Source: Mesoplasma sp. JKS002658 (GTDB taxonomy: Bacteria > Bacillota_I > Bacilli_A > Mycoplasmatales > Mycoplasmataceae). From it: a stretch of 64,000 nucleotides of DNA. The position numbers were made by a program, and so were the translations under genes. The stretch covers positions 1-64,000 of the forward strand of contig NZ_JAKNSW010000003.1 in NCBI RefSeq assembly GCF_023566355.1, given 5' to 3'. The notes under the pieces are model-generated. The model did no database searches, was not told where the DNA came from, and saw only the letters and a list, made by a program, of their open reading frames with translations. Positions 1 through 64,000 of the stretch are shown one piece after another; position 1 is the first letter of the stretch; each line of letters begins with the position of its first letter.

Positions 1-479
1 TCTTGATTCATGTTCTCAAATCCAATCAGGTCGGTTTTAATAAGGTTATTCAAATTTACTTGTCCAAAGGTATCGATCATGACTGCAACTTCACCTTTGC
101 ACCCACTATTAGCTTTTGCTTTTATAGTTAAATTACCATTTGAATTGTATGAAGGCGGAGAAAAATCACCAACTTCAACTTTGGTTTCTAAATTAGAAAT
201 ATTTTCATTGTTTTTCAAAAACATTTCGAAAGCATCAACCTTACTCATGCCTTCAAAGCCAGCAATTGATTGTGTATTAAGATGAAGGGTGCTTAAATCA
301 ACCTTTTTAGAATGGCCATTGACACCATAATAAATTCCAGATCCAGTTCCCGCTGCAATTGCAATTACTGGTAAAGCAATTGCATAAAGTTTTCAGTTTT
401 TATAGAGTTTTGTTTTTTTCTTTGGCTCCTCCCACATAAATTCATTTTTAATTAAATTTGGGTTTTGTTTTTTCTTCAT
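1..479 (-). CDS. Membrane-anchored surface protein, 3' end outside window
   Basis: Only the N-terminal ~159 residues lie in the window; the gene runs off its left edge. The protein starts with a short Lys-rich cytoplasmic stretch (MKKKQNPNLIK). One hydrophobic segment follows at about residues 35-52 (ALPVIAIAAGTGSGIYYG), and the rest is a polar, probably extracellular domain. One in-frame TGA codes for Trp in KNWKL. The start at 479 is supported by a GGAAGG motif just upstream. No family is recognised. The layout of short basic tail, single anchor and long exterior resembles the N-terminus of the large repeat protein at 4852, so a surface role is inferred. It is separated from its right-hand neighbour by about 700 nt without a convincing gene. 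Confidence 0.7.
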
Positions 480-670
480 AATTTCCTTCCATAAACTTAA
501 GCTAATTTTGTTTATTTAACTTGTTAATAATTAATGATCGGATTATTAAGAGATTTTATTAAAGACCTAAACAAAAACTGTAACAACCACTCAGCAGTTA
601 TGTCATCTGATTGATTAATAATACTTATTTTGTGCCGTAATCTAATGTTTATGTTGTTGGATATGAGTAA

Positions 671-693
671 TTAGTTGTTAATGTAACAACTAA
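671..693. repeat. Perfect inverted repeat, 10-bp arms
   Basis: TTAGTTGTTA, a 3-nt spacer (ATG) and TAACAACTAA form an uninterrupted palindrome in the non-coding stretch. There is no T tract, so it is not a terminator. Its length and symmetry fit a dimeric repressor site or a small hairpin; which of these cannot be decided from sequence. Confidence 0.55.
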
Positions 694-991
694 CAATTTA
701 ATCAATAAGGTATTTACAGATTGACTTAAGTTTAAAAGGATTACACCATTCAATTTAAAAACAACAATAATTTAATACCTTTAGGTTAATTAAATTCATC
801 AATCTAACAAAACTCATGCTAATGATGAATTTTTGACTGATTACTCCTAATGACAATAACTTAATAATTTGACCATTTTTCTAATTCTGGTTAAAAATAG
901 AAACTTTCTGTCTATTTTATTAAAACCAGGGTATTTTGTTGTTAATTAAAAATGCTTAAAGGGTTGATTTTAGTTTTTTCCCTTAAAAGTA

Positions 992-1020
992 GGCAAACCA
1001 AACGGTTTGTCTTTTTTCTT
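992..1020 (+). terminator. Orphan plus-strand terminator-like hairpin
   Basis: An 8-bp stem (GGCAAACC/GGTTTGTC with one G-T pair, 992-999 and 1004-1011) is closed by AAAC and followed by a run of T. The orientation is plus, but no plus-strand gene precedes it in the window. Confidence 0.5.
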
Positions 1021-1122
1021 TTACCTTTCTTATTTAAACTTGTTTTCTTTTTTGATTATAACAAAAACCTGTTTTCTTTTTTTCAGAAAACCATGTTTTT
1101 TAGAGGACAAGATTTTAAAAAC

Positions 1123-1159
1123 AAAAACAGCGAAAATTAAATACTACCTTCGCTGTTTT
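1123..1159 (-). terminator. Terminator of the lipoprotein gene
   Basis: An 11-bp stem (AAAACAGCGAA/TTCGCTGTTTT) is followed on the minus strand by TTTTTGTTTTT. It lies about 30 nt past the stop codon of the lipoprotein gene. Confidence 0.8.
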
Positions 1160-1190
1160 CTTTCTGAATAAATTGACTTCAATGCAAGTC

Positions 1191-2702
1191 TTAATTTGAA
1201 TTTTTCTTAATTTCTCAACCACTAGTATATAAATCTCTTAACTGATGATTCAATTCATATTCCACCATTGCTTGATACTTTGTTTGGTCTTTATCCTTGC
1301 TATTAATCAAAGTGTTTTGAGAATAAAGACGATCATCACTAACGTTGAAGAATTTATAACCATTAAATAATCAAATAACTTGATAACTTTGAGTATTGTC
1401 CTTCTTTTGATCATCAGTTTGGGTAATGCTTTGAACGATTGGAGTAAATACTTCGACTAGATTGTTTAAAGTAAAACTAATTTGATAAGTTTGATCCTTA
1501 CTAGTTTTAGTATTAGGAGCAAAAGAATAGGTGACTTTAATTGGTTTGGCTTTAGCATAATAAAAACTATTTTGGTTATAAACAAAAGAATAACCATCAA
1601 CATCGTTATTATTACTATCTTTAATTTTAGTTTTAGTATTAACATAATCCACACTTGGTGTAGCACTAATACTGCTAATCTTTTCTGCAAAAGTGGTGTT
1701 TTCTGGCATTATTCCTCCAGCATCAAGCCCATCAGGTAAGTTAAGCGTTGGTGCAGCGTTAGTACCAATTAAAGGATCTAGACTATCAGCAGCAGACAAA
1801 ATTAAACGAGCATAAGGATCAGATTTGGTGCGTTGTCCTAAAGGTTTAGTCTTTTCTGAATCTTGGTCTTCTTGTTTAATATTATTAGCTGATGCATAAC
1901 TCACATAAGAAGCTGGTGCTTGAGAAATTGAACCATCGTTCTTATTGTAAGTAAAAATCGAACTCATGGTTTTATACTCTTGTAAGACACTGCCACTTTG
2001 ATCATCACTCAAAGCATAACGCACACCAACAAAACTAGAATATTTCGTACTATTATGATAACTTTCATAGAAAGCATTTGCATCATTATCAGCAGCACCA
2101 AACAAGTTATTAGCTTCCGTCTTTGATTCATTTAAGGCAGCTAAACCACTTACATCACCACTATAAGCACTTAAGTCATGTAAACCATTAATTGAATTAA
2201 CATGAGTATAACCAAACTGGTCATAATACTTACTTTCATCAGACTCTAAACTTGAAATTCGCGAACCATCAACACTAGGGGTATAAATTCCCTTATCATT
2301 AACTGATTGATAAGCAGCATCAGCATCATTGCCAAACCGACCAATAAAAGTATCACGAGAATCATGAAGTTGTTTTTGGTTTTCTTGGGGTTTAGTAATT
2401 AATCTTGCATCATTTGCCATTACCCGAAACAACATATCATTAAGTTCACTAAAAGTCATTGCTGGGTTAACCAGATAACCTTCTCTTCCCTTATATGATT
2501 GAGAAAAACCATTAGTAGCAGTTGCTAGTTGTTTAGCAGTATAGTTGATGCTATTGATATTAGTTTCTTGTTCTTTAATGCTTTTGTCAGCATCACCAAG
2601 ATAAATACCAATTGGATCAGTCTTTACTCCACAAGACACCACACTAGTCGCTGAAACGCCGGCAACAGAAAAAACCGTCAATAACGCAATTAATTTTTTC
2701 AC
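1191..2702 (-). CDS. Lipoprotein of unknown function
   Basis: A 503-aa protein with a clear lipoprotein leader: Lys pair, hydrophobic core and a lipobox ending SVVSC, so Cys24 would be lipidated and the protein tethered outside the membrane. The mature part is polar, rich in Ser, Asn and Asp, and has no motif I recognise. Two in-frame TGA codons near the C-terminus code for Trp; the true end is the TAA at 1191, followed by a strong terminator. It is transcribed as a single gene, convergent with nothing and separated from dnaB by about 100 nt. Similar leaders are typical of lipoproteins in the Entomoplasma/Spiroplasma group. It could be a substrate-binding or purely antigenic protein; the sequence does not say which. 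Confidence 0.85.
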
Positions 2703-2808
2703 TTCTTTTCTCCCTTGAAATTTAATAAGCTCGTTAATGAGTAAATTATACCAAAATTAGCCACCAAAAAGAAGATAGCCTGATGGTGATAAAAGTTAGG
2801 AAAAACCA

Positions 2809-4152
2809 TTAAGCATCGATAAATTTTCCGTATCGCTTTAAAAAAGATAGTTCAATATCTTTTGTAGCTCCGTTCCGATGCTTAGCAATTACTAATTGAG
2901 TTGGCGAAACCTCACTTGGCATCGACCCATCATCATGGACATAATAGTCAGGACGATATAAAAACATGATAATATCAGCATCTTGTTCAATCGCTCCTGA
3001 ATCTCGTAAATCAGACATAATCGGACGTTTGTCTTCCCGTTTTTCAACACTTCGACTTAATTGGGAAAGACAAATAATTGTTATTCCCAAATCCCGAGCA
3101 ATCCGTTTCAACTGACGCGAAATCGTTGAAATTTCGTTTTGACGGTCGTTGCCACTTGATCCTGGTGTTGTCACCAATTGCAAGTAATCAATAATACACA
3201 AGTTGATGTTTTCATCACGTTTTAACTTATGCAGTTTAGACTGAATTTGTTGAACATTAATCCCTGGTGTATCATCAATAAAAATTCTAGTGTGATCAAG
3301 CGTGTCTTTAGCCACTCCCAATTCGGTTCATTCTTCTTTTTTAATTCCTTGACCATGTCGTAACTTATCACCTTCAACCTCTGTCATTAGGGATAAGATC
3401 CGTTGGGTTAACTGTTCGCCAGGCATTTCTAAAGAAAAAATGACTACCCCATTTCTCTGTTTTTGTTTAGGATCACTTGCGGCATTATAAGCAAGGTTTA
3501 AGGCAAAGGCGGTTTTTCCCATACTTGGTCTAGCAGCCAAAATAATGAAATCTTGAGCTTGTAATCCTGCAGTAACCCGGTCCAACTCAGCAAATCCAGT
3601 AGTAATTCCTGTTAACTTTTCTTTTGAAGAAGCTAACTTTCTTAACTTAGTTAACACCACCTGGGCACTATCACCAATTTTAGTTGTATCATTGGTTTTT
3701 AAGTCAAAGTCAATTTCTAATAACTGGTTTTGCGCTGTTTCTAAAACCTCACGCATATTAGTTGATGTTTTAGTCAGGTTAGAAACTTCGTTAATTAAAC
3801 CTTTCAACTGACGTTCAGCACTTTGTTCGTGAACAATTTTAATATAACTATCAACATTTTCATCAGAATAATACTTCGCAGCAATCATAAAGAGATAAGA
3901 AGTATTCCCTGCCTTTGCTAACCTTCCCTTACCTTCTAAATAGTCAGCAACATTAATTTCTGAGATTTCTTGATTAGTAATCTGTAATTCTTCAATTGCT
4001 TGAAAAATCAACTTATGAGCTCCTGAAAAAAAGTCATCATGACTAAGATTAATCAAAATATCTGGTAAAGCATTGGGAGACTTTAACGCAATTGCTAAAA
4101 CATTTTGTTCAGCTTCATTTAAAATCTCCAGATTAGCTTTTTCATCAATCAT
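2809..4152 (-). CDS. dnaB: Replicative DNA helicase DnaB
   Basis: A 447-aa hexameric 5'-3' helicase that unwinds DNA ahead of the replisome and recruits primase. Residues 1-~150 form the helical N-terminal domain. The RecA-like ATPase follows, with Walker A ARPSMGKT near residue 210, Walker B NLCIIDYLQL near 325 and the SQLSRSVEKR segment near 355. A TGA between 'KKEE' and 'TELGVAK' codes for Trp, and the two halves join in one frame. The length is usual for the family. It lies 30 nt downstream of rplI on the same strand; rplI-dnaB adjacency is widespread in Firmicutes and Mollicutes. The pair probably shares a transcript. Confidence 0.96.
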
Positions 4153-4182
4153 GCTTTTATCCCATTTCTTTCTAACTTATAA

Positions 4183-4638
4183 CTATTTCTTTTTATCTTT
4201 TTTTTCTACTCGAACAACAAGTGTTGCTTTCACACCCATCTCTAGGTTAATCTCCACTTTAAAAGTACCTGCTTCTTTCAAATTATTAAAGTTTTTCAAT
4301 TGTTTAGTAGAGATTTCAATTCCTTCTTCAACCTTTAAATAATTCACAACTTCTTTAGCAGTAATTGATCCCTGGGCCTTATCTTGGATAATATCAAGTT
4401 GAAAAACTGGTTTTAGTTCTTCAATTTTTTGTTTTAGTTGTTTCATTTCTGCAGTAGCTAACTGGTTTTCTTCACCCTGAATTTGTTTTTTTGTATTTAG
4501 AGATTTTGTTGCTCCAAGAGTGGCTTGCATCGCTAAATGATTGGGAAACAAGTAGTTCAAAGCGTACCCATCGCTTACGACTTTAACTTCATCTTTTAAT
4601 CCTTGCCCCTTTACATCTTTTAAAAAAATTACCTTCAT
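4183..4638 (-). CDS. rplI: 50S ribosomal protein L9
   Basis: A 151-aa protein starting [19 protein letters not shown]. This is the L9 N-terminal domain signature, with the conserved region around [13 protein letters not shown] at residues 24-36. A long helix (about 40-80) and a C-terminal RNA-binding domain follow, and it ends in a Lys-rich tail. It binds 23S rRNA near the L1 stalk and helps keep the reading frame. Length matches the family. It is the first gene of the rplI-dnaB pair and is divergent from the large surface-protein gene at 4852. Confidence 0.97.
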
Positions 4639-4775
4639 CAGTTTTCCCTCACTTAATTTATAAGTTTATTCTACTAATTCTTCTTAATGATTACCAATAA
4701 TTAGAATTAAACTATCGTTTTAAAAGTAAAAAAATTTTTCTAAAGTAAAAAATCCTAATCAAAAAATCTCTTTGC

Positions 4776-4781
4776 TATAAT
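4776..4781 (+). promoter_or_regulatory. Extended -10 box for the large surface protein
   Basis: TATAAT preceded by TTTGC (TGC-TATAAT, extended -10 type) sits about 70 nt before the ATG at 4852. The mRNA leader ends in a strong CGGAGG ribosome site at 4842-4847. Confidence 0.65.
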
Positions 4782-4851
4782 CTCAATAAGAAACAATTAA
4801 AGTAATATTTTGACACCAATTCTACTTATGGTTTAAGAAAACGGAGGAAAA

Positions 4852-7800
4852 ATGACAAAGCAAAAACAAACCAGCAAAAAGGACAAGAAGATTATTATTT
4901 ACTCCTCAACTGCTGCAGGAGTTATCATCATTGGTGGAGCTGTCGGAGCTGGAGTTGGGGTAGCTATTCATAACCGCACCAATCACAATTCAGAAGTCAA
5001 GGAAGAAAATAAGTTTCTCGATAAAGTCGCTAAAGATATTAGCGCTAGTCAAACTTCGCCAATCATGGCGAAGAATAAAGCAATAACTTTTAAAGTCATT
5101 AGCGAACAAGCCGATATCCAGAAAGCTCAAGAACTTGGTTTAACTGCCACTGCTGATCAAAACTTATTTACAGTTTCGCAAATAAATGATGATGGCGAAA
5201 TTCAAGTAACTTCAACAGGAAAATCAGGAAGTGGAGATGTTTTACTTTCCACAGACAATTCTTCAAAAAGTAAAAAGTTAAATGTCTTTGATGGAAATCC
5301 AAAACCTTTGGTGGTGGTTGATGATTGTGATTTTGATGAAGACACTGATCTTGACAAAACCAACTTCACTACCACCCCAAGTGTTGAAAAAACCCAAACA
5401 ATCATCTTAAATAATCCCCAAACCTTCGCTAACCTTCAAGTTGCAGTTTTGAATTCTGATGGCAGCATTGATAGTGGTGGTAGTAATAAAGCTAAAATTG
5501 CGCTTGACTATGATACTGGTAAAATTACTATCAAACCATTAATCCAAGGTGATTTAAGTATCGGAATCTTTGCAGACAACGTTACTGGTACTAAAGAGGG
5601 CAAAACTGCTGCTTGCATCCTCGCTTTATCAGTTCAACCAAAGTTAGATTTAACCCCAATCAGCGGTGATGATAATAGTACAGAAATCAATACCTCACCA
5701 AAACTTGGTGAAACTAGTAAGATTAATATCACTAATGCTGATGACTATGAAAACTTATCTGTAGCTTCAGATCAAACTGATGTTGCAAGAGTCACTAACC
5801 TGACTTATGCAGACGTCACTGATGATAATCAACAAAAGGGGACGCAAAGAAAAACAACAAGAATAGCTACTTTTAATGTTATCCCCACCAATCCAGGAAA
5901 AGCCAATATTATCATTAAAGCTGATAACGCCAATAAACAAATAATTCCGTTTGTTATTCCTTCAAGAATTAATCCTTATTTAGATGATGTGGCACAAGGA
6001 TTTATTACCGGACACACTTGTGATATCAAAATTGATAATTTAAATGATATGGTTAATGTCACTGCTACTTCAAGTGATAATAACGTTTTTAAAGTCGATT
6101 CAATCGATGCTACTAATGAAACGATTAGACTGATTGGCCAAGGTGCTGGAAGTGCTAGTTTGAAAATTGATGCTGCTAACATCACTCAACCCCAAACAAT
6201 TCAACTTCAAGTTGCTGATGATGCTAAATTAGCTAATTTAGACTTAACTACTTTGAACCCAAACTTTATTACAAATCCAAGAGTTGGTGAATCCCAAGCA
6301 ATTATTATCGGAAATCCTAAAACACTAATTAACCTTGGTGCTCAAAGTGATAATCCTGATATTCTCGGAGTAAATGTCGATCAAGATACAGCAACAATTA
6401 ATCTTGTACCGATTGCTCAAGGAACTGCAAACATTACCATTCGTGCTGATGATAGTACTAGTGAAAAAGTTATTGCAATTACTTGTTTACCAAAAGAAGA
6501 TATTGTAATTAATGATGAAGCGAATTTAAACACGACACCTAAAATTGGGGAAAATGTCAAACTTAAAATTGATAATTATGTTGATATTATTAATCCAAAC
6601 ATCCAAACAAGTGATGATAATGTTGCCACAATTACAAATGATCATCAAGGAAATATTACCCTTAATCCGATTAATCCAGGAATCGCTACTTTAATGATTA
6701 GTGGTGATAACATTAACCAAAAGGATCTTGACTTTATTATTCCTGATCGTGTCACCATTGTTTTAGATGATTCTACAACTCCAAAAGGAATGAAGGTTGG
6801 TGCCACCATAACAATTAGTGTTCCTGATTATCAAAACTTAGTCGATCCAAAAGTGACAAGTAGTGATAGTACGATTCTAAGTGTGGAAAGTTATTTTGTT
6901 GATGGTAATACGATTACTATTAAAGGATTGAAACCAGGAGTGGCAAAAGTAATTATTAGTGCTGCTAACATCACAGCCAATAAAGAAGTTAGTTTGACTG
7001 TTGCTACCCCAGTTGATGTTGCTACTCCAAATGAAACCTTAAACTTAAGTCCTGAAATTGGTGAAGACCAAGTAATTACTCTACCCAATTTCAATCAACT
7101 TGTAAATCCTAGAATTACTACCCAACCAAGCAAGGCTTTGAAAGTGACCATTAATCAAGATAGTGGTACAATCATTTTTAAACCATTAATTTCAGGAACA
7201 ATTCAAGCAACTATTACTGCTGATAATGCTATTAATAACTACGAATTTAGTTTAAATGTTCCTGCTAAACATGACATTAGTTTTGAACAAACTCCAATAT
7301 CAAGTTTAAAAATTGGTCAAGTCAACGAATTAAGCATTGCTGATTTTAGTGCGCTAAATTTAATTAATTTACAAATTGAATCATCAAATCAACAAGTAGC
7401 TGATGTTTCTGAAATTGATCGAACAGGAAAATTTAGCATCAGTGCACTTGGATCAGGAACGACCACAATTACTTTAAGTGGAGATAACATTAATTCCACC
7501 TCTTTTACTTTAACTGTTCTTGAAAAAATCAATACAATCATCACTCAAACCAGAAGTGGATTGGTTTTAACTGATGATCGCAAAACCACCACTTTTAGTG
7601 TTGACAACTATCAAGATTTGGTTGATCCAGTAGCTATTAGTAGTGATCCAGACATCCTTAGTGTTGATAGTTCTGATTTAGCAAACGGAGGAATTGTTAG
7701 AGTTACAGCTTTAGGTCTTGGAAGTGCTAGTGTAGTTATTAATAGTAAAAATAGTGCCCAAACCACTAATGTTGCTTTCACAGTTTTACCAGAAACTACT

Positions 7801-10065
7801 GTTGATATTGATACTGATGGAGTAAGTACAAGTCAAAAAGTTAACATCAACCAGATCTTACAAGTCCAAAATTACGCTCAAGAAGTTAACCTTCGGGTAA
7901 CTGGAGATGCAATTGATCGAGGTTTAATTAGTGCAAGTATTGATCAAAACAGCGGAAGAATAAACATTAATCCTTTAAAGGCTGGAACGGCAAACTTTAA
8001 TGTTGAAAGTGATAACTCTAATCTCACTACTCCCACATCATTTTCTTGAACGATTAAGTCCGCTCCCGATGACACTGACTATACTAACCTAGCAAAATCA
8101 ACTTGAATGAAAACTACTAATTTGCCAAGTACTTTGCGATTTGGTGAAAGTGCTACAATCGAAGTTAACACCAGAGTTACAGTTTTTCTTTTCCCTTATG
8201 ATATGCCTGATGCTGATAAGCAAAGTCTTAATATTCTTTCTAATGGAAATGATATTGTTGATGTTCAAAAAGAGATTGATGATAATAACCACTTAATTAC
8301 CTTTACTCTAACAGCTAAAAAAGCAGGGAATGAAATTTTAAAAATTATCTCCTCTGGAATGCTTGGCGAAACATTTGGAATGAATGTTGAAGCCAAACAT
8401 GATTACAACCACGTTTTTGATCGTCTCCAAATTTGAATTGGTAATCAACTTGACTTGAATCTTAATTCAAACGATTATATTAACCTGGTAATTTCTTCAA
8501 CAAATAACGCTGTTATTGAGCCAAAAAAAGATACTAACAAAAATTGATTCCTTGAAGCTACAGGAAGTGGAAAAGCAACCATCAATATCCAAGCTGATAA
8601 TATGAAAAATTCTCGAACCTATGACTTTGAAGTTGCGACAAAAACTGATATTACAATTCCAAGTTTTAATCCTGATTTGAACCCTGATCAAACTAGTGAA
8701 ATCAAATTGGGTAGAGTTGATGATTTAGTTAATCCAGAATTAACTTCTTCAGACACCAACCTTGCTAAAATTAATTTAATTGAACGTGATGGTTGATATT
8801 ATGCTGCTATTAATACTTTTGAGGTTGCAGGTGAAGTTACCTTTAGTTTAACTGCTGATAATATCAATCCTTATCACTTTAAGATGCAAGTAACTTCACT
8901 TGCTCGTGAAGATTTCTTAGCGATGAGTGATAACCTCTTTGCAACCAGTACAGGAGTTTATGATCAAGATGGAAATCTGATTGCTGCTGATGCTTTAAGT
9001 GGGATGAGTAGTGATGAGATTTTAGCGATGAGTGGCAACATTATCGCTACTACTAGAGGAGTTTATAACATCAACGGTCGCCAATTATCCCCATATGTTT
9101 TAAAAGATCTCACTAAAAACGACATTCTTGGCCTTTCTGATACTGTAATCGCCACTACTAAAGGAATTTTTAATCAGCAAGGAGTTGAAATTGCTAAAAG
9201 TCTGACAACTTATAGCAACGACACGATTTATGGAGTTAGTGGTTCAGTCGTAGTCACCCAACAAGGTTTATATAATGATAGTGGCAGTTTATTAAATTCT
9301 TCGGGAGTTACTTTTGATAAAAGTGATATTCTTTCAATTGGTAAATCACTAATTGTAACCACCAAAGGAGTTTTTAGAACCTATAGTTCTTTACTTTTCC
9401 CTGCTGAACTTTATTACTACTCTCAAAAACTTCGAGGGTTAACTGCTGATGATATCTTGATGGTTGGTAATTCTGCTGTAGCAACAACAAAAGGAATTTA
9501 TAATACTCAAGATCAACAAGTTATGTCTCTAGAACTGGGGAAACCAACTGCTGATGATATCTGGGCATTAAGTGACAAAATCATCACTACTAGCAAAGGA
9601 GTCTATCAAACCAGCACTAGTTGACTTGGTTTCTCGATTCCTATCAGACCTTTAAGAGGCTTGCAAAAATCAGAATATCTTGGTCAAGGAAACAATATTA
9701 TTGCCACAACAAAAGGGGTTTATAACTATGATGGAGAGCAGTTGGGAGGCGATGCCTTGGTAGGATTAACCACTGCTGATATTCTTGCTATTAGTGATAA
9801 TTTCATTGTGACCACAAAAGGAGTCTACAATCTTGATAACCATTTGGTTGGTGGAAGTGTTTTAATTGGTTTAACTCTTGATGACATCATCAGCGTTCAG
9901 AACAACATTATTGCCACAACAAAAGGGGTTTATAACTATAATGGAGAGCAGTTGGGCGGAACCACTTTGGTTGGAATTAATTCTGATCAAGTTTATGGAG
10001 TTACAAACAACTTTATCGTGACTGCCTTTGGAACGTGAACTAGCGAAAATAAACGTTTAATTTAA
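4852..10065 (+). CDS. 1737-aa repeat-built surface protein (Ig-like repeats plus KGVYN repeats)
   Basis: The largest gene in the window. Residues 1-15 are Lys/Gln-rich and cytoplasmic, and residues ~17-40 form a Gly/Ala/Val membrane anchor. From ~residue 150 to ~1340 there are about a dozen Ig-like repeats of 80-95 residues. Each has a start like 'P-x-I/V-G-E', a middle 'VDP/VNP-x-ITSSD', and an end like 'G-x-A-x-ITIxADN', as in bacterial BIG_2-type domains. From residue 1345 there are about ten repeats of ~37 residues centred on IIATTKGVYN-x-x-G. Several TGA Trp codons occur and all segments share one frame. It has its own promoter and terminator. A role in adhesion or immune variation is inferred from architecture only. 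Confidence 0.88.
5300..8880 (+). repeat. Ig-like (BIG_2-type) domain repeats within the surface protein
   Basis: About twelve diverged copies of an 80-95-residue unit; each carries a recognisable 'NPKxTSSD...ITIKPLxxGxAxITIxADN' pattern. They are diverged at DNA level, so recent copy-number change is not evident here. Boundaries are approximate. Confidence 0.75.
8884..10040 (+). repeat. About ten 37-residue 'TTKGVYN' repeats
   Basis: Tandem units with the core I-x-T-T-K-G-V-Y-N, a polar turn, then L-x-G-L-T-x-D-D-I-L-A-x-S-x-N. The units near 9690-9800 and 9900-9980 are almost identical at DNA level (for example ATTATTGCCACAACAAAAGG at both 9697 and 9907), which shows recent duplication or conversion. 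The short beta-rich unit would suit a propeller-like fold; that is inference. Confidence 0.75.
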
Positions 10066-10070
10066 TAAAA

Positions 10071-10100
10071 AAACAACCACTTTAAAAGTGGTTGTTTTTA
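10071..10100 (+). terminator. Terminator of the large surface-protein gene
   Basis: A CAACCACTTT/AAAGTGGTTG hairpin followed by TTTTTA lies immediately after the stop at 10065. Its A-rich left flank gives a U-rich tail on the minus strand too, so it may also serve the gene ending at 10104. Confidence 0.85.
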
Positions 10101-10103
10101 ATT

Positions 10104-10514
10104 TTATTGATTATCGTAATCAATTCCTTCAACTAAATGAGTATTTCCAGAATAAAACTTCACTTCATCATTTTCTAAATTAAAATCAACTTTCGTTAAT
10201 TTATATTTGTTTAAAAATTCTCCTAATTCTTGGTGATACTTTTCATCATTTAATAGAGCCGCTCAATCTTTTTTTAGATCAACTAGGTGATCTGCTAAAT
10301 CGATTGCTTCAGTTTCTTTAATTTTTGGTCATTGATTTCCACTCATGATAACTTTTTCATTATTATCACCATAACGTGCTTCAACAACATCAGTTTTAGT
10401 ATCAAAAACTAAACTAGATACTCCTAATTCTTTTTTTAAATCCCGAAGAAATTGAGCAAAAGTAATTTGATCAGCTTCTAATTTATTAACATAACTTTCG
10501 ATTCGTTTTTCCAT
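10104..10514 (-). CDS. Small hypothetical protein
   Basis: A 136-aa soluble, acidic protein of mixed helix and strand (MEKRIESYVNKLEADQITFAQF...). There is no signal peptide, membrane segment or motif I can name. Two TGA codons code for Trp (NQWPKI and KDWAAL). The ATG at 10514 is preferred: an AAAGGA site lies 12 nt before it. An in-frame TTG four codons further upstream abuts that site too closely. It is placed between two terminators, downstream of rpsR but separate from that operon, so it is probably transcribed alone. Function unknown. Confidence 0.7.
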
Positions 10515-10568
10515 AAATAAAACCAATCCTTTCTGTTTACTATTTTCTCCTGATTTACCAAAAAAGAA

Positions 10569-10605
10569 AAGAACCTCCTAACAAAATGTTAGGAGGTTCT
10601 TTTTT
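10569..10605 (-). terminator. Terminator of the rpsF-ssb-rpsR operon
   Basis: A perfect 15-bp stem (AAGAACCTCCTAACA and its complement) with a short AAA loop and a U-rich tail on the minus strand sits 3 nt past the rpsR stop. Confidence 0.9.
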
Positions 10606-10607
10606 AG

Positions 10608-10832
10608 TTATTCAATTACGTAAGATAAAAGACCCATGGTTCTTGCTCTTTTAATCGCAGTAGCTAGTTTTCTTTGGTCTTTAGGACTAGCACCAGTTAC
10701 CCGTTTAGGTAAGATTTGTCCATTACCAGAAACAAATTTTTTTAATAGTTCAACATCTTTAAAGTCGATGTACTTAATTTGATTCTTAGCAAAAGGATTG
10801 GGTTTTTTTCTTCTTGGTCCTTTTTTAATCAT
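10608..10832 (-). CDS. rpsR: 30S ribosomal protein S18
   Basis: A 74-aa protein with the S18 core: a basic N-terminus, the [26 protein letters not shown] segment at about residues 22-47 and [22 protein letters not shown] at the end. S18 binds next to S6 on the 30S platform, in keeping with the rpsF-ssb-rpsR gene order. It is the last gene of the operon, 18 nt after the ssb stop, and is followed at once by a strong terminator. Confidence 0.97.
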
Positions 10833-10850
10833 TTTAATATTCTCTTTTCT

Positions 10851-11324
10851 TTAATCTCAAAGAATTGAATCATCATCTTTAAAAAGTTCTTCTTTAGGTT
10901 CACTTTTAATTGATGATGGTTGTTCTTCTTGCTCGAATCCGTTAACCAAATCCATGTCTAAGTTTGAATCGTTTCGCACATAGTCATTATTATTTCCTTT
11001 GGTTTGAGTTCGAGCGCCATTTCTTGGTTCTAAAAATTCAACACGATCAGCAACTACATTGGTAATAGTTTGGAAATTTCCGTTATCATTGGTACTTCTT
11101 GAAGACAATCTTCCAGTAACACCAACCAAAGACCCACTTCCTAAAAAGTTACTCATGTTTCGAGCAACGTTTTCTCAAGCTACACAAGAAATAAAGTTTG
11201 CTTGTTCTTTTCCGTTTCGATACTCATTCACTGCTACTGTAAAAAAACAGTAAGCAGTTCCGTTTGTATTTTCTCTTAATTCGACATTCTTGGTTAATCT
11301 TCCAATTAATTGAACTTGATTCAT
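10851..11324 (-). CDS. ssb: Single-stranded DNA-binding protein
   Basis: A 157-aa protein with an N-terminal OB fold (MNQVQLIGRLTKNVELREN, then AVNEYRNGKEQANFISCVAWENVA) covering about residues 1-105. An acidic disordered tail ends in DDDSILWD. A TGA supplies the Trp of CVAWENV and another the penultimate Trp. The family's tail usually ends DDDIPF-like, so the acidic tip is kept in altered form. ATG 11324 is chosen over 11330 because the AAGG site lies 8 nt before it but only 2 nt from the earlier ATG. It is the middle gene of rpsF-ssb-rpsR and coats single-stranded DNA in replication and repair. Confidence 0.95.
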
Positions 11325-11351
11325 TTCCATTACCTTCTTTACTTATTTTTA

Positions 11352-11810
11352 TTAAGCTTCTTTGTTTGGTTCAGTTGAAGTATTGTTGTTTTCCTCAGTA
11401 CTATTTTCTGGACGAGGACGACTATTGAAGTTGCGTTTATTGAAAGTTCTTCTTTCTTTACGTTCTTCTTCAAATTTAGTCATATCAGTTTTTGATAATT
11501 CTACTGATTGAACATAATCTTGTTCTTTTTCAGTATTAATAACCATTTCTCGTACAACGTTTTTATCAATCTTAGCAACACGTTGGAACTCAGCAATATT
11601 TTCAGCATTAGTATCTACAATTGCAACAAAGTAAAAACCTTTTTTCTTATGATTAATTTCATAAGCGAAATCCATCAATCCTCATTCTTTTTGTTCTTCA
11701 ATTTTTCCGCCATTTTCAGTTAAGATTTTTTCTAACTTTGCTTTAGTATCTTTTACTGTATTTTCAGCAGTATCTTGGTCTAAGATGTACATAATCTCGT
11801 ATTTTCTCAT
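11352..11810 (-). CDS. rpsF: 30S ribosomal protein S6
   Basis: A 152-aa protein. Residues 1-~95 match the S6 ferredoxin-like fold (MRKYEIMYILDQDT; GLMDFAYEINHKKKGFYFV). After that comes an Arg/Asn/Glu-rich tail (KERRTFNKRNFNSRPRP...TEENNNTSTEPNKEA) longer than in many bacteria. A TGA provides the Trp of EWGLMDF. It has a strong AAAGGAGG ribosome site and leads the operon that continues with ssb and rpsR. A roughly 75-nt leader that can form hairpins lies between the promoter and the start, so feedback control by S6/S18 is possible. Confidence 0.96.
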
Positions 11811-11884
11811 TTATGTATCCTCCTTTTGGTCTAATGGGCTTTGCAGCCAAGGAGTTAACTCGTGTGATATTAACTCGCTATAAA
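11811..11884 (-). promoter_or_regulatory. rpsF mRNA leader with two hairpins
   Basis: On the minus strand, GAGTTAA pairs with TTAACTC (arms at 11852-11858 and 11870-11876). Next, GGCT-GCAA-AGCC forms a GNRA-type tetraloop hairpin (11837-11848), flanked by TTGG/CCAA, just before the AAAGGAGG site. Bacterial S6:S18 operons often carry a protein-binding leader; I could not match this one to the described consensus. Confidence 0.45.
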
Positions 11885-11890
11885 ATTATA
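11885..11890 (-). promoter_or_regulatory. -10 box of the rpsF operon
   Basis: TATAAT on the minus strand is preceded by TTTTTGC, an extended -10 of the same TTGCTATAAT form seen upstream of the surface-protein genes at 4852 and 18848. It lies about 75 nt before the rpsF ATG and just after the terminator of structured RNA unit A. Confidence 0.7.
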
Positions 11891-11937
11891 GCAAAAAAAC
11901 TAAGTAGTTTTAAGGAGTAATGGCAAATAATTTAGAT

Positions 11938-12084
11938 CGAAAAAATCGATCTGAAGGATTGAATATCAATACCAACAAATCGATTCTCCGTCAGTTCTCG
12001 GCCTAACACTTACAAGTAAGTGCTTACGGACAGCAAGAGATTACCAGGAACAGGTTTCTTGTTCCAACTGACGTCCTATATATA
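11938..12084 (-). ncRNA. Structured RNA unit A (three-way junction plus terminator)
   Basis: On the minus strand a -10-like TATATA (within 12077-12084) is followed by an outer stem (arms at 12066-12073 and 11989-11996, 8 bp perfect). The stem encloses hairpin 1 (GGAACA/TGTTCC, 12047-12065), a linker TGGTAATCTCTTG, hairpin 2 (CACTTAC/GTAAGTG, 12007-12022) and the block GGCCGAG. An intrinsic terminator follows (AATCGAT/ATCGATT arms at 11979-11985 and 11944-11950, then TTTT). Every element has a counterpart in unit B. The promoter overlaps the end of the DUF3800 gene. The RNA class is not one I recognise. Confidence 0.65.
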
Positions 12085-13000
12085 TTAACATTTTTTGCAG
12101 CATCTTTCTTCATTATTAACAATATTGAATTGTTTAAACTTTGGAAATACGTAAGTAAGAATATTAGTTTTCTCCGAAGAAAAATACTTGAGCGTTTCAT
12201 CAATAGTCAAATTTTTATTTAAAATTTTGAAGGTTAAATTAGCAGTAATATCAGCCATTTGAATCGGGAAAGAATGTTCTGATTTTAAATATTTTAAATT
12301 TTTAATCTTCAATTCGGCATCTCTTAATTGACAAATCAAAAGATTAAAATTATAGTAATTTTTCTTTTCTTGATCAGAATTATCTTCAGTTCCTTTGATA
12401 GTAGAAAAAGCATTTTTTTCTTGCATAAGAAAGTTTTTTAATTGCTTTTCTTTAAAATTTTTTTTCAAATTATCATCAGTTTCTTCGTCTAAATATATAT
12501 TAACTATAGAATCATGAACAATAATTTTCTTATCAAGTAGAGTTTTAAGAATTGTTAAAATAAGGATGCTTTTTTTAAACAAATCATTTACTGTCCAATC
12601 ATAGACAAAGTGCTTTGCTGAATACTCTTTGCATCAACTAACGCTACCAAAATACAAAGAGTTGTTTATACATTTTAAGAAGTTATTATATTTTCTCAAC
12701 ACATTCTTGTTATTGCTTTTAATTAACTCTGTATATTTTTTAGAAAGTTCATTTCCTTTAATCGGTTCACCAAGTCAATCATTTCATTTTTTAATTTCTG
12801 ACTTGTCATACTTTTTCTTTAAAGTTTTTTTTCTTTTTGAAGCTCAAGAATTTCCTAAGTTGAGAGGAATAAAAAATAAAATTTGAATTAAAATTATCTC
12901 TTTGTTCTTTATCAAATACTAAGTACGAATAAATAACATGACCATCAATTCCTGTTCGAAATTTTCCAGAATCATCAATGTAAATATAATATTTAGCCAT
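12085..13000 (-). pseudogene. DUF3800 protein, interrupted by a frameshift
   Basis: The start, MAKYYIYIDDSGKFRTG, is the DUF3800 N-terminus (Y-x-D-E/D-S-G). This frame stops after about 75 residues. A second minus-strand frame overlaps it from about 12890 and runs to the TAA at 12085, with LKKKYDKSEIKKWNDWLGEP, KEYSAKHFVYDW and a QLRDAELKI...SFPIQMADITAN region. The 'QMAD' segment near the C-terminus is also typical of DUF3800. The total span, 916 nt, is not a multiple of three. The shift lies between about 12820 and 12880, where there are runs of A/T. It could be true decay, a sequencing slip or slippage-based expression. The 5' end overlaps the HNH stop by 8 nt. Members are often found near mobile or defence genes; their biochemical role is unsettled. 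Confidence 0.72.
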
Positions 13001-13298
13001 TGCTCTTTTTATTATTGCAGGTAGTATGCATCGGAAACAAATTCATTAAATTATTATTCTTGGAATTGTTATCTCAATGATCAATATTCCAAGATCCGGG
13101 TTGTCCCGATTGAAAACCCTCGTATTGTGCTTTTAACATTATTTTTTTGCAACGTGGACAGGGTGCTTTTTGTTTTCAATCTCAATCTAAATTCGATAAA
13201 TATTCTTCATTGAAACGAATTCACATTTTATTATCAATATAATCTTTTCAAATCAAATTTCGTTCTGGTTTTGCTCACGAACCTCTTTTATCTGCCAT
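12993..13298 (-). CDS. Small HNH-type nuclease-like protein
   Basis: A 101-aa protein with the layout of an HNH/zinc-finger nuclease: CPRCKK near residue 48 (first Cys pair), WNIDHWDNNSKNN near 70 (the D-H of the first catalytic strand), and NLFPMHTTCNNKKSNG at the end (H-x-x-C-N-x-x-K). It is very Trp-rich, with several Trp codons written TGA, and it has no other domain. A GAAGGAG ribosome site precedes ATG 13298. It overlaps the DUF3800 start by 8 nt (ATGGCTAA), so the two genes are translationally coupled. Unit B with its terminator lies about 80 nt upstream. A nuclease role is inferred from the motif; the target is unknown. Confidence 0.75.
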
Positions 13299-13380
13299 TA
13301 ATTTCTCCTTCTCATAGTGTACGAATAAAAGTTAAGTTATTCCTATTTTATATTATTATCTTTTCAGTTAAATTATGAAT

Positions 13381-13530
13381 TAAAAAACAGATATAATCGA
13401 ACTTTTGATGAATCGAGTATATCTGTTCCGCATTAGAACTCGGCCCTCAATTTTGAAATTGTTAGGGGATACAAGAGCATTGCCATAATCTTATTTATAA
13501 GACTTAAACTAACCGCTATTGATAATACTA
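13381..13530 (-). ncRNA. Structured RNA unit B (three-way junction plus terminator)
   Basis: Minus strand. A -10-like TATTAT (13522-13527) in AAATGTTAGTATTAT precedes an outer stem (arms about 13509-13516 and 13429-13436, 7 bp with one bulge). The stem encloses hairpin 1 (CTTAT/ATAAG, 13490-13501), linker TGGCAATGCTCTTG, hairpin 2 (CAATTT/AAATTG inside CCC/GGG, 13444-13468) and the block GGCCGAG. A 9-bp terminator (ACAGATATA/TATATCTGT, 13387-13426) with six T follows. Linker and GGCCGAG blocks match unit A while the stems differ in sequence yet still pair, which is the pattern of a conserved RNA fold. It starts 5-20 nt after the AbiH-like gene. Confidence 0.68.
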
Positions 13531-13534
13531 ACAT

Positions 13535-14787
13535 TTATTGAGATTCATCTTTATCATTTGAATCTTTAAATGATGTTAAATCATTATTTGTCAAATTAAA
13601 ATTTGTATATGGATATGTTTCAAACTTTATTGGTTCAATGAATAACCATTGTAATTTTTCAGGTAGAGATTTAACATCTGAATATTGATTATGAACAGAA
13701 CCCTGATTCATAAATTTTTTTTGATTGGAAATTGTTGGAATACAATACTTTTTTTCCCCTCATCATCCGGTAACTACCCCTAAAAACTCAATTCCTTTTC
13801 AAAAGTCTTTATGATCATTAACATAATCTTTAGCGTTTGATACGTCGTTAGATTTTTCTCCTGTACTGCTATAATAGTAATAATTGATTTTTATTTTAAC
13901 TTTAAGTTCTAGTTGCACTAGTCTATTTCCAGTTTGTGACTCATCATATAAAAATTCTCATTTCTTATTATTTCTATAAGTATCGGTTCCGTGGGCTCAT
14001 TTAAAATAAGAATTTCTATAATATCAATCCAGAATAATATTAATAATTACTTGAATAAGGTCGTGTTCATTACTAAAACTTCAACCAAAGATATCTAATT
14101 CAATTTTTGTTAAGTCAATTTCTTCATCTTTTATTTTCTTAAGTGTTTCTATAATATTTTTCTCGACTTTTAACATTATAGAATCAGCAAATTTATCTCC
14201 ACCCAATAAAGGCAGATTTTCTTGATTGTCAAATTCACCATGCAAATGAACAAGTTTACCTTTATTTTCATTGCTTAAATTTTTCTCAATGAAGTCAGTA
14301 TAATTAGTCGTTAAAATTAAATCGTAATTACGAAATTTTTCATTTAAAAAGTTTAGTTTATTTTTAGTAGAATGATACTTTTTATCTTGATAATTTCATC
14401 TTGATTCTTCTTTTTCAAAAAAATCTGATTTAACTTCTGAAGAAAAATATTCAATGTACTTTAAAAAGATACTTTTGAATTCTGCAGCAGCTTGTGAATC
14501 TTGCAAAGCAGTTTCAATATCCATAAATAGATCTTCAATTGATTTATTACTACTTTCACTTTTTAGAACTTCTTCAAGTCATTTTCAACGATGAAGATTT
14601 TTATCAATATTCTCATAACTTAATTCATGATTATCAGCAAATGCTTTAATGGCTGATGGATAGTTTGATTTTTGAATTACACCGTTGTAACTCAACTTTC
14701 CTTCCAAAGCATTTTTAATCATATTTTCTTTAGTTAATTGCTTTTGAAACTCAATCTCCAAACCATTACCAACTAATGCAATTTTCA

Positions 14788-14788
<1 letters not shown>
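13535..14788 (-). CDS. AbiH-like (SIR2/Rossmann-type) predicted phage-defence protein
   Basis: A 417-aa protein. MKIALVGNGLEIEF at the N-terminus corresponds to the AbiH 'GNGFD' nucleotide-binding start. Near residue 145, YDLILTTNYTDFIEK and LVHLHGEFDNQENLPLLGGD match the family's 'T-x-N-Y-T', 'H-L/I-H-G' and Gly-rich segments, and IELDIFGWSFSNEHD resembles its 'G-x-S-x-x-x-D' end. Ten or so Trp codons are TGA. The ATG overlaps the lysS stop by one base (TAATG), so translation is coupled to lysS. AbiH proteins are known as abortive-infection factors in lactococci and in many defence islands. The family call rests on motifs read by eye; the motifs are diverged ('GNGLE' for 'GNGFD'). Confidence 0.68.
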
Positions 14789-16302
<1,514 letters not shown>

Positions 16303-16404
16303 TACTACTCCTTAAAATTGATGACTAACCTATGTTTATTTGTATTATTTTACCCTAAAACCTAACTTCGCTTTAGCTCAGACACGTTCAATATTTCTCT
16401 AAAC

Positions 16405-16719
16405 CTAACTTTTAATCCCGTTAATATATCACTGGTTATCAAAATCACGGAAAGTCACCCGAACACTACTAGAATAATCCTTGAAGTGTTGAGTCAAATG
16501 CTGTGACATTAATTGTTCTTGATCACGACGTTGCTTTCATTCCACCACAACATAAACTGGGTTTTTCACTTTAGCATCAGCATAAATAGTTTCTAGACCT
16601 TCATCAATGATAAAAATCTTGTCTTCACTACAATTTAATAATCCACTTAACTCACTAATTTTTGTGGCATAACTTTGCACCAATGCTTTATTAGCACCTT
16701 TAATTCGAATATTTGGCAT
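16405..16719 (-). CDS. DUF1904 family protein
   Basis: A 104-aa protein starting MPNIRIKGANKALVQSYATK and ending YINGIKS. It matches the DUF1904 pattern: 'MPxIRIRG' start, 'VVVEWKQR' in the middle and a Trp/Tyr-x-N-G end. The fold is thought to be tautomerase-like, but no function is established. Two TGA codons code for Trp. An AAAGGA site precedes the ATG. It is transcribed upstream of lysS on the same strand, with an 85-nt gap, and is divergent from proC. Confidence 0.75.
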
Positions 16720-16762
16720 TCTGGTAATCCTTTCTTTTACTAATTATTTGTTAGTCTTATCT

Positions 16763-16768
16763 TATAAT
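16763..16768 (+). promoter_or_regulatory. -10 box for proC
   Basis: TATAAT 68 nt before the GTG start of proC, followed by a leader ending in ACGGAGG (16820-16826). Confidence 0.6.
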
Positions 16769-16835
16769 AAAGTTATACTCTTCTCAAAGAAGAGATTAAT
16801 AAGGTCCAACTTATTGAAAACGGAGGCAGAAAAGC

Positions 16836-17651
16836 GTGGAAAAAATAAAAATCGGTTTCTTGGGGGTCGGTAATATGGCTGGTTCAATTATTGAAGGAAT
16901 GAGTAAATCACCAGCCTTTGATAACTTCATTCTAAGTGGATTTGACCACCACTCAAATAAATTTGAACAATTAAATGCTCAACAAGAAATTATCAAAAAA
17001 AGTGACAATTTAGAAGAGTTCTTAAAAAACAATGACGTTATTTTCTTAGGAATTAAGCCTCAAAGTTTGACTACCTTCGCTAAGAATTGTGTTGATGATG
17101 TTAAATATACAACCCTATGAAACAATAAAGTGATTATTTCAATGATGGGAGCTACCTCTCTTGAACAGTTAACCAACACCTTCCACCATCCTAACATCAT
17201 TAGAATCATGCCAAATATTAATGCTGCAATCAGTCAAGCCACTAGTGCAATTTGCGCTTCAAATCAAGAACTAATTAATAAGTATGAAACGGTTTTAAAT
17301 AGTTTTGGCGACACTTATATCATTGCAGAAAAAGATTTTGAGTTGTTTGCTGCAATTGCTGGGAGTGCTCCTGCGATTGTTTATCTCTTCATTGACGCAA
17401 TTGCTAATAGTGCAGTCAAACAAGGAATGAAAAAGGATTTGGCGACAAAGATTGTTGCTAGCATGGTCGAGGCAAGTGGAGCTTATGTTCAAGAAAAACT
17501 CGCTTGAAACCAAAACGCGAGAAACTTGATTGACGTGGTTTCTTCACCGGGCGGAACCACAATTAAAGGAATTTTAAGTTTGGAAAAAAATAAGTTTGCT
17601 GCAAGTTTAAATCAAGCAATCGAAGCGATGTTATCAAAGGATAAAAATTAG
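16836..17651 (+). CDS. proC: Pyrroline-5-carboxylate reductase
   Basis: A 271-aa NAD(P)H-dependent enzyme making proline from pyrroline-5-carboxylate. The Rossmann motif GFLGVGNMAGSIIEG is at residues 7-21 and IFLGIKPQ near 70. The C-terminal dimer domain has the P5CR signature SPGGTTIKGILSLE near 235. The start is GTG at 16836, set by a strong CGGAGG site 9-10 nt upstream. TGA Trp codons occur at about residues 95 and 224. No proA/proB is seen in the window, so it probably serves ornithine or salvage-derived P5C or redox cycling rather than full proline synthesis (inference). The hydrolase gene follows after 3 nt. Confidence 0.93.
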
Positions 17652-17654
17652 TCC

Positions 17655-18728
17655 ATGTTTCGTTCAACAATTATTACTAGAGTAAGAAAATGCCTCCAAT
17701 TTGTTTATGCTTTGTGGTGAAGTTGTTTTAAACCTTGACATATTCCTTTTAGAAGAAGCAAACATAACCAAGTCCAACTAAAAAAAATGAACAACGTGAT
17801 GAAACGGTTTTACCACACGCCCCAGTTAGTTATTAATGATTTTGATAACATTAATTTCTTTACTTTTTCTAGCACTGATAACTTGACCTTAAGTGGTTTG
17901 ACTTATATTCCTCACCCCAATTCTCATAAGTGAATAATTTCTTTACACTGGTTTGCTGGAGACAAGTTCTTTGGTTTATATCACGCCCAGTTTTTAACTA
18001 AGTTAGGTTACAACGTGATGAGTTTTGACTTTCGAGGGCACGCTAAATCTGATAATGATACTTCTACTTTAGGAATAAAAGAGGTTCGCGATACATTAGG
18101 AGCATTGGCGTGATTAAAAGCTAACCACAATCCTGAACAAGTCGTCTTACTAGGAACAAGTATGGGGGCTTATATTACTAATCATCTTTCTTTAAGTGAT
18201 CCAAAACTAGTTCAAGAATATAAAATTAAGTTCGGAATTTCTGATTGTGGATTTGGCAGTTTAGAATCATTATTTCAAAATGTTCGTAACCGTCATTTAC
18301 ACCTTGTACCAAAACGAAAAACTAAACAATTAGTAAAATGACTGCTTAAAAAGGGGAACAAGGTTGAGGCTAAATCTAATATCAATTTATTTGATGCTAA
18401 TCTTTTTAAACTAATTGAGCAAGGTCACACCCCAAGTTATCCAATTTTCTTTTCCCATGCCAAAAATGATGGGGTAACTCCTGGTTTTGACACTATGCAG
18501 TTAATTGATCAACGAGCAAAGTTAATTCAAAATGATGATTACATCCTTTATAATTACTGTATTCATACCCAAGCTTTAAGAAGTCACTTTAAAACTCACG
18601 TTCGTGCAATTAGTCGTTATGTTGCTCTAATGGATAATAATCAAACAGAATATGAGCAATTAGTTAAGGAATGAAAACTTGATGAAATGATTACTAAAAA
18701 AGATTTAAAAGACGAAAAATTGAGTTAA
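17655..18728 (+). CDS. Alpha/beta hydrolase
   Basis: A 357-aa protein. A basic N-terminus with a hydrophobic patch (CLQFVYALWWSCF, about residues 13-25) may associate with the membrane. The alpha/beta-hydrolase core has SLHWFAGDKFFG near 98, DFRGHAKSD near 130, and the nucleophile elbow GTSMGAY (G-x-S-x-G) near 170. Candidate acid and base residues lie in the final third (FSHAKNDGVTPGFD; NYCIHTQALRSHF). Many Trp codons are TGA. It starts 3 nt after the proC stop and uses an AAGG site inside the proC end, so they share a transcript. Mollicutes carry several such hydrolases; the substrate cannot be assigned. Confidence 0.82.
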
Positions 18729-18746
18729 AATTAAATTACAATCCCA

Positions 18747-18774
18747 CAAAAAAGACCTTTTAAGGTCTTTTTTT
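18747..18774 (+). terminator. Terminator of proC-hydrolase operon
   Basis: AAAAAGACCTT/AAGGTCTTTTT hairpin with a long T run, about 20 nt after the hydrolase stop. Confidence 0.9.
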
Positions 18775-18797
18775 CCCATCAAACACTTATATGTTGC

Positions 18798-18803
18798 TAT
18801 AAT
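18798..18803 (+). promoter_or_regulatory. Extended -10 box for the repeat lipoprotein
   Basis: TTGCTATAAT, identical in its 10 bases to the boxes before rpsF and the 4852 surface gene. It is 45 nt before the ATG; AGAGGT provides the ribosome site. Confidence 0.65.
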
Positions 18804-18847
18804 TAGCACAGTTAATTTATATTAGATATAAGAGGTAAAAGAACTGA

Positions 18848-21559
18848 ATGAAGAAATTATTAGCAATTTTAGGGTCAATTGGTTTAACCAGTACTGCTGC
18901 CATCTCGGTGGTTGCTTGTGGAGACAAAAATAACTCCGACGTTGATGGTGATGGGAACATTGTAGTTAGTCCTACCATTACTAATGGAAGTTATAATTCT
19001 GATAGTAAAACTTTTATTGCTCAATATGGTAGTGATAAATACCAAGAGCACAAAATGAGTTTTTCTTTAAACAAGGTAATTTTAAAAACAGAAAACATCC
19101 TTGTCACTACAGTTGAAGGAAACAATGTTGACCAAGAAGCTGGACTTTGAAACTTTTGAATTTCTGAAAATGGTGCTAATACTGTTTTTGAAATTGAAGA
19201 TAGCAGTTTAAATGGAGCGACAATTCAAATTAATCTTGATAATCATTTATCAATCATTTTTAAAATCGTTATCCACCAAGATGAAAATATCGTTGTTAAT
19301 AACGTTATTAACGGAAGTTATAATTCAAACACTACTACGTTTACTGCTAAATATGGAAGTAGTCAATACAACGATAATGTAATGCGCTTTTCGTTAACAA
19401 ATGTTAGTCTAAGTGAAAATAATCTTAATGTTGTTAAAAGTGATGGGACAAAAGTTGAAACTAAAGATGGGTTATGAAGTTTTGTTGTTATTGATAACAC
19501 CACGACGATTCACATCGATGATTACCATTTAAATGGAGCGATAATTCAAATTAATTTGGATGGTTATAATTCAATTACTTTCAAAATTGTAATCGTTCAA
19601 GACAAAGAAATCGTGATCAACAACACTGTTGCTAATGGAAGTTATAATTCTGATAGTAAAACCTTTATTGCTAGTTATAGAAGCGCGCAGTATAGTGACT
19701 ACAAGATGAGTTTTACCATTAATGATTTAACTTTGAATGCAAATAATATTGTAGTTAAAACAAGCGATGGGGAAGTGACTACTGGATGAAGTTTGACTAC
19801 AACCACTAATACGACAACAATTAGTCTTGATGATTACCATTTAAATGGAGCGACAGTTAGGATTCAAGATGTAAATGGATATTGACCAGTGACTTTTAAT
19901 GTAGTCATTAATCAAGATCAAAATATTGCCGTTGGAAGCGTTACCAACGGAGGTTATCAAGCTGATATAAAGACTTTTATCGCCAGCAACCCAAGTAGTA
20001 CTTATAAAGGTCATGAGCTAAGTTTTGCATTGATTGGTGTAACTTTGAGTGCTGATAATATCGTAGTTAAGAATAGTAGTGGAACAATTACTACAAACGG
20101 ATGAAGTTTCAAAACAAGTGATGAAAATACTACTATTACCATTAATGATTACAGTCTAAATGAAGCGACAATTGAAATCAAAGGAATTGAGGGATATTGA
20201 CCAATTGTTTTCAAGATCAACATTAACCAGGATAAAGATGTGTTTGTTAATCCAGATGTTAGAAACGGAAAGTATGATGAGACTACCAAGACTTTTACTG
20301 CTGATTATGGAAGTAGTAAATATGATGATAACCATCTGATTTTCTCACTAAAAGATTTCATTTCAACTGAAGAAAAAATTGTTGTTAAAGATTTAAACGG
20401 ACAAGTAATTGACCAAGCAAGCAACCGTTGAAGTTTCTGAACTGCTGATGATGGTGCTAGCACTGTTATTGAAATTAAAGATGCGAACATGAATGGAGCG
20501 ACAATTGAAATCAAAGGAATTGAGGGATATTGGCCAGTGACTTTTAATATTGCAATCATCCAAGATAAACATATCGTGATTGAAGATATTAAAAACGGAA
20601 AGTATGATGGGAATACCAAGACTTTTACTGCGAGTTATGGAAATAGTACTTATCAAGAAGAGAATCATCAAATGAGCTTCAAAGTTAAAGGTTTACCCCT
20701 AGAGGGAAAAGATTTTGTACTTGTTAGAAATGATGGTGGTGAAAAAATCACTACCGGGTGAAGTTTAACCATCAGTGGTAGTGACACAATTATTACTATT
20801 AACGATTACAATTTAAATAACACAAAAGCTTTCATTCAAAACATCGATGGGTATTGACCTGAAATTTTCAATATTGCTATTCCTCAAGATCAAAACGTAG
20901 TTGTTAACCCTGACGTGTCAAACGGGAAGTATGATGGGAATACCAAGACTTTTACTGCGAGTTATGGAAATAGTACTTATCAAGAAGAGAATCATCAAAT
21001 GAGTTTTGAGTTAAATCATGTTTTGAGTGCTGATAATATCGTAGTTAAGAATAGTAGTGGAACAATTACTACAAACGGATGAAGTTTCAAAACAAGTGAT
21101 GAAAATACTACTATTACCATTAATGATTACAGTCTAAATGAAGCGACAATTGAAATCAAAGGAATTGAGGGATATTGACCAATTGTTTTCAATGTTGCTA
21201 TTCCTCAAGATCAAAACGTAGTTGTTAACCCTGACGTTTCAAACGGGAAGTATGATGAGACTAATAAGACTTTCACTGCTGATTATGGAAGTGAACAATA
21301 CGACAGTAATAATATGTACTTTTCGTTGTATGATCTTGTTTTAGATGAAAATAACATCGTTGTTAAGGATGCTGATGATAATGTTATTAATGTCACAACT
21401 GATCGTTGGTACTTCTGAACTGCTTTTGACAATAACAAAAATGTCACAAATACAGTTTTCCAAATCAAAGATAGTAAGTTGAATGGAGCGACAATTGAAA
21501 TTAAGAATGTTAAGGGTTATTGACCAATAACATTTAAAATTGTTATTCCTCAAAGTTAA
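18848..21559 (+). CDS. Eight-repeat surface lipoprotein
   Basis: A 903-aa lipoprotein with a leader and lipobox SVVAC (Cys24). The mature part is eight tandem units of about 105 residues. Each begins 'V-x-NG-S/K-Y-x-x-x-TKTFTAxYGSS-xY', continues 'MSFSL...ENIVVK...TGWSF', and ends 'INDYxLNGATIEIKGIEGYWPITFNIxIxQDxxI'. Units 4-8 share long stretches identical at DNA level (171 bp and 77 bp), a sign of recent exchange or copy-number change. Trp codons are mostly TGA. It has its own promoter and a terminator at 21571. Likely an exposed, size-variable antigen; no enzymatic motif is seen. Confidence 0.88.
20044..20214 (+). repeat. 171-bp exact repeat, copy 1
   Basis: Identical over 171 bases to 21022-21192, inside repeat units 4 and 7 of the lipoprotein gene. 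The copies are 978 bp apart in direct orientation; recombination between them would delete or duplicate 978 bp, an exact multiple of three. Confidence 0.9.
20600..20676 (+). repeat. 77-bp exact repeat, copy 1
   Basis: Identical over 77 bases to 20927-21003 (units 6 and 7), 327 bp apart, again a multiple of three. Confidence 0.88.
20927..21003 (+). repeat. 77-bp exact repeat, copy 2
   Basis: Second copy of the block at 20600-20676; it ends 19 bases before the second 171-bp copy. Unit 7 is therefore a mosaic of units 6 and 4. Confidence 0.88.
21022..21192 (+). repeat. 171-bp exact repeat, copy 2
   Basis: Second copy of the 20044-20214 block, in repeat unit 7 of the lipoprotein gene. Confidence 0.9.
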
Positions 21560-21570
21560 AATAAATCGAT

Positions 21571-21600
21571 AAAAAAGACACCCCCCTGGTGTCTTTTTTT
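21571..21600. terminator. Bidirectional terminator
   Basis: AAAAAAGACACC/GGTGTCTTTTTTT hairpin between the convergent lipoprotein and permease genes, with T runs on both strands; the permease stop codon overlaps its right edge. Confidence 0.85.
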
Positions 21601-24600
21601 AATCTTCATCATTTTTACTATAGACTGTTTTAATTAAATATTGAGATGAGAAGGCACCAATTAATAAAACTGCCATCATAATCACTAAGACAATAACAAA
21701 AACAATTCAACTAAAGGGATTATTCATAATCACTTCTGCTTGCACATAAAGTTCTTTTACTGCAATTCATCACATTAAATAACTAATTCCCAGACCTCCA
21801 CCAATTGCAACCAATTCACTGATAAAGTACTTTCCAAGGATACTTAAATTAATTTCTCAATTGTTATAACCTAACGCTTTAAAAGTTGAGATTATCTTCC
21901 GTTTTTCATTAACATTAACTAATAAAAAGACAAGATAAAGCACTAGAACAATCAAAACGGTTGCTCCGATTAACAAGTCAATTAAAGCATAAAATTCATG
22001 CACTTTTTCTTGGGCTAAACGCTTTGATAAATCAATTGGTAAAAAGTTATTTGTCCCTAAATTAAACCAGTTAACATAACTATAAGTAGCGTTGTAATTA
22101 TTGACAAGATCACCCAGAAAAACTTCACCATCATTTGATGTAGGATAGAAGAAATTGAAATAATTAGTATCCATTTTTGCTGCAGCAACAGAATTATCTT
22201 GGTCAAAATGAAGAAATTGCCGTTTGGTAAAAACTTCATTATACAGAGGAGAAGGTGGAATTGTCGAAAGAAACTTATTCATCAGAATTGTTCGAATTCC
22301 ATAAATGTTGTTTGAATAATTATCATTTTCATTAATTCCCACAATTTTTAATGGCACTAAAATATTGTAATTATCTTGAGAAAGCGAAACTTGAAAGACC
22401 TTATTAATTTTCATATTGTTTAGTTTAGCAAAGTGTTTTGAAATAATTACTGGAAGTTGTTGGTCTGGTAAAGTTTGGTCTTGAAGCTTCTTAAGGTTAG
22501 CTACTTTATCACCACTTAGATTAAAAAGGTTGTAACTATTATCATCAACTAAATAAAGCTTTCAATTTTCATTACTCTTGTAATAATAACCAGGTGAAGC
22601 CAAATCAAACTTTAACACAGGAAAATCAATTTTTTCTTGCACAAAAGCATTATTTAAAGTAATTAACGGGTCAGGATTAATTAACGAATCACTAAGAATT
22701 TGAAGACTAGGGAGTCAAGTTGTTTTAATTTCTTCATTCATAGCGTCTCCCTGATTTTGGTCTGGTAGAAATGGAGCAATTTGTTCATAATCATCTGAAC
22801 CTTGAATTAAAAACTGTTGCAATAACTGAAAACTAATTGAGGCATGATTGATGTCAGTATGATAAATCTTTTGGAGTTGTGCAGCTATCAAAACTCAATT
22901 TTGCACTAAGTTTCGATCAATTGCCAGATAATCTTGGATCTCATTAGTCAAGATTGTACTTTTTGAATCATTAGTTACTATCTCTTTTAAATCTTTTTGG
23001 TCATTATAACCAATATAGTCCATATTATATAAGTCACTGTTAGCAAAGGAGTAACTTCCATAGGTTTCTATTTGTCATTGAAATTGATACCCATTATTAA
23101 AAGCAGAATTAGTGTTCTTATCATAAACCGTACTTCAGTTATCAATCAAACGGTTGGTAAACGTTCGGGCATTAAATTCCACTAAGATTATCAAATTAGC
23201 TAGTACTAGTAGTAAGGTTAAAAAGAACGTTTTAAGAGCATCCTTCATCACCAAACGATGTTTTGTCAATCTAGTTGGAAAAATCGCAGCTAAAGAATTG
23301 AATTTCTTTTGTTTCATGCTTTGGACACTTTTAAAGTTGGTTAACTCCAGAGAACTTTTCTTTAAGTAATTATTTAAAGTCAAGAAGCTAACAAGTGATA
23401 GTAGCAAAGGGATAAAAGCAACAACAATGGTTATAAATCACGGATTAAACAGATGAGTTTTAATTACTACAAAAGTATTCACCACGATAATGTCGTGGAC
23501 CAAACCTTGAATCGGGATACTCATTCCAAACCCTAAACCAAAACCAATTAACATCAACATTAAAACTCGAGTTCAAAAGATAAAGGCAATCTTTTCGGAA
23601 GGAAAACCATTTGCTTTTAAAACCCCAATTTGAGGCGCCGACTGGTCTAATTCTTTTTTTAAACAGTAATTAATAAAACCAGTGGAAAGAATTAACATAA
23701 TAAATCCAATCACAATAAAAATTGCAGCTTCAACAATATAAAGTTGGATAGTTTTAATAAAACTTAAATTATTGTACTTACTAACCTCAATTGGTTTAAC
23801 AAGGATTTCATCAGTAGTCAGTTTGCTAGCAAACTTACGAAAATTCTTTTTATTACCATAAGCATTAATTCTGGTGGTGGTGAAAACGTCAGCTTTGACT
23901 GGATCTTTTCTTAGTGGTGCTTCAATAGAATTAGAATTTTTATAAAAGAAACTGACATAGTTTTCCATCTCATTTTCTGTCAAATAAACATAAACACTGT
24001 TATTGATTTTGTCATATTCATTACTTAACTGGTTTTCAAGAAAAACGTTATTGATCTTATTAGCAAAACCAACAATTTTATACTTCTGGTGAATTGTCTC
24101 ATCACCAAAATTATTTAACTCAATTTCATCACCAATCTTTAAATTATTTTTCTGAGCGTACTTGTTATTAATCAAAACCTCATCATCTTGCATGTTTTTC
24201 AAGTTCTTTAATCCTTCAAAAACAACTACATTGTTGGTTTTTCCTAAATTTAAAGGTTCAAGATTAAATAAGGTTTCATTGTGTCCTATTGATGCTCAAC
24301 TATAATCAAGAATAAAATTTGCATCAATACTCACTTTATCATTTCAGTTGATCATCATTGGTAAATCTTCAACAACTTTCTTATAAACCTGATCATAGTT
24401 TAGTTTAGAATACTCATCTCACGAACTGGTTAAAAGATCATCCAAACTGACATAGTTGGTCTTGGTTGATGATTCTTGTCCTTTAACTGGATAAAGATAA
24501 ACCATTCGGTTATATAAATTTCCATAGGCATATAAATTATTTTTAATAAAGTTACCTAAAAAATCACTACGATTAGTTTGATAATCACGATCACTAGCGT

Positions 24601-24955
24601 TGAAACGTTCCTTATAATACTCTCTAAAATAGTCGTCTAAAAGCAAACCTTTATACTCATATTCTCAATTAAAAAGATTAGTTTGCAAAGAATTTTTGTA
24701 ATTACCATTATCATCAATACTTTCAAAGTAATCAAAAAGATAATCGTCAGTAAAATTATTTAATCGGGGTTTTCAACTATAATCTCATCCCGCTTGTTTA
24801 TCACTAATCCCACCTGTTACATTAATAATCTGCAAAGGAGTAGAAACAATTCCTGTTGTTAAGGCAGAAAAAAGAAAAATAAACAAAACGAACGCTAAAG
24901 ATTGAAGTCATTTGGCAAAACTTAAATTATGAAAGCTCTTAAATAGTTTTAACAT
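21599..24955 (-). CDS. FtsX/MacB-like ABC transporter permease
   Basis: An 1118-aa membrane protein. The first membrane helix is at about residues 21-36 (SLAFVLFIFLFSALTTG), and a large exterior domain follows. Three helices lie in the first FtsX module around residues 310-540 (IYIVEAAIFIVIGFIMLILS and neighbours). A linker starts LRK-like (ALKTFFLTLLLVLANLIILV near 590), a second exterior domain follows, and the C-terminal FtsX module has DLLIGATVLIVLVLYLVFLLVNVNEKRKIISTFKALGYN. Many TGA Trp codons are present; all segments are in one frame. A TATAAT box (24997-25002) and GGGG-type ribosome site precede the ATG. The ATPase gene lies just upstream on the same strand, giving a MacB/LolCDE-like pair. 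The substrate is unknown; lipoprotein handling or peptide export are possibilities. Confidence 0.85.
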
Positions 24956-25043
24956 TGGTACCCAAGACCCCTTTTATTTTACATTCTCATATTGAGATTA
25001 TAAAATAAAGTTAATTATTTTTATTGTTTTAAAAAGAAACAAA

Positions 25044-25064
25044 AAAAGACCTTTTTGGTCTTTC
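25044..25064 (-). terminator. Terminator after the ABC ATPase gene
   Basis: AAAGACC/GGTCTTT hairpin with a U-rich tail on the minus strand, directly after the stop at 25067. With the separate TATAAT at 24997 it suggests the permease has its own transcript in addition to any read-through. Confidence 0.75.
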
Positions 25065-25066
25065 TT

Positions 25067-26125
25067 TTATGATCACTCAATATCTTCAGGATTTGCTGGA
25101 TGGGCATTGCGTTCTAATTTATCAATCAACCCGTTTTTAATGTGAATAATCGTGTTTCCAATTTTAGCAATATTAGGGTTATGAGTAACCACAATTACAG
25201 TTGTTTTATAAAGTTTGTTAACATCAACTAAAATTTGTAATACTTTCCGTCCCATTTCTTCATCCAAAGCCCCAGTTGGTTCATCAGCAAACAAGATATC
25301 AGGATTTTTTGCTAAGGCTCGTGCAATTGATACCCGTTGTTGTTGTCCCCCTGACATTTGGTGAGGATATTTATTCATTTGGTCTTTCATTCCAATTGTG
25401 GCAAAAATATCTTCAATTTCCATTTCAGGATGTTTTTTTGTTGATAGATTTTCTCCAACTTCAGCATTTTCTTTAGCAGTTAAGTTCGTCAATAAATTAT
25501 ACTGTTGGAAGATAAATCCCACGTGTTTTCTTCTAAACTTGGTTAAATGAGAATCTTTTAACAAACTTAGGTTATATCCCAAAACAAAGACATCCCCTTT
25601 TGTTGCTTTGTCTAAACCAGAAATGGTGTTCAAGAAGGTTGTTTTTCCTGAACCAGATGGTCCTAAAATAACAATAAAATCAGATTTATTTAACTTAATG
25701 TCAATTCCCTTTAAAACTTGGGTTTCTACATCTCCAGTTAAATAAGACTTAGTCACATCATTTAACTCAATAACGTGTTTCTCTAAGTTAGGATCATAAT
25801 GCGTAGTAGTAACAACTGTCCCATTTAAGATTTCTTTTGAATACTTTGAGGTTAATTGTTTTTGACGTTTTTGAATTTGTTTCAATGCTTTAATCCCAGT
25901 ATCTTCAATCTCTGGTAAATCAAGGTCAAGAAAAGCATCACTACCAGTTAAGTTTTTATCACCATGGCTATCTAATAATTCTTCTGCTCTTCCCTTTGCT
26001 GATCTTTTATTAGTTTTTGGTTTTTTTAGGTGTTTTTTCTTAACCTTAGCTTCTTCGGTTTTTTTAGGTTTAGTCTTTTTTACTTTTGGGGTTTTAGCTG
26101 ATTTAGTTCTACTCTTTAATGGCAT
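25067..26125 (-). CDS. ABC transporter ATP-binding protein (MacB/LolD type)
   Basis: A 352-aa protein. Residues 1-~110 are an unusual Lys/Pro-rich, probably disordered extension (about 20 Lys in the first 45 residues). The ATPase follows: VIELNDVTKSYLTG, Walker A LGPSGSGKTTFLN near 155, signature MSGGQQQRVSIARALAKNPD near 255, Walker B ILFADEPTGALD and the switch His in VVTHNPNIAKIG. LolD-type ATPases are usually about 230 residues, so the extension is extra. It acts with the FtsX-like permease encoded next to it. A TGA near the end codes for Trp (IEWS). Confidence 0.93.
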
Positions 26126-26392
26126 TCCTCAAAGCACCTTCTTCCTTCTCTTGCTGATAATTTTATACTATTATCAACTATTTTCTTTTTTCAAGTTTGT
26201 TTTTTATCAAGTCAAAATAACCATTATCCTGATAGACTAAAATCTATGCTCAAGATTTCCTTCTAACTGTTTAAATAATGATTATTAATTTAGTGGTTTA
26301 ACAAAACTATCAAACCACTAGTTAAAACAATGTCTTCCTGATTTTATCATAGAAAAGAAAAACCTCCCTATTGTGGGAGGCAACAAATTGAA
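26126..26392. other. Intergenic, terminator only
   Basis: 267 nt; apart from the hairpin at 26353-26380 and A/T-rich sequence expected to hold the ATPase promoter, I see nothing. Confidence 0.5.
26353..26380 (-). terminator. Terminator of hslO/zinc-ribbon transcript
   Basis: CCTCCC/GGGAGG stem with TTTTTCTTTT on the minus strand, following the small Cys-rich gene. Confidence 0.8.
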
Positions 26393-26623
26393 TTAATCAC
26401 TCTCAAACGTGTTATCAAATTCGTCATCAAGATCGTCTGCTTCGTCATCTTCATAATCATCTAAATAATAAACCGAATCATCAGCATCTTTGTTAAAGCT
26501 TTCTTCAAAACAACCATAGCACAACTGCATTGAAACCTGAACAGGATTATCTTCATTTCCTACCTTAACATCAACTACAGGACCTTTATTTTTGCATTTA
26601 GCACAATAAGTATTCATTTCCAT
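26393..26623 (-). CDS. Small Cys-motif protein with acidic tail
   Basis: A 76-aa protein with two CxxC knuckles (CAKC near residue 6, CYGC near 36) that probably bind one zinc ion, followed by a strongly acidic C-terminal tail (DDYEDDEADDLDDEFD). ATG 26623 is taken because AGAGGT lies 8 nt upstream; an alternative ATG is two codons later. It lies 71 nt downstream of hslO on the same strand and ends at a terminator. I do not recognise a family; a small regulator or chaperone-associated factor are guesses. Confidence 0.7.
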   Translation of the reverse strand: MEMNTYCAKCKNKGPVVDVKVGNEDNPVQVSMQLCYGCFEESFNKDADDSVYYLDDYEDDEADDLDDEFDNTFESD

Positions 26624-26694
26624 CGCTTTATACCTCTACTTCTTGTTTAATTTTATAAAAAGAACTTGATAAAAACTATTGTTTAAACAAAGAT

Positions 26695-27555
26695 TTAGTC
26701 TTTTAATTCTTCGGGAGTAATTTCATACTTTGTTTTACAAAAATCACAAATAACTTCCACTGTTTCATTTTTCTTGATAATGTCATCAACAGCATCAACA
26801 CCTAATAACTTAACTGCAACAATTGTTTTTTCTCGCGAGCAAGTACATTGAAATTTTAATTCCTTTGATTCTAAAACAATTGCATCGGTTGCAATTTCTT
26901 CAATTAAAGAAACATAGTTTGTTGTTTTTACTAAAATTTTATTAATAAACGCTGTGTTACCAATTGTTTTAATAAGATAATCAACATCCTCTTCTTTATA
27001 ATTGGGCAACAGTTGAATAAGAATTCCCACAGCACTCTTAATCTTGAAATCGTCATCTAGCTCTACATTGGTACTAATAAAAGAATTAACTTGGCTTGAA
27101 ATCCGTAAATATTCCATATAATCACGATCAATTGAACCATCAGTTAAACTAACTCTTGAAACATAAGGTTCACCTTGAACTGTCGAACGAGCAACTGTTA
27201 AAGTACCTTCTTTTCCTACAACTTGGGAAAGTAATTCATCAAGTTTTTTCTCTGGTTTCAATCCTGTTACAACAAAGTTTGAATCACTGATAAAACTTCG
27301 TACCCGGTCATTTTGAAATTCAGCAATGGTCGTTTTAATTAATCCATCGTTAGTCGAAATTGTTGAGGTTGTAATTTCGTTATTTTTTAATTCTAATCCT
27401 AATAAGGCGTTTGCCAAAGTAATTTTTCCCAAGACAATTGTTGCTAACGGGTTGGTTTGGTGTAACTCTACGATTTTGGTTAAAGATTGGGTTAAATCAA
27501 CAATCGTAATCTTTAAATTATGTTCTGTACTAATTGCTCTTGAACTTACATCCAT
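26695..27555 (-). CDS. hslO: Redox-regulated chaperone Hsp33
   Basis: A 286-aa chaperone activated by oxidation. The N-terminal domain is MDVSSRAISTEHNLKITIVDL. The C-terminal redox switch keeps all four zinc cysteines, CTCSREK near 239 and CDFCKTKYE near 271. An AAGGAG site sits before the ATG. It lies 54 nt downstream of ftsH, matching the ftsH-hslO order found in many Firmicutes. Confidence 0.95.
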   Translation of the reverse strand: MDVSSRAISTEHNLKITIVDLTQSLTKIVELHQTNPLATIVLGKITLANALLGLELKNNEITTSTISTNDGLIKTTIAEFQNDRVRSFISDSNFVVTGLKPEKKLDELLSQVVGKEGTLTVARSTVQGEPYVSRVSLTDGSIDRDYMEYLRISSQVNSFISTNVELDDDFKIKSAVGILIQLLPNYKEEDVDYLIKTIGNTAFINKILVKTTNYVSLIEEIATDAIVLESKELKFQCTCSREKTIVAVKLLGVDAVDDIIKKNETVEVICDFCKTKYEITPEELKD

Positions 27556-27609
27556 TTTCTCGCTCCTTAAATAAAATAACGAAACTTTCTCGTCTCGTTA
27601 TTATCAAAA

Positions 27610-29724
27610 TTATTTTTTGCCCTTAGAAGAACTGTCATCTTTTTGATCATCAGTTTCATCTTCTGGTTTTTTCTTTGGTTTCTTTTTGGTGGTGGTTGGT
27701 TTTTTTGCTTCTTTTTTTGGTTTTGGTTCAACATCAGCTAAATCAATATCAATGATGTCACCATCTTTAATTCGTTTTAACTCTTCATCATACTTAACCT
27801 TTTCAGCCTTAACATCATCTGGTAAGGCTAAGTTTTGGTCAATAAACTCAATTTGTTCAGCAGTAATTGTTTCCATTACTCGTAAAGATTCAGCCAATAA
27901 CTCTAACTCTTCGCGATTATCACGAATAATTTTATTTGCCTGATTATAAGCAGTGGTTAGAATTTTAGTTACTTCCTCATCAATTGCTGCTGCAGTTTGA
28001 TCAGAATAACTACCACTAGTACGACCATAACTCAAATCTTCTTGAGTAACTAATTTAGCCATTCCCAAAGCTTCACTCATTCCAAATCTTACCACCATTT
28101 GACGGGCAATATTTGTAGCCTTTTCTAAGTCATCATCAGCACCAGTAGTCACATTATCATCACCAAAGATAATAGCTTCAGCAGCTCTTCCTCCCATATA
28201 ACCAGCAATTGTGGCAAACAAATCTTGTTTAGTTTGAAACATGCTTTCATCATTTGGAGTAGTAATCGTGTATCCTCCCGCATTTCCCCGCGGAATAATT
28301 GTTACCTTTTGCACCTTGCTTGCTGATTCAAGTTTTAACCCAACCAAAGCATGACCTGATTCGTGATAAGAAACAATGTCCTTATCTTTTGGTGTCATTA
28401 CTCGAGATTTTTTCGCAGGTCCTCCAACTACCCGATCAATCGCTTCATCAATTTGGGTAATAGTAATTTCAGGAGTATTTTCTCTAACAGTTAAAATCGC
28501 TGCTTCATTAAGCACATTTTCTAACTGTGCTCCTGAGAATCCCGGAGTTCTTTGTGAAATTCGGTATCAATCAATAGTTGGCGAAATTTTCTTGTTACGA
28601 GCATGCAATTTCAAGATAGCTTCTCTTTCCTTAATATCTGGAAGAGAAACTTGAATTGTTCGGTCAAATCTTCCTGGTCTCAAAATGGCTGGATCAAGCA
28701 CATCACTTCGGTTAGTGGCTGCCATAATGATTACTCCTGAATTAGTATCAAAACCATCCATTTCCACTAATAGTTGGTTTAAAGTTTGGTCGTTTGAACC
28801 AGCAACATTGGCAGTTCTTTTTCGGGCCAAGGCATCAATTTCATCAATAAAAATAACACAAGGAGCATTGTTTTTTGCATCTTGGAACATTTCTCGAATT
28901 CTTGAAGCTCCCAACCCCACAAACATTTCGTCAAATTCTGAACCAGAAGTTGCATAAAAGTTAACGTTGGCTTCACCAGCAACCGCTTTGGCAAGAAGAG
29001 TTTTTCCAGTTCCTGGTGGTCCCTCTAAAAGGACTCCCTTAGGAATTCTGGCTCCAGCTTCTTGGTATTTTTGAGGATTTTTCATGTAATCAACTAATTC
29101 AACAATTTCGTTCTTTTCTTCGTTAATTCCTGCAACATCACTGAATTTAACTGTTGATTTAGAAAGTTTAGCTTTACTTTTACCCATTCCAAATAGGTTA
29201 CCAGCACCTCCAGCCCCAGCTGCACCCATTGAACGGAATAAGAACCAAAACAAGAAGACATAGATTAAAATCATGACCACTAATGGAACAATCGTTCCTA
29301 CAATTTGTCCAGTTTGATCAACAGGAATATTGGTAATTCCTTGGAAAGTATTTCCAGAATTGTAAATAATTTGTTCCAATAGAAGCACATCAGCACTATT
29401 AGCACTACCAATTCCATAAACTGCATCTAAAGCTTCAATAGGAATATTGTTGACCACAAAAGCATGAAGATTATTGTTTTCATCAAGGTAAGTACCTCTC
29501 AAAATCAACAAGGAAGCTGATCGTTGAATAGTCACACTATTAATTTTTCCTGAGTTAAGATAAGATTGCACTTCATTAACACTTAAAGCGTCAGGACTAC
29601 TTTTTAAGAAGATAGAAGCAACAATAATGGCAATGATGATAATGATAATCAGAATTAATCAAATTCAAATTCCACCACGACGGTTATTCTTTTTATTGGC
29701 ATTATTATTTTTCTGATTATTCAC
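27610..29724 (-). CDS. ftsH: ATP-dependent zinc metalloprotease FtsH
   Basis: A 704-aa membrane protease. The start is taken as GTG 29724 with an AGGGA site; the N-terminus is Asn/Lys-rich. A helix follows at about 21-39 ([19 protein letters not shown]), then an exterior domain and a second helix ([19 protein letters not shown], near 145). The AAA module has Walker A GPPGTGKT near 255 and SRH region [12 protein letters not shown] near 355. The zinc site [10 protein letters not shown] (HExxH) is near 450. A Lys-rich tail of about 40 residues closes the protein. TGA Trp codons are at residues 20, 22 and about 386. It degrades misfolded membrane proteins. It starts the ftsH-hslO segment, downstream of tilS. 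Confidence 0.96.
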
Positions 29725-29802
29725 TAACCATCCCTCATTTCTGCTTACTATCTAAAAGTTATACAAAATAACATAGTAATATTAACATAAAAACAAAATT
29801 TT

Positions 29803-30993
29803 TTAATCCCCTAGAAAGTTTTGATAATTAATTAACTGCTGGTTGTTCAACCGAATAATTGCTGGTTGTTTTACCCGAGCAAAAAAACTAATTTTATGGT
29901 CAATAAAGAAACGATTAGTCTTTTTTTTCTGACAGAAAGTCTTTAGTTTATAATTTTCAAAATCATTGGTTAACAAATAGGGGAATTGAAAACCATCTTT
30001 AGCAATTAATTCTTGAACCCACTTCGTAGTTAATTGATTTAACTCTTGATGATTGTTAATCATAGTTTTAACAAGTTCTATTTCATTATCAATAAGGAAA
30101 TAACAAGTGTTGAAGTCTTTAACTAACCAATAGTTTGGGATTTTAATTTTTAAAATTGGTTTTTTACTTGTCAAAAGTGTTTGAGCAATTGCTTTTAAAG
30201 TATTATTTTTCCGATGCAGAAAAATCTGGTCAACTTTTAAGTACTTAAAATAATTAATTAAGACAAACATCACTTGTTTTTGACTCAAATGATAAAACCA
30301 AGAATCAAGGACTAACTTATCACCAATCAAGTTCTTAGTAAAATACTTCAAAGCAACTTGTTTATCAGCTTCATTTAAGTGGTTTGCCTGTTTAATTTCT
30401 GCTAAATAAAAGTCAAAATCAACTTCATTGAGTTGTGATCTTAACTGGTTTCGCGCATACTTCAAATCAAAGTTTGTTTCATCAATTCCAAAAGGAATTT
30501 TTTTCTGATTCACGTGATTTAAAATACTACTTTTAGTTTGATTTAACAAAGGTCGTAACACAGTTAGTTGTTGGTACTTATTCTTAACTTTTAAACCATA
30601 ATAATCCACTAAATTATGGCGTTGTTTTTGCAATAAATAAGTTTCAATGTGATCATTTAAATTATGGGCGATTAAAAGAATTGTGGCGTTTTCTTTTAAG
30701 CCAATTTGGGCAAAAAAATCATAACGTAGCTTTCTTGCTGTTGATTCAAAGTTGGTGTGATTATCTTCAAATTCAGAAGTAATATTCTTATTATAGTATT
30801 TCAAGTGGTGCAAATCACAATAACGTTTAACAATCGCTTCATCACGAATTGATGAAGTTCTGGTATGGTAATTGACATGACAAACAATGATTTGTTGATA
30901 ACCTTGATTTACTAACAAATCCAAGAGAAACATGCTATCAGGTCCTCCAGAGACCCCAATCAATATTTTTTGATTAATTTTAATTCCTAACAT
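29803..30993 (-). CDS. tilS: tRNA(Ile)-lysidine synthase
   Basis: A 396-aa enzyme that converts C34 of the CAU-anticodon tRNA-Ile to lysidine so that it reads AUA. The PP-loop motif ISGGPDSMFLLDLL is at residues 13-26 (here ISVSGGPDSM-like), and a second conserved region is AHNLNDHIETYLLQ near 110. It ends in the variable C-terminal domain. It is 6 nt downstream of the methyltransferase gene and upstream of ftsH, the common tilS-ftsH order. Confidence 0.93.
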   Translation of the reverse strand: MLGIKINQKILIGVSGGPDSMFLLDLLVNQGYQQIIVCHVNYHTRTSSIRDEAIVKRYCDLHHLKYYNKNITSEFEDNHTNFESTARKLRYDFFAQIGLKENATILLIAHNLNDHIETYLLQKQRHNLVDYYGLKVKNKYQQLTVLRPLLNQTKSSILNHVNQKKIPFGIDETNFDLKYARNQLRSQLNEVDFDFYLAEIKQANHLNEADKQVALKYFTKNLIGDKLVLDSWFYHLSQKQVMFVLINYFKYLKVDQIFLHRKNNTLKAIAQTLLTSKKPILKIKIPNYWLVKDFNTCYFLIDNEIELVKTMINNHQELNQLTTKWVQELIAKDGFQFPYLLTNDFENYKLKTFCQKKKTNRFFIDHKISFFARVKQPAIIRLNNQQLINYQNFLGD

Positions 30994-30998
30994 TACTT

Positions 30999-31721
30999 CT
31001 AATCCCGAAAAAATTCTAAAATTTCATCACTATAAGTTTCATCATCATTATGGGCAATCAAGGCAGGAAGGATTTCAACTCCTTTATTACCTTGTTTTTG
31101 ACCTTCAATTAAAACAGTTTTTGCCTCATACTTACTTTTAGAATAAACAAAACGCAAACGCTTAACCACCAGATGATACTGGTGAAATAACTCAATAATT
31201 TCACCAGTTCTTTGAGCACGATGAACCATCACAAATACTCCTTTATTGTTTAAACACAAACTAGCGCTTTGAATAATTTCTGCTAAGTTAATCAACGTTT
31301 CATGACGAGCATCAACCATTAAGGGATTAGTTTCTCTAGTCTTAGTTTTTTCACCCACTTCAAAAAAGGGTGGATTACAAACCACAAGATCAAAACCATG
31401 AATGTTCTTCTTAGCAAATACTTTAATATCATCATTCACAATTTTTACTTGATGATTCAATTCATTTAAACTCATATTTTCTTGAGCTAAAACTACTGCT
31501 TGAGAATTAATTTCCACCCCCGTGATTGCAGCAGTGGTATAACGACTGATGATTAAAGGAATCACCCCATTATTAGTGCCAAAATCAACAATTTTTGTCA
31601 TTCTTTTATTAAAATTAATAAATCGTGCCAATAAGATACTATCTAATGTAAAACTAAACATTGTATCATCTTGATAAAGCTGTAAATTTTCATACCCTAA
31701 TAAATCGTTTAACACTTTCAT
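30999..31721 (-). CDS. SAM-dependent methyltransferase (tRNA1(Val) A37 N6-methyltransferase-like)
   Basis: A 240-aa Rossmann methyltransferase. The SAM-binding VDFGTNNGVIPLIISR is near residue 45, GVEINSQAVVLAQENM near 70, and the N6-adenine methylase motif NPPFF near 118. It matches the YabB/TrmN6 group, which methylates A37 of tRNA1(Val). It is in a tight cluster after holB (1-nt gap) and before tilS, a conserved Firmicute/Mollicute arrangement. The tRNA target is from family knowledge only. Confidence 0.85.
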   Translation of the reverse strand: MKVLNDLLGYENLQLYQDDTMFSFTLDSILLARFINFNKRMTKIVDFGTNNGVIPLIISRYTTAAITGVEINSQAVVLAQENMSLNELNHQVKIVNDDIKVFAKKNIHGFDLVVCNPPFFEVGEKTKTRETNPLMVDARHETLINLAEIIQSASLCLNNKGVFVMVHRAQRTGEIIELFHQYHLVVKRLRFVYSKSKYEAKTVLIEGQKQGNKGVEILPALIAHNDDETYSDEILEFFRD

Positions 31722-31722
31722 T

Positions 31723-32462
31723 TTAAATTGCCCTTGTAATTTGGATTAAAAACCGGTCAATTGCTAACTGCGAATTATTAGAAAACTTTAGATCGTGACT
31801 TAATTCTAAAAATAATTCATATATCAAGACATTAGCAGTGTTTAAAAAGTGCTTGCCCCCGCTTTGTACTAATTCTTGTAACTTGGTTTTTTCCATTTTT
31901 TTTAACTTATTATTTAATAATAAAATATTATCTTTGTTTTTAGTGCTAATTACTTCAACTAAAAAATTATCATCAAGTTCATTTGTTCCTCTAGTTAAGG
32001 TTAAAAGTTTTGCTCGAGATTCAAGGGTTGGCAAAACTTGGTTTTGATCATTAGTTAACAAAAAAAAGTAAGTATTAGGAGTAGGTTCTTCTAAAAACTT
32101 CAATAAGGCGTTTGCACCTTCTGGTTTTAAACTTTCAACATTAGCGATGATTCTTAGTTTAGGCTTATTTAAATATAATGGTGCATAGTTCAATTCATTA
32201 ACCATTGTTAAAACAGTTTCTTTATCAATTACTTGATAATGATCACCAATGACCTTAACATCAGTTATCAAGTGATTTTCATATGACAGACACCACTGAC
32301 ACTGATCGTTAGTGATGGCGTGATTATCACAATAAAGCATGCGTCCCAACTGGTTAACCAATTCATCCAAACTGATGTTATCTCCTTCAAAAAGGATACT
32401 TTCAAACAACTTGTTTTTCACCAACGCTTGGTGTAAGTAGTTCATAATTTCTGGTTGAGTCA

Positions 32463-32463
<1 letters not shown>
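31723..32463 (-). CDS. holB: DNA polymerase III delta' subunit
   Basis: A 246-aa clamp-loader subunit. It has the conserved LLKFLEEPTPNTYFFLLTND near residue 120 and LPTLESRAKLL, as in DnaX/HolB proteins, but no Walker A motif, which fits delta'. Helices follow at the C-terminus. Its start overlaps the tmk stop (32463), so the two are coupled, and it works with the DnaX product encoded 1.2 kb upstream. Confidence 0.9.
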
Positions 32464-33687
<1,224 letters not shown>

Positions 33688-33688
<1 letters not shown>

Positions 33689-35658
33689 TATTTATCCCCA
33701 AAGTTAACATCAGTTAAATCAAATAATTGGGCAGCCTTGTCTAATAATTCTTGGCTTTGTTCAAGTTGATGACTAGTTGCCTTCTTTTCATTTGCAGTAT
33801 AAAAATTGTCAAAGTTAATTTGTGTATACTCAGGTAGAAAGTTTTTTTGCTTTAAATCAGCAAAGGTAGTTTTAGTTTCTTTTCACATTGAAGCACTTAC
33901 TCCGTACACCACATACTTGTCTTTCAATACCTTAAACAAAGCAGCACTAATTTCTGGCTTAACTAACGATAAATTAATCAAATTAGCACTGATAAAATTA
34001 TCAGTAGTAATAATAATTTCAGAACGATTAGCCGCAGCAATCTTTGCTCCATAAAAAGCTGAAAGTTGATAAGCTTCATCAGAAGAGATTAACTCATTGG
34101 CTTGATTAGTTTCAAAAATCTTTTGGAGTTTATCGTTTAATTCATGGCGAAGAGTAGGGTTTTCTTCCTGAACCACCCCCATTAAAACATTAATTAAATC
34201 ATCAATTAAGTAATTAATCTTTGGTTCGTTCAAACTAACTTCAATTAATTGGTGTTGATGATCAATTAACGCTTCTAAACTTTGAGTAGTTTTAGTCAAA
34301 GGATTAAGGTTTATTTTTTTAGAAGGATTTGGTTGTGATTGATTAATAATTTCAGAATATTCATCAACACTAAGAGTTTTACTCGTCTCTTCTTTTTCTG
34401 ATAATTCTGCAGTAGTTAGATTTTCTCTCAAAGGTTCTTGATCTACTTTTATTTGCTGATTATCTGGTGTGGAAGGTGATGACACAATTTCATCAGATGC
34501 TTCTTTTTGCTTTGGATTAAGCACGACCTTCTTTGTGACTACTGCTTGTGATCTTCCACTTGATAGTTGTGAATCCATGGTTTGAATCGTTTTTAAAACA
34601 CTCAACAAAATATAGTCAAAGCCAGCCGTGGTATTTTTGGTTTTAATATAAGCTTGAGTTAGATTATCAGTGATTAAAAATAAATCGTTTAAAGGAATGG
34701 TTTTAAATGCCATTGCATCCTCAACATTAAGTTCAGTGAGAAAGCTTTGATCAAGAGTTAACTGGTATTCAATGATTTCTTTAATCATTTTGATTAAAGC
34801 CAATGTTAAAAGGTTGAAATCCATTCCTTGTTGACGACTGTGCTCAAAATAACTAATTACTTCCTGACTTTCGTGATTTAAAATCTGGTGAATAATCGCT
34901 AACTTTTCTGCTTTAGTAGCGATATAAAATAAAGTTTTTACCTCTTCAATATCAATTTTTTTAGAATCATAAGCTACGACCATTAATTGTTCTAAATCAT
35001 TTAAAGCATCCCGCAACGATCCTTCACTAATCGCATAAATTTGTCTGGCGGCTTCTTGACTTAAATGATAACCTTCTTCATGAGCAATAAAATCAATTCG
35101 AGCAGTTAAATCTTGGTTACTAATTCGTTTAAAGTTAAACGTTTGGCAACGCGAAATAATTGTTTGGGGAATCTTGTCATATTCAGTGGTCGCCAGAATA
35201 AACACCACATGTTTTGGTGGTTCTTCTAAAGTCTTTAATAAAGCGTTGAAAGCAGCTTTTGAAAGCATGTGAACTTCATCAATAATATAAACTTTATATT
35301 GGCCAATAATTGGTAAGGTTTGGACATTATTTTTAATATTACGAATTTCATCCACTCCGTTGTTAGAAGCAGCATCAATTTCATAAATATCAGGAAACTG
35401 GTTATTGTTAAAAGTCTGACAATTAGCACAAGCATTACACGAATCACCGTTCTGCAAGTCTAAACAATTAATTCCCTTTGCTAAAATTCTCGCCACTGAC
35501 GTCTTTCCAGTTCCGCGTTGACCCGCAAACAAATAAGCATGATCAAAATTATTGTTCTTTAATTCAAACGTTAAAATCTCCACAATATTTTGATGACCAG
35601 CAACATCTTTAAAAGCATTCGGACGATAAACTCGGTATAAAGAATTATGTTGTTGCAT
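33688..35658 (-). CDS. dnaX: DNA polymerase III gamma/tau subunit
   Basis: A 656-aa clamp-loader ATPase. Walker A AGQRGTGKTSVAR is near residue 45, zinc cysteines span CLDLQNGDSCNACANC near 65-80, Walker B is YIIDEVHMLSKAAF near 125, followed by TLEEPPKHVVFILATTE and the SRCQTF sensor. A variable C-terminal region follows. A TGA near residue 592 codes for Trp, after which the frame continues 64 codons to the TAA at 33688. I see no slippery A-run with a stop that would make a short gamma form. It is upstream of and coupled to recR. Confidence 0.95.
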
Positions 35659-35809
35659 TTCGTTTTCACCTCTTTTGCTCCTTAATTATATAATTAAATG
35701 TTTCTTTTTTTCTTTTCGCTAACTTTTTGCTATGAAAAAACATAGATATTTACAAAATTTGGGTGTATAAATTCTATGAGTGATTTATGAGAAATGAGTT
35801 TGAGAACAA

Positions 35810-36148
35810 ATGAAAAAATATATGTTAGATGATAAATTTTGTCCCGTGGCCAAGACCCTTGAAGTCATTAATACACCATGGAAGATTTTAATCGTTTATA
35901 AGTTAATAAATGGGACATTACGTTTTAACCAAATCAAACGAGAAATTCCTAACATCTCTGAAAAAATGTTAAGTGTTTCGTTGAAAGAGTTAGAATCTCA
36001 AAAGATAATTAATCGAGATGAGATTCATAATGGTCCGTTGAGGGTTGAATATAAACTAAGCCAAATCGGGAATGACTTAATTCCGATTATCAGTGCCGTT
36101 ACCGAATTTGGCAATAAAAATTTTAAACCAATTGAAAAAATCGCTTAA
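35810..36148 (+). CDS. HxlR-family transcriptional regulator
   Basis: A 112-aa winged-helix protein with the HxlR hallmarks: CPVAKTLEVINTPWKILIVYKL at residues 11-32, LRFNQIKREIPNISEKMLSVSLKELE around 37-62, and VEYKLSQIGNDLIPIISAVTEFG at the end. Cys11 is the conserved N-terminal cysteine that senses oxidants or electrophiles in some members. It is alone on the plus strand among minus-strand genes, with a weak ribosome site and its own terminator; no obvious partner gene is adjacent. DnaX is divergent and TadA convergent. The target is unknown. Confidence 0.88.
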   Translation: MKKYMLDDKFCPVAKTLEVINTPWKILIVYKLINGTLRFNQIKREIPNISEKMLSVSLKELESQKIINRDEIHNGPLRVEYKLSQIGNDLIPIISAVTEFGNKNFKPIEKIA

Positions 36149-36161
36149 TCAGCGATTTTTT
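36135..36161. terminator. Terminator between hxlR-type gene and tadA
   Basis: AAAAAATCGC/GCGATTTTTT hairpin, with T or A runs suitable for both convergent genes; it overlaps the last codons of the regulator. Confidence 0.8.
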
Positions 36162-36600
36162 ATCGTAAATTATCATCAAAAAAAGTTCTTAATTTCGTTT
36201 GATAAATTTTTTCTTGTTCTCTAGTTCCTGCCTTTTTTAAAATGACTTCTCTGCTATTTAAGGCAAAACTTTTAGTCACTGTGTTTTTATTATTATCAAT
36301 CACATAACAGATTTCATCAATTCTTGCCTGACGAATTGCCCCAAAACACATATCACAAGGCTCAAGACTAGTATAGATTTTGCACCCCTTAAGATTGTTA
36401 GTAGTCTTTATTTGGAAGGCATCGTTAATGGCATTAATTTCAGCATGACCACAAATTGTTTTAGTTTTCATCCGGTTGTTATATGACTTAGCAATAATGT
36501 TTTGGTCTTGATCAATAATAATCGCACTTGCAGGGATATCATCACTACTTAAAGCCAAATCGGCTAAAACCATTAATTCATTAAAGTATTCGTTTTCCAT
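36160..36600 (-). CDS. tadA: tRNA-adenosine deaminase-like cytidine/adenosine deaminase
   Basis: A 146-aa zinc deaminase with HAEINAINDAF near residue 52 (H-A-E: zinc ligand and proton shuttle) and SLEPCDMCFGAIRQARI near 82 (P-C-x-x-C: the two zinc cysteines). Length fits TadA, which makes inosine at the wobble base of tRNA-Arg(ACG). The C-terminus is less typical, so a nucleoside or guanine deaminase cannot be excluded. It is adjacent to the SRP RNA gene and upstream region of serS, as often seen near dnaX-recR in Firmicutes. Confidence 0.8.
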   Translation of the reverse strand: MENEYFNELMVLADLALSSDDIPASAIIIDQDQNIIAKSYNNRMKTKTICGHAEINAINDAFQIKTTNNLKGCKIYTSLEPCDMCFGAIRQARIDEICYVIDNNKNTVTKSFALNSREVILKKAGTREQEKIYQTKLRTFFDDNLR

Positions 36601-36611
36601 TTTCTTAACCT

Positions 36612-36690
36612 CACAAAAGAAAAACCACTATACAAGACGCTTTTCTTTATAGCTGCTACCTTCCGGTCCTGACTAGATTCAGATGCAATC
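36612..36690 (-). ncRNA. ffs: Signal recognition particle 4.5S RNA
   Basis: On the minus strand the sequence contains the SRP domain IV core, TCAGGACCGGAAGGTAGCAG, with flanking bases that can close the hairpin (the Ffh-binding symmetric loop and the GGAA tetraloop). A TATAAA-like -10 lies just upstream (plus 36690-36700) and a U-rich end at about 36612-36624. Ends are approximate. It lies between tadA and serS, a typical position near dnaX. Confidence 0.9.
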
Positions 36691-36726
36691 TTTATAATGG
36701 CAACATTATTTTATCATTAATTCTAC

Positions 36727-37992
36727 TTACTTTAAGAATTTTTCACCATTAAAGTAAGGTTGTAATTTAGCGGGTAGAACAAGTTTTTCTCCATCATAAT
36801 AGTTCTCTAAAATAGCAGCAATCAAGCGATCGATTGCCACTCCACTTCCATTAAGAGTATGTGCTAATTTTGTTTCATTATTATCATCCTTATAACGAAT
36901 CATCATGTTCCGTGCTTGAAAATCACCGCAATTAGAACAAGAAGAAATTTCTCGATATTTATTTTGTGATGGAAACCAAACTTCTAAATCATAAGTTTTT
37001 GTCGCACTAAAACCTAAATCCCCAGTACATAACTCCACCACGCGATAAGGTAAATCAAAAAGCTCTAAGATTAATTGGGCATCCTCAACTAATAGTTCTA
37101 ATTCTTGGACTGAATTTTTTTGTTCAACAATTTTTACTAGCTCCACTTTATTAAATTGGTGCAAACGAATTAATCCTTTAGTGTCTCTTCCTGCACTTCC
37201 AGCTTCTTGACGAAAACATTGACTAAAAGCCACATATTTTTTTGGTAATGTTTTTAAATCAAGAATCTCGTTAGCATGAATATTAGTTAAGGGTACTTCA
37301 GCAGTGGGAATTAAATACTGATTCCCAGTAATATAAGCGTCCTCAGCAAACTTAGGTAATTGTCCTGTTCCATACATTAATTCTTGGTTCACAATTACTG
37401 GAACAAACATTTCTTGATAATCGTGATTAGTATGAGATTGAATCAATAAATCTGCTAAAGCTCGCACCATTTTTGCCCCTTGGTTGGTATAAACCACAAA
37501 ACGTGAACCACTTAATTTTGCACCTAAATCAAAATCAACTAAATTTAATTTCGTAGCAATCTCCCAATGAGGGACTGTTTGTTCTTTTTTCTTTTCATCA
37601 CCCCACCTACGGATTTCTTGATTATCATTTTCATCAATACCGACTTTGATTTCAGCATCAGGAAGATTAGGAATGGTACGTAAAAAACGGTCTAATAGAT
37701 AATTAACTTCTTTAAGTTGTTCATCATATCTAGTAATAGCTTGGTTAATTTTACCAACCCTGGTCTTGATTGATTCAACCTCATCATTCTTTTTTGCTCG
37801 AACTAGTTCACCAATGGTTTTTGACAAATTGTTACGATCACTTTTTAACTTTTCAACATCAATCAAAATTAGTTTCCGTTGGTGGTTTAACTCTACTATC
37901 TTGTGAACGTCGCTAGTGTAATCAGCATTACGAGAATTCAAACGTTTAACGACCTCTTTTTGGTTGGCTTCAATAAAATTAATATCTAACAT
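36727..37992 (-). CDS. serS: Seryl-tRNA synthetase
   Basis: A 421-aa class II synthetase. An N-terminal coiled-coil arm covers about residues 1-105 (HQRKLILIDVEKLKSDRNNLSKTIGE). Motif 2 is FRQEAGSAGRDTKGLIRLHQF near 262 and motif 3 NGSGVAIDRLIAAILENY near 380. The REISSCSNCGDFQARR-like region is present as REISSCSNCGDFQARNM. No internal TGA. It probably has its own promoter to the right, in the 200-nt gap shared with the divergent cassette at 38197. Confidence 0.96.
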   Translation of the reverse strand: MLDINFIEANQKEVVKRLNSRNADYTSDVHKIVELNHQRKLILIDVEKLKSDRNNLSKTIGELVRAKKNDEVESIKTRVGKINQAITRYDEQLKEVNYLLDRFLRTIPNLPDAEIKVGIDENDNQEIRRWGDEKKKEQTVPHWEIATKLNLVDFDLGAKLSGSRFVVYTNQGAKMVRALADLLIQSHTNHDYQEMFVPVIVNQELMYGTGQLPKFAEDAYITGNQYLIPTAEVPLTNIHANEILDLKTLPKKYVAFSQCFRQEAGSAGRDTKGLIRLHQFNKVELVKIVEQKNSVQELELLVEDAQLILELFDLPYRVVELCTGDLGFSATKTYDLEVWFPSQNKYREISSCSNCGDFQARNMMIRYKDDNNETKLAHTLNGSGVAIDRLIAAILENYYDGEKLVLPAKLQPYFNGEKFLK

Positions 37993-38152
37993 CGTTAAAC
38001 TCCCTTTTAGTTATAAATAAATTATAATCGTTAATTAAATTAAGAAAATATTTTCCAAAAGAAAGAAATCAGGTTTAAACATAAATACTTAATTAACAGA
38101 TTTATTTCAACAAAATTTAATCAGTAAACACCAATAAGTTTATCTGTAAGCA

Positions 38153-38158
38153 TATAAT
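38153..38158 (+). promoter_or_regulatory. -10 box for the three-gene cassette
   Basis: TATAAT 39 nt before the ATG at 38197; an AAAGGA ribosome site follows at 38187-38192. Confidence 0.6.
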
Positions 38159-38196
38159 GAAAAAAGGGAGACTGAAGTCTTCTGAGAAAGGAAAAT

Positions 38197-39009
38197 ATGA
38201 AAATATTATTATCGATTTTAGGCTCACTAACAATTGCCGGGTCGGGGGCAACATCTCTTGCCAACATTACTCATCAATCTACAAAAACTAATCACAGTAG
38301 TATTATTAGGAATCAAAATGTAGAGCAAAAATTTGTTACAAATGAATTTGTAGAAATAAGCACTAATAATTCTACTGATAAGAATGAAAAATTATTAGAT
38401 TATGGTTATAACATTCAAACTCAAAGTGAGGAACAATTCAATATTTCCCAATTTTTAGAACAATATTTAACTACTCATCCAGATAGTTCGTTAGAAGATG
38501 ATCTTCTTAGTTCTTTAGTTCTAATAAATCAAAGCATCCAAATAAATTTTGATTTATTAGAAGTTTACAAGAGCGATACTAAACTTTACAACATATTAAC
38601 AAGTACGGAACTTGTTAATAATTTAAATGCTATTTATAACCAAAAACTCTTAACTTATGATGCTGATTATCAAGTTTTTAGTTTCGGAGATGAAAATTTT
38701 AAAATCGAAAGTAATCTTTCTAAATCAATCTGAATTGAAATTCATTGATATTGATTTGGGTATTTTAAAGTCCATCTTAATCATGATTTAACTCAAAAAA
38801 TAAAAAGAGCCTTAGATACTGGAGGTGCGACTATTGGAGTAATAATGAGCGTCTTCGATCAAGAACCTACAACTAAAATAGTTTTGGCTACTTTGGCAAT
38901 TTTTTGCATCCTTAGTGCTTGGTTGTTCAGTGAATACGACCACGGCAAAGGAGTATGAATAGGGTGTTTTTTAGGTAATGTTGGTTTAGGATGAGGTTCT
39001 AACAAATAA
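38197..39009 (+). CDS. Secreted/membrane protein of unknown function, first gene of cassette
   Basis: A 270-aa protein. A signal-peptide-like N-terminus (MKILLSILGSLTIAGSGATS) resembles local lipoprotein leaders but has no lipobox Cys (TSLANIT). The middle is polar and Asn/Ser-rich (residues 25-195). The last 70 residues turn hydrophobic: TGGATIGVIMSVF, then a membrane helix at about 228-247 (KIVLATLAIFCILSAWLF) and a Gly/Trp-rich tail, DHGKGVWIGCFLGNVGLGWG. No family is recognised. The tail composition resembles that of small secreted peptides or bacteriocin-like proteins, but this is impression only. It is transcribed with two paralogous membrane proteins; the next ATG is 2 nt after its stop. 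Confidence 0.75.
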
Positions 39010-39011
39010 TC

Positions 39012-39668
39012 ATGCAAATAACTAAGAAAATTTTATTGTCTTTAACACTTATCTCAAGTATTGTTCTTGCTCCTTATATGTTTGATTTACTCCACAGTAA
39101 AGGGATTAATATTATCCTTGTTTGGCTCACTTCCTTTGTTTTCTTGTGTGCAGCTATTTCTAGTATTTGTTGAATGAACAATATTAATAATTTTTGATTA
39201 TGAAAGTTACCCTCATTATTAATTCTGCCATTCAGTATTCCTTTTTTAATTATTGATTATCTTGAATCTAAAAGAACAATAATAATTCAAGAACCAATGA
39301 ATAGAAAAACTAAGATGATAATAGTTTGAATATTATTCATTATAAATTTACTTATTTTTACTTTTATTATCGTTTTTTCTTCGCTAAAAGGACTGCCGTG
39401 ACTTATAGCACACAATATAAAATACTTTTCCAATACCACAGAAGCACTATTTTGAGAAGAATTAGTCGTTTTATTCTTACTTGCTCTTGGTTCGGTTTTC
39501 TTAATTATTAATTTTTATTATCCAAAAAAAGTGTTTAAAGTTTTAAGTTTAAGTGGTTTGATATTCAATTGATTCTATCTGTCCTTAGAAAGAATTGATG
39601 AAAAGGGAATCTGCTTCTTCATTAAACATAAAAATATTGTAAAAATAGAGAAAGATCCTAACAAGTAA
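39012..39668 (+). CDS. Multispan membrane protein, cassette gene 2
   Basis: A 218-aa integral membrane protein, very rich in Ile, Leu and Phe, with five predicted helices (about residues 7-24, 35-53, 67-84, 103-122 and 150-170). It is a paralogue of the next gene: both have MQxTKK at the start, 'ISS-x-CW...NFWLWKLPSLLILPFSIPFLIIDYLESK' in the middle, and 'NFYYPKKVFKVLSLSGLIFNWFY' near the end. TGA codes for Trp repeatedly. The stop overlaps the start of gene 3 (TAATG). Placement after a secreted-looking protein would suit an immunity or export role, but nothing in the sequence proves that. Confidence 0.75.
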
Positions 39669-40384
39669 TGCAAACAACCAAAAAGGTTCTACTTTCCTTA
39701 ATTTGCATTTTCAGTGCTTGTCTTGGTATTGAAGAATTGTTTACAGCAATTTTGAATGTTATCAATCCGCCTTGATATGCTGGCGATACAGGTATAAACA
39801 TTATTTTTTCTTGAATAGTTACAGTAGCTTTTATTTTTGCCTTCATTTCAAGTCTTTGTTGAATCACTAATGTTGGCAAAGGATTTTGGTTGTGAAAACT
39901 TCCAGCTTTATTAATCCTTCCTATTAGTATCCCTTTTTTAATTATTGATTTTATTGAATCAAGAAAGTCAAAAGAAGTAATTAGTAAAACAACAAATGAA
40001 CAAAATGGATTAACGCTTTTGTGAGTAATTTTTGGAATTAATTTAGCTTTTGGAATAGTTGTGATTTTAGTTTCAATTAGAGAAATGTTTTGAAATTTTA
40101 TCTTAAACTATATAGTAAAAAGTCACCATCTTGACATTCCAAATGGTATCGATTTAATCATTTCAGGTATTGGAATTATTATTGGATTAATCTTGATTAT
40201 TAGTTCTATTTTTTTGGTGATTAACAATTATCATCCTAAAAAGGCCTTTGAAGTTTTAAGTTGATTCGGATTTCCTATTAGTTGATTTTATTTGTTATTG
40301 AAAACAATTAATCAAAAAGAATCTCATTATTTCTTTAAAAAAAATACAACCAATTCTTCTACTCAACAAATTTTAGTAGATTAA
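39668..40384 (+). CDS. Multispan membrane protein, cassette gene 3 (paralogue of gene 2)
   Basis: A 238-aa integral membrane protein with about five helices, related to the previous gene by tandem duplication: shared leader MQTTKKVLLSL, shared central LWKLPALLILPISIPFLIIDFIES block and shared NNYHPKKAFEVLSWFG-like end. It differs in the loop following helix 1 and in the C-terminal tail. Start and previous stop overlap by one base, so translation is coupled. It ends just before a terminator shared with gyrA. No family is recognised. Confidence 0.75.
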
Positions 40385-40422
40385 TAATCCTATCTATTTA
40401 GTATTGTGAATACAAGCAAAGA

Positions 40423-40453
40423 AAAACTCCTTATTTTCTTAAGGAGTTTTTTT
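40423..40453. terminator. Bidirectional terminator, cassette / gyrA
   Basis: AAAACTCCTT/AAGGAGTTTT hairpin with T runs on both sides, between the convergent cassette and gyrA. Confidence 0.85.
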
Positions 40454-43013
40454 ATTCAGTAATAGTTAAATCATCATCATTGTCAAAAATTTGCGTGATA
40501 TCAATTGTCTGATCATCATTGTCAAAAATGATGGTTGGTTCAAAGTTTTCCTCATAATCAAGATCTTCTAACCCATGCTTATTGTACTCTAAAGCAACAG
40601 CACTAATTTCTTGGTTAGAACCTAAATTAATTCCTTTTACTCCCCTGGCAGTTCTTGAAAGAGTCGGAATGGCACTAACTTTAGTTTTAATCAAGTTACC
40701 ATCACTTGAAATGATTAGGAGTAAATCAGTTTCTCTAGCAGCTAATAAACCACTAAATTTTCCTTCATTAAGGTCCATAACCTTAACCCCTTTACCATTT
40801 CTTCCACTAATACGGTATTGATCAATCTTAGTTTTTTTGAAATTACCTTTTGAAGAAATGGTAATAATTTCATCAGTTCCAAACGAAGTTGTCGCTCCCA
40901 CTACCTCATCATGTTCTTCTAACTTAATTCCTTTTACTCCAGTAGCAGTTCTAGATAAAGAGCGAACAATGCGTTCATCAATTCGAATTACTTTACCAAG
41001 AGTTGTTGCAATAAAGATGGTTTCTTCACCAGTGGTTGGTAAGACTGTAATTAAACGGTCACCCTCTTTTAAAGAGATGGCAATTTTTCCGTTTTGGTTT
41101 ACCCGGTTAAAGTTTTCAATCTCAGTCTTCTTAATTGTTCCTTTTTCAGTAACAAATACTAAATACTTGAATTTTTCTTTATTATTTCTAAGCGGGAGAA
41201 TGGCAGTAATTTTATCTTCTTTAGTTAAACCTGGTAAAAAGTTAAGTGCAGGAATTCCCTTTGAATTTCGTGAATATTGTTGCACTTGATAAGCTTTTAC
41301 CCGGAACACTTTTCCAGAATCAGTAAACATCATGACCCAGTCACGAGTTTTACCCATTGCTGCAATTACAATCGGATCATTGTTATTACTATTAACATTA
41401 ATTCCGCGACCACCACGTTTTTGAACCTTAAATTCGTTTGGGTCAACTCTACGCAAGTTACCTTCTTGAGAAAGTAAGATAATCATTTTTTGATCAGGAA
41501 TTAAATCTTCATCATCAATATTTAATAATCCATCAGAAATGGTTTCAGTTCGACGAGCATCACCAAATTTTTCACTAATTTCATTTAATTGATTGATTAA
41601 AACTTGGTTCTGTTCTGAAGAATCATTAATTAATAAGTTCAAATAATCTAAACGAGTAGAAATTTCATTCATTTCAGTATGAATTTTTTCTTGTTCTAAA
41701 CCAACTAAACGTTGCAGGCTCATTTCCAAGATCGCTTTAACTTGGTCTTCATCAAATTCATAAGTAGTCATTAAAGCATTTCTAGCAATTTCCACACTTT
41801 GCGAATCACGAATCGTTTTAATAATTGGATCGATGTAATCCAATGCTTTGCTTAAACCTTCTAAAATATGTAAACGTGCTTGTTTTTTTGTTTGTTCAAA
41901 AAGTGAACGTTTCACAATAATTTCTAGTTGATAATCAACATAATAACGAATAATTGATTTTAAATCCAAGAGTTCAGGAACATTATTTCGCAACGCTAAT
42001 AAATTAATTGAAAAACTGCTCTGTAAAGGAGTTTGACGGAACAATTGGGAAAGAATCAATTCTGGATTAGCCTCTTTTTTTAGGTCAATCACAACTTTAA
42101 TTCCTTCTTTTAGGTTAGATTCATCACGAATATCACTAATTCCGTTAATTTCTTTATTACGAACCAAATCAGCGATTTTTTCAATAATCTTAACTTTATT
42201 GGTTTGGTAAGGAATTTCAGTGACAATAATTCGGTCTCGACCTTTATAGTTTTCGGTTTTGGTTTTAGCACGCATACGCACACTACCCTTACCAGTTTTA
42301 TAACCTTCTCGCATTGATTTTCCGTTAGTCATTAATGCTCCGGTCGGGAAGTCTGGACCTTGAATATAATCATCTAATAATTGATCAATTGTAATTTGGG
42401 GGTTATTAATATAAGCAATAATTGCATTATTCACCTCAATTAAGTTATGAGGAGGAATATTAGTAGCCATTCCCACAGCAATTCCCATTGCTCCATTAGC
42501 TAAAAGGTTAGGAAAATAACCAGTTAAGTAGGCTGGTTCAATTTCAGAAGCATCATAGTTATCAATGAAAGGAACAGTTTCCATATCAATATCTTTAATT
42601 AAATAACCAGACATTTTTGTTAATCTGGCTTCAGTATAACGCATTGCAGCAGCGCCATCCCCATCGATTGAGCCAAAGTTTCCATGACCATCAACCAGAG
42701 GATAACGATAAGAGAAATCCTGAGCCATTCTGACCATCGAATCATAAACAGCAGTATCTCCGTGAGGGTGATACTTCCCAATCACTTCTCCTACAATTCG
42801 TGCAGACTTTTTGTGCGGTTGGTTAGCTGTAATCTTCAAGTTATCCATCGCATAAATAATTCTCCGATGCACTGGTTTTAACCCATCACGTAAATCTGGT
42901 AAGGCACGTGAAACAATAACACTCATTGAGTATTCTAAAAAGTCACGACGAACTTCGGTTGCAATATCAATTGGTTCTAAGCGGCCATGGCCAAATTCTT
43001 CTTTTTCACTCAT
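40452..43013 (-). CDS. gyrA: DNA gyrase subunit A
   Basis: An 853-aa topoisomerase subunit. The active-site region [14 protein letters not shown] carries the catalytic Tyr near residue 122. The quinolone-region [19 protein letters not shown] lies near 82-100. The C-terminal beta-pinwheel contains KRGGRGI, the GyrA box (Q-K-R-G-G-R-G) that separates GyrA from ParC. The acidic tail contains [17 protein letters not shown]. No internal TGA. It introduces negative supercoils with GyrB, whose gene is upstream but separated by the deoxyribosyltransferase gene. Confidence 0.97.
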
Positions 43014-43031
43014 TTTAAGGTTTCCTTTCTA

Positions 43032-43604
43032 TTATTTTTCAAAACCGTGATAAACACTTTCACTATCATGATACAAGTGTTTAATATCAAACCTTTGTCG
43101 GTAATCTTTTAAATCACCAGTTTCAAAAGCTTTGATAGCTTCACGAGCTGATTGGTGAGAATCACACAAAGTAAGTCTAGGTACATCTCCAGAATTTAAA
43201 TCTTCATCATAGAAAGCACCAGTAATCATTTCATTTAAACCAAAACCAACAATTTCACCCTTAATGATTCCTTGTTTATATCTAAAATCAGAAATAATTG
43301 GATAAAGTCGTTTATCAGGATTATTCTTTGCCATTTCAACAACTAATCCAAATTCCATATGTGTTCCTGAATCTCAACCATCAATCTCTAAAATCACATA
43401 TTCTGCTGCTTTTAGTCCTGCATAATCTAACTCAAAAATCTCTTTGTTGGTTGGAGCAGTACCTTGATTAGTATCAAAATCTACTGGATTTTTAATCTCA
43501 TAATCAGGAAAAAGTTCACGCAAAACTGCTCCCTCTCTTTTTCTTTGATCTCACTGCGCTTCGTTAAACATTGATCCAGCGTTGTAAATAATTTTCTTTG
43601 TCAT
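43032..43604 (-). CDS. Nucleoside 2-deoxyribosyltransferase family protein
   Basis: A 190-aa protein. IIYNAGSMFNEAQWDQRKREG forms the N-terminal base-binding region, LDYAGLKAAEYVILEIDGWDSGTHMEFGLVVEMA near residues 65-95 holds the conserved D-x-D-x-G-T-x-x-E-x-G (catalytic Glu in HMEFG), and the C-terminus is variable. Such enzymes swap bases between deoxynucleosides and support salvage in mollicutes that lack de novo synthesis. TGA Trp codons at QWDQ and DGWDS. It sits between gyrB and gyrA, 29 nt after gyrB and 18 nt before gyrA, so it probably shares their transcript. Confidence 0.85.
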
Positions 43605-43633
43605 AAATTTATTTCTCTTTCTTAAGTTAATTG

Positions 43634-45559
<1,926 letters not shown>

Positions 45560-45750
45560 TTTTATTGATTTCCTTCATAGAATCAATGGAGCTTTTAAAA
45601 CCCATTTATCATACTAATTATATCATTTTTTTGCTTTTAAAACGATGTATAAAGAAAAGCAATTATCGAATTATCACCTACACATAAAATTAAAAGAAAC
45701 TCGTAAATAAAGCATTTTTTCGTCTTTTTGAGTGAATTTTCTAAAAAGTT

Positions 45751-46563
45751 TTATTTTAGAATAGTTAAATTAAATATTCCTAAATAATTTTCCAAGGTTA
45801 AATTTTCTGGACGAAGTTGCCAATCAACACCACTTTGAGTTAAAATTTCTGCTGCTTTTGTCTTGTTGTTAACCACTCTGGTTAAATTATTCAAAATTGT
45901 TTTGCGGCGGTTATTAAACAAGGTACGAACAAAATCAAGAAATCGCCATTTATCAACCACTTGGTCTAAATAACGAGTATGAAAAGTTAAACTAACCACA
46001 GCACTATCAACTTTGGGAATGGGACGAAACATTTTTTTATTAACCATAAACTCATATTTAGTTTGAGCAAAAAATGCACAAGCAATTGAAAGGTTATTGT
46101 AATTATTTTCATTCACTCCCGCACAAAGGCGCAGAGCAACTTCTTTTTGAAGCATAAAGACTGCTTTGGTTAAAATGTCATTAAGATGCAAAGTTTTAAA
46201 AAGAATTTCTCCAGTAATGTAGTAGGGGGTATTAGAAATCAGATAAAAATGGTCAAACTGTTGGGTTTGTTTTGCAATTAACTCCCTTAAGTCAATTTCT
46301 AAAACATCAGCAATAATCAGTTCAAAGTTTTCATCTGAAATTTTTTCTTTTAGAATCGTTTCCATCTCTTGATCAATTTCAATCGCAATTACTTTAGCAA
46401 ATCTTTTAACTAACTTCGTGGTTAGTGCTCCAGTTCCTGGACCAATTTCAATGACCAAACTATTTTTTTCTTCCCCTAAGAGATTAAGGATTTTATTAAT
46501 TAAATTCCCATCACTGATGAAATTTTGTCCATACCTTTTTTTAGCCGCAACTTGTTGACTCAT
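45751..46563 (-). CDS. rsmA: 16S rRNA dimethyladenosine transferase
   Basis: A 270-aa methyltransferase (KsgA) that dimethylates A1518 and A1519 of 16S rRNA. The start is KKRYGQNFISDGNLINKIL, the SAM site VIEIGPGTGALT is near residue 40, EIDQEM near 63, and catalytic motif NTPYYIT near 115. It lies 3 nt after rnmV, the conserved rnmV-rsmA pair, upstream of gyrB. Confidence 0.96.
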   Translation of the reverse strand: MSQQVAAKKRYGQNFISDGNLINKILNLLGEEKNSLVIEIGPGTGALTTKLVKRFAKVIAIEIDQEMETILKEKISDENFELIIADVLEIDLRELIAKQTQQFDHFYLISNTPYYITGEILFKTLHLNDILTKAVFMLQKEVALRLCAGVNENNYNNLSIACAFFAQTKYEFMVNKKMFRPIPKVDSAVVSLTFHTRYLDQVVDKWRFLDFVRTLFNNRRKTILNNLTRVVNNKTKAAEILTQSGVDWQLRPENLTLENYLGIFNLTILK

Positions 46564-46566
46564 CTA

Positions 46567-47115
46567 TTATTCACTTTCTTCTAATATTTGTTGAATTTCT
46601 TGTGCACTTAAGTTCATTCAGTTCAACCATTTAAACAACGTTTTATTGTTAAGTTGGTCAAAATGATAGTAAGCACAAATTTGCTTTCTGATTAAAGGTT
46701 GAAAGAAGCCAGAATCAAGATATTCTTTTCAAGTTAGAGACTGGTGTTGATCAAAAATAATGAGGTTCCCCATCGCTTTAATGATTGCCTCATCACTTGC
46801 CTCAGCAATCCCAATCTTTCCTGGTTTAAGAATGTCTTTTTTCTCAATAAAAGCGTTATAAACTTCACCTTCTAAAGCCTGATTAATAATTTCTCTAATC
46901 TTTTTACCCGGAGTATCTGGATCGGTAAAAACAATGATTTGGTGATCGATTCCTAGCGTTTTAATTTGATTAATAATTTCACAATTAATCCCCATTCCAC
47001 TAGTTTCAAGCACCTTAATTGTTTCACCATAAATTTTCTTTAACTTCGCACTATCAGTTTTACCTTCAACCACAACCACAGCTGGTTGAAAACCTTTTAT
47101 TTTACTTGTTTCCAT
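46567..47115 (-). CDS. rnmV: Ribonuclease M5
   Basis: A 182-aa Toprim nuclease that matures the ends of 5S rRNA. The Toprim acidic residues are VVVEGKTDSAKL near residue 13 and VFTDPDTPGKKIRE near 62. A TGA after HQSLT codes for Trp, and the frame continues to the TAA at 46567, giving the family's usual length. It is paired with rsmA (3-nt gap) and divergent from cutC. Confidence 0.93.
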
Positions 47116-47240
47116 TGCCCTAATTTTACTAAAAAAGTAGTGCGATTGATACTAACACCATCATTCTTACTTTTTAAAGTTTTTATCATCACCAAACAAA
47201 AAGAATTGAAGGTTAAAATTAGACCAAGGAGAATAAAAAA

Positions 47241-47921
47241 ATGAAATTAGAAGTTATTGCCACAAGCATAGTAGATGTTAAAGCAATTAGTCAGAGTCAA
47301 GCTGATCGGATTGAATATTGCCATACGATGGTCGATGGTGGCCTAACTCCAAAAATAAAAGAAGTTAAGCAAGCCTTATTACTCCCTGATCATCAACCGA
47401 TTAACGTGATGATTCGTCCCAATGCTAAAAGTTTCGCCTACTCTTGACTGGCTTATCAACGCATGAAGTGATCTGTTTATCAATTTGCCAAAACTGATGT
47501 GAATGGTTTTGTCTTGGGAATTTTGAAAAAAGGCAGTAATGAGGTCGATGAAAAACGGTTAAAGAAGTTAGTCAAAATTGCCCAAAAGCAGAGCAAAGAA
47601 CTGGTTTTTCACCGCGCAATTGATCAAGTTCCTAGTTATTCCCAGGCTCTTGATACTTTAAAATCATTAGGCTTTAAAACAATTTTAACTACTGGAGGTC
47701 ACCAAGCAATTACCAAGAACTTCACGACCTTAGACCAATTGCAAAAAATGCACAAGGTAATCGTCATGGCAGGAGGTGGAGTTAATCAAGATAATGCTAA
47801 GGAAGTTTCGCTTCATGTTGATGAACTTCATGTTGGTTCTTCTGTTCGGGTTAATGGTTGAGATTCTTCAATTGATATTGAAAAAATTAATCAAATTAAA
47901 AAATTAATTGAGAAAGGTTAA
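47241..47921 (+). CDS. cutC: CutC family protein
   Basis: A 226-aa TIM-barrel protein. LEVIATSIVDVKAISQSQADRIEYCHTMVDGGLTP at residues 3-37 and MIRPNAKSFAYS near 58 correspond to the family blocks 'E-x-x-x-x-x-A...A-D-R-I-E-L-C...GGLTPS' and 'MIRPRGGDFxYS'. The final barrel block is VMAGGGVNQDNAKE near 175. CutC was linked to copper tolerance, but its enzymatic role is unclear. It leads a three-gene plus-strand operon with manA (2-nt gap) and a ROK kinase. TGA Trp at YSWLAYQ and NGWDSS. Confidence 0.9.
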
Positions 47922-47923
47922 GT

Positions 47924-48847
47924 ATGAAAATAATTAAATTAAAACCTTATTTTTCAGAAAAAATCTGAGGTGGTCAGGAATTGAATAACTTTGGTTATCA
48001 AATTCCTCAAGATAAAAAAATCGGTGAGGCGTGAATTATTTCAGCTCATCCTAACGGAATGAGTTATTTAGATTCGCCAGGAATTCCCCACCAATCTTTA
48101 AAAGATTTTTTCAATCAAAACCGGCAAGAGTTTGGCAACTATCAAGGCGAATTTCCTTTACTAGTAAAGATTATTACTGCAAACGATTTTTTATCCGTGC
48201 AAGTTCACCCTGATGATCAGTATGCTAAAAAACATCATCAATCCTTAGGTAAGCCAGAATCTTGGTACGTTTTAGCTGCACCAGAAAATGCTCAACTAAT
48301 TTATGGTCATCATGCTAAAACACGTCCAGAATTAGTTTCGATGGTGAAGCATAATCAATGAGAAAAACTTTTAAAAAAGGTTCAAATTGAAGTTGGAGAT
48401 TTCGTTTATGTTGATGCAGGAAAAATTCACGCCATTACTCCTGGAGTTGTAGTTTATGAATTACAACGTTCAAGTGACATAACTTATCGTTTTTATGATT
48501 TTGAACGAGAAGATGAGTATGGAAAAAAGCGCTCTTTAAACATCAAAGACTCCCTACAAGTAACAACTGTCCCAGATTCTAAGGATCAAATTATCAAAAA
48601 AGCAGAGAAATTAATTTGATCAAGTTCTGCTTTTAGTTTATATCTAGCTGATGTAGAGGAAAAAGAGGTGTTTAAATTATCAAAAACAGAACAACCCTAT
48701 TGGTTGCAATTCACAGTTATCAGTGGGGAAGGAACAATTCATCAAGAACCCTTTAAAAAGGGGGAATCAGGAATTGGAATTGGTAATTTAGAGGATGTAG
48801 AGTTAGTTGGAAAAATGAAAGTTTTAATTTCTTGAATTAGAAAATAG
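47924..48847 (+). CDS. manA: Mannose-6-phosphate isomerase, class I
   Basis: A 307-aa zinc enzyme interconverting mannose-6-P and fructose-6-P. The start is LKPYFSEKIWGGQELNNFGY. The zinc site VQVHPDDQYAKKHHQSLGKPESWYVL lies near residues 91-116 (His, His and Glu). IHAITPGVVVYELQRSSDITYRFYDFER follows near 165 and carries the fourth ligand region and the catalytic Arg. Short form as in Gram-positives. Paired with the ROK kinase, it would feed mannose into glycolysis. The start ATG lies 2 nt after cutC, with AAAGG as ribosome site. Confidence 0.95.
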
Positions 48848-48859
48848 AGGTATTTAACA

Positions 48860-49732
48860 ATGAATAAAGTCGGTATTGATATTGGAGCTACAAGCACCAG
48901 AATTGCAGTTTTAAATGATAAAAACAAACTTTTAAAAGGAGAGAAATTCACAACAGATGTAAATGATTTTGCTCACCAAATGGATGAAATCTCAAAAATT
49001 ATCAACCAGATGGAAACCCAGTTTGGTCCAATCAAAAGGATTGGTATTTGTGCTCCTGGGCCTTTAGACCTAAAAGAAGGACGGATTTTAAACGCACCAA
49101 ACTTGCCTGGATGGCGAAATTTAAACATTGTTGATCAATTTCAACAAATGTTTGCTGGTAGCAAAGAAATTCACTTAGATAATGATGCCAACGTTGCTGC
49201 CTTAGGACAATTTTTAACCTATCCAACAGCACCACACTCATTGTATTATGTTACAGTCTCTTCAGGAATTGGGTCTGGATTTATTTATCAAGGAGAAATT
49301 TTTCACGGCTACAACTATACAGCAACAGAAATCTTTAATTCCCTTCCTTCACTAACAGAAGATAAGAATCCATCTCAAACAGGAATTGAATACTTTGCTA
49401 GTGGAAATAATATTCCTAAAGTTCTAAAAGAACGGGGAATTGATGTTAAGGACGCTACACAAGCTTTTCAACTAAGAACAACTAACAAAGGAATTGAAGA
49501 TTACTTTGTTGAATACAAAAAACGAATGGCTGCGTTTTTAGCAACTGCAATCTATTTTTATAATCCACAATACCTTGTTATCGGTGGTAGTGTTGCTTTA
49601 AAAAATCAAGATTTTTTTAAAGAAATCATTAATTACACTTATCAAATCACATCTCATTTAGAACATAAAACTACCATTGAATTCGCAAAGGATTTAGAAG
49701 AACAAACTTTAAAAGGTGCAGCGAATTTATAA
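48860..49732 (+). CDS. ROK family sugar kinase
   Basis: A 290-aa kinase of the ROK family. Phosphate loop GIDIGATSTRIAVL is at residues 5-18, catalytic LDNDANVAALGQ near 110 (Asp of DNDAN), and VTVSSGIGSGFIYQGEIFHG near 130-150. The usual zinc motif (H...C-x-C-G-x-x-G-C) is absent: the region after IFHG has no cysteine. It is probably a glucokinase, mannokinase or fructokinase. The manA neighbour suggests mannose or fructose; the substrate is unproven. It is followed by a terminator shared with dnaN. Confidence 0.87.
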   Translation: MNKVGIDIGATSTRIAVLNDKNKLLKGEKFTTDVNDFAHQMDEISKIINQMETQFGPIKRIGICAPGPLDLKEGRILNAPNLPGWRNLNIVDQFQQMFAGSKEIHLDNDANVAALGQFLTYPTAPHSLYYVTVSSGIGSGFIYQGEIFHGYNYTATEIFNSLPSLTEDKNPSQTGIEYFASGNNIPKVLKERGIDVKDATQAFQLRTTNKGIEDYFVEYKKRMAAFLATAIYFYNPQYLVIGGSVALKNQDFFKEIINYTYQITSHLEHKTTIEFAKDLEEQTLKGAANL

Positions 49733-49742
49733 TGAAACAACT

Positions 49743-49768
49743 AAAACTCAGTTTAACCACTGAGTTTT
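49743..49768. terminator. Bidirectional terminator, ROK kinase / dnaN
   Basis: AAAACTCAGT/ACTGAGTTTT hairpin with T-rich ends, between convergent genes. Confidence 0.85.
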
Positions 49769-49769
49769 C

Positions 49770-50915
49770 TTAACCAATTGAAAGCGGTAGGACTAATTGC
49801 TTTAAAGTAGTATCGATACCTTCATCTTTCAAACTACTAATTTCTAAAGGTTTAACTGAAGAAATTAAACCGACCACCACTTCTTCATGATCAAAGGTGC
49901 GAAAAGCATCTAATAAGTACTTAATGTTAAAACTAATCTTTTGAGGTTCACCCTCAAACTCAAAGTTAGTCAAAGTTTCAGCATAATTACCAATTTCAAG
50001 ACTTGTTGATGAGAGCTCAATTCGTTCTTGATCGATGTCTAAAACAACCACAGGAGTATTACCCTCTTCATTAGTTAAATTAGCTCGATTCAAGGCCTTT
50101 AAGAAGGTAGTTCGTCCCAATTTTAAAGTGGTGGGAAAGCTTTTAGGAAAGGCATTAGCAACGTTGGGATATTTCCCTTCAATTAAAGTTGTTTGTAATA
50201 AAGAATTTTGGTTAAAGACAAACGTAATGTAACCTTCAAACAAGTAAATCACCAGTTCTTTGCAACCATCCAACAACCTAATCAATTCACCAAGAAGTTT
50301 GAAAGAAAGGGTAAACTCAACATCCTCTGTCAGTGGTGTAGTTAAACTAATATTTTTGGTAGAAATTCGAAAACCATCAGTGGTAAAAATCTTCAAAAAG
50401 TTATCACCAGATACCCCTTGTAAGTTCATTCCTGTGAAAATAATCTTTTTATTGTATTCATCAATTGAAATTATCGTTTGGTTAATCCCCTTACGCAATT
50501 CACTAGGATTAAGTTTTAACTCAACTCCATTTTCACGAAAACCAATCAAAGGATAATCATCTGCATTAAGAATTTGCAAACTAAAACGAACTTTATCAGT
50601 TTTAATAACTAACTGGTTCTCTTCAACCACACTTAACTCTACAAGATTTTCTTCAATCTTTCTTAAAACCTCAATTAAATAGCGTCCCTTTATAAGTAAC
50701 GTCCCCACTTCTTGGATTTCTAAGAAAGGATCAGTCTTCTTATTAATGGTTGCTTTTCAATTAACGCCCCCATTAGAACTAAGAAAGATAATTGCATCAT
50801 TAGTAATTTCTAAATGAACTCCTAATAGTTCAGGATTAATTATTTTTGCATCAATGATTTTATTTGCTTTTGAAATTTCATCTAATAAAACTAGACGAGA
50901 CATTTTTAGCTTCAT
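49770..50915 (-). CDS. dnaN: DNA polymerase III beta sliding clamp
   Basis: A 381-aa ring-forming processivity factor. It shows three repeated clamp domains; recognisable blocks are LIKGRYLIEVLRKI near 80, DDYPLIGF near 123, FTTDGFRIST near 170, LIEGKYPN near 245 and the C-terminal SFNIKYLLDAFRTFD near 325. The ATG at 50915 adds 69 codons before the first internal TGA (Trp in VNWKAT). It follows dnaA on the same strand across a 248-nt gap that carries origin-like sequence. Confidence 0.94.
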
Positions 50916-51163
50916 TTTTTTATCCTCACATCTCTTTTATTCTAATGGAAAGAAGGTCTTAAAGAAATGCTTTCTTGATTTTTCTTAATCAATTTCAAGG
51001 ATCAAAAATTTTAGAGTTTAGGAGCAGGGTTATTTTCTTTTTTATTTTCTTATTATTGTTATGCTATTGAATTGTGGAAAACTTTTTTTAATCAAGCACT
51101 TATGATTATTTGAAGTTTTATTACTGAATTATGAACTGTGTTTAGTAGTGAAAAACTAGATGG
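50916..51163. other. Origin-like dnaA-dnaN intergenic region
   Basis: 248 nt of very AT-rich sequence between dnaA and dnaN. It holds at least one DnaA-box-like site, TGTGGAAAA at 51073-51081 (reverse of TTTTCCACA, one change from TTATCCACA), and long T/A runs (about 51028-51090) that could serve as an unwinding element. Confidence 0.55.
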
Positions 51164-52507
51164 TTAACGAGCGATAGTGATGTCGTTTTTAATGGTGCTC
51201 AAAACCTTTTTAAAATCTTTATCTGCTTCGCTTCGTTTTTGAATTTTATCAACTGCATTTAAAACTGTCGTATGGTCTTTGTTACCAAAAGAAATTCCGA
51301 TTTTAACATAACTTAAACCAAGGATGTCTTTAGTTAAATACATTGCTACGTGTCGAGCGTTAGTTACTGGAGCAGTGCGGGTTTTTCCATCAATTTGTTT
51401 CACTGTTACCCCGTATCGTTGGGCGACAATTTCTTTAATTTTAGTGGTACTTAATTTACCAATGTTTACCACTGGAACATCGCGAAGAACGTATTGAACA
51501 TCACTTAAACTAACTGGAGAGGTGGTAGTTGAATGTTCGCTTTCTTTTCAAAAGGCGATTCGGTTGATTGTGCCATAAATTTTGCGAATATCACTAGAAT
51601 AATAGGCAGCAAGATATTTAATTGCTTCTTCGGTTAAAGTCATTTCTGGATAGTTATCCCGAATAATTTCTTCAATAATTAAAGTAGCGGTCCTGGTATC
51701 AGGAGCTTGAACCTTAACACTTAAACCTAAATTAAATCTTGTAATCATCCGTTGATCAAAACCATTAAGTTCGTCTGGTCCTTTATCACTGGTAATAACA
51801 AGTTGTTTATCTTCTTCAATAAAGTTATTAAAGATTGAAAAAAGCACTTCATTGGTTTTTTCTCGTTTAGCTAAAAACTGAATGTCATCAATTAATAAGA
51901 CGTCACAATCATTTAATTTTTGCTTGTATTCTTCAATTGCTTGGTGACCTTTACTAATTAAATCAACCACCATACTGCCAAATCGTTCGCTGGTCAAATA
52001 AAGAGCTTTTAAACGCAAAGGATTGGTGTTAATTTCGCCTTCAATTGCCTTTAAAAGGTGAGTTTTTCCCAAACCAGAATCACCATAAATAAACAAAGGG
52101 TTTCACAATGTTCCTAGTTTTTCTCCGACTTTCTTAGCAGCTTTGTAAGCTTGTTCATTACTTTCACCAACCACAAAGTTAATGAAATTGTATTTGCTTT
52201 TAACAATCGAGATTGGAGAAGTTTGCTCTGGTTGAGTCTTTTTTTGAACATTATATTCTTTGGTTGTTAAAATTTTTAAACCCACATTATGGTGGAGTTT
52301 TCGTTTAATCAGGTCGTTTATCAAAGGTAAAAAATCAACCAAGAAATTTTTAGCAACCAAAGAAGTTACCACGATTAAATACTCGTTTTCTTCTTCGTTT
52401 TGAATTAATTTTGCGGGAGAAATATAGCTGTTGTAGATGTTACTTTCCACTGATGTGTCAGTAGCTAAAGTTGTTTTAATAAAATCCCAGAGTTGATCAA
52501 CGTTCAT
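51164..52507 (-). CDS. dnaA: Chromosomal replication initiator DnaA
   Basis: A 447-aa AAA+ initiator. The N-terminal domain is at residues 1-~85. Walker A is GDSGLGKTHLL near 143, Walker B LLIDDIQFL near 205, and sensor region ITSDKGPDELNGFDQRMITRF near 250. Domain IV carries the DNA-binding signature GNKDHTTVLNAVDKI near 405. TGA codons supply Trp at GTLWNPLF and AFWKESE. A minus-strand TATAAT (52536-52541) precedes it. Transcribed towards dnaN and divergent from rpmH, the standard oriC arrangement. Confidence 0.97.
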
Positions 52508-52824
52508 TTGTAACTAACCTCTTAACATGTTTTATATTATATCTTTTTCCTTAGTGTTAGTGGTGAAAAATGTTAACAATGAAAAAGTTTCAACATAAAA
52601 TTGTTAGGAACTTTTTATCGATTAAACCTGATTTTCAGGCTTTGATTTAGTTTTTCCACAATTTAACATTTGAAGAACAAAATCGGTGGAAAATTATCCC
52701 CATAACCTAATAATAATCAAGTATGGTGGAAAACTAAATAAAATCTTTTTATTTTACTGTAAAATACGTCAAGAATACGTTATAATCTTTTGGAAATTGT
52801 CTTTTTAAGGAGGCTATGTTAACA
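52508..52824. other. oriC candidate, dnaA-rpmH intergenic region
   Basis: 317 nt between divergent dnaA and rpmH. DnaA-box-like sites: TTTTCCACA (52652-52660), GGTGGAAAA (52685-52693 and 52725-52733) and TTATCCCCA (52694-52702), all one or two changes from TTATCCACA. Two of them abut. Promoters for dnaA (TATAAT, minus, 52536-52541) and rpmH (TATAAT, 52781-52786) lie at the two ends. Confidence 0.7.
52781..52786 (+). promoter_or_regulatory. -10 box of rpmH
   Basis: TATAAT 44 nt before the rpmH ATG, with AAGGAGG at 52807-52813. Confidence 0.65.
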
Positions 52825-52959
52825 ATGAAAAGAACTTGACAACCAAGTAAGATTAAAACTGCCCACACGCACGGTTTTAGAGCTAGAATGGCTACTAAAA
52901 GCGGAAGAAGAGTTATCAATGCTCGTCGTGCCAAGGGAAGAGCAGAATTGAGTGCTTAA
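52825..52959 (+). CDS. rpmH: 50S ribosomal protein L34
   Basis: A 44-aa protein, [20 protein letters not shown] and on to [12 protein letters not shown], the standard L34 sequence and length. The Trp at residue 5 is a TGA codon, clear evidence for the UGA=Trp code, since this Trp or Tyr position is near-invariant. An in-frame ATG three codons upstream is too close to the AAGGAGG site, so 52825 is used. Followed by rnpA and yidC, the conserved order. Confidence 0.97.
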
Positions 52960-52992
52960 TTTATTCACTAAATTAAGTTTTTTTACCGTTTA

Positions 52993-53337
52993 ATGAAAAA
53001 CCAAAGAATTATTAAGAAAAACCACCAGTTTCAAATCATTATTAACCACAACCAAACCAAACTTAATCCTACGTTTGTTTTATACTATGAAGCACCAAAC
53101 GATAATAAGGGATTACATTACGGAATTAGTGTGGGAAAGAAACTAGGTAATGCAGTATGCCGAAATAAAATTAAACGCCAAGTTCGCATGATGATTCAAA
53201 CTTTATTAAAAAACTACGCAGCCTTGAATATTGAAGTAATTATTATGGTGCGTAAGCGTTATCAAAGTCAGAATTATCAAAAGAACCTTCAGGAGTTAGA
53301 AAAATTATTTAGTCGGATTGCATTAGAAGTTAAATAA
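52993..53337 (+). CDS. rnpA: Ribonuclease P protein component
   Basis: A 114-aa basic protein. MKNQRIIKKNHQFQIIINH at the start, YGISVGKKLGNAVCRNKIKRQVRMMIQ near residues 48-74 (the RNR-type motif region, N-A-V-x-R-N-K-I-K-R) and the C-terminal RNP fold end. It binds the RNase P RNA and tRNA 5' leaders. It lies 33 nt after rpmH with no clear ribosome site of its own (leader is T/A-rich), so translation probably depends on coupling or a weak site. Confidence 0.94.
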   Translation: MKNQRIIKKNHQFQIIINHNQTKLNPTFVLYYEAPNDNKGLHYGISVGKKLGNAVCRNKIKRQVRMMIQTLLKNYAALNIEVIIMVRKRYQSQNYQKNLQELEKLFSRIALEVK

Positions 53338-53358
53338 GTTAGCAAGGAGGGAAAACCT

Positions 53359-54570
53359 TTGTACAAACAAAACAAGGGGGGCACAAATAGTCGTGTCCTT
53401 GATTACTTTAATCCTAAACAAAGTAATGAGCCAAAGTCAAAACGAGTACGTCGACAAATTTGAAAATGAACTAAGATTATTGGTTTCTTGTTTGTTTTGA
53501 TTTCGATGGTTTGAGGATGTGCGCAGATGTACCAATCTGATTACATGGTTAGTCAGGTTACTGATATGACAGGAGCAAAGATTTTTGCTCCTGGAACTGC
53601 TTTTGAGATTATCATTCGTTCTTTGGGTGAAAGCGGTGGCCGGATTCACATGCCTCACGGAGACATTAGTGATTTTGGTGAATATGGTTATAATTCAATT
53701 ACAAGTTGAGGCCAAGCTTTCACTGTTACTAAATCGCCTTTCTATGGTTTCTTTGTTTATCCAATTGCCTTCATTCTTGTAGGGTTGGTAAAAGGATTTT
53801 CTGGTACTTTAGAGCCAGGTTTGGACGCTCATTCACAAAGAATTTTTGGAGTTTCAGTATTCTTTGCGATGTTTTTCACGGTTTTAATTATTCGTTTAAT
53901 CACTCTACTCTTTTCTTGAAAAGCACAAAAGAATCAAGACAAAATGCAAGATATGCAGATTAAGCAAGCAGAAATCCAAGCCAAATATAAAGGAAAAAAA
54001 GATCAAGTTTCTCGGCAAAAAATGACTATGGAAACGCAAGCTTTATACAAGAAAGAAGGAATTTCTCCTTTAAGTTCTGTAGGGATGGGATTAGCACCCC
54101 TACCGTTCTTGTTTGCGATTTATGCAGTAATTCGTTCAACTAGGGTTTTAAAAATTGCCAATATTGGTGCGATTTCTCTGATTGAACAACCATGACACCA
54201 AGTGACTCATGGTCAACCAATTTATCTTGCGCTGTTAGCGGTTTATTTACCACTACAGATCGTGTCAATGTTACTACCAACCTTCTTACAATATCGTCGT
54301 CAAAAAGGAACTGCCCTTTCTGAAGCGCAGAAAAAAGCGCGAAGAAGAAACTTAATTATCCAACTTGTGATGATTGTGGTCTTCATCTTCGTAGTTGCTT
54401 CAATCGCCTCAGGGGTGGCAATTTACTGGATTATGTCTTCAAGTTTTCAAATTTGTCAAACCTTGGGATTCCACTGGTATAACCAACATAAACGTCAAAA
54501 AGGTTCTCAAGAACGTGAACGTCGTTTACGTCAAGAAAGAAAACAAAAAGCTAAAATTGCAAGTAAATAA
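53359..54570 (+). CDS. yidC: Membrane protein insertase YidC
   Basis: A 403-aa insertase. TTG at 53359 is chosen as start because AAGGAGG lies 8 nt before it and no ATG fits. Helix 1 is at about residues 41-57 (IIGFLFVLISMVWGCAQ), with a Cys in a weak lipobox-like context. Then SPFYGFFVYPIAFILVG, FFAMFFTVLIIRLITLLFSW with the conserved Arg near 178, a charged hairpin (KMQDMQIKQAEIQAKYKGK), PLPFLFAIYAVIRS and two C-terminal helices. A basic tail, RQERKQKAKIASK, may bind ribosomes. It is the end of the rpmH-rnpA-yidC group. Confidence 0.92.
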
Positions 54571-54577
54571 TTTAGCC

Positions 54578-54604
54578 AAAAATGTCCTGATGGGACATTT
54601 TTTT
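54578..54604 (+). terminator. Terminator of rpmH-rnpA-yidC
   Basis: AAAAATGTCC/GGGACATTTTT hairpin with a TGAT loop and T run just after the yidC stop. Confidence 0.9.
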
Positions 54605-54702
54605 CTTTATTAAAAGATTAATATGACAAAATATTTTTTCTCAAGTTTCTTTTTTAAATTCAACGTTTTTAGTTAAAATAGATACATTAAGAGGATAAGA
54701 AC

Positions 54703-56061
54703 ATGAAAGTTAACGATACCATCATAGCTCCTGCTACTACTTTAACAACCCAAGCGATTGCTTTAATTCGTCTTAGTGGTAGTGAAGCTTTAAATTTAAT
54801 TAACCAATTAACTCAGCAATCAATTCCTGATTCTCGTGGTTTTTATTTCCGGAGATTGTATGATCAAGAACAATTAGTTGATGAAGTTGTTATCACTTTC
54901 TATAATGCTCCTGCTTCGTTCACTGGCGAAGAAGTGATAGAAATTGCCTGTCATGGCGGAATTTTGAACACCCAAAGAATTATTAACTTGTTAATTCAAA
55001 AAGGAGCTAGAATGGCTTTAAAAGGAGAATTTTCCCAACGTGCCTTCTTAAATAATAAGATTGATTTAATTCAAGCAGAAGGAATTAATGATTTAATTCA
55101 TGCAACCAATGATTTAGCTTTAAAAATTGGTGTTGATAATATGAGTGGGAAAAATAATCAAGCGATTCTTAGTTTTAAAGCAAGTTTAATGGATTTAATT
55201 TCTCGAATTCAAGTTTCAATTGATTATCCTGATTATGATGATATCGAAGGTTCTACTCCCGAAGAATTAAAGTTAACTTTAACTTCAATTCTTGAACAGT
55301 TACAAGCAATTATTCACCGTTCAAAGTTAGCAATGAAAGCAATTGAAGGGATTAAAACTGCGATCATTGGTCAAACTAACGTCGGAAAATCTTCTTTATT
55401 AAATGCTTTAATTAATGAAAATAAAGCAATTGTTACTGATATTCCTGGTACTACTCGTGATATTGTTGAAGGTAAGATTAATTTAGAAGGAGTTACAATT
55501 AATTTAATTGATACAGCAGGAATTCGTCAAACCACTGATGTGGTTGAAAGTTTGGGAATTAATAAAGCTAAAGAGTATTTAACTACAGCACAATTGATTT
55601 TGTATGTGGTTAACTTTGATAACTTCAATAACCAAGAAAATAAAGTTTTATTTAATCAAGTTAAAAATAAACCCCATTTAATTATCTTAAATAAAGCTAA
55701 GTCTTTGACTGTGAATGAAATTACTCAAGTACAAACTTATTTCAATGAGGAAGTAATTTTGACTAATGCTGTAGACAATGATATTGATGATTTGATTAAA
55801 GCGATTAAAGTTTTATATAATAACGATGAAATCTTGAAAAATGACGATTTGTTATTAATTAATTTGAACCAAATTGCTTTGTTAGAAAAAGTTGCTCTTA
55901 GTTGTAAAAACGCTTTAACTAATTTAAATCACGATTATCCAATCGACATTGTTAATGTTGATTTGATGGATGGATGAAATAGCTTGGGTGAATTGATTGG
56001 TCAAGAATATGATGAAGAAATTATTGACAACATTTTTCGTAAGTATTGTTTAGGAAAGTAG
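54703..56061 (+). CDS. mnmE: tRNA modification GTPase MnmE
   Basis: A 452-aa GTPase that, with MnmG, modifies U34 of several tRNAs. An N-terminal folate-binding domain precedes the G domain, which has G1 GQTNVGKSSL near 226, IPGTTRDIVEG near 247, and G3 DTAGIRQT near 268. The G4 position reads LNKAK instead of the usual N-K-x-D, a notable change in base recognition. The C-terminal FRKYCLGK keeps the catalytic Cys. One TGA (Trp in DGWNSLG) near the end. It is the first of a plus-strand run with two tatD genes. Confidence 0.95.
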
Positions 56062-56067
56062 GTTTTA

Positions 56068-56877
56068 ATGTTAAAACTTGATAATTCAAAAATTTATGAT
56101 GCTCACACTCATTTTAATGACTCTTGGTATCAAGAAGAAAAAATTGCTTTAAATACCATTATTAGTGAGGCTATGGATGCAGGAGTTGGCTACTTTAATA
56201 ATGTTGGTTTTAGTCTTGCCTCATCCCAACTAGCAATTCGTCAAGTTGAACCTTTTACTAACGCTTTTGCCATTATTGGAGTGCATCCTAATGAGGTTGG
56301 TCAACACTCTTTTGATGATTTAGCAGTATTAAAGGAATTAACAGTTAATAAAAAAGTAGTTGGCATTGGTGAAGTTGGTTTAGATTATTTTTATTCAAAC
56401 AAAGAGATTGAACTTCAACAAAAGTGATTTAAAGCACAAATCAAAATTGCTCAAGAGACCAAACTTCCGTTAATGATGCACCTTCGTGATCAGGTTAATC
56501 ATTTTCAAGCTTATGATGATGCGTTGATGATTTTAAAAGATTATCAAGTAGAGAAGAAGGTTGTTCATTGTTTTTCTGCTAATAAAAGTTATGCGCAAAA
56601 ATTTCTTGATCATGGTTGTTATTTAGAGATTGGGGGAGCAGTCACTTTTAAAAATGCCAAGCAATTACAAGATGCGGTAAAAATTATCCCTTTAGAACGA
56701 ATGTTACTTGAAACCGATGCTCCTTATTTGACCCCTGATCCTTTTCGTGGACAAATGAATTTTAGTAAGTATCTTGGTTTAACAGTGAACAAGATTGCTG
56801 AATTGAAAGGAGTTAGTCCTCAATTAGTGATCGAAAAAACTACTCAGAACGCCTTTCACTTTTTCTTGAATCAGTAA
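56068..56877 (+). CDS. TatD family hydrolase, copy 1
   Basis: A 269-aa metal-dependent hydrolase. Metal-site blocks: YDAHTHFND near residue 12 (H-x-H), GIGEVGLDYF near 102 (Glu), MMHLRDQ near 136 (His), VVHCFSANKSY near 160, and LLETDAPYLTPDP near 212 (Asp). The family cleaves nucleic acid 3' ends or acts in RNA and DNA quality control. A TGA provides Trp at KWFKAQ. It starts 6 nt after mnmE. It is a tandem paralogue of the next gene. Confidence 0.9.
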
Positions 56878-56954
56878 ATTAAGATAAACACAAATAAAAC
56901 TGTTTTTCTTTAACCTAATTGTTATAAAATTAAGACATTAGCGGAGGAAATAAA

Positions 56955-57749
56955 ATGGCTGGAATTTATGATACTCATACTCACTTAAATGATGAAGTTT
57001 ACCTACAAATGGATACCACTGCTGGGGATTTAATTAAGAGTGCTCAACAAGCGGGTGTAAGTATGTTAAATGTTGTTGGTTATGATGTGAAGTCATCAAA
57101 AATTGCTTTGCGTTATGCCAGTGTTTATCCTAATGTTTATGCAATTATTGGAATTCATCCTAATGAAGCCCAGTATTTTACTTCTCAAGCATTGGATGCT
57201 ATTACAGAGATGACTAGCGGAAATAATGTGGTTGCAATTGGAGAAATTGGACTAGATTATAGTCGTACTAACAAATTTAAAGAAGAACAAAAAGCAATTT
57301 TTATTGCTCAAATTAAAATTGCTTTAGATCGTGATCTTCCAGTCGTCCTCCATGTTAAGGATGTTAAGGACCAAATTCAAGCTTATCAAGATAGTTTAGA
57401 AATCCTTGACCAGTACAAAGTAAAGAATGCTGTGATTCATTCTTGAGAAGGCAATGAACAGTTTGCTGAAGAGTTCTTAAATCGTGGTTATTACTTGTCA
57501 TTTTCAGGAATGATTACTTATCCTGAAAATGAAGTCTTAGCAACAATTGTTCAGAAGATGAGTTTGAACCAATTGTTAATCGAAACCGACGCTCCGTACA
57601 ATTCTCCCATTCCTTTTGAAGGTAAGGTTAACTACCCACGGCTTGCCCCAATTATTGTGAAAAAAATTGCTAAACTAAAAAAATTAGATAGTGATGATAT
57701 TATTTCTGCTACCAGGAAAAATGGTGAGCGAATTTTTAGAATTAAATAA
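56955..57749 (+). CDS. TatD family hydrolase, copy 2
   Basis: A 264-aa paralogue of the preceding gene with the same metal blocks: YDTHTHLNDEV, AIGEIGLDYS, VVLHVKD, VIHSWEGNEQ and LLIETDAPYNSPIP. One variation is VIHSW where copy 1 and most family members have V-x-H-C-F. It has its own promoter-like TATAAA and a GCGGAGG ribosome site, so it may be expressed apart from copy 1. It ends at a terminator. Confidence 0.9.
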
Positions 57750-57750
57750 A

Positions 57751-57778
57751 AAAAACTAGGAATAATCCTAGTTTTTCT
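57751..57778. terminator. Terminator after tatD copy 2
   Basis: AAAACTAGGA/TCCTAGTTTT hairpin with T run; it can also act on the convergent MarR gene. Confidence 0.85.
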
Positions 57779-57782
57779 TGCA

Positions 57783-58196
57783 TTAGTTATTACTTAAGCT
57801 TGCTTGCACAAAACCGTTTAACTTGCTTTTAAATTCATCAGCATCAACTGATGCTAACATTTTCTTGTATAAATCCATGGTGTCATTGAACACTCTTTTT
57901 CCCTTAGGAGTAGTGTAAATGTTATTTTGACGACGGTTAGAACGATCTTGACGACGTTCTACAAACCCTTCATCTTCTAAAGTGTTTAGCGTTCTTGCTA
58001 CTTTAGATTTATTTACTCATAAGATTTCCCCAATTTTTTCTTGGTTTAAACCTTCGTTAGAATAAACAGTTAACACGTAGAATAAGTTATCAGCGTGAAT
58101 GTTGTATTTTTTGTTGATTTCTTTTTGGATTTTTTTTACAAGGTTGAAAGAATCTAAAGCAAAGTTAGTAACAACAGAAAAATTTCTATCGTCCAT
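57783..58196 (-). CDS. MarR-family transcriptional regulator
   Basis: A 137-aa winged-helix protein: ILTVYSNEGLNQEKIGEILWVNKSKVARTLNTLEDEGFVERRQDRSNRRQNNIYTTPKGKRVF-type layout (helix 3 at about residues 58-72, wing with DRSNRRQN near 85), flanked by dimer helices. A TGA encodes the Trp in ILWVNKSK, which places the internal stop in other codes inside the recognition domain. GGAGAG provides the ribosome site. It lies 56 nt after the ABC-F gene on the same strand; MarR proteins often control nearby drug-resistance genes, so the ABC-F gene and the MATE gene beyond it are candidate targets (inference). Confidence 0.88.
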
Positions 58197-58252
58197 AAAA
58201 ATTTTCTCTCCTATTTCTAATTTTCCTTAGTTAAGGTTTGACAATTCGTGAT

Positions 58253-59788
58253 TTAAACTAAATCTTCGAAGTTCAAGACCTTATCTGCCCAATTTGTTTC
58301 AAAATTGATGTCGTGAGTTGTTAGAAGAACAGTGCCTTCAAAAGCTTGGATCGCTTCTAAAAGAGCCTCTTTGGCTAAGACATCAATATGATTAGTTGGT
58401 TCATCGAGAATTAATAGGTTACATGGTTGTAAACTCAGCGCCGAAAGTCTCACCTTGGTTTGTTCTCCTCCCGAAAGTAAATTCATCGGATGGTTCATCA
58501 AGTTCGACTTAATTCCAAATCTTCCGATAGTTTGTCTAATCTCACTATCAGTCATCATTGGATATTCACGTTTTAAAAGTTGAACTGGGGTTTCTTCGCC
58601 AAATTGTTCAATTTGGTGGAAAAAGGCCACACTCACCCCGTTCCCGAGTTCGACTTGCCCTTTAAAGGGGTTTAATTCTCCTGCTAATGTTTTTAAGAAT
58701 GTAGTTTTACCAATTCCGTTATAACCCTTCACAATTGCCTTTTCCCCTTCCCTCAATTCAAAATTTAAGGGTCGTTGTAGTAATGAAAAATCATAACCTA
58801 TTTCTAGGTTATTAATCTTAGCGACTACACTTGCACTTGGTCTTCTGTAACGAAAATTCATCTTTGGTTTGACTAAATCTCTGCGTTCTTCTAACACATT
58901 CATTTTATCTAATTGTTTTTGTCTTGATTGAGCGCTTGCAGCAGTTGAAGCTCGAGCTTTGTTTTTTGCCACATATTCTTGCAGTTTGTTAATCTGTTGT
59001 TGTTGACTTTTAACTGCTTGATCATACTGGTATTTTCTTAACTGTGATAATTCCAGATATTTGTTGTAATTTCCCACATAGCGGTTTATTTCTCTATTTT
59101 CGATTGCGTAAATAACGTTGACTGTTTGGTTAATAAAGTCGTTGTCATGGGAAACTAAAAGAAAACTATTTTCATAATTTTGTAAAAACTTTGCTAGTCA
59201 TTCCACTTGCTCAACGTCTAAAAAGTTGGTTGGTTCGTCAAGTAAGATAAAGTCATCGTTAGCTAGTAATAACTTTGCTAATAAGACCTTTCCTCGTTGA
59301 CCTCCTGATAGTTCACCAAGAGTTTTATTTAGGTTAGGAAGTTCAATTCCTAAACCATTAACTAAGTTTCCAACTTGTTTATCAATTTGATCAAACCCCT
59401 GCACATTTAGTTGTTCTTGTAATGCCAGCGCTTTAATCAAATCCGCTTCTTGATACTCAACAGCCATTTTTTCATAGATTTCGTGAATCTGATCGTTAAT
59501 ATCGTATAAATTACGATAGGCGTCTTTTAAATAATCATCAACTTTTAATTTCAAATCGATATCTTGGTGTTGATCTAAATATCCCATTTTTGCTCGTGGG
59601 TGTAATTCGACATTACCTTGATCGAAAGTGATTTTTTCACTAATGATATTTAATAAAGTAGTTTTTCCAGCACCGTTCGGTCCTAGTAGGGCAACATGTT
59701 CCCCTTTGTTGATACGAAGAGAACTGTTTTTATAAAGTAATTTATTTCCATTGGCGTGTGTCAAATTTTCAATAAATAATATACTCAT
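58253..59788 (-). CDS. ABC-F family ATPase
   Basis: A 511-aa protein with two ABC domains and no membrane segments. N-domain: GPNGAGKTTLLN near residue 34, LSGGQRGKVLLAK near 162, FILLDEPTNFLD near 182. Linker: a charged helical region (KYLELSQLRKYQYDQ...). C-domain: GYNGIGKTTFLK near 358, LSGGEQTKVRLS near 438, LLILDEPTNHID near 458. ABC-F proteins bind the ribosome E site and help stalled or antibiotic-bound ribosomes. A TGA gives Trp in EWLAKFL. Which subfamily it belongs to is not clear by eye. Confidence 0.92.
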
Positions 59789-60131
59789 AACCCAATTCCC
59801 TTTGCTATATTGTTTAGCACAAACTTACACAATACATTTTAATTATAGTTTATTTCCGAAATACTTTCTATTCGACAACGATTTAAAAAAAGACAGTTTT
59901 TATTGATTACAGTGTTAATTTAACTCATTTTTGTTAACATTCATTTCGAAACTTTAACTCCTATGAATTATATTATTTTTTGATTATTAACTAAACAAAC
60001 AAGTTACAAAAACAACTTTTTTAAAGGTTATTTATTTGAATTTTGATTAAATTATGGTATTTTCCTAAATTAAAGAATTAATTTGGTAATAATTTTTGGA
60101 AAGATTAATTCTGGGTTAGAATAAAAAAAGT
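59789..60131. other. Intergenic region between divergent ABC-F and MATE genes
   Basis: 343 nt of A/T-rich sequence. It must hold the two divergent promoters, but I see no clear hairpin, repeat or gene. Several GTTAA/TTAAC copies are present (for example 59911-59940) without evident symmetry. Confidence 0.5.
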
Positions 60132-62177
60132 ATGCATAAATCAAAAAAGATCAAGAGTAATTGATACGATCAACCCTTTTTTAAGTGGTTATATGGAACA
60201 AAAACATCTTCTTCAAAACAAAAGGTTTCTTTAACTACTGAACAACAAAAAGAGTTAGTTCGTTTGAATGGTGGGTGGGATGAAGATAAACTTTTTATTC
60301 CGATGATGACTAAACGTGAAGCAATGCTGCGCTATGCAAGTACGTGAAAAGCTATCTGGTTTTTTTGTTTGCCAACAATTGTTTTGATGGTTGTCCAAGG
60401 ACTTTATAACATTTTAGATAAATCACTTTCCTTAATTTTTGTCACTCCCAACGCGATTAAAAACCCGCTTTATTTACAATATATGGTTGGAGATGATAGT
60501 CATTCGATTCTTTTGCAAAGTTTGAATAATACCACGGGGATTGCTAATGATCATGGATTATTTATTGCTACCTTAAAACAATACTTTCAATTAAACAATC
60601 AACAAGCAGAAACAGTTTTTAATTACTTTAAGATTGAAAATGGCATCGATTTTGCCGATCCTACCAACGGTCCACTTAGCCTTTTAAACTTTCTTAAGGA
60701 TAACAACATTTCTATCACGAGTGCAAAGATGAAAGAGTACATTAATGTCTCCACCCAATATACGGTGCAATCATATAACATTGTGCTTTCTTTTACTCAG
60801 ATTTTAGCCATTGGAGCAGGAATGCACTATTCTACTGAATTTGGGAAAAGAAATAAAGAAAAGCTTAAAGAAATTGCTGGGAATGGGTTAACTTATTCTT
60901 TTTTGGGTTCAATTATTATCGGAGTAGTTTTATTTGCTTTATCTTATCGTCCATGAGGACAAATTTTAATTGCTTCTCAAATGGGTCATAACCAAAATTT
61001 AATTGTTGAAGAGTTAGCTTGAAAAGATGTTCAACCCCTAATTTATGGAATTAGTGCCATCTTTTTAGCGTTTATGAGTATGAACATGTTGCGTAGTGAA
61101 GGAAAAATGATTCATATCATGATTATGACAATCACAAGTTTGGGAGTGAAATTTCTTACCTCAATCTTATTGATGAAATATACTGATTTAGAATTGACTG
61201 CTGCTCAATTAGGAACAATCTTTTCTTTTTTATACCAGTTTATCTATTGTTTAATTGTGATGTTTTTTAGTAAAGTGACTTATTCTAACTTTAGTTTTCA
61301 CGATTTGTTTAATCTTCGCTTGAAGAATTTAACTTATGCTTTGAAGGCTGGATTTCCTAACTTTATTAATTACTTTTCTTTTGTGGTGAATGGCTATTTA
61401 ACCACATCATTGGTAATCCGGTTACCAGCATCAAGATCTGGACCTTCAATTGAAGCTAACGGGGGGGTATCAATTCTTCAACAATTAATTTCTTCAATTA
61501 CTCCGTGAAATGAGTTTATTCTTTCAGCAGTCGTAGGATTAAATCAAGGGGTCCGAACAATGATTGCTTATAATGATGGGGCAGGAAAAAACGACCGAAT
61601 TTTAGAAATTTTGAAACGTTCAAGTTGACTGATGTTGGGGTGATTTGCTTTTATTTTAATGTTAGTTTTTGCAATTGGTCCTTACATGTTAGAACTTTTT
61701 GCCTTTCCTTCTACTTATGCTAAATATGGGAATGAATTTTACTGGTATTTAATTCTTTTCTTTATGTTTTACCCTTTAGCATGTTTTAGTTATATTGATT
61801 TGGGTTTATTTCAAGGAAAGGGACGAACGATCGCTGCAACAATTGCTTCTTCGCTGCGTTCGCTGGTTATCTTTGTTCCCTTAACTTTAATTGGGTTTTT
61901 CACTGCTAAGGGAGTAAATAATCCGCTGTGATACTTTTTCTTTATTGGTTTAACTGATTTGATTTCATCATTTATCTTGATTCCGATGTTAATTGGGTTT
62001 TATTACCAACAAAAAGCAACGCACCAGTTGAAGAATAAGGGTGATGACAAAATGACTCTTGCAAGCTATAACAAGTTTTTAGTAAAGTATGGAGTTGATC
62101 AAAAACAACAAAAGCAAGCCCAAATTAGTTATGAAGAAATTGTTGATAATTTGGAAAAAACTCATTTTCGAAAATAA
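60132..62177 (+). CDS. MATE family efflux transporter
   Basis: A 681-aa multispan transporter. A ~75-residue cytoplasmic N-terminus (SKKIKSNWYDQPFFKW...KREAMLRYAS) comes first, then the first helix (IWFFCLPTIVLMVVQGLYNILDKS) with the P-x-x-x-x-x-x-Q-x-L-Y-x-x-D/V pattern of MATE proteins. An exterior loop of about 110 residues is inserted before helix 2, longer than in most MATE proteins. The C-terminal half repeats the fold (SWLMLGWFAFILMLVFAIGP; ACFSYIDLGLFQGKGRTIAA). Many TGA Trp codons. The ribosome site before ATG 60132 is weak. Substrate unknown; drug or metabolite export is likely. Confidence 0.87.
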
Positions 62178-62207
62178 AAACCGCGTTTAAATTTCGACGC
62201 GGTTTTT
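62176..62207. terminator. Bidirectional terminator overlapping both gene ends
   Basis: AAAAACCGCGT/ACGCGGTTTTT hairpin. It begins inside the MATE stop and includes the last codons of the convergent gene at 62187, so it is shared. Confidence 0.85.
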
Positions 62208-62870
62208 ACTAACTTGATTATTTTTACTATGAGCAATATTTAGTGATTCTTTTTTTGATGGTAAGCCATGAGTATGTTTAGGAGTTACTCTTAGCTTGTG
62301 AATACTAATTTGAGTGCTTAGTTGGTATCACGAATCTCGTTCGCGCAAATGAATAGCGATTTCTCTGGTGTTGTTATACTTGTGGTATTCACTTAAAGCA
62401 AAGATAATCATCACTGAACTTAAAGCATCCATAACAATTCCTACTCCTGTAACAATCTTTGAAATCTTGTCATTTGGTCAGGGAGTGATTGTTAAAAGAC
62501 TAGTTAATCCAAAACACATCCCAACAATTCCGATTAAAAAAGAGACTATATCGAAAATAAAAGAATTTTGTTCATGGCTTACCAATTTAGCTTTAACCAA
62601 ATCGGTTTCTTTTTTATTTAAAGTTTTATAAATTTTATAACCATAAAAGAAAGATATCAAGGCAGCAACTACAGAAATACTGTCTACAACCAAAGTGGTT
62701 AGGGTAAAAATGAAGGCATCTTTGTTTCGCAGTGTTTCTTTTTCGCTTCAAAAACTTGCTATTGCACAAAGACTAAGAATTCCAAATAAAATCCCACAAA
62801 TCCCAAAACTGATACTAATATAATCAGCAGTGGTCACGATCTTTTTAGTTTTTTTACTATTGCTATCCAT
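62187..62870 (-). CDS. Four-helix membrane protein of unknown function
   Basis: A 227-aa protein with four predicted membrane helices in the first 160 residues (about 14-36, 53-75, 92-118 and 126-145; for example YISISFGICGILFGILSLCAIASF and IVSFLIGIVGMCFGLTSLL). A basic, polar cytoplasmic tail contains HLRERDSWYQLS and SKKESLNIAHS. Helices 1-2 and 3-4 look like an internal duplication (both contain a GI-x-G-x-x-FG/CFG-L-x-SL core). No family is recognised. Its last codons form part of the terminator shared with the MATE gene. Confidence 0.7.
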
Positions 62871-62970
62871 AAATGCTTTCCTCTAACACATCAGGTTCTA
62901 AATAAACCGATTTGATTAATTGCATATTTAGTCATTATAGGACCAAAAAAGAAAAAAACAATCTTTTTGA

Positions 62971-62976
62971 TATAAT
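62971..62976 (+). promoter_or_regulatory. -10 box for gene at 63001
   Basis: TTGATATAAT (extended -10 type) 25 nt before the ATG at 63001, with GGGTAGGAA as ribosome site. Confidence 0.6.
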
Positions 62977-63000
62977 TTCAGTAACAAAGGGTAGGAAATA

Positions 63001-63657
63001 ATGGTAAAAAAGCAAGTTCAATCACCAAAACTAAGCAAAATCAAAAAAAAGCAACACCGATTAACAAAAACTGCTTTCTTAACCATGAATGAGGTTCGCG
63101 ACCAGTTATTTGACCAAAACTGACGCAACGATACGCTTTCACCCTTAACTGCTCGTCAGTTTTGAAAGTTAACTAGAAACTTGATTCCTCGTGAAGAAAA
63201 GGTCATTTCAGCTTTATTTGCTACCAACAGTGCTTATTCTCTAGTTCAGCGGTTGTATGTAGTAATTGTTACTGATCAACAGATTTATCAACGTTCTTCA
63301 GCCACAGACAATATCATCAATAACCAAATCAAGGTTTATTCTTATGACAAAATCAAAGGTATCCGTTTATGACAAGATGCTTTTTTAGATTCACGAATTT
63401 ATGTTGATCTTTACCTATCGGGGTGAAAGTATCGTATTTGAAAGTTAGAAACTGCTGATCCAACCAGTACAATTCACTTTAAAGAAACAATTAAACGATT
63501 AAGAACTAGCCATGAATTTGAAGTTGATTCTAATCCACAACACCAAATTGATTTCAAGCAGTTAAATCAGGAGTTGCAATTAGAAAGTCAAAAACTACCA
63601 AAACGTAAAAAGTTTACTTGGTTTAAACGCCGCCAAAATTCTTATTGCGATGTATAG
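63001..63657 (+). CDS. Hypothetical basic protein with PH-like central region
   Basis: A 218-aa soluble protein with very basic ends (MVKKQVQSPKLSKIKKKQHR; KLPKRKKFTWFKRR). The central part, residues ~75-165, alternates beta strands: SLVQRLYVVIVTDQQIYQRSS, NNQIKVYSYDKIKGIRLWQD, IYVDLYLSGWKYRIWKL, and a closing helix (IHFKETIKRLRTSHE). This looks like a bacterial PH-type fold (ligand or membrane adaptor), but the match is by pattern only. Six Trp codons are TGA. It has its own promoter and precedes prs. Confidence 0.65.
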
Positions 63658-63748
63658 AAATGCAACAATTATTTGATAAAAGATTAATCAGGACTTTGAA
63701 GCGGTTTTTGCTAAAATAAAATTAACTAACAAAGAAAAGGTCGAAAGC

Positions 63749-64000
63749 ATGGGTCAGAATAATAAACGTGATATTAATATCTTTGGGTTGAGTGCTAGTC
63801 AAGCACTTACTAACCAGATTTGTGAGCAACTAGGTATTGAACAAAAAAAAGTACAAACAATTCGGTTTGCTGATGGGGAAGTATTGGTGCAATCCTTAGA
63901 ATCGGTTCGAGGAAAAGAAATCTATGTTGTCCAATCAACCAATCAACCTGTTAATGAAAACTTGATGGAGTTATTAATTGCTTTAGATGCTTTTAAGCGT
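63749..64000 (+). CDS. prs: Ribose-phosphate pyrophosphokinase, 5' part
   Basis: The first 84 residues of PRPP synthetase, cut by the window end: NIFGLSASQALTNQICEQLGI at about 9-29, RFADGEVLVQSLESVRGKEIYVVQST at about 39-64, and NENLMELLIALDAFKR. The F-A-D-G-E segment and VVQST block are family signatures. It makes PRPP for nucleotide salvage. AAAGGT precedes the ATG. Confidence 0.92.
   Translation, partial: MGQNNKRDINIFGLSASQALTNQICEQLGIEQKKVQTIRFADGEVLVQSLESVRGKEIYVVQSTNQPVNENLMELLIALDAFKR

Follow-up and report, generated by a model that had tools for sequence, protein, structure and literature searches.

We found two related, probably independent structured RNAs, units A and B, on the minus strand of a defence-type island in Mesoplasma sp. 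JKS002658, in agreement with a sequence-only reading of the same DNA, and neither of them matches an Rfam family. The analysed DNA is a stretch of 64,000 nucleotides (contig NZ_JAKNSW010000003.1, positions 1 to 64,000), referred to below as the window. We interpret A and B as paralogous free-standing small RNAs that belong to a new class of the DUF3800-associated kind and would mainly hold the nuclease in check. The probability of this whole statement is put at about 0.5, mostly for the class and less for the inhibitor role.

Structure and relationship of units A and B

The two units flank a gene pair, at the place and on the strand where they had been noticed before (Table 1). From lysS to rpsF the gene order is an AbiH-like gene, unit B, a gene for an HNH-like protein of 101 aa, the DUF3800 gene, unit A and rpsF. 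Common to both units are the blocks TGGYAAT(N)CTCTTG and GGCCGAG, two hairpins within a closing stem, and a terminator that follows downstream; each core has about 90 nt, and with the terminator the length is about 130–140 nt. An extended -10-like TGTTARTAT stands before each unit, where the preceding gene ends. The promoter that had been proposed at this position is confirmed as a sequence present at both units, but it is an extended -10 only, and that of unit A was absent from the list of a sigma-70 scan.

Table 1. Positions of the RNA units, their parts and the neighbouring genes in the window
Feature	Position	Strand	Basis or remark
Unit A, promoter-like TGTTAATAT, extended -10, overlaps DUF3800 stop codon	12090-12082	minus	sequence
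Unit A, RNA core: outer stem, hairpin 1, linker TGGTAATCTCTTG, hairpin 2, GGCCGAG, closing strand	11988..12075	minus	sequence, fold
Unit A, outer stem CGTCAGTT/AACTGACG	12073-12066/11996-11989	minus	sequence
Unit A, hairpin 1, GGAAC..GTTCC		minus	sequence
Unit A, linker TGGTAATCTCTTG	12046-12034	minus	sequence
Unit A, hairpin 2, CACTTACTTGTAAGTG	12022-12007	minus	sequence
Unit A, GGCCGAG block	12003-11997	minus	sequence
Unit A, terminator hairpin and T run	11938..11988	minus	fold; terminator-like site also listed at 11952-11934
Unit B, promoter-like TGTTAGTAT, directly behind AbiH-like gene	13533-13525	minus	sequence
Unit B, RNA core, same element order as unit A	13430..13516	minus	sequence; best non-self match of the A-only model
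Unit B, outer stem GCgGTTAG/CTAATGC, one bulge		minus	sequence
Unit B, hairpin 1, AGTC..GATT		minus	sequence
Unit B, linker TGGCAATGCTCTTG	13485-13472	minus	sequence
Unit B, hairpin 2, CAATTTCAAAATTG	13461-13448	minus	sequence
Unit B, GGCCGAG block	13445-13439	minus	sequence
Unit B, terminator hairpin and T run	13382..13430	minus	fold
DUF3800 gene, downstream frame, most of the domain	12085..12915	minus	22 bits against PF12686, cut-off 21
DUF3800 gene, upstream frame, MAKYYIYIDDSGK..	12791..13000	minus	30.4 bits together with the downstream frame
Short HNH-type protein, 101 aa, overlaps DUF3800 start codon	12993..13298	minus	Pfam HNH 14 bits, below cut-off; relatives in mollicutes
AbiH-like gene, 417 aa	13535..14788	minus	Pfam 26.9 against cut-off 30.9, below

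We take units A and B as related, with support that is good but not final. The nhmmer comparison of A with B gave E 2.7, and therefore sequence alone is insufficient to prove their homology. When a covariance model was derived from A only, B was its top non-self match in the window, although weakly (15.1 bits, E 0.09; the next match had 13.1 bits), and by our own scaling to 1.5 kb and one strand the E for B is about 0.001. A model hit at unit A had 99.5 bits, a value given by construction.

Compared with dinucleotide shuffles, the whole units had z values of -4.4 (A) and -2.8 (B), but the core of unit B alone folded no better than shuffles (z 0.12), so that much of the whole-unit fold signal comes from the terminator. 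RNAalifold on the sequence-only alignment gave z -2.2 with 37 of 1000 column shuffles as good, which is modest support from two sequences; the structure-guided hand alignment reached z -6.1 with none of 1000 column shuffles as good, a result that fitting by hand biases in favour of the fold. In that alignment the pairs compensated by changes on both sides were one in the outer stem (C-G to U-A), two in hairpin 1 (G-C to A-U and A-U to U-A) and one in hairpin 2 (C-G to A-U). Covariation is thin since two sequences only are compared. For the conserved middle, one RNAalifold alternative is a small hairpin GYAA/UUGY with CUC in the loop, and another is a helix UGGY/GCCG that joins both conserved blocks; the loop CUC could also pair with GAG of GGCCGAG. 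Any of these three pairings would account for the conservation of the blocks.

Through cmscan against all 4227 Rfam families, up to E 10 on the two short stretches, neither unit gave a match, and the Rfam check proposed with the sequence-only reading is thereby answered. The exact block pattern occurs in the source genome at A and B only. In 319 other genomes of the order it was found at three unrelated sites and no true copy, and the sites found in about 85,000 sets of genome contigs and in viral contigs all look chance-like, mostly coding. Matches in L003 and L005 were rejected as their sequence reads as coding, and that in L004 as a purine-riboswitch-like leader with terminator (around 1501-1538, before guaA in G202). 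Model R1, built from both units, revealed nothing convincing among genomes of the family (60), the order (317) and the class (395); its matches there reached about 23 bits at most, lacked the GGCCGAG block and were taken as chance. The large searches used strict filters, and weak copies were possibly lost. The further copies expected beside HNH/DUF3800 or AbiH genes were found neither by the two-sequence covariance model nor by the block pattern, and by these searches the sequence class seems so far unique to the source genome.

It is very improbable that the likeness of A and B is a coincidence of two unrelated terminators with short upstream hairpins: the nhmmer result and the shuffle-like fold of the B core would fit this, but two exact blocks stand in the same order and spacing on the same strand 1.4 kb apart, the A-only model ranks B top, and in the 319 other genomes of the order the block pattern gave just the three sites, a count that favours A and B as the pattern was derived from them.

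Neighbouring genes and DUF3800-I RNAs in related genomes

The two frames of the DUF3800 gene read together scored 30.4 bits and covered profile positions 1-147 of 149. However, the gene is frame-broken: it is split over two frames, with an A8 run (12832-12825, minus strand) in the frame overlap, and the system may therefore be dead in this assembly. Of the supposed nuclease pair, the DUF3800 member lies above the PF12686 cut-off but is broken, and the HNH member is sub-threshold. DUF3800 genes with internal stops or frame changes were also seen in other mollicutes (L054, L077, L087 and L093).

Relatives of the HNH gene occur elsewhere without DUF3800. A close relative of the 101-aa protein is located on a Spiroplasma corruscae plasmid (L006, 6001-6312), beside ssb and mobL and without DUF3800, and it was the only relative of the DUF3800, HNH and AbiH-like genes found in plasmids, phages and viral contigs; the plasmid collection contained no relative of the AbiH-like gene. 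No match was obtained with PADLOC and NCBIfam. In the one other genome of the genus that was compared, rpsF is preceded by a different gene, helicase-like by motifs, and the A/B locus is therefore a variable island. Elsewhere in the window we observed a very long ORF (4852-10065, 1737 aa), in which Ig-like segments recur and which probably encodes a surface protein, and a bacterial small SRP RNA (36612-36708, minus strand; Rfam RF00169, 49.8 bits).

Structured small RNAs, among them Rfam DUF3800-I (RF02969) and DUF3800-IX (RF02968), are known companions of DUF3800 genes (PMC11701678, PMC10910872), and DUF3800 has an RNase H fold, is associated with ncRNAs and is tied to some Cas12/Cas13 loci (PMC10910872, PMC12669027). 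Our literature search found no biochemical work on DUF3800 RNAs and no paper working out their role. Reportedly, DUF3800-I and DUF3800-IX RNAs go back to Weinberg et al. 2017. A DUF3800 match was present in 20 of the 60 family genomes, and DUF3800-I RNAs in 32 of the 317 genomes of the order; these RNAs often adjoin a DUF3800 gene on its upstream or downstream side, have a terminator to themselves and are located in mobile or defence islands. The RNA adjoins DUF3800 before the gene in G152 and G183 and behind it in G206 and G173; G154 and G155 are two more adjoining cases, judged by eye, which match model R3 (built from 20 mollicute DUF3800-I cores), but that model was built with them. Among 46 stretches fetched from the order, 18 had a DUF3800 reading frame near the DUF3800-I RNA, before or after it.

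Copies of DUF3800-I lie inside stretches of 7-11 kb that are present two or three times per genome with 98-100% identity (L118/L119, L120/L121/L122, L123/L124), so these RNAs travel on mobile elements. Others stand beside AbiEii, Fic and Panacea genes (among L088, L069, L073, L106 and L090; the Panacea likeness in L073 is by eye only), and from these neighbours and the duplicated stretches the defence island is taken as the usual DUF3800-I setting. A Cas9-like reading frame, recognised by motif only, was also seen beside a DUF3800-I RNA in this group. In G208 (L090) the RNA is directly behind lysS, which is also a neighbour in this window. G033 contains five tandem free-standing DUF3800-I units with no DUF3800 gene beside them (L095, 2427-3347; G033:C1:718426-719346). 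They share the outer stem and the terminator and diverge in hairpin 1; an AT-rich promoter-like stretch is upstream of each, and an IS3-type transposase fragment is nearby.

Comparison with known RNAs

DUF3800-linked small RNAs are thus already known from bacterial defence regions, and A and B look like a new version of them. The earlier opinion that no RNA class is described fails in the wider sense, as DUF3800-associated RNAs are described and adjoin DUF3800 genes in related genomes. Like DUF3800-I, A and B are small RNAs beside a DUF3800 gene, in several copies per genome and in mollicutes; their hairpins are enclosed by an outer stem, UAA immediately precedes the last hairpin, and the terminator is separate. 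However, DUF3800-I has no long conserved linker or GGCCGAG block of the A/B type, and A and B have no DUF3800-I core TTAAGCG..TGTAAG. Neither A nor B matched RF02969 (gathering cut-off 44.2 bits; cmscan up to E 10), whose best place in the source genome was a 17-bit site away from both, and neither matched model R3; membership as diverged DUF3800-I RNAs was therefore rejected. Because the layout is shared but the DUF3800-I model failed, we regard A and B as a separate sequence class of the DUF3800-associated kind. Other DUF3800 RNAs, such as DUF3800-IX (RF02968), are like A and B by neighbourhood, and cmscan gave no match to them.

As to neighbourhood, in this one locus the DUF3800 stop codon is where A starts, while B lies on the upstream side, separated from the DUF3800 start by a single short gene; terminator hairpins and T runs were found at both units, and the promoter was missed by the scan. 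Since RF02969 and R3 were unmatched, the link of A and B to DUF3800 rests on this locus and the layout analogy. With the type III RNA antitoxins of ToxIN, A and B may be compared in manner of working only, as a structured RNA with terminator beside a nuclease gene. In contrast to them, A and B each stand singly, no tandem repeats precede an endoribonuclease gene, and the neighbour is DUF3800/HNH, with DUF3800 not a ToxN relative by Pfam name; the tandem repeats and cognate ToxN-type endoribonuclease that define type III toxin-antitoxin RNAs were found at neither unit.

Proposed role and alternative readings

Under the preferred reading, transcription would start from the TGTTARTAT elements, and each RNA would run from right behind a gene (DUF3800 for A, the AbiH-like gene for B) to its own terminator. 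The folded RNA would bind the DUF3800 RNase-H-fold protein and mainly restrain the nuclease, either as its RNA antitoxin or as a partner that inhibits it, within a cassette for defence or addiction, and would not be an aiming guide. Directly observed are the blocks and layout in common, the neighbourhood and the analogous DUF3800-I arrangement in related genomes; unit A at the DUF3800 stop codon corresponds to G206, where the DUF3800-I RNA follows the gene. The inhibitor role is suggested because RNAs are kept where DUF3800 is broken (G173, G315 and the source genome) or not adjacent (G033), and because variation is mainly in paired arms and loops, with no guide-like stretch. Gene decay with the RNA kept would, however, also fit a chance order of decay, and the position of B behind the AbiH-like gene, one gene off DUF3800, speaks against the preferred reading. 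In a more specific form, which we hold to be doubtful, A and B would be two diverged RNA partners of one HNH/DUF3800 nuclease pair, and the locus a new class of defence cassette with a nuclease under RNA control; the protein would recognise the RNA by its fold, with conserved CUCUUG and GGCCGAG possibly pairing elsewhere in it.

It is unlikely that A and B are guides or scaffolds that form with DUF3800, and perhaps HNH, an OMEGA-type nucleoprotein attacking foreign nucleic acid. The RNase-H-fold protein is tied to ncRNAs and some Cas12/Cas13 loci (PMC10910872, PMC12669027) and the HNH gene overlaps the DUF3800 start, but HNH relatives are found without DUF3800, and the five tandem G033 units differ mainly in the hairpin-1 arm. 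Between A and B we found no variable unpaired stretch inside a constant frame, and the guide role considered in the sequence-only reading is therefore unsupported.

Similarly improbable is that unit B, and A by copying, belongs to the AbiH-like gene as a cassette of gene and downstream RNA, in another abortive-infection module: the start of B directly follows the AbiH-like stop codon, but A sits behind DUF3800, and to our knowledge no RNA partner of AbiH has been described.

Cis-acting leaders or attenuators, B for HNH/DUF3800 and A for rpsF, are still less probable. The terminator of each unit is followed by a gene on the same strand, but rpsF has its own strong promoter behind unit A (TGCTATAAT, TTAAAA-17-TATAAT preceded by TG, 11913-11885), a weaker promoter-like site (13379-13352) separates B from HNH, the genes HNH and rpsF share nothing that would call for common regulation, and none like A and B was found elsewhere by model or Rfam, with no Rfam leader match at either unit. 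Since both units are closed by terminators of their own and rpsF has a separate promoter, we do not favour the attenuator that had also been suggested. Pairing of the linker with neighbouring translation starts was inconsistent: by duplex energy the DUF3800 start ranked third of about 48 for B and 40th for A.

Taken as a new class of DUF3800-associated RNA, A and B suggest a greater sequence diversity of DUF3800 RNAs than the Rfam models cover. This compact mollicute locus, in which a single nuclease gene lies between two diverged RNAs, would allow a direct test of whether such RNAs inhibit or direct the nuclease, and the relatives in which RNAs are arrayed in tandem and nuclease genes are broken add to the same test.
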